This document shows, in pieces, positions 1-58,035 of a DNA stretch of 58,035 nucleotides (positions are counted from its first letter, which is position 1; every line of letters begins with the position of its first letter). The notes under the pieces were generated by a model. It was given only the letters and a program-made list of their open reading frames with translations. It was not told the origin of the DNA and searched no databases. The translations under genes and the position numbers were made by a program. Source of the DNA: Rozella allomycis CSF55 (Eukaryota > Rozellomycota); NCBI GenBank assembly GCA_000442015.1, contig KE560897.1, forward strand, positions 1-58,035, given 5' to 3'.

Positions 1-1242
1 TTACTTAAATAAACTTTTTTTACTAATTAAAAAAAAAAATTTAAAAAAAATATAAAAATAAGCTACTTTAACTTTATTTTGCGTCATCTTTTCCACTAAA
101 AGCATGAGGTCTGGATAATTAGTCTGATTTAAATCAAGAACCATTTTCCTTTTCCATTTTCGTCTCCTCACTACGTTGGTCATTCCTTGCTCACAGGAAA
201 AATTACTCCAATCAGTATCGCCATATTCCCAGTCAGGGCCAACAACTCTTTCCCAGCAATTCTCAACCCAACGCCAACCGCGGGGTAAAATAAAAGCTTC
301 TTTCGGCAAATATATGGATCCGGATTGGTCACTCCAAAGTCCTCTTTCGGTTGTAAACAAGTGAGGTTGCCAATTAAGGCCAATCCACCATCTTTGATTC
401 TCGTAAGTTGAAACTGTTCGCTCAAAGATGGTTCCTTTAGGATCGTATTTCAAAGTGCAACCAGACAATTCCTCGATAATAGATGGTGATGTTAACTCTC
501 TGCGAAGAATGCACTTTAATATTTTGCCTTGAATCCTGCCAAATAGAGACATTGTGCACCTCAAGAAATCAGGAAAATAGAACCATATCAGTGCGTAATA
601 ACCAGCAAATAGAAATATATAATTGTATGGAATATAAAGATATGCGAATGTTAGTGGAAAAAGTAATCCGATTAAAAGGGAAAGTGTGTGTAGCGTTTCT
701 TTTCTGTTAGACCAATCAAGGCTATCGAAAAACAGAAATACAACTTCAATTACTCCAATAGTTTTCTCAAGAGTATTCTGACCTAATTGTACTAATGCTA
801 ACATCGAGCGACTATTTTGCGAGAAACTCCTTTTCCTCTTTCTTTCCTCTCCTTTAAGAGTAGAGTGGACTTCCGATTCTGTGCTTAAAACTAAATCAGC
901 ATTCAAAAAATCTGGAAAAACAGGCTTCGTAACATCAGAAATGGGAGTTTGGTCAAAATGATTTAACAATCGTTTTCTATTCGGAATACCTGCCAGTTTA
1001 AATTGTGCGTACGAATAGTGGAATAATATTACGTGAGGAAGAAATATAACCAATCTGAAATCGATACAAAGCGATGTAAAAATGATCAAGTAAAGGAAGC
1101 CTTCCCATTTTCTTTCCAAAGCTAAAATTTCCTGGACGAATAATTGCAATTCGATAAGAACATCTAATCTGACCAAAAGACGATTCAAATTTCTGGGAGT
1201 TTCTATGAAAGATCTAATCAATTGCTCGAATTGTTCTGACAT
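1..1242 (-). CDS. Pex30/Pex24-like membrane protein with dysferlin domain
   Basis: Predicted 413-aa membrane protein of the fungal Pex23/Pex24/Pex30 group, which shapes ER subdomains and regulates peroxisome formation. Hydrophobic segments lie at about residues 47-75 and 184-225, the reticulon-like part. Residues 280-365 form a DysF-type domain rich in Trp, with WWIGLNW, GLWSDQSG, LPRGWRW and GPDWEYGDTDW followed by a basic RRRKWKRK. ATG at 1240-1242. The stop lies at the very edge of the window (1-3). A possible last intron (GTAGCT to TTAG, about 44 nt) would place the stop directly after residue 392, which would remove an odd Phe-rich tail. Family assignment rests on the DysF domain; the exact orthologue is not decided. 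Confidence 0.75.
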   Translation of the reverse strand: MSEQFEQLIRSFIETPRNLNRLLVRLDVLIELQLFVQEILALERKWEGFLYLIIFTSLCIDFRLVIFLPHVILFHYSYAQFKLAGIPNRKRLLNHFDQTPISDVTKPVFPDFLNADLVLSTESEVHSTLKGEERKRKRSFSQNSRSMLALVQLGQNTLEKTIGVIEVVFLFFDSLDWSNRKETLHTLSLLIGLLFPLTFAYLYIPYNYIFLFAGYYALIWFYFPDFLRCTMSLFGRIQGKILKCILRRELTSPSIIEELSGCTLKYDPKGTIFERTVSTYENQRWWIGLNWQPHLFTTERGLWSDQSGSIYLPKEAFILPRGWRWVENCWERVVGPDWEYGDTDWSNFSCEQGMTNVVRRRKWKRKMVLDLNQTNYPDLMLLVEKMTQNKVKVAYFYIFFKFFFLISKKSLFK

Positions 1243-1299
1243 GGGGTGTTAAGCTTTAAGGATGAGTTATCGGAAATCATCTAAATTAAGTAACAACCT

Positions 1300-1938
1300 T
1301 TATTTTTTGCTTTTAATTTGTTTGACAATTGGGTCTATAAATTTGCTTACAAATTTCTCTGCGGACTGAATTCCCTAGGTTGATTAATCTACACTACTTT
1401 ACCTCGTAATGATATATAGCACCAACTAAGGCCGCGACTGCTTGTGCTCCAACTATCTTTGGATTATGATTAGTGCCTTCAAAATCAGTAAATCGAACCA
1501 ATTCCGGTATCATCAGATTTGTTGCCACAATTGACAGAACATGTCGACTCCTGTACAGTTCATTCCTTTGAAAATCTAAAATATTCGATTCTTCAATATC
1601 TCCAGTATGCTTTTTAATTCCATAGAATTCAAGGAAAGTGGTTCCTATTACTTCAATATCATTAAATTACCAATATAGTTTAATCTATCATTGTGTGATG
1701 CCTCTCCGTTATAATGTGATTTATGTGTTAGTATCTGTATAATAAGTTCTGACGGGTAATGGGATATTCCTGCTTCCTTGGCAAAAATGCTGGTGTCTTT
1801 GTCTAGTTCAATGGCGTTCTTATTTAAATCGTTTGCATAGACATGCGGTAGGAAACTAGAAAATGAATTTGATTTAATGACATTAAATAGCGCACAGTTG
1901 TGTGAGAAAAGTAATTTACGTCTAAAAACGGTAAGCAT
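1300..1938 (-). CDS. Mitochondrial ribosomal protein with RNase III fold (mL44/mL57-like)
   Basis: Three exons with introns at 1645-1670 (26 nt) and 1375-1402 (28 nt), giving 194 aa in frame. The N-terminus looks like a mitochondrial presequence (MLTVFRRKLLFSHNCALF). The core has the RNase III-fold helix pattern LIIQILTHKSHYNG followed by NDRLNYIGTTFLEFYG. In active RNase III enzymes this second motif is NERLEFLGD; the acidic catalytic residues are replaced here. The C-terminal part has the matching helix GAQAVAALVGAIYHYEGIQSA. An inactive RNase III fold plus a presequence fits the mitoribosomal large-subunit proteins mL44 or mL57. The spliced reading rescues a C-terminus that would otherwise stop just after exon 2. 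Confidence 0.7.
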
Positions 1939-2167
1939 CGATTCAGAAATTTCTGATAGTTAGACCTGAGAAAGTTTTTTTATAAAATAACGCATTATAA
2001 AGCTCGTCGTTTTAATAATCTGTATTTATTGATCGTAGACAAATATCATAATCAAAATCATCCAAATATGTACAGTTGTGACATGTGAACGATCAGTAAA
2101 TGTACTTTAACAAATAGAATAATAATTAGTAAACTTCACCATGCTTTATTTATTAAATCATGGATCA

Positions 2168-2574
2168 TTAGATTAGAAGTTTTTCGATTTGGTTCTTGAT
2201 GTTCATAATCTGCGACTTCAAATCAGATCCTTCATTAGTAGTGATAGAGGCCGCAATAACAGGTCTTGAAACACCGCAAGCTCTTCCGAGCGCCTGCTTT
2301 GATGGCACAAAAACGTATGGAACATTTTTATCTTCGCACAACAATGGCAAATGAAGCAAGATTTCCAAAGGCTCGGTGTCGGCAGCCATGACAATAAATT
2401 CAGCAATACCTCTGTTCAACGTCTTGGTAACTAATTGTCACAAGTGGGAGTATGCTTACCTTCGTTGGCTCCTTTGCGAAGTTGTTTAAAGTGGGACGCT
2501 TGTTGCACAAGGTCGAGCATGGTGTTTGTGAGTGTATCGTCTGCAAGTGGGAACGCTTTTGGATTGACTGACAT
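2168..2574 (-). CDS. SNU13: SNU13 / 15.5K, L7Ae-family snRNP and snoRNP protein
   Basis: Binds kink-turns in U4 snRNA and box C/D snoRNAs, so it serves both the spliceosome and rRNA methylation. Two exons split by a 29-nt intron (2431-2459) give 125 aa, the usual length. The characteristic run is clear: [17 protein letters not shown] (ends exon 1), [40 protein letters not shown] and [19 protein letters not shown]. Start at 2572-2574. The ATG directly follows a probable 28-nt intron in the 5' leader (2575-2602). The gene is divergent from MED8, about 220 bp away, so the two may share a promoter region. Confidence 0.95.
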
Positions 2575-2602
2575 CTGTGTTTAATATAAGCGTATTTGAT
2601 AC
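2575..2602 (-). other. Probable 5'-leader intron of SNU13
   Basis: A 28-nt unit begins GTATCA and ends CACAG immediately before the SNU13 ATG. It matches the size and ends of the coding introns in this window. Its removal is inferred from pattern only, because no reading frame tests it. Confidence 0.5.
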
Positions 2603-2797
2603 CTGTAAAGTTTTTTGAATGTGGCTTGGCTCTTGTTGACCCCAGCATTTCACTATGCGGAATTCGTCTCCTGAATTCCATGTGACTTTTAATCAATGAA
2701 TTTAATTGGCAATGATGATCATCACAATGTAATAACTTATTATGCTTTTCTAGTATAATTGTTGCCAAAAGTCTAAAAGTGGCTTTGCCTCAATAGA

Positions 2798-3313
2798 ATG
2801 AAAGGCCAGCACCAATACCTATCCTTGCGTTCCAGATTTATTAAACTGCAAGAATCGCTTCATTTCTTTATACAGGACACCATGCAGAATCCCCTCGTTT
2901 GGAGCGACTCTCTTGATCGGTTTAATCTTCTATCTTCACAGTTCTACAACTTGCTGTATGAGCTGACTCCCGAACTAAAGAATGAAGCTATATTCCCTAT
3001 AAAGACTCTGCCCGACCCGAATATCATACCGAATGTGTTTATGCGTACAAGATTGATACCTGAGATTGAAGATTATCATAAAGAGCTGGAAATGGTTGAT
3101 GATAGTGTTAAAGATGATGAAGCTTTTGAAAGATTGGTTGAGGAGCACGATGATGTTTGTAAAAAACTGATTATGGCGTTTGATGAATTGTCTGATGAGT
3201 ATCACCTGCAGGATAGGGGTAAAGTGGACATCAAAACCAGTGTGAATAAGGAAGAGCCTGATGAGAGATTGTTGGATATACTTAAATACATGAATACAGG
3301 GGGAGTTGAATAG
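2798..3313 (+). CDS. MED8: Mediator complex subunit 8
   Basis: Intronless ORF of 171 aa. The N-terminal half is a helical segment (RSRFIKLQESLHFFIQD, then LDRFNLLSSQFYNLLYELT), followed by the Med8-typical link with FPIKTLPDP, IIPNVFMRTRLIPEIEDY and an acidic helix. MED8 belongs to the Mediator head module, which bridges activators and RNA polymerase II. The assignment rests on the order of the coiled helices and the conserved MRTRLIPEIE segment. It is divergent from SNU13. The C-terminus is short compared with animal MED8, as in fungi. Confidence 0.7.
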   Translation: MKGQHQYLSLRSRFIKLQESLHFFIQDTMQNPLVWSDSLDRFNLLSSQFYNLLYELTPELKNEAIFPIKTLPDPNIIPNVFMRTRLIPEIEDYHKELEMVDDSVKDDEAFERLVEEHDDVCKKLIMAFDELSDEYHLQDRGKVDIKTSVNKEEPDERLLDILKYMNTGGVE

Positions 3314-3393
3314 ATTTTTGAATTGTATTACTTTCCAAATAAATGACATGAAATTCATAACATCGCAAAAAGTATTGTTTTTCAATGAATTTA

Positions 3394-5791
<2,398 letters not shown>

Positions 5792-5896
5792 CAATAAATG
5801 CTATTAATCAATAGTATTACATGACTAATGATTACATGGGTATTTTAATGATCAGCTGAAATTCATCAACTTTATTGGAAAAGTGAAATTACGGAA

Positions 5897-6150
5897 ATGT
5901 TTGTCGATCCAGGTGCAAGAGCTCGTTTCTTATTTAGCCACAGCAAAGGTATTTCCAATACAATGATTGGAACAATGTGCTTAACAATGTGGTTATTTGC
6001 GTATGTGGACTACAGAATTAGAAAGGGAGGTAAAATTGTTTCATTTCATTTTAATTCTAGTTGGTGCAGAGAATCCAGGTATTCAATTAATTAAAAATAT
6101 CAAATATAGGTCCAGGCGCTGCTCATGTCTTCAATCAACGTTACTGGTAA
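5897..6150 (+). CDS. Small single-pass membrane protein, unknown
   Basis: Three exons with two 31-nt introns (about 6031-6061 and 6080-6110) give 63 aa in frame, ending QRYW. One hydrophobic helix lies near residues 19-37 (ISNTMIGTMCLTMWLFAYV) between a basic N-terminal part and a Gly/Pro-rich tail (GAENPGPGAAH). The size and one-helix layout resemble accessory subunits of mitochondrial inner-membrane complexes, but I do not recognise it. It is divergent from DRC1, about 105 bp away. Confidence 0.6.
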
Positions 6151-6203
6151 TAAAACTGGTTATGAAAGCGTTAAAATTGAAGTGTTTAAAATAATATGTT
6201 TTA

Positions 6204-8224
6204 TTAACGTCTGTCGTTTGTTCCACTCTTTCTCTTTCCTGAAAACAAATGTTTTGGCTTTGATTCAACGTAAATACGATCAGCCTCACCTCTGGTACCC
6301 TTGAGTCCTCTTTGTTGTTTCTTTTGAATAGCCTTGAGTGCCTTCATAACAGAAGCATTCTTCACACCTGTAAGAGATTTGCCCATAAGTGGTTTCTTGC
6401 GAGTAGCTTCTTCAACTTGCATTTCATCATCAGAGTCGCTGGAACGTTTTCTCTTGACAATTGATTCTTCCATTGGAGTGGCATCCAAGCCGAGTTTCTC
6501 CAAAGAATCTTTAACAGTTTTGAAGGAAACTGATCTTGCTTTAGCTTTGGCTGAGATCGTAGTACGATTCTTTCCTTTTTCCATTCTGTGTTGTTGAATC
6601 ATGATTTGTTTCTTTTCTCTAATAAGTTTTGCCTTTTCTCTAATTTCTTCCTCTTCTGAATCAATTTCTTCTTCCTCGACAGCGTAAATACCTTGAGCAA
6701 TGAGCTTCTCTTCTTCCTCTTCTAATGCTAAAAGCTTAGCTTCAATGTCTGGATCAATAAAATCTGCAACGTTCTTTCCATCAATAATTTCTGGAATAGG
6801 ATCATATTTCCACTCATCGTTTGATAAAATGTATTTTTCTAACTAATAGATTAAAGGTAAGTTTACTCTTCAAGTCGATGTTGTAAACACCAGCACCACC
6901 ATTCATTTGTTCTAATTCTTTTTCAGTTAATGGTCTATTCGGATCATTTTCTTCAAACACCATTCTGCTCTTGACGCTTTCAGGAATAAATGGAGTTCTT
7001 TGTTTTTGATCTCTTGGTTTTGGAACAGTCAAAGTAATTCTATTCAAAACATCATTAATCTTATTGGTCTTCATTTTAATATCAACGCGGGAAGCCAAAA
7101 GTTTTTCACATGCCTAATTCTGAAATTTCGATAAATTTACTTGTTTCTTAACTTCCATTGTTCCTTCGTCCATCATACAACTCATTTCAACAAAATGGAT
7201 TCCTTCGGTTTTAAGATTCTCAAGGAGCATTCTTGATTCAGGCTTCAATTCATCATATTTGATAACGTCAATCTTGTTAATAACACAGATCATTGGCTTA
7301 TTAGCAAAGAGGGGTTTAACGGTCTCCAAAAGCTTAACTTGTTCAGTAATAGAATAACCACATTGCTCAGAAATATCAATGAAGAACAAAACACAAGCAC
7401 GAAGATGAGCAAGAGCAGTGATGGATTGCATTTCAATTGTATTCATTTCCTCCAATGGATGATCCAAAATACCAGGAGTATCAATCTTAATAAAGGTTTT
7501 CACATTTAATTACCACTTGCCATCTAAGATAGTTGTAATCCATATGACCAACAAACAATGATTTCGTAGTGAAAGCGTATGGTTGAACATCAACTTCAGC
7601 TCTTGTCAACTTGTTCATAAAACTAGATTTTCCAACATTAGGATATCCACACAACAAGAGTGTACGCGTGTTTGGATCAATAGAAGGCAATCTCGCCAAA
7701 TGCTGGCGAATTTGTTCCAAATAAACAAGAGAATCTTTTTGTTTCTTCATAATAGTCGCCATTCTATCTATAATATTTGTAATTATTACCTTCCCAACGC
7801 AGCTCTCTTCAACTGCTTACATCTATAAAGCGAGTCACCAAACTTCAAAAGCCTCACATAATCTTTCCCAACTTGTTCAATCAAATGTCTAGCTGTATTA
7901 ATCTGTCCAAGCGCCAATTTATAATGATCTCTGTCATAAAGAACATTCATCAAATCCGCATAAAATGGATGAACTTCCTACGTATTTTTTCCAAACAATA
8001 ATTACATCTAATTTCGGGAAACTAGTAAGAATTTGATTTAATTTTTCATCAAAAGCATCCTGTGTAAACTTGACCTTGCGCATGTAGAATTTGCGGATAC
8101 GAGAGATTTTGTAATTTGGATGAATAACAGTAGGTGTCTTGCGGTTGGTTTTAGATAAAACTATATCGATAAAATCGGCCGAAGTGGGGACCACTTGAAT
8201 CTTTTTAAAGTTGTATAGAGACAT
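6204..8224 (-). CDS. NOG1: Nucleolar GTP-binding protein 1 (NOG1)
   Basis: GTPase required for 60S ribosomal subunit assembly in the nucleolus. Six exons with introns at 7978-8005, 7764-7789, 7486-7513, 7114-7140 and 6839-6866 (26-28 nt) give 627 aa, normal for the family. G-box motifs are present: [10 protein letters not shown] (P-loop), DTPGILD (switch II) and NKID. The N-terminal NOG helical domain is also clear ([37 protein letters not shown]). The NOG1-specific [18 protein letters not shown] and [20 protein letters not shown] are visible. The C-terminus is acidic then basic and includes the run [18 protein letters not shown]. It lies convergent with the small gene at 5897. Confidence 0.97.
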
Positions 8225-8304
8225 TCAAAAAAATGGAAAATGCAAGCCACCAGAACCGGGGTATGAATGAAGAGTAAAATCAATGATATTTTTGTGTGAT
8301 TTAT

Positions 8305-10964
8305 TTATTTTAATCTTTCGCTATATGAACGGTGCTGGGAAGATAAATTTGGCTTCATATGAAGCATGATTTCACTTTTGAGTCTATTGTGTTCTCGAAT
8401 GGAATTTTCTATTGTTTCTTTCGGCATTAGGCTAAGGTACTTTTCTTTTCCGAGTGTTGTTGTTGAAGCAGCTTTTTGTCTTTGAACAGAAGGCTCTGCT
8501 CTTAAATCGTAAATGCTTTTTCGAATATAAGGTTTTGGAACTCCTAGATTGGAAGGTACATCTTTTGATTCCTTGTTCTTATTACTTGTCGCTTCAGAAG
8601 CATTGTGTTCAATTCTTAAATTTTCATTGATTTGCCTGGACAGATGATTCGAAGATAGATGTGAATGACTTTTGAACCTTTGCACCACCGTGCTGATTTT
8701 TTCCCTCTGAATATTTGACATTGAATGAAATCGTTTATTTAATAAAGCGTTTGCGTTAAAAGAAGTTAATTTTGTTGGTGAACTTGCCCTACTTGTCGCT
8801 CTACTTGCTACTCTGCTTGTTGAGATTCTGTCGTTTGCGTTTTTAATTAATTTTAAGACCTCTAACAGTGAAGTTCTCTTTTCTAATGATTCTCTAATTT
8901 CTAGATTATCTAGAATAGAATATTTCTTTGATTCCTTGACTGGACTTGTTTCTTTTAGTGCATTTCTTTCATCACTTTCAAATTTCACCAATTTAAATTT
9001 ATTGGAATTTTTAAATATAACGTACAGTTTATCTTCAAGGGGATGAAAGTCTAAAGCTGAAATTTCACCATCAAAATCATGGGAATGAACGATTTGATTG
9101 TTTTCTGTTGATATATAGTACCTAATAGTGATTGAAAATCAAATTAATTTTTACAAATTGTTGTCAATTGAAGGAGAAATCAGAAATGTGCCACAAGGGC
9201 TTAAAATTGATTTAGAATTAAATTTTGAAATTAATTTTCTTGAAACCGTACAATCTCTTGGAAAATTTTTGATAGGGATTTGAATTTTTGAAGTGAATCT
9301 CTTTAGTCTTAAATCCAATGGATGAATGACCCCATCATCACATTCAATCAGCAGTTTTTTATTCAAGCATGTCAAGTTTATAATTGAATTCATATCAAAT
9401 GAAAATATATAACTAAATTACTTGAGATAATTCATTGTATGTTTTTATACAATCCCAACCATTTGATGTTCTAATCCATTCTTTAATAATCCCACCCTCA
9501 TCTGCAGAACAAAAATTCTTTGAGTCTTTATTAAAGATTAAATGCTTTATTGGCTTGGAATTTGCTTTTAATGTACAAACAAAACCCAAGGAAATCTTTA
9601 TCCCATCAAAATTTATCAAGTAATACAATATTTCACCATTCTTTGTTCCAATGAGGATATAATTTCTAGAATACAATAACCAAAACATTTCTACTCAAAA
9701 TTCTCATAAATGAATAAAATGAAGCAAGAATCTTTTATTTCAATTTTCTCAATTAAATATCCAGTTTCAGAGTTCCAAAAATAGATCTGACCATTCTCGC
9801 AACAAGCCGCAATAATTCTTTAAACTCTTCTAATTAAATTTACTGATCATTAAATGAAATGTCAAAATTAAAGATTCTTTCAAATACTTTTAATATTTCT
9901 TCCCTTTCTTTAATTAAAGCTAAAAATCCATCATTTTCGTTATTAAAACATGAGACACAAAATTCACCATAAGAACTAAATTTTAATCCTTTGCATGATC
10001 TTTTTCATATATCTAAATATAAATACTTTGCTTTTTGTTCAATTAGTCTCTCTTCTTTTGATCTTTTCGGAATTGAAACAATTTCCCCTGGATTTCTTCG
10101 TTTTATCTTTCATTTCTACTGATGCACTTTACTTCAATGTCTTTTTTCATTATATCCTCTACGATTTCAATGTTTTCTCTTTCGTTGATTCCCTCTTCAA
10201 GTTTTTCCTCTATAAGTTCAGTCTTTTCTAATTTAAGGTTTCTCTTTATTCCACATTAATTATTTTACAAAAAGCAATCCTTCAAAGCGACCCTTTCATT
10301 TTCTTTAATAGCCATAAATGGTACTGACATTATTTCATCTATTTTTAATTTGTTCCTTTTTGTATAAAGTTTAAATGCCTTTAATTTGACCTATTTCCTT
10401 TATTGCAATCTTTATACATTCTTTTCTATCGTCTTTTCTTTCAATTTACAAAATGCCCAACATAGAGGCGCACAATACTCGCTACCGAGTAACCCATTAA
10501 ATATCTCTATAAATAGCGTTGCATTGTTTATCAAACTTGAAATATCGGCCTTTAATTTTTCACAATCAATCCATGAAATCTCCAGTTTTTCGTCTAATCC
10601 CACCATGGCATCCTTTTATGAATTCATATAGCAGCCATACTTTCATAACAATAGGTTCCACATTTTTCTCCATTTGCTTATTTTCATCCCACATAATGTA
10701 TATTTTAGCAAAAAAGTTTCTCATTCCGCCATGATATTCGATGCCATTGAGGCACAATTCTTTAATTAACAAGCATTGCTTCACATTTTCAGCCTCTTCA
10801 ACTCTATCAAGATTAACTTGCGCCGGATTAGAATTCCCAATTCTGCTTCGTAGATGATTAACAAATGTCAAAGACACTTTAGCCGGTCCGGATTGTAATC
10901 TTCTCTTTGGTGGATTTGCTGGTGGTGGCGGTATAGAAAGAGAAAAAATTCTTTCAACAGACAT
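8305..10964 (-). CDS. WD40-repeat protein with N-terminal C2-like region (jouberin-like?)
   Basis: A multi-exon gene read by joining exons over at least seven 26-33 nt introns. The N-terminus (MSVERIFSLSIPPPPANPPKRR) leads into a globular part ending near PLCWAFCKLKEK. An acidic linker follows, then WD40-like blades such as GLKFSSYGEFCVSCF, IIAACCENGQIYFWNSE, ILIGTKNGEILYYL, NFCSADEGGIIKEWI and EISALDFHPLEDKLYVIF. The tail of about 230 aa is Ser-rich and basic. The domain order recalls jouberin/AHI1 but that is a weak guess. Two junctions are unresolved: near 9690 no GT donor fits, and at about 9388-9420 only a non-AG acceptor keeps frame. It may be disrupted or use unusual splice sites. Confidence 0.55.
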
Positions 10965-11058
10965 TCCAATTTCCAAAACAATAACAAAATAAAATCTTAA
11001 ATAAAGCGAGAATGTATTTGTAATTGCTGGCTTTAGCATTTTCCCAGCCACTGAAAAT

Positions 11059-13420
11059 ATGCGTATTAGTGGTAATCCTTCCAAGCGTCGCAAAGGACCA
11101 TCCAGAAAAGAGTTGCGAAAAGAGACTAAAAAATTAATAAAAAATAAAAACAGGTCAGTTGTTAGACAAACCAGTCAGAAACAAGAAGTATTTTCAAAGC
11201 GAGATCAGAATGATAAAAAGAGACGAAATGAGAACACGGAAGACACACGAAATGTATCTGTAGAAAAGAAGAGACGTTATGAGGAAGATGATGAAGAATT
11301 TGGAGATATGAAAATGGAAAAGTTGGCAAAAAAGAATCCAGCCTTGTATGAGCTTTTGAATGAAGAGAAAAACAAGAATAATGATGAAGAGGATGACAAG
11401 ATGATTAAATATTATGGAAAGAAATTGAAAATCAAGGATAAGAAGAAGGTTCCAAAAGGATTTGTTGAAGATGGATTTGAAGATTTGTTCAACTTTTTGA
11501 ATGAGTTTGAAGAAAAGAATCCCAACGAGGAGGATGAAGAAGTTTTTAGTGAAGAAGATGAAGATGTTAGTGGAACAGGAGAAGATGAAGAATCTGAAGA
11601 GGATGGCGAAAGTGATTCTGAAGACGATTTGGAATCAGATCAAGATGATGTAAGCGTTGATGATGATGAAGAAGAATCAAATTTAGAAGATGATGAATCT
11701 TCAGAGGAAGATGACGAGGTATTTGAAGATGAAGAATTTCATGGATTTGACGATGATGAAGCTGCGGAAGAAGAAAAGCCATCAGGTGAACCCAAAGGGA
11801 AATATGTACCCCCACATTTAAGAAAGCAACCTTCAACAAAGTCAGAAGAATATCTAAGACTTCAAAGGCAAATCAATGGCCATTTAAATAGACTTTCAGA
11901 TTCCAACATGGAACCAATCTTTCAGCAATTAGAAACATTCTATCAATCTAATCCAAGACATGACGTGACAGAAATACTTCATAATATAATCACTAATAAT
12001 ATTCTTGGTCCTACATTAATGTTGGATGCTTTTGTTTTAAATTATTCTACATTAATTTCGCTTCTTTATCACACAATTGGTATCGACATTGGAGCATCAC
12101 TCGTCCAACTCTTAGTAGAAAAGTTTGAAACTGAGTGGTCCAGTTTGCCTCCATCTGTCACTGACGACGAATGCATTTCAGATAAGAAATGTTTAAACAT
12201 TTGTTCCTTTCTTTCTCATTTGTTTACTTTGAATGTTGTTTCATCCATCATTATATTCGATATTTTAAATTTAATTCAATCTAGATTGCAAGAATCTGAC
12301 ATGGAGCTGATTTTGAAAATTCTCAAATTATGTGGATTTCAACTTCGTTCAGAAGATCCTTCTGGTTTAAAATCCTTCATTCAAAATATTCAAGAAAAAT
12401 TTAAATCAATTCCACAATCAACTCGTGCAAAATTTTTAATGGAATCCATCAACGACATTAAGAATAACAAAAAGAAACGTATTTTTGATGACTCTATGAT
12501 AATGACAATGCTTAAATTTATTAGAAATACTGTTAAAAACAGATCTTCAACCTTATCTGAGCCGCTTAGAGTCTCGTTGGAAGACATTCACCAAATACAA
12601 ACCAAAGGAAAGTGGTGGCTGGTTGGTGCAAGTTGGGCGGGAAATGAAGCAAAGCCTGATGATACTTATAAAGCTATTCACAATCAAGCAACAGAGAAAT
12701 TAATGGAAAAAGCTAGAATGATGGGAATGAATACCGATGTAAGAAAGAGTATATTTGTCATTCTCATGTCCAGCGAGGTAAATTGATACATAATTGATTA
12801 AACTCAGGACTTTGTGGATGCTTTTGATAGATTTTTGAAACTAAATCTTAAAGATAAACAACAAAGAGACATCATCCGTGTTATTTTAAGATGTTGCGGA
12901 AATGAAAAAATATTTAATCCATATTATGCGCATTTATCACTTCGTTTCTGTCAGCAAAATCATGCGTTCAAAATAACTTTCCAATATTCTTTTTGGGATT
13001 TTTTTAAAGAATTGTCAACTGAAAAAGTTATTTTAAGAAGAATTTCAAATATGGCAAAATTATTGGCATTCTTATTTGGAAACGGTGGACTTTCTCTTTC
13101 GATTCTTAAAGTAACCATTTAAATTTACTGTCATTTAGACAATTGCCTTTGAGAGACTTGATAAACAAACGCTATTATTCCTACAAATTCTGTTTGTTCA
13201 ATTTTTCACTAAACACTCGCATGATTCCATTTCAAAGGCTTTCAAAAATGTTTCTGCTATTCGCGACCTTTTAGATTTGAGAGAAGGAATCGCCTATTTC
13301 TTGACTAAATTTATGGGGCAAGAACTGTCTGTTCCTGTCTCTGATCCAGCATTACTTTCAAAGAATGTTCGAATGGTCAAGAAAATTATAGAAACCGGTG
13401 AAGCTGCATTATTTCAATAA
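11059..13420 (+). CDS. Nucleolar MIF4G-domain protein (NOM1/SGD1 family)
   Basis: Three exons, introns 12778-12807 (30 nt) and 13111-13138 (28 nt), give 767 aa. The N-terminus is lysine/arginine-rich with nucleolar-type signals (KELRKETKKLIKNK). A long Glu/Asp tract fills roughly residues 155-235. Then comes the boundary motif GKYVPPHLRK and a helical MIF4G region (LQRQINGHLNRLSDSNMEPI), ending with KWWLVGASWAGN, typical of this family. The last part, with DFVDAFDRFLKLNLKDKQQR, YAHLSLRFCQ and FTKHS, is the MA3 region. The protein acts in 40S/18S rRNA maturation with the DEAH helicase/eIF4A-III class. It is divergent from the WD40 gene with about 95 bp between the starts. Confidence 0.9.
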
Positions 13421-13523
13421 AATATTTTTCATTTTAAAGTTATCATTAATTATTTTAACCCGTGCTTTGGCCCTTCCCTTATTAGACGTTAGTGTACCCT
13501 GGTAAATTGTGATTTCAATTTCT

Positions 13524-14127
13524 ATGAATCAGCTATTTCGATTTGCGATTCCAATCAGAAACTATTCATTAAATTTAAGTCGGGGGATGGTTATTAAGCC
13601 CTCTCTCACAAGAAGCCTCGATGAATTTTTTGAATCGAAAAACTATTGCCCTCCTTACGATGAAAATTACAGGAGCAATGCTTATGGTATAGCATCTAAA
13701 TTATATTAGAAAAGGAAGACAATGGTCAAGAGTTGAACTCAAGGAAAAATCATTCGAAGATTTGCACAAGCTATGGTTTGTGTGCTTAAAGGAACTAAAC
13801 ATATTAGCTACCCAAAAAGAAGCATGTGTTAAGCAGAATATACCTTTCTGGGGACGAAATAGGACTCGCGTAGTAAAGTGCTAGGTATGTCCAAACTAGG
13901 TGAAAAAGACAATGGCGAATATTAAAAAAGTTTTGCATTTTCGTGACTTGGATTATTGGAGGCAATGGAGAATTGATGAGCATGCCAGGTTAGGCGTTGA
14001 AAGAAATGATGAAATGCTGCAACGAGAAAAGACGTTTATTAACCAACTTCGCTCATTGAAAAAGATCAAATTTTATCGCAGTCTCACTAGAGCATTTAGA
14101 GACCATTCACCATTGTTTGGAGCTTAA
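13524..14127 (+). CDS. Mitochondrial ribosomal protein uL29m (MRPL4/MRPL47)
   Basis: Three exons with introns 13687-13714 (28 nt) and 13870-13899 (30 nt) give 181 aa. The presequence is basic and hydrophobic (MNQLFRFAIPIRNYSLNLSR). The diagnostic uL29m region follows: GRQWSRVELKEKSFEDLHKL, WFVCLKELNILATQKEAC, and after the second intron RVKKTMANIKKVL. Mitochondrial members are longer than bacterial L29 and carry such extensions. The first in-frame ATG after the upstream GTG at 13509 is chosen as start. No regulatory feature is seen. Confidence 0.85.
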
Positions 14128-14175
14128 TAAACTATTTACATAATTAATGTCTATTTTTAGCCATTGGTCCAGATC

Positions 14176-14724
14176 ATGATCACGCACATGAACAAATTAG
14201 TTTATATATCAACATTTTCTTCAAGTGATTATTTAATCATAATGAATCATGAATTGGTAAAGTTATTGAATGAAGCTAATAACCACTTTCACAGCTATGA
14301 ATACCTTGATGCCTTGGAAAAATACGATATAGTTCAAAAGAGTTTGCAATCATTAATAACAACAGAACAAAAAGAGGAAAACATTCGAATTATTGGATCT
14401 AATCTAGTTGATGTTACATGTCGAATTCGTGTGGTGCAAAAGAAATTGGAGTTCAGCATCAAGAAAAGAACTTTCGAGGCTCTTTCTTTCGTAAAGGAGG
14501 CAGTTGAATATGATGAAAATGGGGATGTGAAAAATGCTATAGAAAACTACATGAAAAGCTTGAAAAGCTTGCATGACACATTAAAACTGAGACCAGATGC
14601 CGCCGTTACAAACGTGATCAAATATAGAATTAGCATGTATACCAAGCGAACTGCATATTTGAAAGCATTATGCATGTCCGGAAATATTGATGCAGTCAAA
14701 GGGAACCGCCGTGCAGCTCCGTAA
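14176..14724 (+). CDS. Helical MIT/TPR-like protein, unknown
   Basis: ORF of about 180 aa with two amphipathic helical repeats. The first is NEANNHFHSYEYLDALEKYD. The second, EAVEYDENGDVKNAIENYMK followed by LKSLHDTLK, looks like a MIT domain (microtubule interacting and trafficking), the helix bundle that binds ESCRT-III tails. The true start may be the ATG at 14242 (MNHELVKLL). The C-terminus (GNRRAAP) is doubtful, because another frame is open just beyond it and a small intron could extend the protein. I do not recognise an orthologue. Confidence 0.5.
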   Translation: MITHMNKLVYISTFSSSDYLIIMNHELVKLLNEANNHFHSYEYLDALEKYDIVQKSLQSLITTEQKEENIRIIGSNLVDVTCRIRVVQKKLEFSIKKRTFEALSFVKEAVEYDENGDVKNAIENYMKSLKSLHDTLKLRPDAAVTNVIKYRISMYTKRTAYLKALCMSGNIDAVKGNRRAAP

Positions 14725-14856
14725 CTCTGGAGTCTATTCGCAGCGCAAATCATTACCCACTATCCCACTCTTTTAATTATAATAGAAATTCCAGAAATAA
14801 TAAACCGTTTTAAACAGTCAATTATTTTTAAGTTTACTCAAATCAACGTGTCAACG

Positions 14857-15006
14857 ATGGTGGTTAAATTGACGGAAGACTCTTGCAAAATTGAATTATT
14901 TAATTTAAAATCTGGATTCAGCAAACCTATTAATGATAATATACTCAAAGTACTTGGTCATGACCGACTAACTAACTCTTTAAATTCATTAGGATTAGAA
15001 AATTGA
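14857..15006 (+). CDS. Possible small ORF, 49 aa, unknown
   Basis: Lies in the 380-bp gap between the MIT-like gene and MDM31. It reads MVVKLTEDSCKIELFNLK and so on, with protein-like composition, and ends at TGA 15004-15006. It could equally be the last exon of a gene whose other exons I did not find. Nothing else is recognised in this gap. Confidence 0.25.
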   Translation: MVVKLTEDSCKIELFNLKSGFSKPINDNILKVLGHDRLTNSLNSLGLEN

Positions 15007-15133
15007 GAAAAAGAGAAAAAAAGTCAATGTAATGTGGTAATATGCGCATTTAAACTTGAAGCAACAGATGCGATCTGAAAGAAGAAATGAAATATAATGC
15101 CCAAAAATGTATAAATTCCATGAATTTTCCGAA

Positions 15134-16964
15134 ATGATTTTGAGAACTTTACGGCAGTCTTCTTGTTTGTACAAAATTAACCCTTCATTACTTTCAAGAA
15201 GGCTTCTCAATTATGCAGATTTCTTATCAGTATATAGAAGGGCACCTTCCCGACATTTTTATAGTTCGCCAGATAACTTTAACTATTATTACCGAAAAAG
15301 AGGGGAATGGACAAGAAGAAAGTTATTTAATCTTGGAATGTTTGGGATCTTTGTGGGTACCGTGGCATATTTTACAGACATCAACACTTTTGCTTCAGTT
15401 CTTGTCTCTGCAGGCAATTTTCTTGATTACGATCGTAAATAATATTCTTTAAAATATTTCAGTTGCATTAAGAAACTTAATAGCGGATAGTTTAAGCAAA
15501 AGATGCGGATGCGAGGTTTCAATTGAATCGAGTATAGTTCCTCGTTGGGGTGAAAGAAAGATTCAACTAAGTAATATCCACATAAAGAAGAATCCCCTGA
15601 AAAAGGAAGATGGGATGTCTGATAATGAATACAACAAATTGAACAATTTTACGAAATATAATGTTTTCATTGAAACCTTTGAATTTTCTCTTTCCTTATC
15701 AAGATTATTGACAGGAGAAAGTTTTATTAAATCTTGTACAATATCGGGGATGAGGGGTGAAATAGGTAATGCTGATAATTTGGAGTAATTTATGACAAGA
15801 GAGGATTAGATTGGGAAGGCTGGATACCTGAAAGATTGAAACCCAACCAAATTGATTTAGATATAAAGAACGTTGTATTAAAAGATTGCAAATTTACTTT
15901 GCTATATGATAATTTCAGACCATATAATGTGTATATAATATCTTCAAATTTACCCCGACTAAGGCCTCAATGGCTCATGTATGATATACTCAATGCTGAA
16001 TCAATTGTGGGCATGTATGAAAATTCTCTGTTTTCAATGTATGCACCTCAGTTTGGGCTAATAAACAATCAGACGAAGGAATCCATAGAATACAAGAATA
16101 TAAGACATCTGAAAATTGATGGCATTCCGATCGACCATTTTACTTGGAATGCGTTGCCACCATTTGGTTGGGTGAGAGAAGGTTCAGTTGACGTATCTTG
16201 CGTCATTCAATTGCCCCTTTCAGAAAGAGAGATACTTAGTGAAGAATCGGTCAATAACATTAAGCAAACCATTTATTCTTGGCATCAAAAAATACTTAAC
16301 AAAGATAGTGTCGAAGATTCTGAAAATGTCATACTTGAATGGTTCCTTCAAAGTGAAATATCCAAAGGATTGAAGCACTACGAAGATTTATTCAGCAAAT
16401 CTATGTTTGCGATAAAGCTCAATGAATATATTTCAAAGAACGAGATCTTGTTAGAGAAGACAAGAATGATGTATGATAAGTCCAAGGAATGGTTATTAAC
16501 TCACAACTGGTTTTCCGATGGCAGTATCGATCATGAAATCCCCTTTACTGATCCTCAAAGATTTGAGCCTAAACGTGATTCAATTGGTTTTCAATTTGAT
16601 TTCAAATTCAAGAATTTAAAAGCTTCTGTTCCAATGAATAACGATGTATTAAACCCTTTTCAAAATGCTTTACTCCAGCCTATTATTGGCTACATGAACA
16701 TCCATAATGTGAACCTTCCAGTCTCATGTCATTTCAGCATGTCTATCGTAAAGAATGTAAACATATAATAATTAGGATAACTTTAACGGCGGCTTAACCC
16801 TCTATGATACTGAACTTATACCAACTACAGCAGACCAACTCACTCTTTCAATGACAGCAATAATGGAGAGAGAAAAAGAAAAAATGATTCAATGGAAAAT
16901 GGCAAATGTGGCGAATTTTTTTCAACAATTGTTTTCCCCTAAAAAAGTGCAATTGATGACCTAA
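15134..16964 (+). CDS. MDM31: Mitochondrial inner-membrane protein MDM31/MDM32
   Basis: Fungal mitochondrial distribution and morphology protein. The N-terminal presequence (MILRTLRQSSCLYKIN...) precedes the family block RRAPSRHFYSSPDNFNYYY, a hydrophobic helix (LFNLGMFGIFVGTVAYFTDI) and the large intermembrane-space domain. That domain contains IESSIVPRWGERKIQLSNI, RGLDWEGWIP, YDNFRPYNVYIISSNLPRLR and HLKIDGIPIDHFTW. Introns: 15438-15465 (28 nt), one near 15767 (20 or 29 nt, two donors both keep frame), and a 28-nt intron ending just before GATAACTTTAACGG near 16777. Total is about 582-585 aa. The family is known essentially from fungi, so this gene is an important taxonomic clue. Confidence 0.88.
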
Positions 16965-17151
16965 CCGTTAAAATGAATAAATTGTAACATTTTTATTTTT
17001 TGTGCTTTGATCTAAAAAAATTCTAGAAAAGGAAATATTGATAAAATGCCAAATTCCCGTGGCCGTCAAAATTACTTTCTTAAAACGTTTTCAAAACGTG
17101 ATTGTGGCTCATCTAGTCAAAAAAGGCGATCGATGAGGATCTACGCCACAA

Positions 17152-18588
17152 ATGCAAGAAAGGTCTCTTTTGTCTAGAAAAAAGAATACTTTAATCATAT
17201 CCTGCTTACTCTGTATCGCCATATCCTTATCAATATACTTTTCTATTCGGCTGAATTCATCTAGCGTTAAAAGATCTCGGCAGAAAAATCGAAGGGAGAA
17301 TGCAAAGAATTCGCTTTCGACTATTATTAAGAACACATTTGATGATTTCACTGGAAAGTACACTAGCAAAGAGAACGTCTTGGACTTCTTTCGCCCAAAA
17401 GCTCATATTAAATTTGTGCATAAACCCAATCGATCAAAGGAAATTTTTGCCACGCCCCCAACATCTTCAATGCTTGGCGACTTACATGATATAAATAACT
17501 TTGATATTGCAACTATTAAAAGATTAGATAAAGGAGAAGGAAAGGAAATCATTTCTAACTTGGCACTTCACGATTATGAATTCTACTATTTAGAACATCA
17601 AAACAAGAGAATCTTTGATCCTTTGTCAGATATTTTTGCATCATTTGATTCAATACCGGCCTGCGAATTTGATGAAATCACTCGCGAACCTCTAGATATG
17701 AGTAAAGTCATCACTTTCCACGAAACATTTCAAAGATGCAAAAAATTAGATCCGAAGGCAACATCGCAATGGCTAGAAGAAAAGAGAAAATCTTGCAAAG
17801 GACCTTTATGTGACTTGATCAATGCGAAAACTACTCATTACACTACAAAGGATATCGAACAGCTAAATTCTGTATCTCATGCTTTATCCGAGTTTGTTGA
17901 ACTTCCAAATAAGAATCGCCTTGTTCGCATTTTTTGTGCCACTGTCAGAGAGAAGATAAGCTTAAGTTGCGAAAGGCTCTTATTTAAAATTGAAAAGAAT
18001 GCATCGAAACGACGACAGCTAGAAATTATTACACCCCAATTGCTCGAATCTCTCGATAAAGGCGAGAAAATTGAAGAAGCTTTGGCTTTCATAACAAAAT
18101 CAATTTTAAAACTGATATGCGATCGTAAATATGAAAAGTTGCTGGTCAATTTATTCTTGGTTTACTTGAGCAGAGAAAAAGATGCCACTCTGTGCAAATA
18201 TGTTGTAATGGCTGTTAAGGAAATGCTAGAGTATAAAAAGTTTGTGCCGCGCCTTCAAGTATATTATTTGAATCTGATTAGCACTTTTAATGAACAATTT
18301 AATACGGACCCCAAGAGATACTTTGATGAACAAAGCAGATCTATTAAACGTGGCTTGAACTTCAACTTATACATAGGTTCCACCAAGGAAAAATCTAAGA
18401 ATCCAAACAAGATTATTCTTGGCGAAGACATTGATGTTTTAATAACAGATACTTCTTATATTGCAATAGTGAGGAATTGGTTAGACTATCATGGCTTTCA
18501 ATCTGTAAAAGTTTTAGATTTGGAGTATTTTACCACAGAGCATGAAAAATTGTCTATAGAAGAAAAATCTAAAATAAAATCTTTTTGA
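17152..18588 (+). CDS. Type II membrane / secreted orphan protein, copy 1 of a tandem pair
   Basis: Intronless, 478 aa. A short basic N-terminus precedes one hydrophobic segment (residues about 13-31, TLIISCLLCIAISLSIYF), which is a signal anchor. The rest is soluble, Lys/Glu-rich and helical. Two blocks are shared with the next gene. One is RCKKLDPKATSQWLEEKRK. The other is the C-terminal NLYIGST followed by ILGEDIDVLITD and VRNWLDYHGF. No known domain is recognised. The stop is only 28 bp from the ATG of its paralogue. Confidence 0.75.
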   Translation: MQERSLLSRKKNTLIISCLLCIAISLSIYFSIRLNSSSVKRSRQKNRRENAKNSLSTIIKNTFDDFTGKYTSKENVLDFFRPKAHIKFVHKPNRSKEIFATPPTSSMLGDLHDINNFDIATIKRLDKGEGKEIISNLALHDYEFYYLEHQNKRIFDPLSDIFASFDSIPACEFDEITREPLDMSKVITFHETFQRCKKLDPKATSQWLEEKRKSCKGPLCDLINAKTTHYTTKDIEQLNSVSHALSEFVELPNKNRLVRIFCATVREKISLSCERLLFKIEKNASKRRQLEIITPQLLESLDKGEKIEEALAFITKSILKLICDRKYEKLLVNLFLVYLSREKDATLCKYVVMAVKEMLEYKKFVPRLQVYYLNLISTFNEQFNTDPKRYFDEQSRSIKRGLNFNLYIGSTKEKSKNPNKIILGEDIDVLITDTSYIAIVRNWLDYHGFQSVKVLDLEYFTTEHEKLSIEEKSKIKSF

Positions 18589-18616
18589 ATCTAAATTTTT
18601 GCTAAGCCTTCTAGAG

Positions 18617-19921
18617 ATGAAAAGTTTTTCAAAACTTAATCCCAAGAAACAGCTTATTTTTGTATCTCTCCTTATTTTCGTTATTTTCTCGATTGTTTTT
18701 GCATTATTACTAACTGTTTGTCCTTCAGGCCGACGATTTTTTGCATTCAATAAAAGCGCAAGCATAGAAATTGAACAGACTGATGGAACAGAATTTATAA
18801 GCATATCTTCAATTATTTGGTTAAAATGCGGTCAAGCCAATACGTTGCTTCCGAAATTGACTCTGGACAAGATGCAGTTGCCAAAAATTAAGAATGCACA
18901 TTGCAATTGTGTTGACAGGTGGTCCACAATTATAAGCGACCCATTAATGATGAATGAATATACCCTCCCAATTTGTCATGATTTAGATAACATGCCAAAG
19001 ACTATGGAATCAAAAGCTATCCGGGCATTGGCAAGAGAGATTGACAATTGCAAGCAATACGATCTAGAAGCGACAAATAAATGGATTGAAAACCAAAAAA
19101 AATTAAATAACGAGAATAGTAAACTCTTCTTTGGAATCTTCAACACGGAAAATCTATTGGAATCAAAGTTCGTTCGAATTATTAATGTGTTAAGAAACGC
19201 ACATTCTATAGATGATATCACAGACATTGAAAAGCATTTTTCAGACATTTTCGGTTCTTTGCCGAAAATTAATTTTGTAACATTTTCACAATACAATGAC
19301 GATCAAATTATAACTTTTTTTGAAGAAAATTTTATACCAAAAGATTTTGATGAAAACTCTGCTATATCAATGGACGAGGTGCCAAAAAAGTTTGCGCATA
19401 AACTATTTGCGGATGATCCAGCCAAATATCTTTACAATTTTCTTATTCTGAATTATCTCGCTAGGGCATATGTGAAAACCAAGTTCTCAGATGGGAAATA
19501 TACAAAGCCCATTAAATCATATATTACTGGGATTAGTCTCAAAGTTTTGAGCTACTTGCGGAAAGAAATTGAAGAGACCAGGAGGTCAATTGACTATGCT
19601 ATCAATTCAAAACCCATTAGTTTAACAGAGGCTGACAGAATATTAATAAGAAAAGAAAAGTTTAATTTGATATTCGGCTCGACTCATCACAGAACAATCA
19701 AAATGAATGACTCTAGTACAAATGATATGGCACTGGTGAATAAGTCTTTACTCATTGGGGAAGATGTTAATGTATTCATTGTACCTGATGCACAGTATGA
19801 AGTTGTGAATCAATGGTTGATTGAACATAATCTAAGTAGCCAAATTTCACTACTTAACGAATCGGATTTCAAGCAGCGAAAAAACTATGAAATTGATGAT
19901 GAAAAGGAAAAGGAAAAGTAG
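18617..19921 (+). CDS. Type II membrane / secreted orphan protein, copy 2 of a tandem pair
   Basis: Intronless, about 434 aa. The signal anchor is near residues 12-36 (IFVSLLIFVIFSIVFALLL). Paralogous to the preceding gene through NCKQYDLEATNKWIENQKK and the C-terminal FNLIFGST, LLIGEDVNVFIV and VNQWLIEHN, in the same order and spacing class. Several Cys lie early in the lumenal part (CNCVDRW, ICHDLD). The ATG at 18617 is the first Met in frame. Only 28 bp separate it from the upstream stop, which leaves almost no room for a separate terminator and promoter. The function is unknown. Confidence 0.75.
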   Translation: MKSFSKLNPKKQLIFVSLLIFVIFSIVFALLLTVCPSGRRFFAFNKSASIEIEQTDGTEFISISSIIWLKCGQANTLLPKLTLDKMQLPKIKNAHCNCVDRWSTIISDPLMMNEYTLPICHDLDNMPKTMESKAIRALAREIDNCKQYDLEATNKWIENQKKLNNENSKLFFGIFNTENLLESKFVRIINVLRNAHSIDDITDIEKHFSDIFGSLPKINFVTFSQYNDDQIITFFEENFIPKDFDENSAISMDEVPKKFAHKLFADDPAKYLYNFLILNYLARAYVKTKFSDGKYTKPIKSYITGISLKVLSYLRKEIEETRRSIDYAINSKPISLTEADRILIRKEKFNLIFGSTHHRTIKMNDSSTNDMALVNKSLLIGEDVNVFIVPDAQYEVVNQWLIEHNLSSQISLLNESDFKQRKNYEIDDEKEKEK

Positions 19922-20138
19922 ATAAAATAATTAATAAATGTAATGTATTTTGTTAATACTGTCGTATTTGAATTTCGCTTTTAAGGATACTAATAAATAT
20001 GTCACATGTGGAAAGATAAAGTATCCTGTGTAATGGTAAGAAAAAAATGGTGGCAAGATCTGCAGTCCTGTCGAAACCTATCAGATGATCTGATAGAAAT
20101 TCCAATAAATCCTGCTGGGCGCACACGTGTCACTCAAT

Positions 20139-22474
20139 ATGGACAATTACATATTATTATGCCTGTTTGTTATTTTAAACTTCAGTCAAAAAGTAGAGTC
20201 CATATTAAATCCCTTACATTTTAATGGTCTCGAGAAAGCATTGGAAAACCGCCCCATCATCGAAGCTTGTTCCATGATTCACGGAGACTTTCTGCTATAT
20301 TCCTTGAAGACAAAAAGTTCGCCGTATCACGCTTTGGCGTCTAAAATCTACATTGTGACGGGAAACCAACTCAACATGCACACTAGAAGTGCTATAGGCA
20401 AATTAGAAATTAAAGACTGGATAAGGATTTCCGATTGGGCTAGGTAAGTATTTAGATATGAATTAAAATCAGTGAAATAAAGAAAAACAACTTAAACCGG
20501 GAGTCATTTGCGAAAAAGGTTAGAAAAGCATTCATTGATAATCCTTCAATTTCACTTTCTGATGTTATCAAATTTGCGATCCGGATCCATAATACAGCGC
20601 TAGATCCTAATATTGACGGTCACTTGCTTCATTCATTAATTTTATCACCTGCATGTTTTCTTGCTAACGACTCGAGTGATTTGCTAGAAAATGGTTTAGG
20701 CTTGGTGCCTTACAATCCAGATAACTATGGGATGATTTGTTCTGGATCTGATATTTTTAATAACCGGGAACAATTTGCATTTTGTCTATTCAGTGGAAAT
20801 CAATATCCGACTCTGTTACGTTACATGCGCCCTGTTGTGAATAGAACCGAATTTGCTGATTGCGGAGAAACAACTGTTTTAAATTTACTAGTCATACTTA
20901 TTTATGATATTGAAGCGAAAAGATTTGACTTGGATAGGTTAAAGTTAAATTCAAGGCCCACTCCTTATCTGAGCAAATTGATACATTTTTTTCAAGAATA
21001 TCCGGATGTGGACATTATAAATTCTATTAGAGCTCATAATGCCTTTACAGGTTTGGTTTCATTCCTACCTGGTGTTACGTATAGTCTTGATGGCATGGAA
21101 TTGACCGGAGGATTCAAAAGTTTCATGGCCGTAGTTAATAATCTTCTTGGAGTTAAAAGTCTTCGCCAATTATCTTATTTATACTATATAAAAACTGGCA
21201 TTACCATTGAATTCAAGGAGAAATTGGATAAAGAAGGATATGGTGATGTTAAAATAGGCATTAATAATTACGAATATAAAATGGAATTTTTTAGAGGCCA
21301 TTTTGGAATTCTACTTGTGTCATCTCCTGATGCACACCGATATTCTTTCCCGGTAATGCCGGGTACGGTCTTCAATTTGCCAAGTGTTGGCTTTTGGTTT
21401 GGAATGCTACAGAGTAGAGTCTATAAAAGTGAATTTGTTCTTAAATTGTCAGGGGAGAATTATAAAATTGACATTCGGGAACCTTTTTCCAATACCTTGT
21501 TGCTTCTAGAATCAAATGACAGAGTTTCATATAGACACACATTCTATAAGAATTTTGCAAAAATGATTATTTATTTAATGAAAGTGGAAGAAATGGAAAA
21601 TGGGTACTTAGATGAATTTGATTGGAAGAGAATTGAAGATTATGTTGTCCAAGAGTTGCCTCAATCAAGCTACGAAGTTTATAGAAATATAGTTATGAAT
21701 ATCAATTATTATCCACAAAGATTAATTGACATTATCATTAAAGGAGGGGATAGATTTGTTTTGGCGTTGTCTACTTACCATCCTAAATCCCTTGAGAGCA
21801 ATTTGTTGGGTACCATGGAAAGCATTAAAAATGTTCCTTTATTGAGTTACATGAAGGAAGCTGTATTGATGGGTTCTCCTTTCACTAAACCATTGATGAT
21901 TCTTGTTTTAAGGTCTGAAAATACGGTTTTAATTAAATGGTTCTTTGATGATAGCACGAATCCCGCCTTAAGAAAATTTGTTATTGATTCTATGCCTAAT
22001 CATCTACTCCTTATTGAAGATTACAATTTTAATGATTCAGAAGTGAAGATTGTTACAAATAAATTATTAGGAAATCCTCAAGGAAGTCTTAAAGTTCTCT
22101 TAACTTCAAATAACACTAAAGTGGTTGAAAAATTGTTAGAAAATTTGGATTTATCTGAATATGATCCTGAAGATGTTTATTCTCTAATGGAGTCTTCACC
22201 TAACTATGAAATGTTTCTATTGTTCCAAAATGCGCTAATGAAAACAAATGATGATTTTATGGCAAAACTACTGGAAATAATTTTAAATAACTTCGAATCA
22301 ACTGTTAATAATACGCACAACTTTTTACAACTATTAAAAACTATAGAATTAGATAAAACTCTTTGTGAAACGATTTTAGAGGCTTCTAAAAGTCAAGGAG
22401 TTCTAAATGCCCTTAAACTTCAATGCTTTGAAGTATTACCAGCAAGGAACTTTTACAACTTAACTTTAACGTAA
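20139..22474 (+). CDS. Large secreted protein with DCGETT motif, unknown
   Basis: Two exons joined over a 29-nt intron (about 20444-20472) give 768 aa. The signal peptide is clear (MDNYILLCLFVILNFSQKVE). Near residue 250 is RTEFADCGETTVLNLLVILI, followed by FDLDRLKLN, SFLPGVTYSLDG and LTGGFKSFMAVVNNLLGV, then a stretch with EFFRGHFGILLVSSPDAHRY. The isolated Cys in DCGETT and the later His residues could form a Cys-based active site, but this is speculation. The C-terminal 250 aa look helical and repeat-like. I do not recognise the family by name. It sits in a block of secreted orphans. Confidence 0.75.
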
Positions 22475-22614
22475 TTTATTATTTCGTTTAATAATAAATT
22501 TATTTAAATTGAAGTAAAGTTGTACTTTTATTCTATTGTGACAATTTTGACCCCCTGGATATAAACGTTTGAGGCTGATCCAGACTAAGCCTGTCAAAGA
22601 TTGTAACCCTTGCA

Positions 22615-24331
22615 ATGCGAATGAACGTTTTGGGCACTCTGTCACTATTTATTCTGATTTTATTAGTAAATGTGTTAGCTTCTAGTGCCGACTATTTTCA
22701 TTTTGGCATCTTTCCTTTTGGGAGATATTACAGCCTTCCACCCGGAGAAGCGGAACGTAGTATTCACAGAGAAGCGTATATGCTAGAAATACTTGGAGTT
22801 AGTAAACAAGACGAAAAAAATATGGGCATTTTATATAAATTGAAAAACCGTGCTAAAAGGGAACCTCCACCGTTCAACAATCCACAGTGCATTTTCAAAT
22901 TGGACGCCTACATTGAATATTATTATGAATTGTTCATGAACAAGAAGATAACTTTCCATGATGCCGTATTTCATATCGAAAATCGCGACTATGAATTGAT
23001 TCTTGAAAACGATTGTCAAGGGGATATTAGAAAAGTTCTTGGTGAATTATATGAAACAAGCATATTTATGGAGCACAACTTGATTAACAACTTATACCGC
23101 CGTACATTTGTAAAGACCGAGTTTACTGATCCGCAAATTGTAAAAATATTTATGAATGAAATGCTAAATTATATTTCACAAAGTATTTTTGATGAATTGC
23201 ATACTTTAACATTTTATGTTGACAGTGACGTGGTGCAAAAACCTTTACTTGAGTATGCGTCCAGAAAGTTAAGAAAATATGCAAATGACGGTATTTTTTG
23301 ATGCAACATATTATATAGGCGACTATTCAATCTTTTCACCAAACCAAGTCTATGATGAAATTCTAAACAGGAAAGAAATCAGATACCTTCCTATTTCTTC
23401 TAGGGATTCTTTCATTAAAAGTGTTGTGATCATTTTGACAAATGCGTGTTCCAAATTATACAGAAGTGTTGACAAAGAGTTCACTGTTACTGTTCCAAAA
23501 GACGTTTTCTCATTTTCTAATATTTTCAATAGAGCAATTCAGGATATTGAAATTCCAAATGAAGCGGCACTAAAATACTTGAAAATTTACATTAAAGCTA
23601 TTATTGGCAGTGTTATCATTATGAATGATGATTTTGTATTTCGGGAAAGATTGAGCGACGATATAATGGCCTTTATTCATCCAATTATACGCCTTTCTTC
23701 ACATGTAAGAAGAAAAATGTCATCATCAAAAACAATTGCTTATTACGATCTATATAAATTAATCAAATCTTCTCGGTCGGATTTAGATGACGAAGCTACT
23801 GAAACGATAATATTTAGACTATATACATTGCTTAATGTTATATCTATAACTTACACGGATTCATTAGTATTATTTGACGCCTCTGCTAAAGTTGATGATG
23901 ATCGATCCTTTAAATTTAAGACCATAAATAGGCGGTCTGTTTCAATGATAAATCTTAGCCAAAAGTTCAAGTATGGAAACAAAAAAGTTATAGAATTGAC
24001 CGACAAGCTTATTTACTTGATTTCCAAACTGCCCATTTTTGATTTTATTCCTGCAAATTTTCTTGAAGATAAATTCGAAGATTCGGTATATTTTTTATCC
24101 GACTTAATACCTAATCAAAGATCGGTCAAGAAAGCATCCAAAGCAATTTTTAAGTTCTTTGCTATGGGATTACTTCACGTAAGCATTCAATTTTTTTGAA
24201 AGAAATAGATTATAGTATTTGTACTTTTGCTCATCTACAAATCTTTGCCACACATTTTCAATTTCATCTTGTTCTTAACAAAGATAGTTCTAAATTTCTC
24301 TATGGCCTGCATAATGGAACGTACAAATTAA
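22615..24331 (+). CDS. Secreted/membrane family protein, copy A
   Basis: Three exons with introns 23291-23318 (28 nt) and 24179-24208 (30 nt) give 552 aa. Signal peptide about residues 1-24 (NVLGTLSLFILILLVNVLA). The N-terminal domain has CIFKLDAYIEYYYELF, KKITFHDAVFHIENRDYELI and then a Cys. It aligns with copies B (28272-30144) and C (31755-34132). The middle is helical. The last exon encodes a strongly hydrophobic segment (IIVFVLLIYKSLPHIFNFIL), so the protein is probably membrane-anchored at its C-terminus. No known domain is seen. Family membership is from direct comparison of the three sequences in this window. Confidence 0.8.
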
Positions 24332-24414
24332 TAGCTTGGTACTTTAATAAACTGTATTTCTTCATCTAATGTACAGGCGATCAGCCACCAAGTTTATTGG
24401 TTAACTCATCCATC

Positions 24415-24702
24415 ATGTCCCTGAATTATGCTTTTCGGCGCTTCAGGCAAATGAAGGCATTTTATTATAGCGTTAATCCATTAGATATGGCTTTAAAACT
24501 CAAACTTAAAACAACTTTGGGGGCAGCCGTCATTGTTGCTTTTGTATTTGCAGAGTGTAATCCTATTTGAGCATTTATATTAGGGTCTGTTGCTGTTCAG
24601 CTTACCAAACCGGACGATTTTCTTGACATCGATGAAGAACTTCGACGAAGCAGACTTGATTACAGTCATTATTTCCCGAAAGCGTATTATAAGGAATCAT
24701 AA
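24415..24702 (+). CDS. Small single-pass membrane protein, unknown
   Basis: Two exons with a 27-nt intron (GTAATC to TTAG, near 24560-24586) give 86 aa. It begins MSLNYAFRRFRQMKAFYY. One transmembrane helix follows (TTLGAAVIVAFVFAEWSVAV), then a polar tail DDFLDIDEELRRSRLDYSHY ending near FPKAYYKES. The layout, with a basic N-terminus, one helix and a charged tail, suits an accessory subunit of a mitochondrial complex. I do not recognise it. It lies 84 bp after secreted copy A and just before the mitochondrial peptidase gene. Confidence 0.55.
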
Positions 24703-24794
24703 TAAATGAGCAAACTAGTTGAGATTTTTTTTGGTTTTTTATTTAGCTCTGGCATACATTGCCTTGTTGGGATTGATATTTGCTGCGCCAAAGA

Positions 24795-26984
24795 ATGAGG
24801 TTTTTGTGCAGCAATTTATCGTACTCAAAAAATTCGATACGGTTTTTATGCAGGAAATTTTCTGTCAATGCGATGACTAGAAGTGGATCAGGACTATTGG
24901 GCTCAAAAATACATAGACCTCAGGATATTTTGAATCTGGCCAGAGAAACTAGAGATAGGTGTATAAATATACGAAACGATATATTGCTATCATCGAAACC
25001 CAAAGTCATAATTGAATATTTTGATACGCTTTCAGATCATTTATGCAGCATTCTAGATGTGTGTGAGTTTTTGAGGAATATTCATCCCAAAGAAGACTAT
25101 GTGGAGCTTGCAAACTACTCTTCAGTAAATTTAATGGAGTATATGAATACTTTGAATACTGACATTGAATTGTACAAGGTAAAGTTATCAAAACAACGGA
25201 ATTAGAAATTGGTGCAAGCAATCGACAATCCAGAATTTCAGGCTCTTCCTGCTGAAACTAAGCAAGTAGCGATGGTTTTTAAGAGAGACTTTGAAGCATC
25301 AGGTAAAAATCAATCTTCGTTGTTAAAGAAAGGAATAAACTTGACCTATGGGACAGGAAGGAAATTTGTGAGTATTTTGACTGAAATTGACAGTCTTGGC
25401 AATACATTTCAAAGAAATTCTGCATCTTTTGATGCTAAAAAGATCAAGTTTGAAGATGAAAGTTGGCTGAACAGCGTTTCAAAAGATATGCAGACTCAAT
25501 TCAAATCAATACAAGACAGAATGAGACTTGGAAGAAAGGAACTTCCCGTAGTTGATTCTGTTGTAAACAGCCTTCTTCATTACTGTGAAGATCAAAATAT
25601 AAGAAAGAGAATTTATGGAACAGCGTATTCTGCGTCATCAGAAACGCTGGATGTGCTAGACAACCTGTTAATAAAGAGGCAAGAGTTGGCTGAATTGACT
25701 GGACATAAAACTTATGCTGATGCGACTTTAAGAGATAAATTCTTTAAAAAGCCAGGTAATACACTATAAGAGTTGAAAACTTTAGACCAACTAAAGTCAT
25801 TTCTTTACGAAATTGCAAGTATTGTAAGGCCGCTGGCTGATAAAGAATTTAATATTTTAAGGCAGCTTAATGGAGGAAAAACTGTTTATCACTCTGACAA
25901 TGCTTATCTAATGAATAAATTCTCTCTTCAAAACCCAGTAGACGCAACCGAGCTAAATGAAGTGTTAAGCTTATCTTATTGCATGGACACTTTATCAAAT
26001 ATGTTTACCAAACTATATCAAGTTAAATTACAATGGTGTGATATGGAACGTAATGAGTCTTGGCATCCATCTGTTAAGAAAGTGAAAGTGATTCATGAAA
26101 CCGAAGGACTGTTAGGCTTCATTTACATTGATTTCTTTCAGCGTAGAGGAAAGCATAACACTCCAGCTCATTTTGTTATCCGTTGTGGAAAAGAAAAAGG
26201 AAGTCACAAATACAAAGAAAATTGTGTCTGGAATGAACCAGGATTGTCAAAGCAACTTCCTGTTGTCGTTCTTTCTTTCAATTTCCATGGAGAGTCATAT
26301 AATGATTATCATTGTAGCTTAAATGACATTGAAGCATTGTTTCATGAGTTTGGCCACGCGATGCACTCGATGCTCTCCAAAACTGTTTTCCAGAATACAT
26401 CTGGCACAAGATGCCAAATGGATTTCGCTGAAGTTCCATCCACTCTAAATGAATTTTTCGCCACAGATGAACGGGTAATTTTAGCAAATAATAAACATTT
26501 AACAAATATTTTGCAACGAAAGAAATATTCCAATTCAGCATTTGATAACATTGAAAAACTCGTGCAAATACATCATTCAATTCTAGACTTGGAATATCAC
26601 AGAGATTGGAAACAATTAAGAACAAATCTTGTAGGTTCTTCTCAGCATCCAACATCAATTCTCTATCACAAGTTATTAAAGGAAGTAACTCCATTTGAGC
26701 CCATAGAATCATCTGATCCTCAATATAAAATCACTCATTTATTTAATTACGGTTGCACATATTATTCATATTTACTTTGCGAAGGACTTTCTATGACAAT
26801 TTGGAGAAAATATTTTCAAAGAAATCCTTTGGATTCTAACCAAGGCAAGAGATGGCGAGAAATGGTTCTTTCTTTTGGTGGGTCCAAAGATGCTTATGAG
26901 ATGTTACGTGAATATTTGAATGAGGATCCATACGACGCCATGAGAAATTCTTGGCACGATATGGTCAAAGAAAAGAGTTCTTAG
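24795..26984 (+). CDS. OCT1: Mitochondrial intermediate peptidase, M3 family (OCT1/MIPEP)
   Basis: Zinc oligopeptidase that removes octapeptides from imported precursors in the mitochondrial matrix. Three exons, introns 25179-25205 (27 nt) and 25756-25785 (30 nt), give 710 aa. The zinc motif is in ALFHEFGHAMHSMLSKT, followed by GTRCQMDFAEVPSTLNEFF, which marks the MIP branch rather than thimet oligopeptidase. A mitochondrial presequence is visible at MRFLCSNLSYSKNSIRFLCR. At the second intron a nearer AG would also keep frame but leaves extra residues. The 30-nt version gives KKPDQLKSFLYEI, matching the usual family spacing. Confidence 0.95.
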
Positions 26985-27029
26985 CTAAAATTACTTGTCA
27001 ATAGACATTAAATAAACAAATTTAAGCAT

Positions 27030-27857
27030 TTATTGTGCATTCTTGGTTTTAAATAATTTACTCTTCTTTTCCCCACTGACTGGTCTCACAAACTTTCCTG
27101 CTGAAGCTGTAGACTTTCTAGACACAGCAATCGCATCCAACAATGCATTCTTTTTCCCACTTGTTGTCATTTTCGTAAGTTTTTCACTAATATCCTTCTT
27201 TGTCATTTCTTCAGCATTTCTTCTTTGCTGTTTCTTATTCTTTTCAACTCTGGATTTCTTTTCTGCTCTTAATTTAGCAACAGGATCTTCATATGGATCA
27301 GCGTTGTTTGGAATTTCAATAGCCCAATCATCCATAGACTCATTAACTTTGCTCTTGTATCCATATCTTGGTTTATATTCTTCAGTCTCTTCATCAAACA
27401 CCATACGTGTCTTTTTGCGCTTAACAATGCCTTTGGCTTGCGCGAATTTCTCCCATCTTGTCTTGGCTTTAATTTTTGGCAACTAGTCTATCATAAAATA
27501 TCAAATTACTGGTTTTTCACGTGGCAAGATAGTTTTCGCGGCGGGAAGATGAGCTAGAACACTTGAAGCGGTCAAGGATGTTGGCAGTTGGAAAAGTTGG
27601 TTAAACAGTAATTGTACATTGTCTCTGGCTACCTCTTTTAAACAGTCCTCTTTAGTTTCACTACTTTAAATGTATTTTTAATAAGATACTTGGTTATTTT
27701 TTCCAAATCTAATGGATTCATGTCATAAGCTGTCAAATTTCCGAGATCTATGTCCAAAGGAATAGCTTTCTCGACGTTGACAGATTTCCTATTTAAATAG
27801 TATTTTTTAGCATTACATTTGTGACTTTATTTTCTCGAGAGCGGCAGTTGCATCCAT
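27030..27857 (-). CDS. RRS1: Regulator of ribosome biosynthesis RRS1
   Basis: Four exons with introns 27789-27816 (28 nt), 27661-27689 (29 nt) and 27483-27509 (27 nt) give 247 aa. The N-terminus has KAIPLDIDLGNLTAYDMNPL. The middle has ARDNVQLLFNQLFQLPT and LPREKPLPK. The C-terminal half has the hallmark TRWEKFAQAKGI, KTRMVFDEETEEYKPRYGYK and DDWAIEIP, then a basic tail. RRS1 joins 5S RNP (uL5, uL18) to pre-60S particles in the nucleolus. It is convergent with OCT1, with 45 bp between the stops. The track ORF covers only the last exon; the upstream exons were rebuilt by splicing. Confidence 0.93.
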
Positions 27858-28271
27858 TGTAGTATATCAAAAATTCTTTTGCGAGGGTCTAAGCCACTAG
27901 TACTTATTATTTCTGCCAAGTTAGTACACAACCATTAAAATTTGGAATTCTATTTCACTTTTAAAAATTCATCATCAGTTTATGATTGGAACTTGGGAGA
28001 ATTATACAGCTTGTTTAATAGAAGAATGTTCTCTAAATTTTCCATTTCGCGAAAATTTTTTTATATTTTAAATATTTTTTATTTAAAGTAAAGGAAGGAA
28101 ACCTCGTCAAAGTTGGGACCAAACCAAGCCCTCCTGAAAATTTCAAAGAAATCAAGTCTTAAATCCACCCGATCCTTTGATCTTTTCAAATAATGTCAAA
28201 ATACTTAAAAAATCAGAAATCAGAAATGACATTTTATGTGTCAAGTGAAACATTTTTGCCAATATAAAGTG
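27858..28271. other. Intergenic, 414 bp
   Basis: AT-rich spacer between the divergent starts of RRS1 and secreted copy B. I see no open frame, tRNA-like boxes or repeats. It presumably holds both promoters. Confidence 0.6.
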
Positions 28272-30144
28272 ATGAAAGTGATAGCTGATGATTCAATGAT
28301 TATATCAGTACTGCTTTGCTTGGTGGGTATTCTTTTAACGGGACAAGTCAAAGGGCAAGATCCTTCGCTAAATTCGATTAACTATGAAATTAATTTTGGA
28401 CCTATAGTCCAAATCAAAAACATAGCAAAAGCCGTGTTAAACATGACGTTTGAACAGCAGAGTGACTACTTGACAGCGCATGCGAACAATACACTAGCAA
28501 AAATGCATATTAATGTTGACTCGTACTTGAAATTTGGAAAAGAATCTGCTGATAGTGAGTTTAGTGATTTTAAAGAGTGGGTTACAAGTAGTTTGGAGGA
28601 CAAGATTGATTGGATCAAAAGTAGACTTGAAGAAAAGGCAGAATTAAAGAAGGCAGTCATGAGTTTCGTGGAAAGGTTTAAAATGAAGCAAATAAGTCTT
28701 TTTGATGCCTACTATTTCATTGACAGTGCTGACTTTATTTTCAAGCACATAGGCGCATACAAGAAATTGACAGATTCATATTCATTTGATAAGTTCTTGC
28801 TGAAGTACAACTTTGAAAGAGTGAACAATATTTATGCTAGGTATTTCGTGCGAAATTTTGTAAAGAAGAAAAGGCCAAATGTTGAGGATTTAACTGACCC
28901 ATTTGATTCTCCGATGGTTGCATTTCCTAGTATAGCGAGGCACGAGTTTTATTTTATGGATGAAATTGCAAAAGACAGAATTGTAGATGAATTAGCAAGA
29001 GTTGCTCTTCCAGTGGTCGGTTGTTATGAAAGGGCGCAAGGTAAAAATTAATTTGGAATATGATAGACATGAAAAGTAGAAACACGATAATTGATAATTT
29101 GCAAAAAGAGTTTTATTCGAAATTGAAAAATAACTTGCAAGGAATGGACCATTCAACATCATTCTATTTTTCAAAACTTTTAGCTGTTAGATTTTTGAGT
29201 ATTGTTCATGATATTGACGATGGAAGTGAGACTGTTGAAACAAATACTAGTGAAGAAATTATTGGTGCATTTCCTGTAGATACAGTAGATATATCCCAAA
29301 TAATTAAGATTTATAAATTACACGTAAATCGAAATGTTTTTGTTGAATCGTTTGAAGACATAAAAGATAAAATAATGAACCTTGACCCGATTGACAGTGA
29401 AAATGTTATATATCTTTATCAACTTATTAATTTCTTGAAAGATAAAGATCTTGGTGATGACTATTTTACCAAAAGCATGAAAATAATTGAAATAATTCGA
29501 TTCACATTTGATCTACAAGAAAAGGAAACGATTTCATATGCATATGCATGCAAGAAAGTAAATCAAAAATTTAGACGAATAATGAAAACACAAGAACCAA
29601 TGGAATATTCTAAGTTGTTTATTTATCTATTTTATGTGATATTTGGCGATACCGAAAATGACCTTCAGTTAAATTTATCAATGATGGAACATCAAGAGGA
29701 ATCTTTTATAAACACTATGGAAAAGATTACAAGTAAAGTAATTATACATGTTGAATAGAAATGAATGATTTCTTCCTATTGAAGCGAGCCACTGCCATAG
29801 CCAGTTATGATTATACAATTGTGAATGAAATTAGTTATTTGGCTACTGACAATCTTTTTATTTCAAGACTGCTGATATCATTCTTGATATCAACGTTAGC
29901 GAACCCTATTTTGTATAAAATTATTGCATTTATTCTTAACATCCCATCAATGTTGATACATGCTTTAACGTTTTTAATCATTTGGGTTGTTTCTAGTATT
30001 CTATTCTTGGTAACGTCCACTGCAAGCCTGATTTTTCGGGTAACATTGACTATTTTGTCGTCCAAGCTCTGTATCTTCAGCTTGATAGTTTACTTTATAT
30101 ATCGCAAAAATACAAATTCTTGGATCAGGTCCCTCGTAACTTAA
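28272..30144 (+). CDS. Secreted/membrane family protein, copy B
   Basis: Three exons with introns 29041-29066 and 29733-29758 (26 nt each) give 606 aa. Signal peptide near residues 10-30 (SMIISVLLCLVGILLTGQV). The shared family block is SFVERFKMKQISLFDAYYFI, then FERVNNIYARYFVRNF. It aligns with KKITFHDAVFHIEN and NLINNLYRRTF of copy A. The last exon (about 127 aa) is almost entirely hydrophobic, with three or four possible membrane segments (LLISFLISTLANPILYKII; LTFLIIWVVSSILFLV). The ATG at 28272 is preferred over 28236 because it starts directly before the signal peptide. The function is unknown. Confidence 0.8.
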
Positions 30145-30320
30145 GCAATAAAATCGATTTAACTTATGGATGTTTATGATTTCGGATAGTTTAATCATGT
30201 AACTTGTTAGTCGTTACTTTTTCCCGTTTGCATGCATTCAAAACGGCCGTAGGCGTAATATTAAGAAAAGAATGAATTCCTGCGATGAATAAACTATAAA
30301 GGGGAAAAAAGTTTCCACAT

Positions 30321-31660
30321 TTATTGAACAAACTTTTCATTAATGTAACGAGATATGACTAGACGTTGAATTTGCGACGTTCCCTCATAGATTTGAAAGA
30401 TTTTTGCATCTCTCATTAGCTTTTCAACAGGATACTATCCATGATACAAATTAAAGAATACCTCAGTGTTAAACCCATTTCCTCCAAATATTTGAACAGC
30501 ATCAGTAGCTGCTTTGTTGGCAAACTCGGACGCGAAAGCTTTGGCGATGGATGCATAATAGGTATTCGATCGTTTCTGATCTATTTCATATGCTGCTCTA
30601 TAAACCAAGGTTTTAGATGCCTCGTATCCAATCGCCATATCAGCAAGCATAAAGGATACTGCCTGATGTTCTATTATTGGTTTTCCCATGGTTTTTCTTT
30701 CATTGGCATACTTTGATGCTTCAGAAAGAGCCCTTCTCCCTAATCCAAGTGCACCTGCGCCAATTAATGGTCTTGTGATATCAAAGGCGGCCCTAAATCA
30801 CAACATGGATTCTGTTACATGGCAATTTTGAAGCCTTTTCCAACATCTCCCACGCGATTAGCGTCTGGAATTACAACATCTTCAAACGTGACAGCTCTTG
30901 TATCACTTGCACGTTGACCCATATTGATCTCTTTTCTTCCGATGCTCAATCCGGGTGTTCCCTTTTCCACTACAAAGCCGGTAAACGCTTTTCCTGTAGA
31001 TGCATTGGAATCAGTCTTTGCCAAAACAAAGTACCAATTCGCATGACCGGCATTAGTAATCCACATTTTCTGGCCATTGATTACCCATTCATTTCCCTTT
31101 TTGACCGCCGTAGTTTTTACCCCAGCAACATCGGAGCCAATAATATCATAATCAGCAATTAATTACCAGCACCAGGTTCAGTTACACAATATGAAGCCAT
31201 TAACGGCTCTTCAGTCATTCTGCCAAGATATTTCTTTTTCAGTTCCGGAGATCCAGCGACAATCAATGGCGCTTCTGCCAGATTATTCGCTTCAATTGCT
31301 GTGTTTATACCAGTACATCCAAAAGCAAGTTCTTCTGTTATTATGCATCCATCAAGAACTCCAAGACCTAACCCGCCATATTCCTGAGATATATGAGTGT
31401 TCATGAGGCCCAATTCCCAGGCTTTTTGAATAACCTTGGTTGGATACTCACCTGTTTGATCATAATGCGAGGCCAATTTTATAAGTTGCTGATTAAATTA
31501 CTGTAGGTATTATGTGCTCCTTGGCGAATTGTCTCGCTGTTTTTTGGAACTCCAACTGGTCGGATGATAATGTAAAATCTATAGAGTATTGGCGTATGGG
31601 GACAGAATGTTTTGAATTTTGCAGTATTCTTCCATTGAGGATTCTTTGAATTTTGAACAT
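30321..31660 (-). CDS. ACADM: Medium-chain acyl-CoA dehydrogenase; two introns end in TG
   Basis: FAD enzyme of mitochondrial beta-oxidation. Five exons give 409 aa. Motifs: [109 protein letters not shown] and the catalytic Glu in [12 protein letters not shown]-terminal presequence [14 protein letters not shown]. Introns 30793-30818 and 30435-30461 are GT-AG. Introns 31474-31501 (28 nt) and 31138-31166 (29 nt) start GTAATT but must end ATTG for IIPT-ASHYD and PGAG-SDVAG to be continuous. No AG lies where it could serve instead. The total length is a multiple of three only with these ends. Confidence 0.93.
31138..31166 (-). other. GT-TG intron in acyl-CoA dehydrogenase (second intron)
   Basis: 29-nt unit beginning GTAATTAATTGC and ending ATTATTG, followed by GC TCC GAT GTT. 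It joins GGT GCT G to give GAGSDVAG. No AG dinucleotide exists between the donor and the conserved exon. Confidence 0.75.
31474..31501 (-). other. GT-TG intron in acyl-CoA dehydrogenase (first intron)
   Basis: 28-nt unit beginning GTAATTTAATCAG and ending AAAATTG, followed by GCC TCG CAT TAT (ASHY). The only internal AG is 13 nt from the start. Using it would insert five residues (QLIKL) into a conserved ungapped segment. Confidence 0.7.
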
Positions 31661-31754
31661 GCGAATGTATGAAATTTCAAAATACCATTGAGAGAAGTAG
31701 AAAATGGATTATTTAAATATAAATGAAAATAGATATAGAGAATGAAAATGAGAT

Positions 31755-34132
31755 TTATTTTTCAGTTTCTTCTTCAGGTTTCGAATCTTCCGGTTTTGAA
31801 TCTTCAGGTTTTAAATATTTAGGCTTCGAACGGAATGATGCAACATAACTGCATACTCCTTTGGTTGCACAATATACGTTTTTGACCCACCCCGAAATTG
31901 TTTCTGCAACGTAACTTGTACCATCAACGACGTCTTCTGGACCTTTTAAAAAGTGGTAAAGATAGACGGAAAATAAAGTATATATAGTGGCAGCATAGTA
32001 AGGATGAAGATTAAAGATTTCAACAAGGAAGTCTTTAAGATGAGAGAGAATCACAATGACAAATGAGATGATTGAAGTGAGATTTAAGAAAGGAAGCCAG
32101 GACGTGACATGATAAAGAAAAGTAAATGCTAAAGGCATAAACATGTAAATTTTAAAAGAGTCAATACCAAATTGCAGCGGACGCTTCGTAATGTCATGCA
32201 TGATTTTCTTAAACCCATTCCAAAACTTGTCCTTTCTACTTAAAGGATTAAAAACATATCTTATTCCACCAAAGCCTTTCAATTCATCGCTAGGAAGTGG
32301 AATATAAATACCGAAATATTTAAAAGTTGTTACAAGAATTAAATAAAGTGGAGCGAACTGAAGGACACGCTTTAAAGCAGTATTCTTAAGAAATCCAAAC
32401 AAAGCAGGAACCTCATTTAAAGCACCATTACCGACTCTCTTTAGATATTCAACTGCATATGAGTAGCCAAAACCTGTCGTGCCAATTACAGCAGAGAAAA
32501 CCTTCCAAGGATAAAAATACAAGAAAACTTGAAAGGCTATAAAGGCTAATTTAAGAAAAATATTCTTTTTGAAGAATTTAATTCTCTTTAAGGGTCCCTA
32601 TTGTAGATAAAATAAAAATGACTTACCTTCACTGTGGACACTATAGATGTTACTGTATTTTTAATCCCCATAGATTTTTTAGCAACCATTGATTTTGTAC
32701 TTTTAACTGAAGAAAGAAAGCTTTTTATCAATCCTGAATCTCTAATGACTTTATTGTTAATAGAAACTTTTCCGATAGTAAATTCTTTTTGATTTTCATA
32801 GTCTGTCAAATCGTTTAAGTACTTTAAATAATTTGCTGTAATTTCCTTTCTAGAAATTATTATTTTTGAAATAGCAAAAGTATCCTTGTAGCCATTAGAA
32901 CCAATGTTTAACAATAAGAATGCATAAAATGTGGCTTGATTTGCTATGGAGTCAGAATTTTCTTCATTGACAAAAAGTTCAGCAAATTTTTTCTTTAAAG
33001 CTTCAAACTTTAACCCTTTACGAGAATCAAAGTCTGACATTTGATTGGCGTTTTGCACTGCTTTTGAAAATAACTTTGTAGCAGTCTCAATTAACTCTTG
33101 ATTATTGATTATTTTATTCAAGGTGATTCTAAAATAGAAGAGAACAAAATCGATTTGATCTGGACTTGGAAAATGAATAACATCCAAGGAATACTTTTTA
33201 ATGTCATCATATGAAGTTGGTAAAAAGTTTTGGTCAAATATCAAATCAAATTTCTTCAAGTTTTCAATATGATAATTTTTGGAATCATCATTCTGCTCTG
33301 TGACTATCGTGTTCACAGTATGGATGATAATAACTTTAGCCATCAATTCTCTTCTTCCCAAAGCAATATGTTCATTCATTAAAGGTAATCCTAGAATTTG
33401 CTTATATAAATGATTAATCGCAATGACTTTATTCTTCTTTCCATCTACTCTATTGAACAATTTTCATTTACCTTTATCCATATTCATATGCGCGCTAATA
33501 AATTCAGTTAATTTCCCCTTTATCTCTGCAAGCATCTTGGCCTTTACGTCTTCGTTTTCAATAAAGTAAAATTCCAAACCAACTCTGCCCATGACCTGAG
33601 TCAATAAACTATTCAAATGCTCAAAGTCTTCAACTTTAATATCAGCAACTCTTTTTAAATGGCAACGATTAAAAAAGTTATTCACCATCTTGTAATTAAA
33701 AAACATTCTTGACTCTTCAAACTTTGCTACTCTCTCAGAAAACTTCTCGCGGGAACACTTGTTCTTTAACAATATATCAAACGCAGGATTCTTCATATGA
33801 AATAAAGCTTCCGGGGCACTAATAAGATTTTTTGTATACTTTTCATAGTAGTACAACACAAACGAATCGAGTCTCGCTTGGCACTCTTTTCTAACCGACG
33901 ACCACGATGCTCTTGGCATTTTCTCCTCGAAAATTTTCTCCATAGTATCATCATTGTGCTCAGTTTGGTTTTTAGCAACTTGGAGCATATAAGCACCGGT
34001 TTCTTCTCTGGTCTTACCAATAAGCTCACTCGTGTCACTGTCAAATACATAGCTAAAATCAGAATTATTGGGACTAAGAATCCTTGAACTTGCAAGAGCA
34101 AAGAAAAATATAAACGCACACAGTCGCAACAT
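31755..34132 (-). CDS. Secreted/membrane family protein, copy C
   Basis: Three exons with introns 33448-33471 (24 nt) and 32598-32626 (29 nt) give 774 aa, the longest copy. Signal peptide MLRLCAFIFFFALASSRI. Family block: CQARLDSFVLYYYEKY, ISAPEALFHMKNPAFDILLK, then Cys and FFNYKMVNNFFNRC, matching copy A closely (YYYE, A-x-F-H, x-N-x-F/Y-x-R). The C-terminal exon has four or more hydrophobic segments and a short tail with tandem KPEDS repeats. It is on the opposite strand to A and B, so the family has been copied and inverted locally. The start is the first true ATG, as the upstream frame opens at TTG. Confidence 0.8.
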
Positions 34133-34745
34133 TTTTTTCTTGGACAAGGGTTGCTTATTTAGATGATTACACTTTCCTTTACCGGCAGTCGGTGTTATTT
34201 TCCTTCATTTAATATAAAATAATATAATAGTTTCTTTTTTGTTAATATTTATGGTTCAGTTCCATAAAGAGTTAAAGACATCAAATAATAGAATTGAATT
34301 TGTTGGCAATAATTTAAACGTTATAAATTTTCAGTAATTAAATTATTAATAGTCAATAGATATAAATTTGCACACCATTCTCTCCATTCTCAGGAGTTTT
34401 GAATCTTTAATTAAAGTCACGAATCCAACTCAAAGTTACACTAACACATCAATCGTTGGATCGCAATAAATTGATCAGTTGATTCATTTCAATGTAAGAA
34501 TTTATGTTTTTAACTTTTTTTGCAACGAGAATTCTACCAAAATATATCGAATATGAGGCGACGACTTAAAATCAATGTAGAAACAAATATAACATTATTC
34601 AAAAATTCGATGAATATGTTCAACATTTATTACATTTATTATTCAGGTTTTGAAAACCCAATATATTGTGAATAATTCTACTCAGCCCTGCACTGATGAG
34701 ATTGACTTTGCCACCACAGGGCACAGGGTGACATTATCAGTTGAA
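34133..34745. other. Intergenic, about 610 bp
   Basis: Very AT-rich spacer between divergent genes. I see no convincing exon, RNA gene or repeat. An open frame runs from about 34650 into the glycosyltransferase without an ATG, so an upstream exon or leader intron ending TTATTCAG is possible. Confidence 0.5.
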
Positions 34746-35747
34746 ATGAAAATTTCAAGCCACACCGCCAGCTACAATAAGCTGTTAGCCATTATCCATG
34801 CACTATGCATAAGCTGCACTGTTCTTTCGATAGGCACTCTAGTGTGGTTTCTCGTAGCTCCGCCGCGCTCAAGCACGACGAATATAGGTACTTCAGACGA
34901 AAGCATTCCAATGCTTATTTGGACGTACTGGGACAGCGACAATGACAGCGACATTCCGCGCCTCGTTTCCGCGTGCATGAAATCATGGAAACAGCATGCC
35001 GGCGACCATGTGATTACAATGATAAGACCGTCGGGTATCAAAACGCATATTAGGAGGGATGTCCCGAAAGAGTTTGTGAACTGGAAGCCGCAGTTCAAGG
35101 CGGACTGGATCCGACTGGCGGTGTTGAGTGAGCATGGTGGAATATGGCTGGACGCGTCTATCTTGATAACGCGGGATTTGGGGTACATCCATGAAAAGCA
35201 GCGGTGGATGCGCGCGCCGGTGTATGGGTACCATTTGGATGGGTATACTGTGGATGGCAATTTCCCGGTGTTTGAGAATTGGCTGATTGCGGCTGTGCGC
35301 GATAGTGCGACGATTAATGCTTGGTTTGCCGAGACGGAGTTTGCGTTTACTAGATTTGCGAATGACAGTGACAAGGAGGATTTGTATGACCGGTATTTGC
35401 AGGAGAAGTTTGGGATGGATGTGTATTTACAGTTGAAGCAGAAGATTGATATTAGCGGGTATTTGAAGATGCATATGGCGTTGCAGAAGATTATGCAGAT
35501 TGATGGTGCACCTGTGCCTAGAAGTGATGCGGCAGAGTTTTATCCGAATGGACCTTATACGTATGTTTATGAGAATAAATGGGAGATGAAAAAATCGATG
35601 CAGAAATTGATGAAAAAGGCTACGCAAGAGTTTTATCCAATTTATAAGTTTAATGGGTATAGTAGAATAGTTCTTGAAGAGCTGTTGAAAGAGGGTGAAA
35701 TAATTGAAGAGGGAAGTCTTTTAGGAAAATATTTTCATTCTCAATAG
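34746..35747 (+). CDS. Capsular-polysaccharide-type / GT32-like glycosyltransferase
   Basis: 333 aa from the first ATG. It is a type II membrane protein with one helix near residues 14-38 (LLAIIHALCISCTVLSIGTL), then a catalytic domain. Visible motifs are MLIWTYWDS, PRLVSACMKSWKQHAGDHV, FKADWIRLAVLSEHGGIWLD (the DxD-like metal/sugar-nucleotide site) and FENWLIAA. It belongs with the Caps_synth/OCH1-like sugar transferases found in bacteria, fungi and large DNA viruses. No intron is seen. The first two-thirds are far more GC-rich than the flanks, turning AT-rich near 35500. Local GC-rich stretches also occur in conserved genes here, so transfer is not proven. Confidence 0.8.
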   Translation: MKISSHTASYNKLLAIIHALCISCTVLSIGTLVWFLVAPPRSSTTNIGTSDESIPMLIWTYWDSDNDSDIPRLVSACMKSWKQHAGDHVITMIRPSGIKTHIRRDVPKEFVNWKPQFKADWIRLAVLSEHGGIWLDASILITRDLGYIHEKQRWMRAPVYGYHLDGYTVDGNFPVFENWLIAAVRDSATINAWFAETEFAFTRFANDSDKEDLYDRYLQEKFGMDVYLQLKQKIDISGYLKMHMALQKIMQIDGAPVPRSDAAEFYPNGPYTYVYENKWEMKKSMQKLMKKATQEFYPIYKFNGYSRIVLEELLKEGEIIEEGSLLGKYFHSQ

Positions 35748-35842
35748 ACACATAGAACTTATAATAGAATAAACTTACGAATTAACAAAATTTCATTTGT
35801 AATATTTTCATTCACTTTAAATATTTCCATACTTTATTTGAT

Positions 35843-38800
35843 TTATTTGGAATCAATGTTTAAATAATTTTTAATAGATTCTTCAAGAATTGAAATTTCG
35901 GAATTAAAATCTTGAATTTTCTTTTGATTAGCCGATTTAGTTTCCTGGCTTGCTTTAGTATCATAGCTTGAATGATTAATGATTTCATTTAATTTGTTTA
36001 ATTGAATTTGAATAGAAGAAATTTTCTCGTTTGCTTTTTCAATTTCAGATTTAATGTCAACAACGCCCTAGAATGAAACAAGAAGAATGAAATTACTTTG
36101 ATTAAAAGAAAGATTGAAGAATTAGCGTTGATGTTAAACACAGCGCAGCCAGAAGGAATTTCATCAGTGAAAGAAATATCGGCTAGTTCTTTAACGAGAT
36201 TGATGATGAGAGATTTATTTTTGGAGAGAATTTGATTTTGATTTGATTTGATGAATATTTTGGGGTTTGAAGTTATTTTGTAGTCAGAGATTAGAGATCT
36301 GCAACCCTTGATGATTGACAAAATGAAATCAAATTCTTCTTCTTCAATTTTGAAATCAAATTCACTCTTGTGGGTTGGAAAGGAAGAAATGCAAATAGAT
36401 TCAATTTTATTATTTTTTCTTTTTGGCAATCTTTGGAATAATTCTTCAGTAACAAAAGGCATAAAAGGATGCAACAATTGTAAACCTTTTTCAATGCAGA
36501 AAAATAAAACATTTTTAGATTGAGAATTTTCAAGATTAAATTTTACAGATTCCTAAATTTATTAAAAAAAGATCTAAATTTACAATATAAATATCACACA
36601 AAGAATACAACCAAAATGAATGAATTAAACTTGTAACATTCATAAAATTATATTCATTAAAATTCTTATCAACTTCAAGACATGTTTTATTCAATCTTGA
36701 TAAAATCCATTTATCAACCAAACTTTCATTTCCTGTAATTTTAAACTCTTCTTCTGGCACAAAATCATCACCAAATTTATTCAATGAAAATTTAACGGCA
36801 TTCCAAATCTTATTACAAAACTTTTTATAACCTTCTATTCTCAACACATCCAAATTAATCGTTCCCCCTGGCGTTATATATGAACACAATCCAAATCTCA
36901 ACGCGTCAGTCCCACAACAACTAATTCCATTGGGGAAATCAATCTCTTGCACCTTTTTGGCTCTTTCCACTTCCTTTTCAGCTAAATTTCCCATTTCTAT
37001 TCTCTTTTGCATCTCTTGCAATGTTATCCCTTCAATAACATCCAATGGATCCACAACATTCCCTTTACTCTTGCTCATCTTCTCTCCATGCGCATCTCTA
37101 ACCATCGGATGCAGAAACACTTGCTTAAATGGAACTTGGTCTGTAAAATACAATCCAAACATTATCATTCTAATCACCCAAAAGAATAAAATATCTTGGC
37201 CAGTCTCCAACAGTGAATTTGGATAAAACGTTTCAAAATCTTTCGTCTTCTTTGGCCATCCCATAATAGACATGGGCCACAACCCACTAGAAAACCACGT
37301 GTCCAACACATCCTCATCTTGCTTCAACTCAAATTCATCTCTCACAACATTATACTTTTTCATAACCTTCAAAACACACTCTTCTTCATTTCTACCAACT
37401 ACCCACTCCTCTGGTATCACTTTGCTCTTGATCAAATAAGCTGGTATTCTATGCCCCCACCACAATTGTCTACTCAAACACCATTCTCTTATATTCTCCA
37501 ACCAATGGAAATAATTCTTCTCTTGCTCCTTTGGAAATATCTTCAAATCTCCATCCTTCACTGCCTTTATTGCCCTCTCTGCCAACTCTGAACAGTCCAT
37601 AAACCATTGCATCTTAATTCTCGGCTCGATAATATCTCCAGATCTACTGCATATTGGTATCGTCATCGCATGCTTCTCTTCCTTTCTATACAATCCTTTA
37701 CTCTTCAATGCTTCAATCACTCTTTCTCTAGCCTCAAATCTAGGAACTCCTTCAAACTCTCCTCCATTCTCATTAATTGTATTGTCATCATTTAATATAT
37801 TAATAAACTCCAATCCATGTCTCTTTCCAATCTCAAAATCAGTTGGATCATGAGCCGGTGTCACCTTAACGGCCCCTGTTCCTTTATCCATCTCAGCTTT
37901 TTCATCCAACACAATTGGAATCTCCCTCTCACTAAATGGATGCTTCAATTTCTTTCCATGGAATTTCTTATACCTCTCATCCAATGGATTAATAGCAACT
38001 CCACTATCTCCAAGAATAGTCTCTGGTCTAGTCGTTGCAACAACAATCTCTTCATCTTCATTGCCAACAACCTTGTACGCAAAATGAAGAAACATTCCAA
38101 ACTTATATTCACTCTTGGGATGTCCATGAACACTCAAATATGTTCCTCCCTCAATCTCTTTATTATCAACCTCCTCATTAGATAACACTGTATTCAACTT
38201 TCCACAAAAGTTCACCAACCGACTTCCTCTGCTAATCCTTCCATCCTCATACAACCTCACAAACGCTTCAGTAACAGCCTCACTCAAATCCTACACATTC
38301 ATCCACCTCCAACACACTTACCTGATCAAGCGTAAATTTAACACGGTCCCAATCATTACTAGCACCCAGTCTCATAAACTGCTCATAGATCCTATTCCCA
38401 TACTGCTCCTTCCACTTCCAAACCTCATCCAAGAATTTTTCTCTCCCAAGCTCGTGTCTCGTAACTTTCCTCTCCTTCATCAACCTCTTCTCAACAACCG
38501 CCTGCGTCGAAATCCCAGCATGGTCACAGCCAGGCACATACAACGCAGCATACCCGTGCATCCTCTTCCATCTCGTCAACGCATCCTGCACTGCAACAGT
38601 CAAAGCATGCCCCAGGTGCAGCGAGCCAGTCACATTCGGCGGCGGAATAGGAATCACATACGCGCCCTTCTTGTTCTCCGCCGGATCCCCATACACCTCG
38701 GGCTTAAAATACCCCTGCTTCTTCCACCACGCATACCATCCTGCTTCAACAGCCATCGGCTTATACGTCGACAACATCGGCTGGCTCATATCTACCATCC

Positions 38801-39153
38801 ACCCAAAATCAGCACCTTACCCTTCTTCTCGCCAGGAACAGTCGTATCAACAAACTCTGGCTCAGCAACTCGCTCCTTCACGTCCTTTTCCTTTTTCTTC
38901 TTGCTGCCCTGCTGCCCTTGCATCAGCGCCTCTCCCACACTTTTAGATTTATTACCTGCTTTTCTTGCTTGGCTTTCAGCTTTTCAAGCTTGGCCTTTTT
39001 CTCAGCTTCCTTTTTCAGCTTCTTTTCCAACTGCTTGGCACTAAGCTCCTCACTCATTTTTTGATAGTGGCGTAGTTGGAGGAGGGCATATGATATGTTC
39101 TGATGGCGGAGCGTGCGTGATAGAGGAGTCATCATGGAATGGATATTATTCAT
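35843..39153 (-). CDS. VAS1: Valyl-tRNA synthetase
   Basis: Class I synthetase charging tRNA-Val. Six exons with introns of 26, 29, 31, 31 and 29 nt (the last two at 36553-36583 and 36068-36096) give 1054 aa. HIGH motif in [25 protein letters not shown] in [17 protein letters not shown], editing-domain [13 protein letters not shown] and [11 protein letters not shown] are all present. The C-terminus ends in the Val-specific coiled coil. The long N-terminus before [14 protein letters not shown] is basic, so the gene may encode both mitochondrial and cytosolic forms from two starts, as in yeast; this is inference. The 5' third is markedly GC-rich. Confidence 0.97.
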
Positions 39154-39698
39154 TGGATTTGAATAATTATGTGGATTATGTCTGGTTTAGGAAATTTTAA
39201 GATTGAATGTGATGAACAGAAAAGAATCAACATGAACTTTTACACTTTCTAATTATTTATCCAATTCCATTAGTTGGCGGTAAAAAGCTTTCTTAATAAG
39301 CTCTTTTTCTAAAAAAACATTTTAAGCTTTTTATGCCAGGTTTTACTTATGAGGACAAATTGCTAGGAATCCATACGAAATCGGTAAAGGCCTCGTTTTG
39401 AAAATCTGCAAGTGCATCCATAATAAACTGAATGGCAATGAGGATCGAGGAGAATCTTTTGACATTTTGACTAATGGAAGAGTTGCTATTTTATAAGCTA
39501 AATGGGCAGAAAGTAATTTTGAAAATAATTCTCAAGCGAATTAGGTCCTTGTTCGTTTAACTTCTACTTCGAATAGCAGATATTTAAATTAATTAAACCT
39601 ATAGGGCAAATGTACTTGCTATTATATAGTAAAAACAAAATTTTTATGCATAAAATTTATTATCTGATTTATCTGCACAATGTTTATTTCATTTCCAT
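39154..39698. other. Intergenic, about 545 bp
   Basis: Between the start of valyl-tRNA synthetase and the end of TIM50. Only very short open frames occur (for example from ATG near 39342 on the + strand). I see no supportable gene. Confidence 0.5.
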
Positions 39699-41095
39699 TT
39701 AATCCGATTTTTTCGTTTGGTCTACCTGAATCACTTGCGGTCCGTTAATTAAAGCTCTAGCCATATCAATTACAGAAAATGGATGCTCCTTCATGTATTC
39801 TTCTTGCATCTTTTTTTGCTTTTCTACTTCTGCTGCTAATTCCTACTTGTAATATTTTTAATCCAACTACCTTTTTGTAATGCTCTACTATTTTTTGCCT
39901 TTCTTGTCTTTTTAGTACTTTAAATTCATCATAAGTCGGTACAACATATTCATCATTCGTATTTTGAGTCTATCATATATTATATGTGCAATTACTTTTA
40001 ATCCTAACCACTTTTTAATCCCTGAAGCAGTCTGCATGACTTGCAAGGTCTTCAACTGATTTTCTCTTGCTATTTCATATTTTTCTCTCATCAATTTATC
40101 AAAATCTTCCACTACATTCTTATCCTTGTAGGCCTTCAAATATTCTCTGACATCTTCTGTATTGCTTGCAGCCAAAGCTATTTAATATAAAAAGAAAATC
40201 TTACTCTCAAAAAAGTCTATATAAGAGTCAATGGAATAATCAAACTCTCCGTTCCATGCCTTTATCTTTACAGAATTCTCGGGATGCAATTGCAAAGATG
40301 GCTCTTCATAATCCAACATTACAACCTTCTTCATATCTCTGTTCAACATTCCAATATCTTTTAAATGAACGCCATTCTTAAAATGCGTCGAATCAGAATA
40401 CAACCTATAACCAACAATAGCGTGAAGTGGGTCCAAGTTATCCATTATCATAACCGCATCATTGGCATTCATCTTGGTAAACACGACTAGCTCATAATGA
40501 AACGCTAAATTATACAAAAACTCTTCAATCCCAGGTCTCTTTGCTATCCTCCACTTGCCAATATTTTTCTATCACTAAAATATACTTATCCTTACATCAA
40601 ACACATGACAAACAATAAACTTGTCTAAATTAATCACCAATGTATACGGTTTTTGATATGGCGCTGGTAGCGGATCAGGCAAAAGCTTTTTCGCCCGTGG
40701 TTGTGAATAGTAATTCCAAAAATCTTCAACACGTAATGGTACACGTCGGATAAATCCCTGGAAAGCATTTTCATTTTCTAAATTCGGATAGTCTTCATCG
40801 GCCCGTCCTTTGTTACACTCAAATTCATTTTACCAAAGCGGTATAATATGGATAACCCCACGGCAGACAACAAGGCATATGGCAGCCAAAGTGTCTTCTT
40901 ATTTTCACTGCTATTTGGCATGTCTGGAGTGTCAATGATTCGCTTGCTGCCCTCACTCTTTGTGGCGCTTGGTGGGGGCGAAACAGTCGCTTTGGGGTCG
41001 TTTTCAATGTTAGGTGATGCTTTATATGCATTTGTTGATTGATATCTGAGCCTATTTAAGGGAGTTGATCGAAATAGGCGGAAACGTGGTAACAT
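39699..41095 (-). CDS. TIM50: TIM50, inner-membrane import translocase subunit
   Basis: Presequence receptor of the TIM23 complex. Six exons with five introns of 26-28 nt give 420 aa. Presequence MLPRFRLFRSTPLNRLRYQS; one membrane helix WLPYALLSAVGLSILYRFG; then the FCP1-like phosphatase domain in the intermembrane space. That domain includes KLLPDPLPAPYQKPYTLVI, WRIAKRPGIEEFL, YELVVFTKMNANDA, FKNGVHLKDIGMLNRDMKKV and LHPENSVKIKAWNG. The catalytic DxD of active phosphatases is not kept (INLDKFIV), as is usual for TIM50. The C-terminal segment EFKVLKRQERQKIVEHYKK is typical of the family. Confidence 0.93.
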
Positions 41096-41158
41096 TTTAG
41101 AACAAGGGTCTTAGATGCCGTAAATGGCTTTATTACAATCTATAATTAATCTTTTATT

Positions 41159-42166
41159 TCACTTTAATTTTCTAACGCATTTCACGTATAATATCTTTTT
41201 AACGTCAACGGGCAGGTTGCAGCTCTTCAACTTTACAATATTTTCTACCATATCAAATTCGCCGTTTCTTAAAAGTTTATTCAAGATGTTATAAATTGTT
41301 AATCGAAAGAATGGAATCTGGCGATTCATCCATCGCAATCTCCGGTCAAGAAGACCCATTGAGTGACGAGATAACTTTAATAATTTAATGCAAAATTGAA
41401 TGTAAGATCGATATGTTAGCACATAATTATTTAGCCTGGATCTTCTACCAGAGTATGACAAGAAATTCAACGTTCGTCTCGTTTCACGCTCTGATTTCAA
41501 ATTCATCGGTACATTGACTCCATAGGCCTTTAATAAACTGCCAAATCCGTTAATCTGAAGTTTATGCATTAAAGACATTGAAATTGGCGTACCACTTTCA
41601 ACACATTTTTCAAAACACATTCGCGTAAGTTCCTTTTCCTTATTTCTTATTGACCAATTCAGGAGAACTTCATATTTCTTTACTTGCATTTTCGAGAATA
41701 CGTATGAGATTATAGCCTTATCGCAATCGATGTGCACACAAATTTGAAGGATTCTGTTGAGCTCTTCATCAGACAGTTCAGACTCATGGCTTATCTTGAC
41801 GAGAAATTTATCAATTTGTCCACTTGTCCAATCCAAATTGCCGCTTACTCGTTTTGGCAATTTCTTGTAAATGTTAGCGAAATATTTCGGATACAAAGAC
41901 GGATTGTAAAGTAGAAAATACAAAGCGGTCATATTCTCAAGTGAGTTCGTACCAACAATGGCAGTGGATTGTTTAAGCATATCAAAAGCTGCTGTATATT
42001 TCTTAAGCATCAAATTTCTCTGTATGCCCAACCAATATTGTTTTTCTAGTGCTTTCAATGAAGATGAGTTGAGTGGTCTTATTTGCGTATTCTTCTCGAC
42101 AACTTTGGCGAATTTGATTAAAACAGCATTTTGGCGATACTTTTGAGCAGCCTTGATGAAACTCAT
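41159..42166 (-). CDS. Helical-repeat protein, unknown (possibly organellar)
   Basis: Intronless ORF, 335 aa from the first ATG (MSFIKAAQKYRQN). It is Lys/Arg/Leu-rich and made of paired helices about 30-40 residues long, for example LMLKKYTAAFDMLKQSTAIV, SDEELNRILQICVHIDCDKA and NKEKELTRMCFEKCVESGTP. It is reminiscent of PPR or other alpha-solenoid proteins but lacks a clear 35-residue register. The basic N-terminus could target mitochondria. It is divergent from the PfkB kinase gene, about 115 bp away. No family is recognised. Confidence 0.6.
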   Translation of the reverse strand: MSFIKAAQKYRQNAVLIKFAKVVEKNTQIRPLNSSSLKALEKQYWLGIQRNLMLKKYTAAFDMLKQSTAIVGTNSLENMTALYFLLYNPSLYPKYFANIYKKLPKRVSGNLDWTSGQIDKFLVKISHESELSDEELNRILQICVHIDCDKAIISYVFSKMQVKKYEVLLNWSIRNKEKELTRMCFEKCVESGTPISMSLMHKLQINGFGSLLKAYGVNVPMNLKSERETRRTLNFLSYSGRRSRLNNYVLTYRSYIQFCIKLLKLSRHSMGLLDRRLRWMNRQIPFFRLTIYNILNKLLRNGEFDMVENIVKLKSCNLPVDVKKILYVKCVRKLK

Positions 42167-42281
42167 AATTTTCAAGATTTGTTTGTTGAACAAAATTTGT
42201 TCAAAGATATTATAAAGCCCGGACGGATCAATTTCAACTTTAGATTGATTAATTGACGGCAGTTACAACAAGGGTATTGAC

Positions 42282-43330
42282 ATGAAAAGCGAATCAAGAG
42301 TCTCCGTAATTGGCTCTGTAAATATTGACGAATTCTATTATGTGAATAAAATTGCGGCACCTGGAGAAACAGTTCAAAGCACAAAACTTGACGTGCGCGT
42401 AGGTGGAAAAGGTGTTGAATTAGTGTAGTTTTGAATTTTAGGCTTCAATCAAGCAGCAGCAGTGGCATGCGTAACTAATTATATTTATTTGAACAGTGCT
42501 TGATACATGTAGAGCTCTTTGCTGCAATAGGATCCAACAATTATGATATGATTTACGAATATTCAAAAGAGTTTCCTTTCTTGGATGCGCATTTGATCAA
42601 AATAGACAATATTGAAACAGGAAAAGCGTTTATTCAAAAATCAAATGCTGAAAACTGCATTGTTCTGCTACCTGGGGCTAATGTGTTTTTGAGTCCATCA
42701 CATCTCTCATTCTCGTCTGCAAGTGAATACATTATACTTCAAAATGAGACTAGTATTGATTTAAAGTTTCTAATCAATATGGATTCAGGCCTCAAGATTG
42801 TTTACAATCCATCCCCTTTCAAAAAAGTTGATGTTTCGGACTTGATGAAAGTAGACTATCTTTTTATCAATAGCTCCGAATTTGAATGCCTAATTGCTTT
42901 ATTAGAAATTGATAAAGTCAATAACATTAATCACTCTTTAGATTTAATAGGTCAAAAGTTACCTGCTACAAGCATCGTATTGTCATTGGGAGGCAAAGGA
43001 CTCTATTCCTTATTTGATGGAAGGAAAAAGTTTTATTCAGTCTATCCTTCATCTAATGTGGTCGATTCTACTGGATGTGGGGATGTATTGCTAGGCTTCT
43101 TTGTTGGTGCGTTGAGTATACTCGATAGGCCGGCAACACGTGAAGAACATGTTCAATTAAAGGCGTGGAAAAACACAAAAAATAATATTACTGACAGAGA
43201 AGCGGCATTGCTTGTGGGTATTTGTGCTGCTTCGTTGGCGCTTGAGTATGAGGGATGTGCACCATCAATATCCTTGGATGCAGTCATTAAAAGACTTAGT
43301 GAAGAAAAAATTAAAATGGAAGTTCAATAA
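42282..43330 (+). CDS. PfkB-family (ribokinase-like) carbohydrate kinase
   Basis: Three exons with introns at about 42412-42441 (30 nt) and 42473-42498 (26 nt) give 330 aa. The N-terminal signature is SVIGSVNIDEFYYVNKIAAP then GETVQ and VGGKGFNQAAAVA. The C-terminal signature is VVDSTGCGDVLLGFFVGAL, in which GCGD replaces the common GAGD; the base Asp is kept. Ribokinase is the most likely specificity by the GGKG-x-NQA motif, but sugar choice cannot be settled by eye. Both introns fall close together, within the GGKGxNQ region. Confidence 0.85.
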
Positions 43331-43361
43331 AAAGAGTTCTTCAAAATGTTTATTTACTTTG

Positions 43362-44324
43362 TCATTTACGGCCTGTCCTCGAAATCAAATAGTAAATTAA
43401 TGCTGTGGAAAATCCTTGTGATGCAGTGAAAAATGAATGGGTCAGGAACAAGAATGGTATTGGATTAGTAGGATCTAGCATATTCTGGACTCTATTTACT
43501 GACCCCCAAATCCAAGTGAAGAAAACAGCAATAATAAAATAGCTAGAATGCTTCACATAAATGAAGGCTGCTTTGGAGAGCTTAAACGCTTTCTTCTTTT
43601 GCTTTAGTGAATCTGCTTCCGATTCCCTCCCGATTGTTGAAGTCGGAGCTTGAGACGTTGATGGATTCGTGTTTTCGTTGGCGTTGTCCTTATCTTTCTT
43701 GAAAGATTCGATTGAAATTTTCCATTTCATTATTACGTATACAATAACATTTATAATCAGAACAACCCAGATAGGTACGTAAAATAATGCCATCCTCAAG
43801 GTAGAATACTGGGGCGTAATCCAACACCTCATTTACAATTAGCAGCAAATAAATTACCACAGAACCGAGTTACCGTATACATCGGATGGGTAGAACAATA
43901 ATATGGAACTTGGCAAAACTGTTCCCACGAATACCGCAAAGTGATAAAACTTTTCGAACTTTTCAACTTGTTGCAGTGTGTATTTTCTTTTAAACTTAAT
44001 AAGCAGATTTAAAGCCATAAAGCCGGTGTACAATACACCACCAAGCAAAAATTGAATGAAAAATCCTTGAAGCTCACAAAGGCCTTTAACCCCGATTCCC
44101 GACCTTTGGATTTCAATGTAAATAATAAATTACTCTCCAATTATGGTCCCCAAATTTCCAATTAAACAGTAAATCGCTGTTGAAAATACAAGGCGGTTAG
44201 CAGGAGTACGATACGTCTTATCATACAAATAAGAAGCAATCACAAAAAGACATCCTAATATTGATAAAGCACTCGAGACTCTGATTAATATTTGTGATGC
44301 GAAAGTTACATCTCTCGAGAGCAT
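43362..44324 (-). CDS. Seven-helix receptor, cAMP-receptor-like GPCR
   Basis: Three exons, two 30-nt introns, 300 aa. Seven hydrophobic segments are visible, starting SSALSILGCLFVIASYLYD and KLVF-type LVFSTAIYCLIGNLGTIIG. Next come LCELQGFFIQFLLGGVLYTG, HFAVFVGTVLPSSILLF, MALFYVPIWVVLIINVIVYV, YFIIAVFFTWIWGSVNRVQN and LTHSFFTASQGFSTALIYYL. The Cys before LQG and the CWITPQY Cys match the extracellular disulfide of the Dictyostelium cAR / fungal cAR-like family. A Ser/Thr-rich loop lies between helices 5 and 6. A degraded copy lies immediately upstream on the same strand (44437-45438). Confidence 0.82.
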
Positions 44325-44436
44325 TTCGGATGTGTTGCTATGGATTGATAAGTGCCAGATTTAAATATTACGATCACATTTGATCTTTGTCTATTCACAA
44401 GAATATCAATATGTTAAAGCTGTATCATACTTATAT

Positions 44437-45438
44437 TTATTTTTTCAAGTTTTTGTGTCGGGTAACAAGAACGTATATGCTGGCATTCACTAATCCTTGG
44501 CATGTTCCAATGCTACAATGCATGATAAAAAGAAAAGAATTTGGATTCGCTATTTTATTAAACTGTTTGTATATCATTACCAGGATCTATCATATTTTGT
44601 ATTCTGTTCACTGTTGCCTGTTGGCCAAATCCAAACACATATGCCTCCAATTATAAAGTAGCTAGCCTGCCTAATGTAGATATATGTTGCCTTTGACAAA
44701 TTTTTCGATATCTTTTTCTTTTCATTGTCAGTCCCATTTGTGCCTGGCTTTACGGAATCCATGTCTTCATTCCTTGCTAAGCTTTCTTTTTTCCATGTTT
44801 TAAACTAGCATAACTACGATAAGAACTCTTTACTTTCATGAAAAAATACACAAATATGTTAAATGAAAGAACTATCCATATCGGAATGTAAAACACGCCC
44901 ATTCTTAGTGCCCCAAATTCAGGCTTTACCCAACACCTTTTATGAGTAATCGAATGAATGTGTACCACAACGTAGAATTTCATATGTATCAAAAAGTTGA
45001 GGTACAAAGAGTAATGAAATTGCTGGAGTAAACGATAGCAAAAATACACAAAAATGATAAAGTTTTTCGATTTTTTCGATTCTTTTTAGGTTAAACCTCC
45101 TGCTAAATTTTAACAGAAGATTTAGCGACATGCATCCATTATACAATACGCTACCAACCAATCTGACTTGTTTAGAACTCCTTGAAGTTGACAAAGCCAT
45201 GAATAGTCAAAAGATTGTCTATAATGAAAAAAATTCGCCGTTACGTGCCTATAACACTTCCTATTGATCCAACAGCGCAGTAAAAGGCTGTGTAGAAAAC
45301 TAATTTTGTCGCTGGTATTCTGTAATTTTTATCATAAAGATATGTTAAAATCACAAAAATGGATCCTAAGAGTGACAGACTAGGAAATATTTTTGTAAGC
45401 ACTTTTAGAGTTTCTAAAGTTTCCAAAGGTAACGGCAT
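44437..45438 (-). pseudogene. Degraded tandem copy of the cAR-like GPCR
   Basis: Same helices in the same order as the neighbouring receptor: PSLSLLGSIFVILTYLYDKN, LVGSVLYNGCMSLNLLL, ALRMGVFYIPIWIVLSFNIF, ASYFIIGG..VWIW, VNRIQNMIDP and QGLVNASIYVLVTR. Two frame breaks have no fitting intron. A +2/-1 shift occurs near 45160, between LCQLQG and VLYNG. A 7-bp imperfect tandem duplication occurs near 44617-44631, after VWIW. A third doubtful junction lies near 44950. A 28-nt GT-AG removal could restore frame at 44620 but would delete conserved WIW residues. Most likely a recent pseudogene; assembly error is the alternative. Confidence 0.6.
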
Positions 45439-45513
45439 GTTGCTATAGTAATACAATATCCGCAGACTTGCAGTGGACAATATACATGGTGCTTTGATAC
45501 GTTAAGGTTCAAA

Positions 45514-47118
45514 ATGAGGATTATCGGTGGCTCAGCAATGGCAACCTTATTGGTAGCTAAAATTTGTACGATATACAATGAAAATACCCTGCAACATAAG
45601 CATTTGAGATATAGCTTTATTAATTCCATACTAACATATGATAATTTAATACTAGGATCCTCCGATAAGTTGTTTATTCATGCAAACTGCATTTTAGCGG
45701 CTAATGATATAAAAAGGGACGACTTGATAGCCTTTCATATAAGGGAAGGTCAGAAATATGTGGAAAAAGAAATTGGTTCTTCTGGATCTCTTTTCTTCTA
45801 TGCATGTGTAATGTGCGACCAGGTTTTAAATGAAAACCAAGCAAAAGCATTTGTGAATTTATGTATAAAGTCGAAACAAATCGTATACTCCTTCAAAATT
45901 TATGAAGTGATGACAACAAGATATCTAGATGTAGAGAACATTTGTCTAGAAGCCGAGAAACTTGCTAAATCTAATAACAGAATGGATGTTAAAGTAACTA
46001 ATTATTAATGCAAAGACAGAAATATTTTGAAGCCGTTAGATGTAGGTTTTACTTTCTAAATAAGAACTTTCAGCAATTGGATGCTTTGTTGTCTCAATGG
46101 GAAACTGATGCGCTCGTTAATTCAGAGACTGATGCATTTGATATAGAGGCACTAAAGGCAGAAATTGAATTTATAAAGATTTTAACATATCTGCAGCAAG
46201 GTAAATGGGCGCTAGCACAAGAAATATTGCAATCATCGAAATTGCCAGAATCTAATGATAAAAAGTATCTTCTACCATCATGGCGAACAAACGATGAATT
46301 ATATGTAATGTTCCACATTATTGGATATCTTTCAATGAGGCATGAATCTTCCAACAAAGCTGAATTACTTTTGCAAGTAGCCGAAAAGGAAATTCAAAAT
46401 GTTTCAAATTCTACATGGAAAAGAATAACTTTGTTCATGATTTATTGCTACAAAATTGAGACTTTTGTTTCACAAGAAAGGTTTGAAGAAATAGAAAAGG
46501 TAAAATTCTGAGTTAAAGGAGAAAATAGTGTCTGATTGAATTTTCAAACGTTTCGCAAGATATTGATCGTTTAGATCAATTGGACATTTGGAAGAGATTT
46601 TTATTTGTTTTCGCATTATTACAACAGGCCAGAGGTGACTATGAAGCCGCTAACGTTTTCTATGATTTGAGCGCCAGAGATTGTATAGAACTAGATTTAA
46701 AAGTTATCGCGCTATCCCAAATGCTGCAAATACACGTGATTGGAGCAAATAAAACCGAAGAGATCATATCAATTAAAAAGGCCTTAGTAAAGATTGTTGA
46801 CGAAACTCAACCATATCTCGCTGTTCTCCTTCAAATTATAGATTGTATTTCTCTTATTTACTACGATGATTGTGTTGAAGCGAGGTATCCATAATTCATT
46901 CAACTCAGTATAGAAAAGGCCTGTATGACATCCTTGCCCAATTAACAGAGTCCGTTCATGACAATGTACTAAAAGGTACAGCTCTAATTCTTCTGTACCA
47001 TACTTATAAAAATTCAAGTGACGAATTTGCGGAGAAAACATTAAAGGCAGCACAGTTAATTATAAGCAGGAAGAAGATAGCAAACTCTTTACTTTGTGAA
47101 CTTTGTAAAATAGAATAA
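45514..47118 (+). CDS. MAU2/Scc4-like cohesin-loader TPR protein
   Basis: Four exons with introns of 26, 29 and 29 nt (near 45981-46006, 46501-46529 and 46883-46911) give 506 aa. The whole protein is built of TPR-like helix pairs. FYFLNKNFQQLDALLSQWE, KAEIEFIKILTYLQQGKWAL and the stretch around KYLLPSWRTNDELYVMFHII followed by LLLQVAEKEI resemble MAU2/Scc4, which loads cohesin with Scc2. The LFVFALLQQARGDYEAANVF and LKGTALILLYHTYK segments also fit. The similarity is pattern-level and another TPR protein is possible. The start is the ATG at 45514; a Met at 45538 is an alternative. Confidence 0.5.
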
Positions 47119-47211
47119 ATATATTAACATTCAATCATTAAATGTCTTTAAACTGTCATCATTTTTAAATCTATATTTGCCTGAAAAATTCTTCGACCCC
47201 TGCAATTCGAA

Positions 47212-47686
47212 ATGGAAAAAACATACATCATGGTAAAGCCAGACGGAGTCCAACGTGGACTTGTCGGCGAAATTATCAAGCGCTTTGAACAAAAAGGATA
47301 CCAACTTTTGGCTGCCAAACTCGCTCAACCATCTCGCAAAGTCCTCGAAGAACACTACAAGGATCTTTCAGCTCGTTCCTTCTTTCCTTCTTTGATTGAA
47401 TACATGAGCTCCGGTCCAGTTATGTGCCTTGTATTTTCAGGAAAGGGAGTTGTCAAGACTGGTCGCTTATTACTTGGTGAAACCAATCCTTTGAGCTCTC
47501 TTCCAGGTACCATCCGTGGTGACTTTTGCGTTGAAGTTGGCAGGTAAATGTTAGCAACTAGATTTAAATAGAAATGTTTGCCATGGATCTGACAGCGTTG
47601 AATCTGCTGAACGTGAAATCAAATTGTGGTTCCCTGAAGGAATCATTGAATACAAGAGAGCCGTTGATCAATGGATCTATGAATAA
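47212..47686 (+). CDS. NDK1: Nucleoside diphosphate kinase
   Basis: Two exons with a 28-nt intron (about 47545-47572) give 148 aa, the usual length. Motifs: [55 protein letters not shown] and, across the splice, [19 protein letters not shown]. The His in that last motif is the phospho-transfer residue. The exon junction lies just upstream of it. It transfers gamma-phosphate from ATP to other NDPs. Confidence 0.97.
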
Positions 47687-48022
47687 ATTAAGAAAATTAG
47701 ATAAAGTGTCTAATTGTTAATTAACTTTGTCACTTAATGTCTAGTTATTTTTGATTTCTTTGAACAGTGACCGATATATTCCTAATCCGCGCAGAAACCT
47801 ATATGTAGCTAGATATTTGTCGATATGTGCTTATGACTTTATCTTTGAATCAACAGTAACTTTAAATATTGTTATAACAAACGCATTTGAAACACATTAG
47901 ATTAATGCTTCGTTTGATGTTTATAGCATGTTTGTGTGTAAATGTCACAAGCACGTGTAACACGTTTCCAAGTTTCCGTATCGGTATCCTTAAAACGCTC
48001 AATTACCCTTGTTTAACTATAA
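47687..48022. other. Intergenic, about 335 bp
   Basis: Spacer between NDK and the secreted protein. A 60-codon frame from 47887 starts with a signal-peptide-like run but overlaps the next gene in another frame. I treat it as a possible upstream ORF only. Confidence 0.4.
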
Positions 48023-49561
48023 ATGCTAACAAGAACGGTTGCTTTCTGTCTCGCATTGTTAAACATTGCTTTTGCTAGCATCATTCATGTCCCTGTGCTA
48101 TACGATAAGACTACGAATGTGATCATTTCAGCCTATGAAACCAGCCAAATCCTTTATGGCGAAACTATTAGCAACCTCTGGTACCAATATGTTTTTCGGT
48201 GCACGAAAGAAACGATTCCCGAACGCATGGACCTTTGGAACTTTAGGAAGCTTGTGACTAACACATTGACAAAATTTTCTTGGCCTCAATATCAAGGGCC
48301 ATTGTCAGAGATTCATTACCAATTCTCTCAAATCCCCGTTCCTGGATATTCCCGTTTGGGTGTGTATGCACTTCCTGTTCCAGCAACATTTTACGATCTT
48401 TTCAGTATCGCTATGCATGTGGATAATAAATACGAAGAATCTGATGAAGTGAATATGTTTTTGTATTCTATGACTTCAACCAATCCAATCAGAGAGAAAT
48501 TCTTGGCTTATGGGTACTTAGAAAATGAACAGTGGGATCACTTGGTGAAAATGGATATCATGTCAAAGTTTGCTCGTAGTGTTCAAGGCTACAACATAAG
48601 AAGTTGGAACAAGGGAAGGTATTTTGAAAGATTGAACGTGAGAGCGAAAAATTATTTGAACAAAGTTGCAGACTTTGCATACATAATTGAAAGAAGAAGT
48701 GACAAAAATTCTCCTATTCCGCCAGAGTTATCTACATTATACGAAACCATATATGGACAAAAACCAAAATTTGAAAAGTGCGAGGTAGTTTACTGTATCA
48801 AGGCAAAGAACTCTGCAGTGATTTTGAATTCATGGCCAAGATCATTATACTTTTTCGACTCGGATCCTTACTTTGATGGTGATGCAAATGAATTCAAGAA
48901 GACAAGTTTGATTGCCAAGGTTATAAAATCTGAATGGAATGCCTATTATTTGGAACAAAAGGTTCTTTTGTACACTGCCAGAGATGTCATTGGATCAAGA
49001 AAGCCTGTATTATTAGATTTCCCAATGCCAGTTCATCTGGTTCCACAGAAGAATAATGTCCAAAATGTTGCCAACATTCTGAACATTGCAAAACGATACC
49101 CCCTCATACCTGGAAAGAGCATGCCTTTCCGATACACTTTTCTATCTGGTTTCATGAGGGATAATGTAGCAGCCACAAGATATGCCGCTGTTACTTTTCC
49201 AAGCATGATGACGTTTGCGCAAATTAATGTTGAGAATGGAAATCATATCATATATGCGTACAAAATGACGGTTGATGAAGCTAAAGAATTCTTTGATCTT
49301 CCACAAACTCCGATAAAAGACCTAATATATGCAAATAATCCGAGCGCGCTGCCATTCCTGAACTTGAGCGATGAAAATAGTCGCTATTCTCGTCTACCGA
49401 GCTATCGTATGTCATGGAACAAGTTAAAGAAGTTCATGAAAGAACATTACGACAATAAGGTGTTGCTACTTAATGAGAATGGTTTGTTTGAAGGGAATGA
49501 AGATGATATGAAGATTCTAAAATACGCTGATATCGCGAACGAAATGGAAAAATCTAAATAA
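48023..49561 (+). CDS. Large secreted protein, unknown
   Basis: Intronless, 512 aa. Clear signal peptide (MLTRTVAFCLALLNIAFASI), no further membrane helix, and about six Cys. Mixed alpha/beta composition with many aromatic residues (YDLFSIAMHVDNKYEESDEV; SWPRSLYFFDSDPYFDGDAN; MPFRYTFLSGFMRDNVAATR). It does not share the YYYE/AxFH block of copies A-C nor the GED block of the 17-20 kb pair. No family is recognised. Being intronless and secreted, it resembles the orphan block at 17-22 kb and could be a parasite-type effector; that is inference. Confidence 0.75.
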   Translation: MLTRTVAFCLALLNIAFASIIHVPVLYDKTTNVIISAYETSQILYGETISNLWYQYVFRCTKETIPERMDLWNFRKLVTNTLTKFSWPQYQGPLSEIHYQFSQIPVPGYSRLGVYALPVPATFYDLFSIAMHVDNKYEESDEVNMFLYSMTSTNPIREKFLAYGYLENEQWDHLVKMDIMSKFARSVQGYNIRSWNKGRYFERLNVRAKNYLNKVADFAYIIERRSDKNSPIPPELSTLYETIYGQKPKFEKCEVVYCIKAKNSAVILNSWPRSLYFFDSDPYFDGDANEFKKTSLIAKVIKSEWNAYYLEQKVLLYTARDVIGSRKPVLLDFPMPVHLVPQKNNVQNVANILNIAKRYPLIPGKSMPFRYTFLSGFMRDNVAATRYAAVTFPSMMTFAQINVENGNHIIYAYKMTVDEAKEFFDLPQTPIKDLIYANNPSALPFLNLSDENSRYSRLPSYRMSWNKLKKFMKEHYDNKVLLLNENGLFEGNEDDMKILKYADIANEMEKSK

Positions 49562-49654
49562 AATCACTTGCATAATGTATAAAAGTTTCATTTATTTAAA
49601 AGTAATGGTTTTGACAAACATGGCATTCTTAATTCTGAAATTGGATTAATTAAT

Positions 49655-50110
49655 ATGCCCATTGTTTATCTAACAAGGAAAGAGCACTTCTCATCTGCCC
49701 ATCGCCTAGAATCAAAATATTTAACTGAAATTCAGAATAGAGAAGTGTATTCCAAATGTTTCGGAATTCACGGCCACAACTACACACTGAAAGTCACATT
49801 GCGGGGAACTATAGTGTAATAAAGCACATATAAATAAATAGTAAAGAGACGGGAATGGTGATTAATATAACTGACATGAAGCGGATCATTCAAGAACATG
49901 TATTGAAGAAATTGGACCACAAAAATCTTGGAGATCTGGAGTACTTTCAAAATGAACCGAGGTACAACAGTTACAATAGCGTATCCTAGTACAGCTGAAA
50001 ATATCGCGATATTTATATGGAATGAATTGAAGCCTCATTTTGGAGATTTGTTATACGAAGTGAAGTTGAAAGAAACTGAAAACAATACAGCCATTTACCG
50101 AGGCGAATAA
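49655..50110 (+). CDS. 6-pyruvoyltetrahydropterin synthase family (PTPS/QueD)
   Basis: Three exons with introns of 26 nt (near 49817-49842) and 28 nt (near 49963-49990) give 133 aa. Zinc-binding His residues are in HFSSAHRL and HGHNYTL. The nearby Cys in SKCFGIHGHNY is the usual catalytic position. The substrate-loop motifs ETGMVINITDMK, LDHKNLGDLEYF and PSTAENIAIFIWNEL follow. The second intron is needed to bring NEP and STAENIA into one frame. The enzyme converts dihydroneopterin triphosphate in tetrahydrobiopterin synthesis; QueD-type activity cannot be excluded. Confidence 0.92.
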
Positions 50111-50185
50111 AAAATAGAAAGAAATTAATACCAATTTCATAATATAATAATTATATAGCCCACTTTCCAAATAACAAATCTTTAT

Positions 50186-53100
50186 TTAATCACTTAAACT
50201 GCAAAGCGCCGCCACTCCTCTATTAATCCAATGCGATTCCTGCAAATCAGTCGGCAGTCTAATAGAAAGCACATAATTAGTGCTATGCCCCGTCGTCGAC
50301 AATGTGCCTCTTCTCGTCGCCGTCTTGTAAACCGGACAATCATACGCATTCCTCTGCGCGATTTTTGCTCGATCCATCGGCTTGAACCACAGCACAGGCA
50401 GCTGGTCAAACAAAACTTTAGGCAGCGATTCAGCGAGCATATGCGTTTCCGAATTCCAGCGCGCGCCTTCAAGGTACAGTCCGTGCACATACACACCATC
50501 AACCGGCGGCACTTTGGTGTTGGTGCTGCCATCTAGAATTTCAAAATCTAATGCGAGGATATCAATTGGCAGAGAGAATTTGCGTGCATAGTTTTGTAAG
50601 CAGCCGGTGAGAAACGATTGCGTGAAAAAGAAGCCTGAAATCCAAAAGACGGGTGGTGGGCCGTTATCGTACCAGCTTTGGAAAAAGGATATGCGATTGA
50701 GGAAATCTGAAAAGTAGCTGCCGAGTGGTTTGATTGATGGATACGATTTGCTCAACCACAGTGGAGGTATTTTGGCAATGAGCATTGATTGAGCGGTTGT
50801 TTCTAGTTGCGGAGTCATAAGAACGAGTCCTTTTAATGCCTTGAGAAGTGAATTGAGAGATGACCGAATGAGATCCAAAAGAGCTTGGAATCTGATGCAT
50901 TCCTGGATGAGAACTGTGTTCATGCTATCATTGTAATTAACAGGATACTTTGTAGTGATATCAACCATATTAAAGTCATTGGGTAGTCTATTAAGTAAAT
51001 CCGAAGCTAGATCGATGATTAATTGTTCATTAGATTGACCACCCCTTGATTCAGTAGAATTTTGTGTCAAAAGAACAGCAGACAAGAGATTGAAAGTTTC
51101 CAGTTGATTCTTTGTAATATCAGCGTTGTCATTCAAGTGAAATACTTCAGGTTTAGAATCCATTGGCAGATTTTTGATAAATTCGAGGTACGAATCAAAA
51201 GAAGAATTTGTAGGCCGAGGAGCGAAATAAATTCCACTGTTGGAAAACTTGTAATCATCGTCCATAATCTTGGGAGTGTAGAAAATGTTCAATAAACTCA
51301 TCAAAGTTCTTCTATCCTTGTCATCAGTTACTCTTCCACCATACTATTAAAATAAATGAATAAACTTACGTTGCATTCACCAGTTAAATATCTTAGCGCA
51401 TCAAAAGGAATTTCATCGTAGCTATTCAAAAAGATTCTCACTTGTCTCGCACTAATTCTCAAATCTGTATCATCTTTAATCAAAAATATTAAGCATGGTT
51501 ACTAAATTCATAAGGAATATTCCAACCAATCGGACCATACTGCCTCCTCTCCTGGATAACAGCATGGAAGAAGCACAACCCAAACAATAATTTCTCAAAA
51601 GCGACTTGTTTATTGCATCCATTAAAGAACGAAGGCTCAGAGATGGGATCTCCAGTGAATGATCTATAAAGATTAGCTTTCAATCCCTTTGGAGGTTCCG
51701 TTGTCATTTTCACACCATTTTGCAGAATGGAAACAGGAAACTTTTCAGAAGGATACGAAGTCAACCAAAGTCTAAAATTTGGATTAGTTTGATCAGGCGA
51801 CAACTCTTCAACAATCTGCTCAAGCGACGGGAGCCAGGAGACAGCTAAATGGCAGTTCTGGAGAATCACCCAGGACCCTTCAGAAATGGCTCTTGTGATA
51901 ATCCTGCTAGCGATAACCCCCTGGCCCTGTCCAAGCGAAATTGAGCTGATCTTCTTGTCATCAAATCCCTTTGATTCAGCAAACTTTAGCAACCCAGTCA
52001 TTGGATCAGCACCAGGCGACAAGACAAATATCAATGGCGTTGTTGGACTGCTATCACTGTAACAAGAAGACAGCTCAAATGGCGGTGGTTCAACAAACTC
52101 ATTGCCAAGCGACTCTTTAACAAACTTTTTAACACCAGGCACAAGCTTATCAGAACGGAAACACCTCAACACTATCAGTTTCTGGAATAGAGATAATTCA
52201 GAATCCCATTTCCCTGGCAATGGCAGTTCATGTGGATCAGCATGATCATTAAAGTGTTTCCAATCATTCAAATTCAAAGTGAAATCAGCGAGAAATGAAT
52301 TAAAAGCAGGTAAATTGATCAATCTGTTTAATTCAGCCCAAGTTTTCTCTGATATCCACGACTTGTCAGGATTTGGCGGGATTTCCTTTTCAATAGACAA
52401 GCCACCAGTTAGCAAAAATCGCCATTCTTCTTCATTAATTTTATCGTGAGATTTAAGAATAGAAGAACAAAGCAAGAGAGAAAACACAAGTTTATCTTTT
52501 TCAAACAGAGATCGACAGACATTGTTGTATAGAGATTTAGTGAAATGATTTTTCAGATTTAGCAGGCGGTCTGAAACATTTGAAGACTTTTCGCTGTTTT
52601 CAATTGAAGAAATAAACAGATTAATGAACCATGGGAGAGAGTATTGGTACATTGGCTCAATATTAGCTAAATCAGAAATACAAAAAAACAAGATAGAAGA
52701 ATGAGTAGCAATTGAAGTGTATCCTAATCGAATTTCATCGATTTCTTTTTCTGTTGCTTCTGCGGTTGCTTGCTTTTCTTTCACTTGATTAGCTAAAACT
52801 TTTGAAGAAGATAAGATTTGAATTGCAGTTTCATCTTCTAAAATATTCCCTTGCGATGATGAAAGAATTTCTAAAATTTTATCTTCAATTTCTTTCAATT
52901 GTCGTTTATTGTCTGCTGATTGAACGATTAATTGATTTTTCATTTCTTCCAATTCTGGTCTTTCCTTTGCTATAGTAATGCCTAAGTAAGTTGTGAATAT
53001 CTATGTTACCTATATTAGTCTTTAATAACCTATTTACCTAGTAATTGATCTTCAAGCCCCTCTTTAGTTATCATAAAATTGATAATAGTAACTTTAGTAG

Positions 53101-56100
53101 AAATTTCAGGCAAATAATGCGGATTCCTCAGCTTTGTCGTAATATAAAACCTAAAATCATGCGAAAACTCAATAACGGAATCCCCAATCCTAATAAACAA
53201 CTGCCCACCCTGCTTAAACGTCTGCTTCAACAACAACGGCTCCAACACTGGGTCCAACTCTTCACCCACATTCTCCAACAGAACTGGCGTCCCAAACTGA
53301 ATTGCATTCTCCAACGTTCTCATGTAATCCGCGTCAGACAGTTTAATCACCTGTAAGCCCCTTGATTTCTCCATATTCTTAATCCACCTATTAGCCTGCC
53401 CCTGTGGATCTATCATCAGCGGCCATCTAGCTGTATTAGACGAAATCACAGCATTGTCAATCGAAAACGAATCATTCGGAAGCCCATTAATAATCCACTT
53501 TCTAATATTCACAGGCTCACCCAAAGTATTCGCAATCTTAATCGCAGAAGAACTGGGAATCTTCTTTTCTTTGCATATCTTTATCCAATCATTCAAACAC
53601 TCATCTCTAAAACTTTTGGTAAAGGCACCCAAATAAGCCACAGATCCAGACGCAATCAAAACATCACCTAACTCACCAACTAATAATCAATCTACCCAAC
53701 AGCGTCTCATAAACAATATCCAACTCTTCAGCAACCCTCGTCCATCTCTCTTTCTCATCTCCAAGCGAATTAATCAGCTTTTCCGCTCTCACAAGCTGTT
53801 TCGAACAATTATCCACTTGCAGTTCCAAAGATTCCTTCTTTTTCGTCATTTCTTCAAACTTTAGCTCCAACTTGGTCATCCTCTCTTCAACAGATTTCAG
53901 CTGCAGCCTCTTTTCAGTCAACTTTTGCATCGTTTCAGCCAACTCCTTTTCAGCAATCGCCAACGCTTCCTTCTTGGGCGCAACCACCTTGGCCACCCTG
54001 TCGTAACACTCCATCGCTCTCACCCATCTACACAGCCCTTCAGCTGCCGACGACGCATTCTTCACCTATCATTACATCTATTGAAACAAATTACTTTTTC
54101 AGGATCAAATTCAGGATTGTCCATATACTTTTGCCTAATCTGTTTCATTATAGCCGGCTGTATATTATCTCTATCATAAGTTCTCAACGAATCCAGAAAC
54201 TTCATATCAGACATCATCGTCTTTGCTGGCCCCCAATAGTCATCAATCTTCTTGCCAGGCGAATTCGGATCTGGTATTTTCACGCTCTTCACATCCTTCA
54301 TTATACAAACAGCCTCCATCACCAGCTTCACATTGCCTATCCCAATAAACCACTTTCATTACCAGGCGGAGACTTCATTGACTTTAGCAGCGTTATATCC
54401 TGCGCCTTCAAAGTATCCAAAGCAGCCAACGCAGCTTCAAGAGCCGGCAGCGCTTCCGCCAGATCATGCTCACACTCCTCCTTCATTCTCGTTGAACTCG
54501 CCGCTTGCTCACTTGCAACCGCTTCATCCTTTTGCACAACAACTCTAACCTGCTGAACTTCATGCGACTCTTTCTCAATCTGTTTCATAATAACGTCAGT
54601 CTCCTCCTTTGTTTTAATCAACTCTGGCTGCAGCGCTTCCAATTCTTTCTGCATTTTGGCCACCGACAGAGACGCAAATTTAAGCTTTTCCAATCCATTC
54701 ACATACCTGAATCTATAAGTGGAAATTTCTTCTTGTTTCTGCTTTAATAAACTCTTGAATGTTTTCAGTAGCTCTAAATATGAAGTTGGAGTGACATAGT
54801 TTCTTCTTTTGAGTTCTGAATAGTACTTTTTTGAAAGGGAAATGACGCTGTTGTGAAAGTACATGCACATGAATGAAATGTTGTCGATTGGAATGTCTTT
54901 GAAATCCATCACACTGAGAAATTTATTAGCAACAATTTTAAGAGCATCTTCAGGCCATGTTTGGTACCAAGCTATTGTACAACAATTAATAATGGATGGG
55001 TATTGTCTCAATCTAACTCTGAACACATCACCAATAGGACTCATGCACAATACTATATGAAGATTTTCACAACATCTATCAGTGAAACATTTCATTACAG
55101 CATTGGGTCCCTGTACACTTGGATTATTACTTTTAATTAATTCTGTTATGTTTTGTTTATCTTCTGCTGTTAACAGATTTGGTACTTGCCCTGAATTCAA
55201 TAGATTGTTTATATCTTGAAGGAATGTTTCATTCTTTATTTGATTGTCTGAAAATAGAAACACAACTTGTTTGTCTTCTCCACCCGCCTTTTTTAATAAA
55301 CCTCTAAGAAAATCTTGCCAATCTGCGTAACCAAAATTCTTTGATATTTCAACTTGAAACAAATCAATATTCTTAATATACGCTGCCAATCTTTTCAAAT
55401 AGAAATAAAATTAATTACCTAGATTAAACATAGATTATGTATTGGTTACCTGGTTAATGATTGTCTTCCACTGCCACCAACACCAACTAACAACATATGG
55501 CCTCTTGGTTGTTGCAGCACTCTACTAATCCTCAACAAATGTTCAATAGCAAACCTAAGTAACAAATTTAACAAATAATTTACCTAATTTCAAACTACAA
55601 AAACCACTTTACCTATAATTAACCCCTCAACACCATTTTACCTAAACATGACCAAATCCATCGGCTTCTTTGACAACGCATTATGATCCACCAAATACTT
55701 TTCAATCAACGCAGCCAACTCGTCAAACCTAACAATCTCTCTATAATATTTCTGATTCTCTTCGCCCGGCACAAAATCACAAAACATTAATTTGCGCAAA
55801 TCAGACTCTACAATCTCACTCTCGCTCTTGTATTGCTCCATACACGATTCAAAGGAATTATTAAATGAACTGTTCACAACATCTCGTATCAGAGTAAAGA
55901 ACCATTGGCGGTCAGAATCGTCCACTAGTCGGTCGTAGAACACGCGGTACACTTCGTGTGTCCAGAGTCTGACCAGCTGGTCTTTACTGGCAATACTCTT
56001 ACTACAACTAGTCAGTATTCCTATCAACTAAAACTTCAAATGTTTACCTTTCACTACTCGAGCAAAGTCTCTAAGATTAAACGTATAATGACTCTTGGCT

Positions 56101-58035
56101 GGCGTCGGCAGTAGATTCTTCATAGACTCTCTATAAACTCTTCTCGTAGCTTCAACAACTCGACCACCAAGCGAAACAATCTCTGCACTAAACTGCTTTG
56201 AGAAATGCCAATCAATAATAGTCTTGAATATTCTATCCAACGTCTGATCATCAAAATTGGTTAATCCAATGGCATTAAAATGACCTTTCAAACTCAACTG
56301 ATTCAATTACCCAAATATCTAGGTGTGACAACATTCTTTGCAGTTGTAGCAACCATCGCAGTAATAAACTGAATATCAACAAACTCTTGCATGTTCTTTT
56401 CATTCAAATTATACCAACCGCCATGATCCATCCACTGGCGAAGTAATTCTATTGGCGGCTGTGCTCCATACTGCTCTTTCAGTGGCATTGACAAATCATC
56501 AACAAAGATTAAACACTTTTTGCCAATTGGAGGTCCAAACACTCCCTTTCTTCTCTTTTCTATTTTAGATTCAATCATTTCTTGCGTTTGGTTGCATGTT
56601 GTTGTTGCTGAAAAGGTTATAAATATTTGATTAAACTTTTCTGCAGATAATTTCTTTGAAAGCACATCTTTTATATAAGCACTTTTACCTTGTAATGTTA
56701 ACAATAGTTTCTTTTACCTATATATATTCAACTTAGACTTCTGATTACCTAGTCTCAATAACACTATCTCTAATTACCTGTTCCAGTTGACCCAACAAAT
56801 AATACAGCCTTCATATTAACAACCAACATCTTCAAAAGATAAGAATATTTAGCAGTATCAGCAGTCTCTACCAAGATTTCTTCATATTTAGCATTCAATG
56901 GAATAACTGTTTTATTTATAGTTGAATTCCAATGAACCCATTCACCATCCTTTAAACAATAATCATACACATTCCCAGGCACGGCAGATTTCAATTCTAA
57001 CTTTGGAATAATTGACTGTTTTAAGAATGCGTCAAATTTTGTTCTTCCTTCTTCGTTTAGGCAGCCACCGAGAGACCAAACCAAGCAAAACAAAAAGACC
57101 ATTGACATAGGGTTTGAATTAGCTGAATTCGCATTAGAATTATTAGAACTAAACGTATTTGAATTGATATCATTGGAAATGTAAAAACTCTCAATCATAT
57201 TCATCAAAGAAACCACCAAATTAGAATCCTGCGTCTGACACATCTCCCCACAATTCCCTCTAACAAAGCCCAAACACTCATCCACCAGCTCAAACAGCGG
57301 CACATACCCACCATTAATCCACCTCAAACTCTGGTTCGCACCCGCATTCAATTCACACTTTCTCAACCACGAAACAAACAGCGGCTTCCATCCAAGACTC
57401 GACGGCTGCATATATATCATCCCACACCTGCTCACAGTCGCAGGAGAGGCAGCCTCCAGATCCTTCACCTCGAACATCATGCTCATCGTAGAAGACAGTT
57501 GTATAATCTCGCCGCTCGTCAAACAAAGCTTCTTGTTGTCGTCCAGCACTGTATTCATATTCTCAATCCAGATAGCATCCACTGGACCATCAAACACTAT
57601 CCACTTTCTGTCGGGGCTCGTTGATGATGAAAATGTGCGGAAAATAACAGCCAACACTCCGTCAGACCATTCATGCGTTATTTGGTCGAATTGGCCATAC
57701 AGTTGGCCCATTGTAATTGATTTGGGATTAATAACTGACACTTGCACTTTTTCATTCATTTCTGTTAATGCTTTCTGCAGAACTTTGTAACATGCTGTTT
57801 TGCCACTGAAGGGTTCTCCTACAAGCATAAATCCATGTCTAACCAGCATCATTTCATACACTTGCAACACCTTTCAAACATAAAATTAAAGTTTACTTTG
57901 TCAATGAATACAGGGACTGGTTGAAGGTTTAATTTTTCACATGATTCTGTTATAGATTTTATTAAATTTCCGTGATCAGCTTTTGGCAATTCAGTTCCCG
58001 GAAACAAATCAGATATTATACCTTTTGAGATTAAA
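50186..58035 (-). CDS. Axonemal inner-arm dynein heavy chain (DNAH3/7/12 type), 5' end beyond window
   Basis: Carries AAA2 through the C-terminal domain, about 2,450 residues, entering at [15 protein letters not shown]-loops: AAA2 [11 protein letters not shown]3 GSTGTGK, AAA4 GVGGSGRQS. The AAA4 linker [20 protein letters not shown], stalk coiled coil, AAA5 [31 protein letters not shown], and [16 protein letters not shown] follow. So do [12 protein letters not shown] and the C-terminal end [15 protein letters not shown]. Single-headed inner-arm class by the C-terminus; exact orthologue is not settled. Eight single introns of 26-29 nt, for example 57871-57896, 56285-56310, 56021-56047, 54337-54362, 54066-54094, 53668-53695, 51474-51502 and 51344-51369. 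Four junctions carry back-to-back intron arrays (listed separately). Confidence 0.95.
52982..53037 (-). other. Array of two abutting introns, AAA5-AAA6
   Basis: Between GAT CAA TTA CTA G and GC ATT ACT ATA GCA ([16 protein letters not shown]). Units 53010-53037 and 52982-53009, 28 nt each, GTAAATAGG to AATATAG and GTAACATAG to ACTTAG. Confidence 0.88.
55391..55449 (-). other. Array of two abutting introns, after AAA4 P-loop
   Basis: Between TCA TTA ACC AG and A TTG GCA GCG (GRQSLTRLAAY). Units 55419-55449 (31 nt, GTAACC to ATCTAG) and 55391-55418 (28 nt, GTAATT to AAAAG). It lies only 105 nt of exon away from the 87-nt array. Confidence 0.88.
55555..55641 (-). other. Array of three abutting introns, before AAA4
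   Basis: Between ATG TTT AG and G TTT GCT ATT. Units 55613-55641, 55584-55612 and 55555-55583, each exactly 29 nt, each GTAAA to TTATAG, AATTAG or ACTTAG. Units 1 and 2 agree at 18 of 29 positions by hand alignment, beginning GTAAA and GTAAA then TGGT. The frame [13 protein letters not shown] needs removal of all 87 nt. Confidence 0.88.
56689..56777 (-). other. Array of three abutting introns, AAA3 P-loop
   Basis: Between GGA ACA G and GT AAA AGT (GTGKS). Units on the minus strand: 56749-56777 (29 nt, GTAATT to ACTAG), 56718-56748 (31 nt, GTAATC to TATAG) and 56689-56717 (29 nt, GTAAAA to ACAAG). All three must go to restore the P-loop. There is no base between units. Confidence 0.85.

Follow-up and report, generated by a model that had tools for sequence, protein, structure and literature searches.

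End-to-end arrays of two to twelve tiny introns in genes of Rozella allomycis suggest that splicing takes out the short units one after another

In a gene for a DNAH7-type axonemal dynein heavy chain of Rozella allomycis, a flagellated parasite of the phylum Rozellomycota whose host is the water mould Allomyces (PMC5701793), the coding sequence is interrupted by 87 nt that read as three introns placed end to end, and the locus raises the question of whether such a stretch is removed as one intron or as three. The window analysed here is the whole stretch of 58,035 nt of contig KE560897.1 from strain CSF55, and its features are collected in Table 1 together with arrays from other loci. The NOG1 protein encoded in the window is 100% identical, over 627 residues, to a protein of R. 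allomycis CSF55, and with this match a dicyemid origin, considered on account of the short introns, was set aside. A preliminary description of the window had stated that the insertion consists of three abutting 29-nt units, each starting with GTAAA and ending with TAG, and that the flanking exons can be joined only if all of them are removed, and both points were borne out by the sequence of the minus strand at 55555-55641. Retention of any unit, in all seven non-empty subsets, gives a stop directly past MFR, and the flanks form an open join ([10 protein letters not shown]) only with all three units out. This join aligns without a gap to DNAH7 in 9fqr and 8j07, and likewise to the proteins of Allomyces and Entophlyctis and to a metagenome protein that is 74% identical to the dynein of the window (P0242; 1427 aa, from a metagenome contig of 11,279 nt), which perhaps stems from a transcript or from an intron-poor relative of Rozella. 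With all inserts out, the spliced dynein is identical to the database protein P0241 (2446 aa) at 2446 of 2446 residues. The 87-nt insert is confirmed as wholly intronic.

According to the preliminary description, an intron of 87 nt would be a strong outlier in this window, whereas three of 29 nt would each be ordinary. Our first gene model placed 294 of 326 introns at 26-31 nt under a prior that favours 24-33 nt, and because of this prior eight dynein loci were realigned under a flat length, with up to six homologs each, using only terminal GT/AG, a mild GTAA bonus at the first donor and a permitted length of 18-330 nt. Among the 33 inserts called, 18 lay within strict flank rules, namely 11 single ones of 26-31 nt and seven longer ones, and six of the seven (56, 58, 85, 86, 116 and 148 nt) can be divided into 28-31-nt units in only one way. 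The seventh, of 214 nt in a dynein locus on another contig (L003), includes an N as well as a sequence nearly identical to the exon, and is best explained by a join made in assembly at a 29+29 array. The 15 inserts outside the strict rules include eight long ones that do not tile, each of them called with one homolog of up to six. Three further inserts of the window (89, 87 and 59 nt) tile as well; after dinucleotide shuffling of insert interiors, chance tiling occurred in 0 to 142 of 2000 shuffles according to length, and for the 87-mer six of 2000 shuffled interiors could be divided into GT..AG units of 26-31 nt.

De novo gene finding under a flat length returned many long introns that look false, bridging neighbouring genes, and we therefore turned to homology-delimited inserts and to a mixed length prior. 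One such de novo candidate, 215 nt at 22471-22685 on the plus strand of the window, resembles a spacer separating two genes. Under the mixed prior, the window and a second region (C132) yielded 134 isolated introns with strong flanks, of which 126 measured 24-33 nt, one was shorter and seven were longer, in agreement with the earlier statement that each 29-mer is ordinary in length. Four of the seven contain N, one looks like a gene boundary and two remain; convincing single introns above 33 nt were few. The same description had counted about 75 single introns in the window, a figure that is not reproduced by our gene models, which give 47 in addition to four arrays.

Three of these four arrays (56689-56777, 55391-55449 and 52982-53037) accompany the reported one in the dynein gene, sit in conserved stretches and leave a gap-free alignment when removed. 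Immediately downstream of the first of them, a stretch at 56668-56688 that looks like a further unit was considered as such and rejected, as its removal opens a seven-residue gap in the DNAH7 alignment. Since this Walker A stretch mimics a unit, homology rather than pattern is needed to set the borders of an array. GGT-AAA codons such as those of this Walker A motif (GKS) may act as cryptic donors.

Table 1. Coordinates of the dynein gene, its intron arrays, comparison features of the window and three arrays from other loci
Feature	Position	Strand	Composition	Evidence or remark
DNAH7-type axonemal dynein heavy chain gene	50186..58035	-	12 insert sites (8 single introns, 4 arrays)	5' part cut by contig end
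Reported array	55555-55641	-	29+29+29 nt, each unit GTAAA...TAG	sequence
Unit 1 of reported array	55613..55641	-	29 nt, GTAAA...TAG	sequence; flanks aligned to DNAH7
Unit 2 of reported array	55584..55612	-	29 nt	sequence
Unit 3 of reported array	55555..55583	-	29 nt	sequence
Second array, DNAH7-type gene	56689..56777	-	29+31+29 nt, directly ahead of AAA3 Walker A codons	join open, gap-free to relatives
Third array, DNAH7-type gene	55391..55449	-	31+28 nt, at [12 protein letters not shown]	gap-free alignment including DNAH7 structures; open join
Fourth array, DNAH7-type gene	52982..53037	-	28+28 nt, at EDQLLG/ITIAK	gap-free alignment; open join
Exon mimicking an intron	56668..56688	-	21 nt, GTAA...AG look-alike, codes GKSAYIK (Walker A)	kept in P0241
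Ordinary single intron (example)	54337..54362	-	26 nt	
NOG1 gene	6204..8224	-	five single introns of 26-28 nt	
Longest array, CFAP43	L033 4204-4543		twelve units, 340 nt: 29-29-29-28-27-29-28-28-28-29-29-27	gap-free PDB alignment at KNYRK/GIHYLEW
Array, L032	L032 4017-4196		six units	open join
Array, mitochondrial RNA polymerase gene	L029 5169-5399		eight units (29x5, 28, 28, 30), three identical	

How common abutting units are had been left to a genome scan, and the scan points well beyond a single gene. In the assembly searched (9.97 Mb in 213 contigs, and thus different from the published one of 11.86 Mb in 1059 scaffolds, PMC5701793), the pattern AGGTAA-N18..26-AGGTAA-N18..26-AGGTAA has 114 matches against three in a control read backwards, and 92 against none if a T is demanded before the middle AG, 22 of the 114 middle junctions being other than TAG; as overlapping matches may share one array, neither 114 nor 92 is a number of arrays. 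A first pattern had given 137 matches with a high control of 77, and 114 against three is the cleaner comparison. An 18-base universal 18S rRNA pattern had no exact match in the whole assembly, from which the ribosomal repeat may be absent.

The curated set comprises 21 arrays with 86 units of 26-31 nt each (one of 26 nt, seven of 27, 22 of 28, 37 of 29, ten of 30 and nine of 31) and total lengths of 54-340 nt. Two, three and four units are found in five arrays each, five units in three, and six, eight and twelve units once each. Ten arrays lie in dyneins, and the others in genes for topoisomerase II (L030), a MOT1-like helicase (L031; named 'Helicase-like protein' in the PDB and taken by us to be MOT1), mitochondrial RNA polymerase (L029), glycogen debranching enzyme (L032) and CFAP43 (L033), loci that were chosen for the presence of arrays, with the arrays outside the dyneins picked by a pattern demanding TAG/GTAA. 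The PDB alignment runs without a gap across two arrays of topoisomerase II, at DDMGL/GKTLQ in the helicase and at AA/GLPHF in one array of the debranching enzyme. The join is open over 60 nt on both sides in 15 of the 21 arrays, and also, with final borders, in L032 4017-4196 and L033 4204-4543; L030 4199-4341 has a further intron within the 60-nt flank and is supported by a gap-free PDB alignment. Also counted among the 21 are L033 3534-3653, L032 6301-6412 and L030 2465-2581, candidate arrays on the basis of their open joins, L031 7713-7766, a candidate two-unit array at an uncertain gene start, the candidate L003 copy, which lies beside an N, and the L029 array, whose removal leaves a one-base frame offset ahead of the downstream exon GFLTLSN. 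Two N-containing 'arrays' (L030 2087-2162 and 4590-4811) were excluded from the counts. The reported array is not isolated, since arrays occur in several genes, and their spread over the genome is patchy, with none among the 162 introns of one gene model of C132:1-200000.

Some further observations concern individual arrays and units. A second model of C132 holds two candidate two-unit chains (39722-39775 and 127451-127505, plus strand). Six of the twelve CFAP43 units start with GTAC, not GTAA, and in one gene model this gene is split at the array. Array units are slightly longer than single introns, with a mode of 29 nt in the 21 curated arrays and of 26 nt in 189 single introns.

Neighbouring units are often copies of each other, as judged from their sequences. 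Core identity averages 0.656 over 65 adjacent pairs, compared with 0.50 between loci and 0.484 among single introns, and 28 of the 65 lie above the 95th percentile for pairs taken from different loci. The earlier suggestion that whole introns duplicate in place is clear in other arrays, such as that of L029 with its three identical units, and weak in the one for which it was made: units 1 and 2 as well as 2 and 3 of the reported array match at 18 of 29 positions without gaps and units 1 and 3 at 13 of 29, and since 5.4% of 406 pairings between single 29-nt introns are at least as similar as 18/29, this match is weak evidence for duplication there. Arrays also stand in a particular exon context. 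An AG ahead together with a G behind is found in 14 of 21 arrays and in 22 of 189 single introns (p = 8e-8; nine of 14 among checked arrays), AG with GT in eight of 21 and five of 189, and a downstream exon starting with GTAA in six of 21 and none of 189, the last figure being biased low because the model could take such a start as another unit. The AG..G context fits duplication between AGG repeats. We infer that whole introns are duplicated in tandem where they stand, probably between the AGG(T) repeats at both ends of introns in this context, and that arrays originate and grow in this way, each duplication adding an identical intron directly next to the first. An AG ahead of the array would also maintain a strong donor throughout stepwise removal, which would leave the downstream G unaccounted for.

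The internal junctions bear most directly on how the arrays are spliced. All 18 in nine strictly delimited dynein arrays read TAGGTAA (19 of 19 with the L003 copy beside an N), although core identity is no higher than 0.625 in 12 of the 18 pairs of neighbouring units, near the between-locus mean of 0.50, and this combination favours separate, stepwise removal. Final acceptors, in contrast, are TAG in three of the nine arrays, and those of single introns in 114 of 189. With the L003 copy included, internal acceptors differ from final ones (19/19 against 4/10; Fisher p = 0.0004) and from those of single introns (19/19 against 114/189; p = 0.0002). Over all 21 arrays, 63 of 65 non-final and nine of 21 final units end in TAG, a count in which the non-dynein arrays had been found by a TAG pattern. 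The internal junctions hence look selected, and their conservation is the best evidence, if short of proof, that these sites work.

Given these data, we consider it likely that splicing in Rozella follows intron definition on units of about 29 nt, with stepwise removal in any order, and that arrays have grown by in-place duplication of whole introns. The 87-nt insert would then be an array of three complete spliceosomal introns, met by a spliceosome with a narrow size window (about 26-31 nt) that would not handle the array as one long intron and would cut out the units singly. Each AG/GTA junction would serve as acceptor for one unit and as donor for the next, with a zero-length exon between them, and any order of removal would be possible because the loss of any unit leaves a shorter perfect array. 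Both the stepwise removal and the size limit of the machinery are what we infer from sequence.

The best of the alternatives, though an unlikely one, is that an array is one intron, removed in a single step in which the first donor pairs directly with the last acceptor, with the internal sites as unused relics of duplication. This is the simplest chemistry, final acceptors do resemble those of single introns, and P0241 is accounted for equally well, as one-step and multi-step removal of an array give the same protein. Unused sites would, however, have to persist in the face of the divergence described above, and an intron of 340 nt would be far beyond the length range. Less probable still is a mixture in which units mostly leave one by one while pairing across units also removes several at once with the protein unchanged: any first donor and last acceptor give the right product, and human AGGT sites can be donor and acceptor (PMC10809524), but frequent pairing over longer distances is made less likely by the narrow range of intron lengths.

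That the arrays are assembly errors or mini-satellites absent from the real genes is very improbable. Single Ns in L003 (a dynein locus on contig C27) and L030 (2087-2162 and 4590-4811) do mark joins with duplicated exon and array sequence, and the frame offset in L029 points the same way, whereas in the majority of arrays the units have diverged and Ns are absent, and in several genes the exons on either side meet at conserved codons. The array-rich dynein gene of the window is itself cut by a contig end. Since arrays seem to trouble assembly, their number may be underestimated. Introner-like mobile elements inserted repeatedly at one site, which might place many introns of similar size side by side, are the least credible source of the units, as similarity is local to an array and a sequence family common to several genes was not seen in the sampled arrays (0.50 between loci against 0.484 for single introns).

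Stepwise removal of short units can be extended to a bolder proposal, which we offer tentatively and lean slightly against. The machinery might be strictly unable to handle introns longer than about 31-33 nt, and intronic DNA would then grow only in whole-intron quanta; arrays would be serial substrates that cost one extra splicing cycle per added unit, the TAG/GTA junctions would be selected for this purpose, and the array load would set the splicing burden of a gene. As for the machinery itself, the pairing ends of U1 and U2 look canonical, with a U1 score of 69.0 bits that lies below the cut-off of 69.5; no branch-point consensus rose above shuffles, and a RED_N search had no match anywhere and is uninformative.

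Arrays of abutting complete introns were not found in the part of the open PMC literature covered by our search, which did return stwintrons, ratchet points and dual-specific sites, and an earlier notice in the 2013 Rozella genome paper is possible. The excerpt of a 2021 intron survey gives 2.5 introns per kb for Rozella and makes no mention of arrays (PMC8476143). Annotation can hide them, because a single long intron yields an identical protein.

In comparison with known systems, the arrays share with the stwintrons of fungi a complex intervening sequence and, probably, its removal by consecutive standard splicing reactions. In a stwintron, one of the introns sits inside a splice element of the other and is excised before it (PMC7138796, PMC9024468), whereas every Rozella unit is complete, with its own GT..AG, none is nested in the nine delimited dynein arrays, which tile completely, and up to twelve follow in a row; one-step removal of the whole array would give the same protein. 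With the recursive splicing of Drosophila and vertebrates, the arrays have in common the AG/GT junction, possible stepwise removal and, formally, a 0-nt exon, and the proposal of recursive splicing in the preliminary description stands in so far as AG followed by GT lies inside the intervening sequence (18/18 internal junctions of nine dynein arrays) and looks selected. The name itself fits loosely, because the fly cases belong to long introns and a recognised exon: known ratchet points subdivide long introns and require a cryptic RS-exon (PMC8605326), while the 21 arrays total 54-340 nt and consist of complete 26-31-nt introns that abut in coding genes of a fungus. With the next acceptor only 26-31 nt away, the cryptic-exon mode of flies seems unlikely in Rozella.

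The closest parallel to the proposed origin comes from human UBC and VCX3A, where AGGT in tandem repeats can be donor and acceptor and where new introns were proposed to come from repeat expansion (PMC10809524). The human repeat units are coding sequence, whereas in Rozella they are introns, with AG before and G(T) after the array and with recognisable copies as neighbours. To our knowledge, no end-to-end arrays are known in Paramecium or Nyctotherus. What these two do share with Rozella is an intron length near the minimum, their ultra-short introns being about 25 nt long (PMC5014332). If the units leave singly, the Rozella arrays would be a natural, many-gene case of serial splicing without an exon between, driven by intron definition alone, and would offer a clean test of how the spliceosome measures intron length, of its tolerance of zero-length exons and of intron multiplication, for whose study they could be used because they range from identical to diverged copies.
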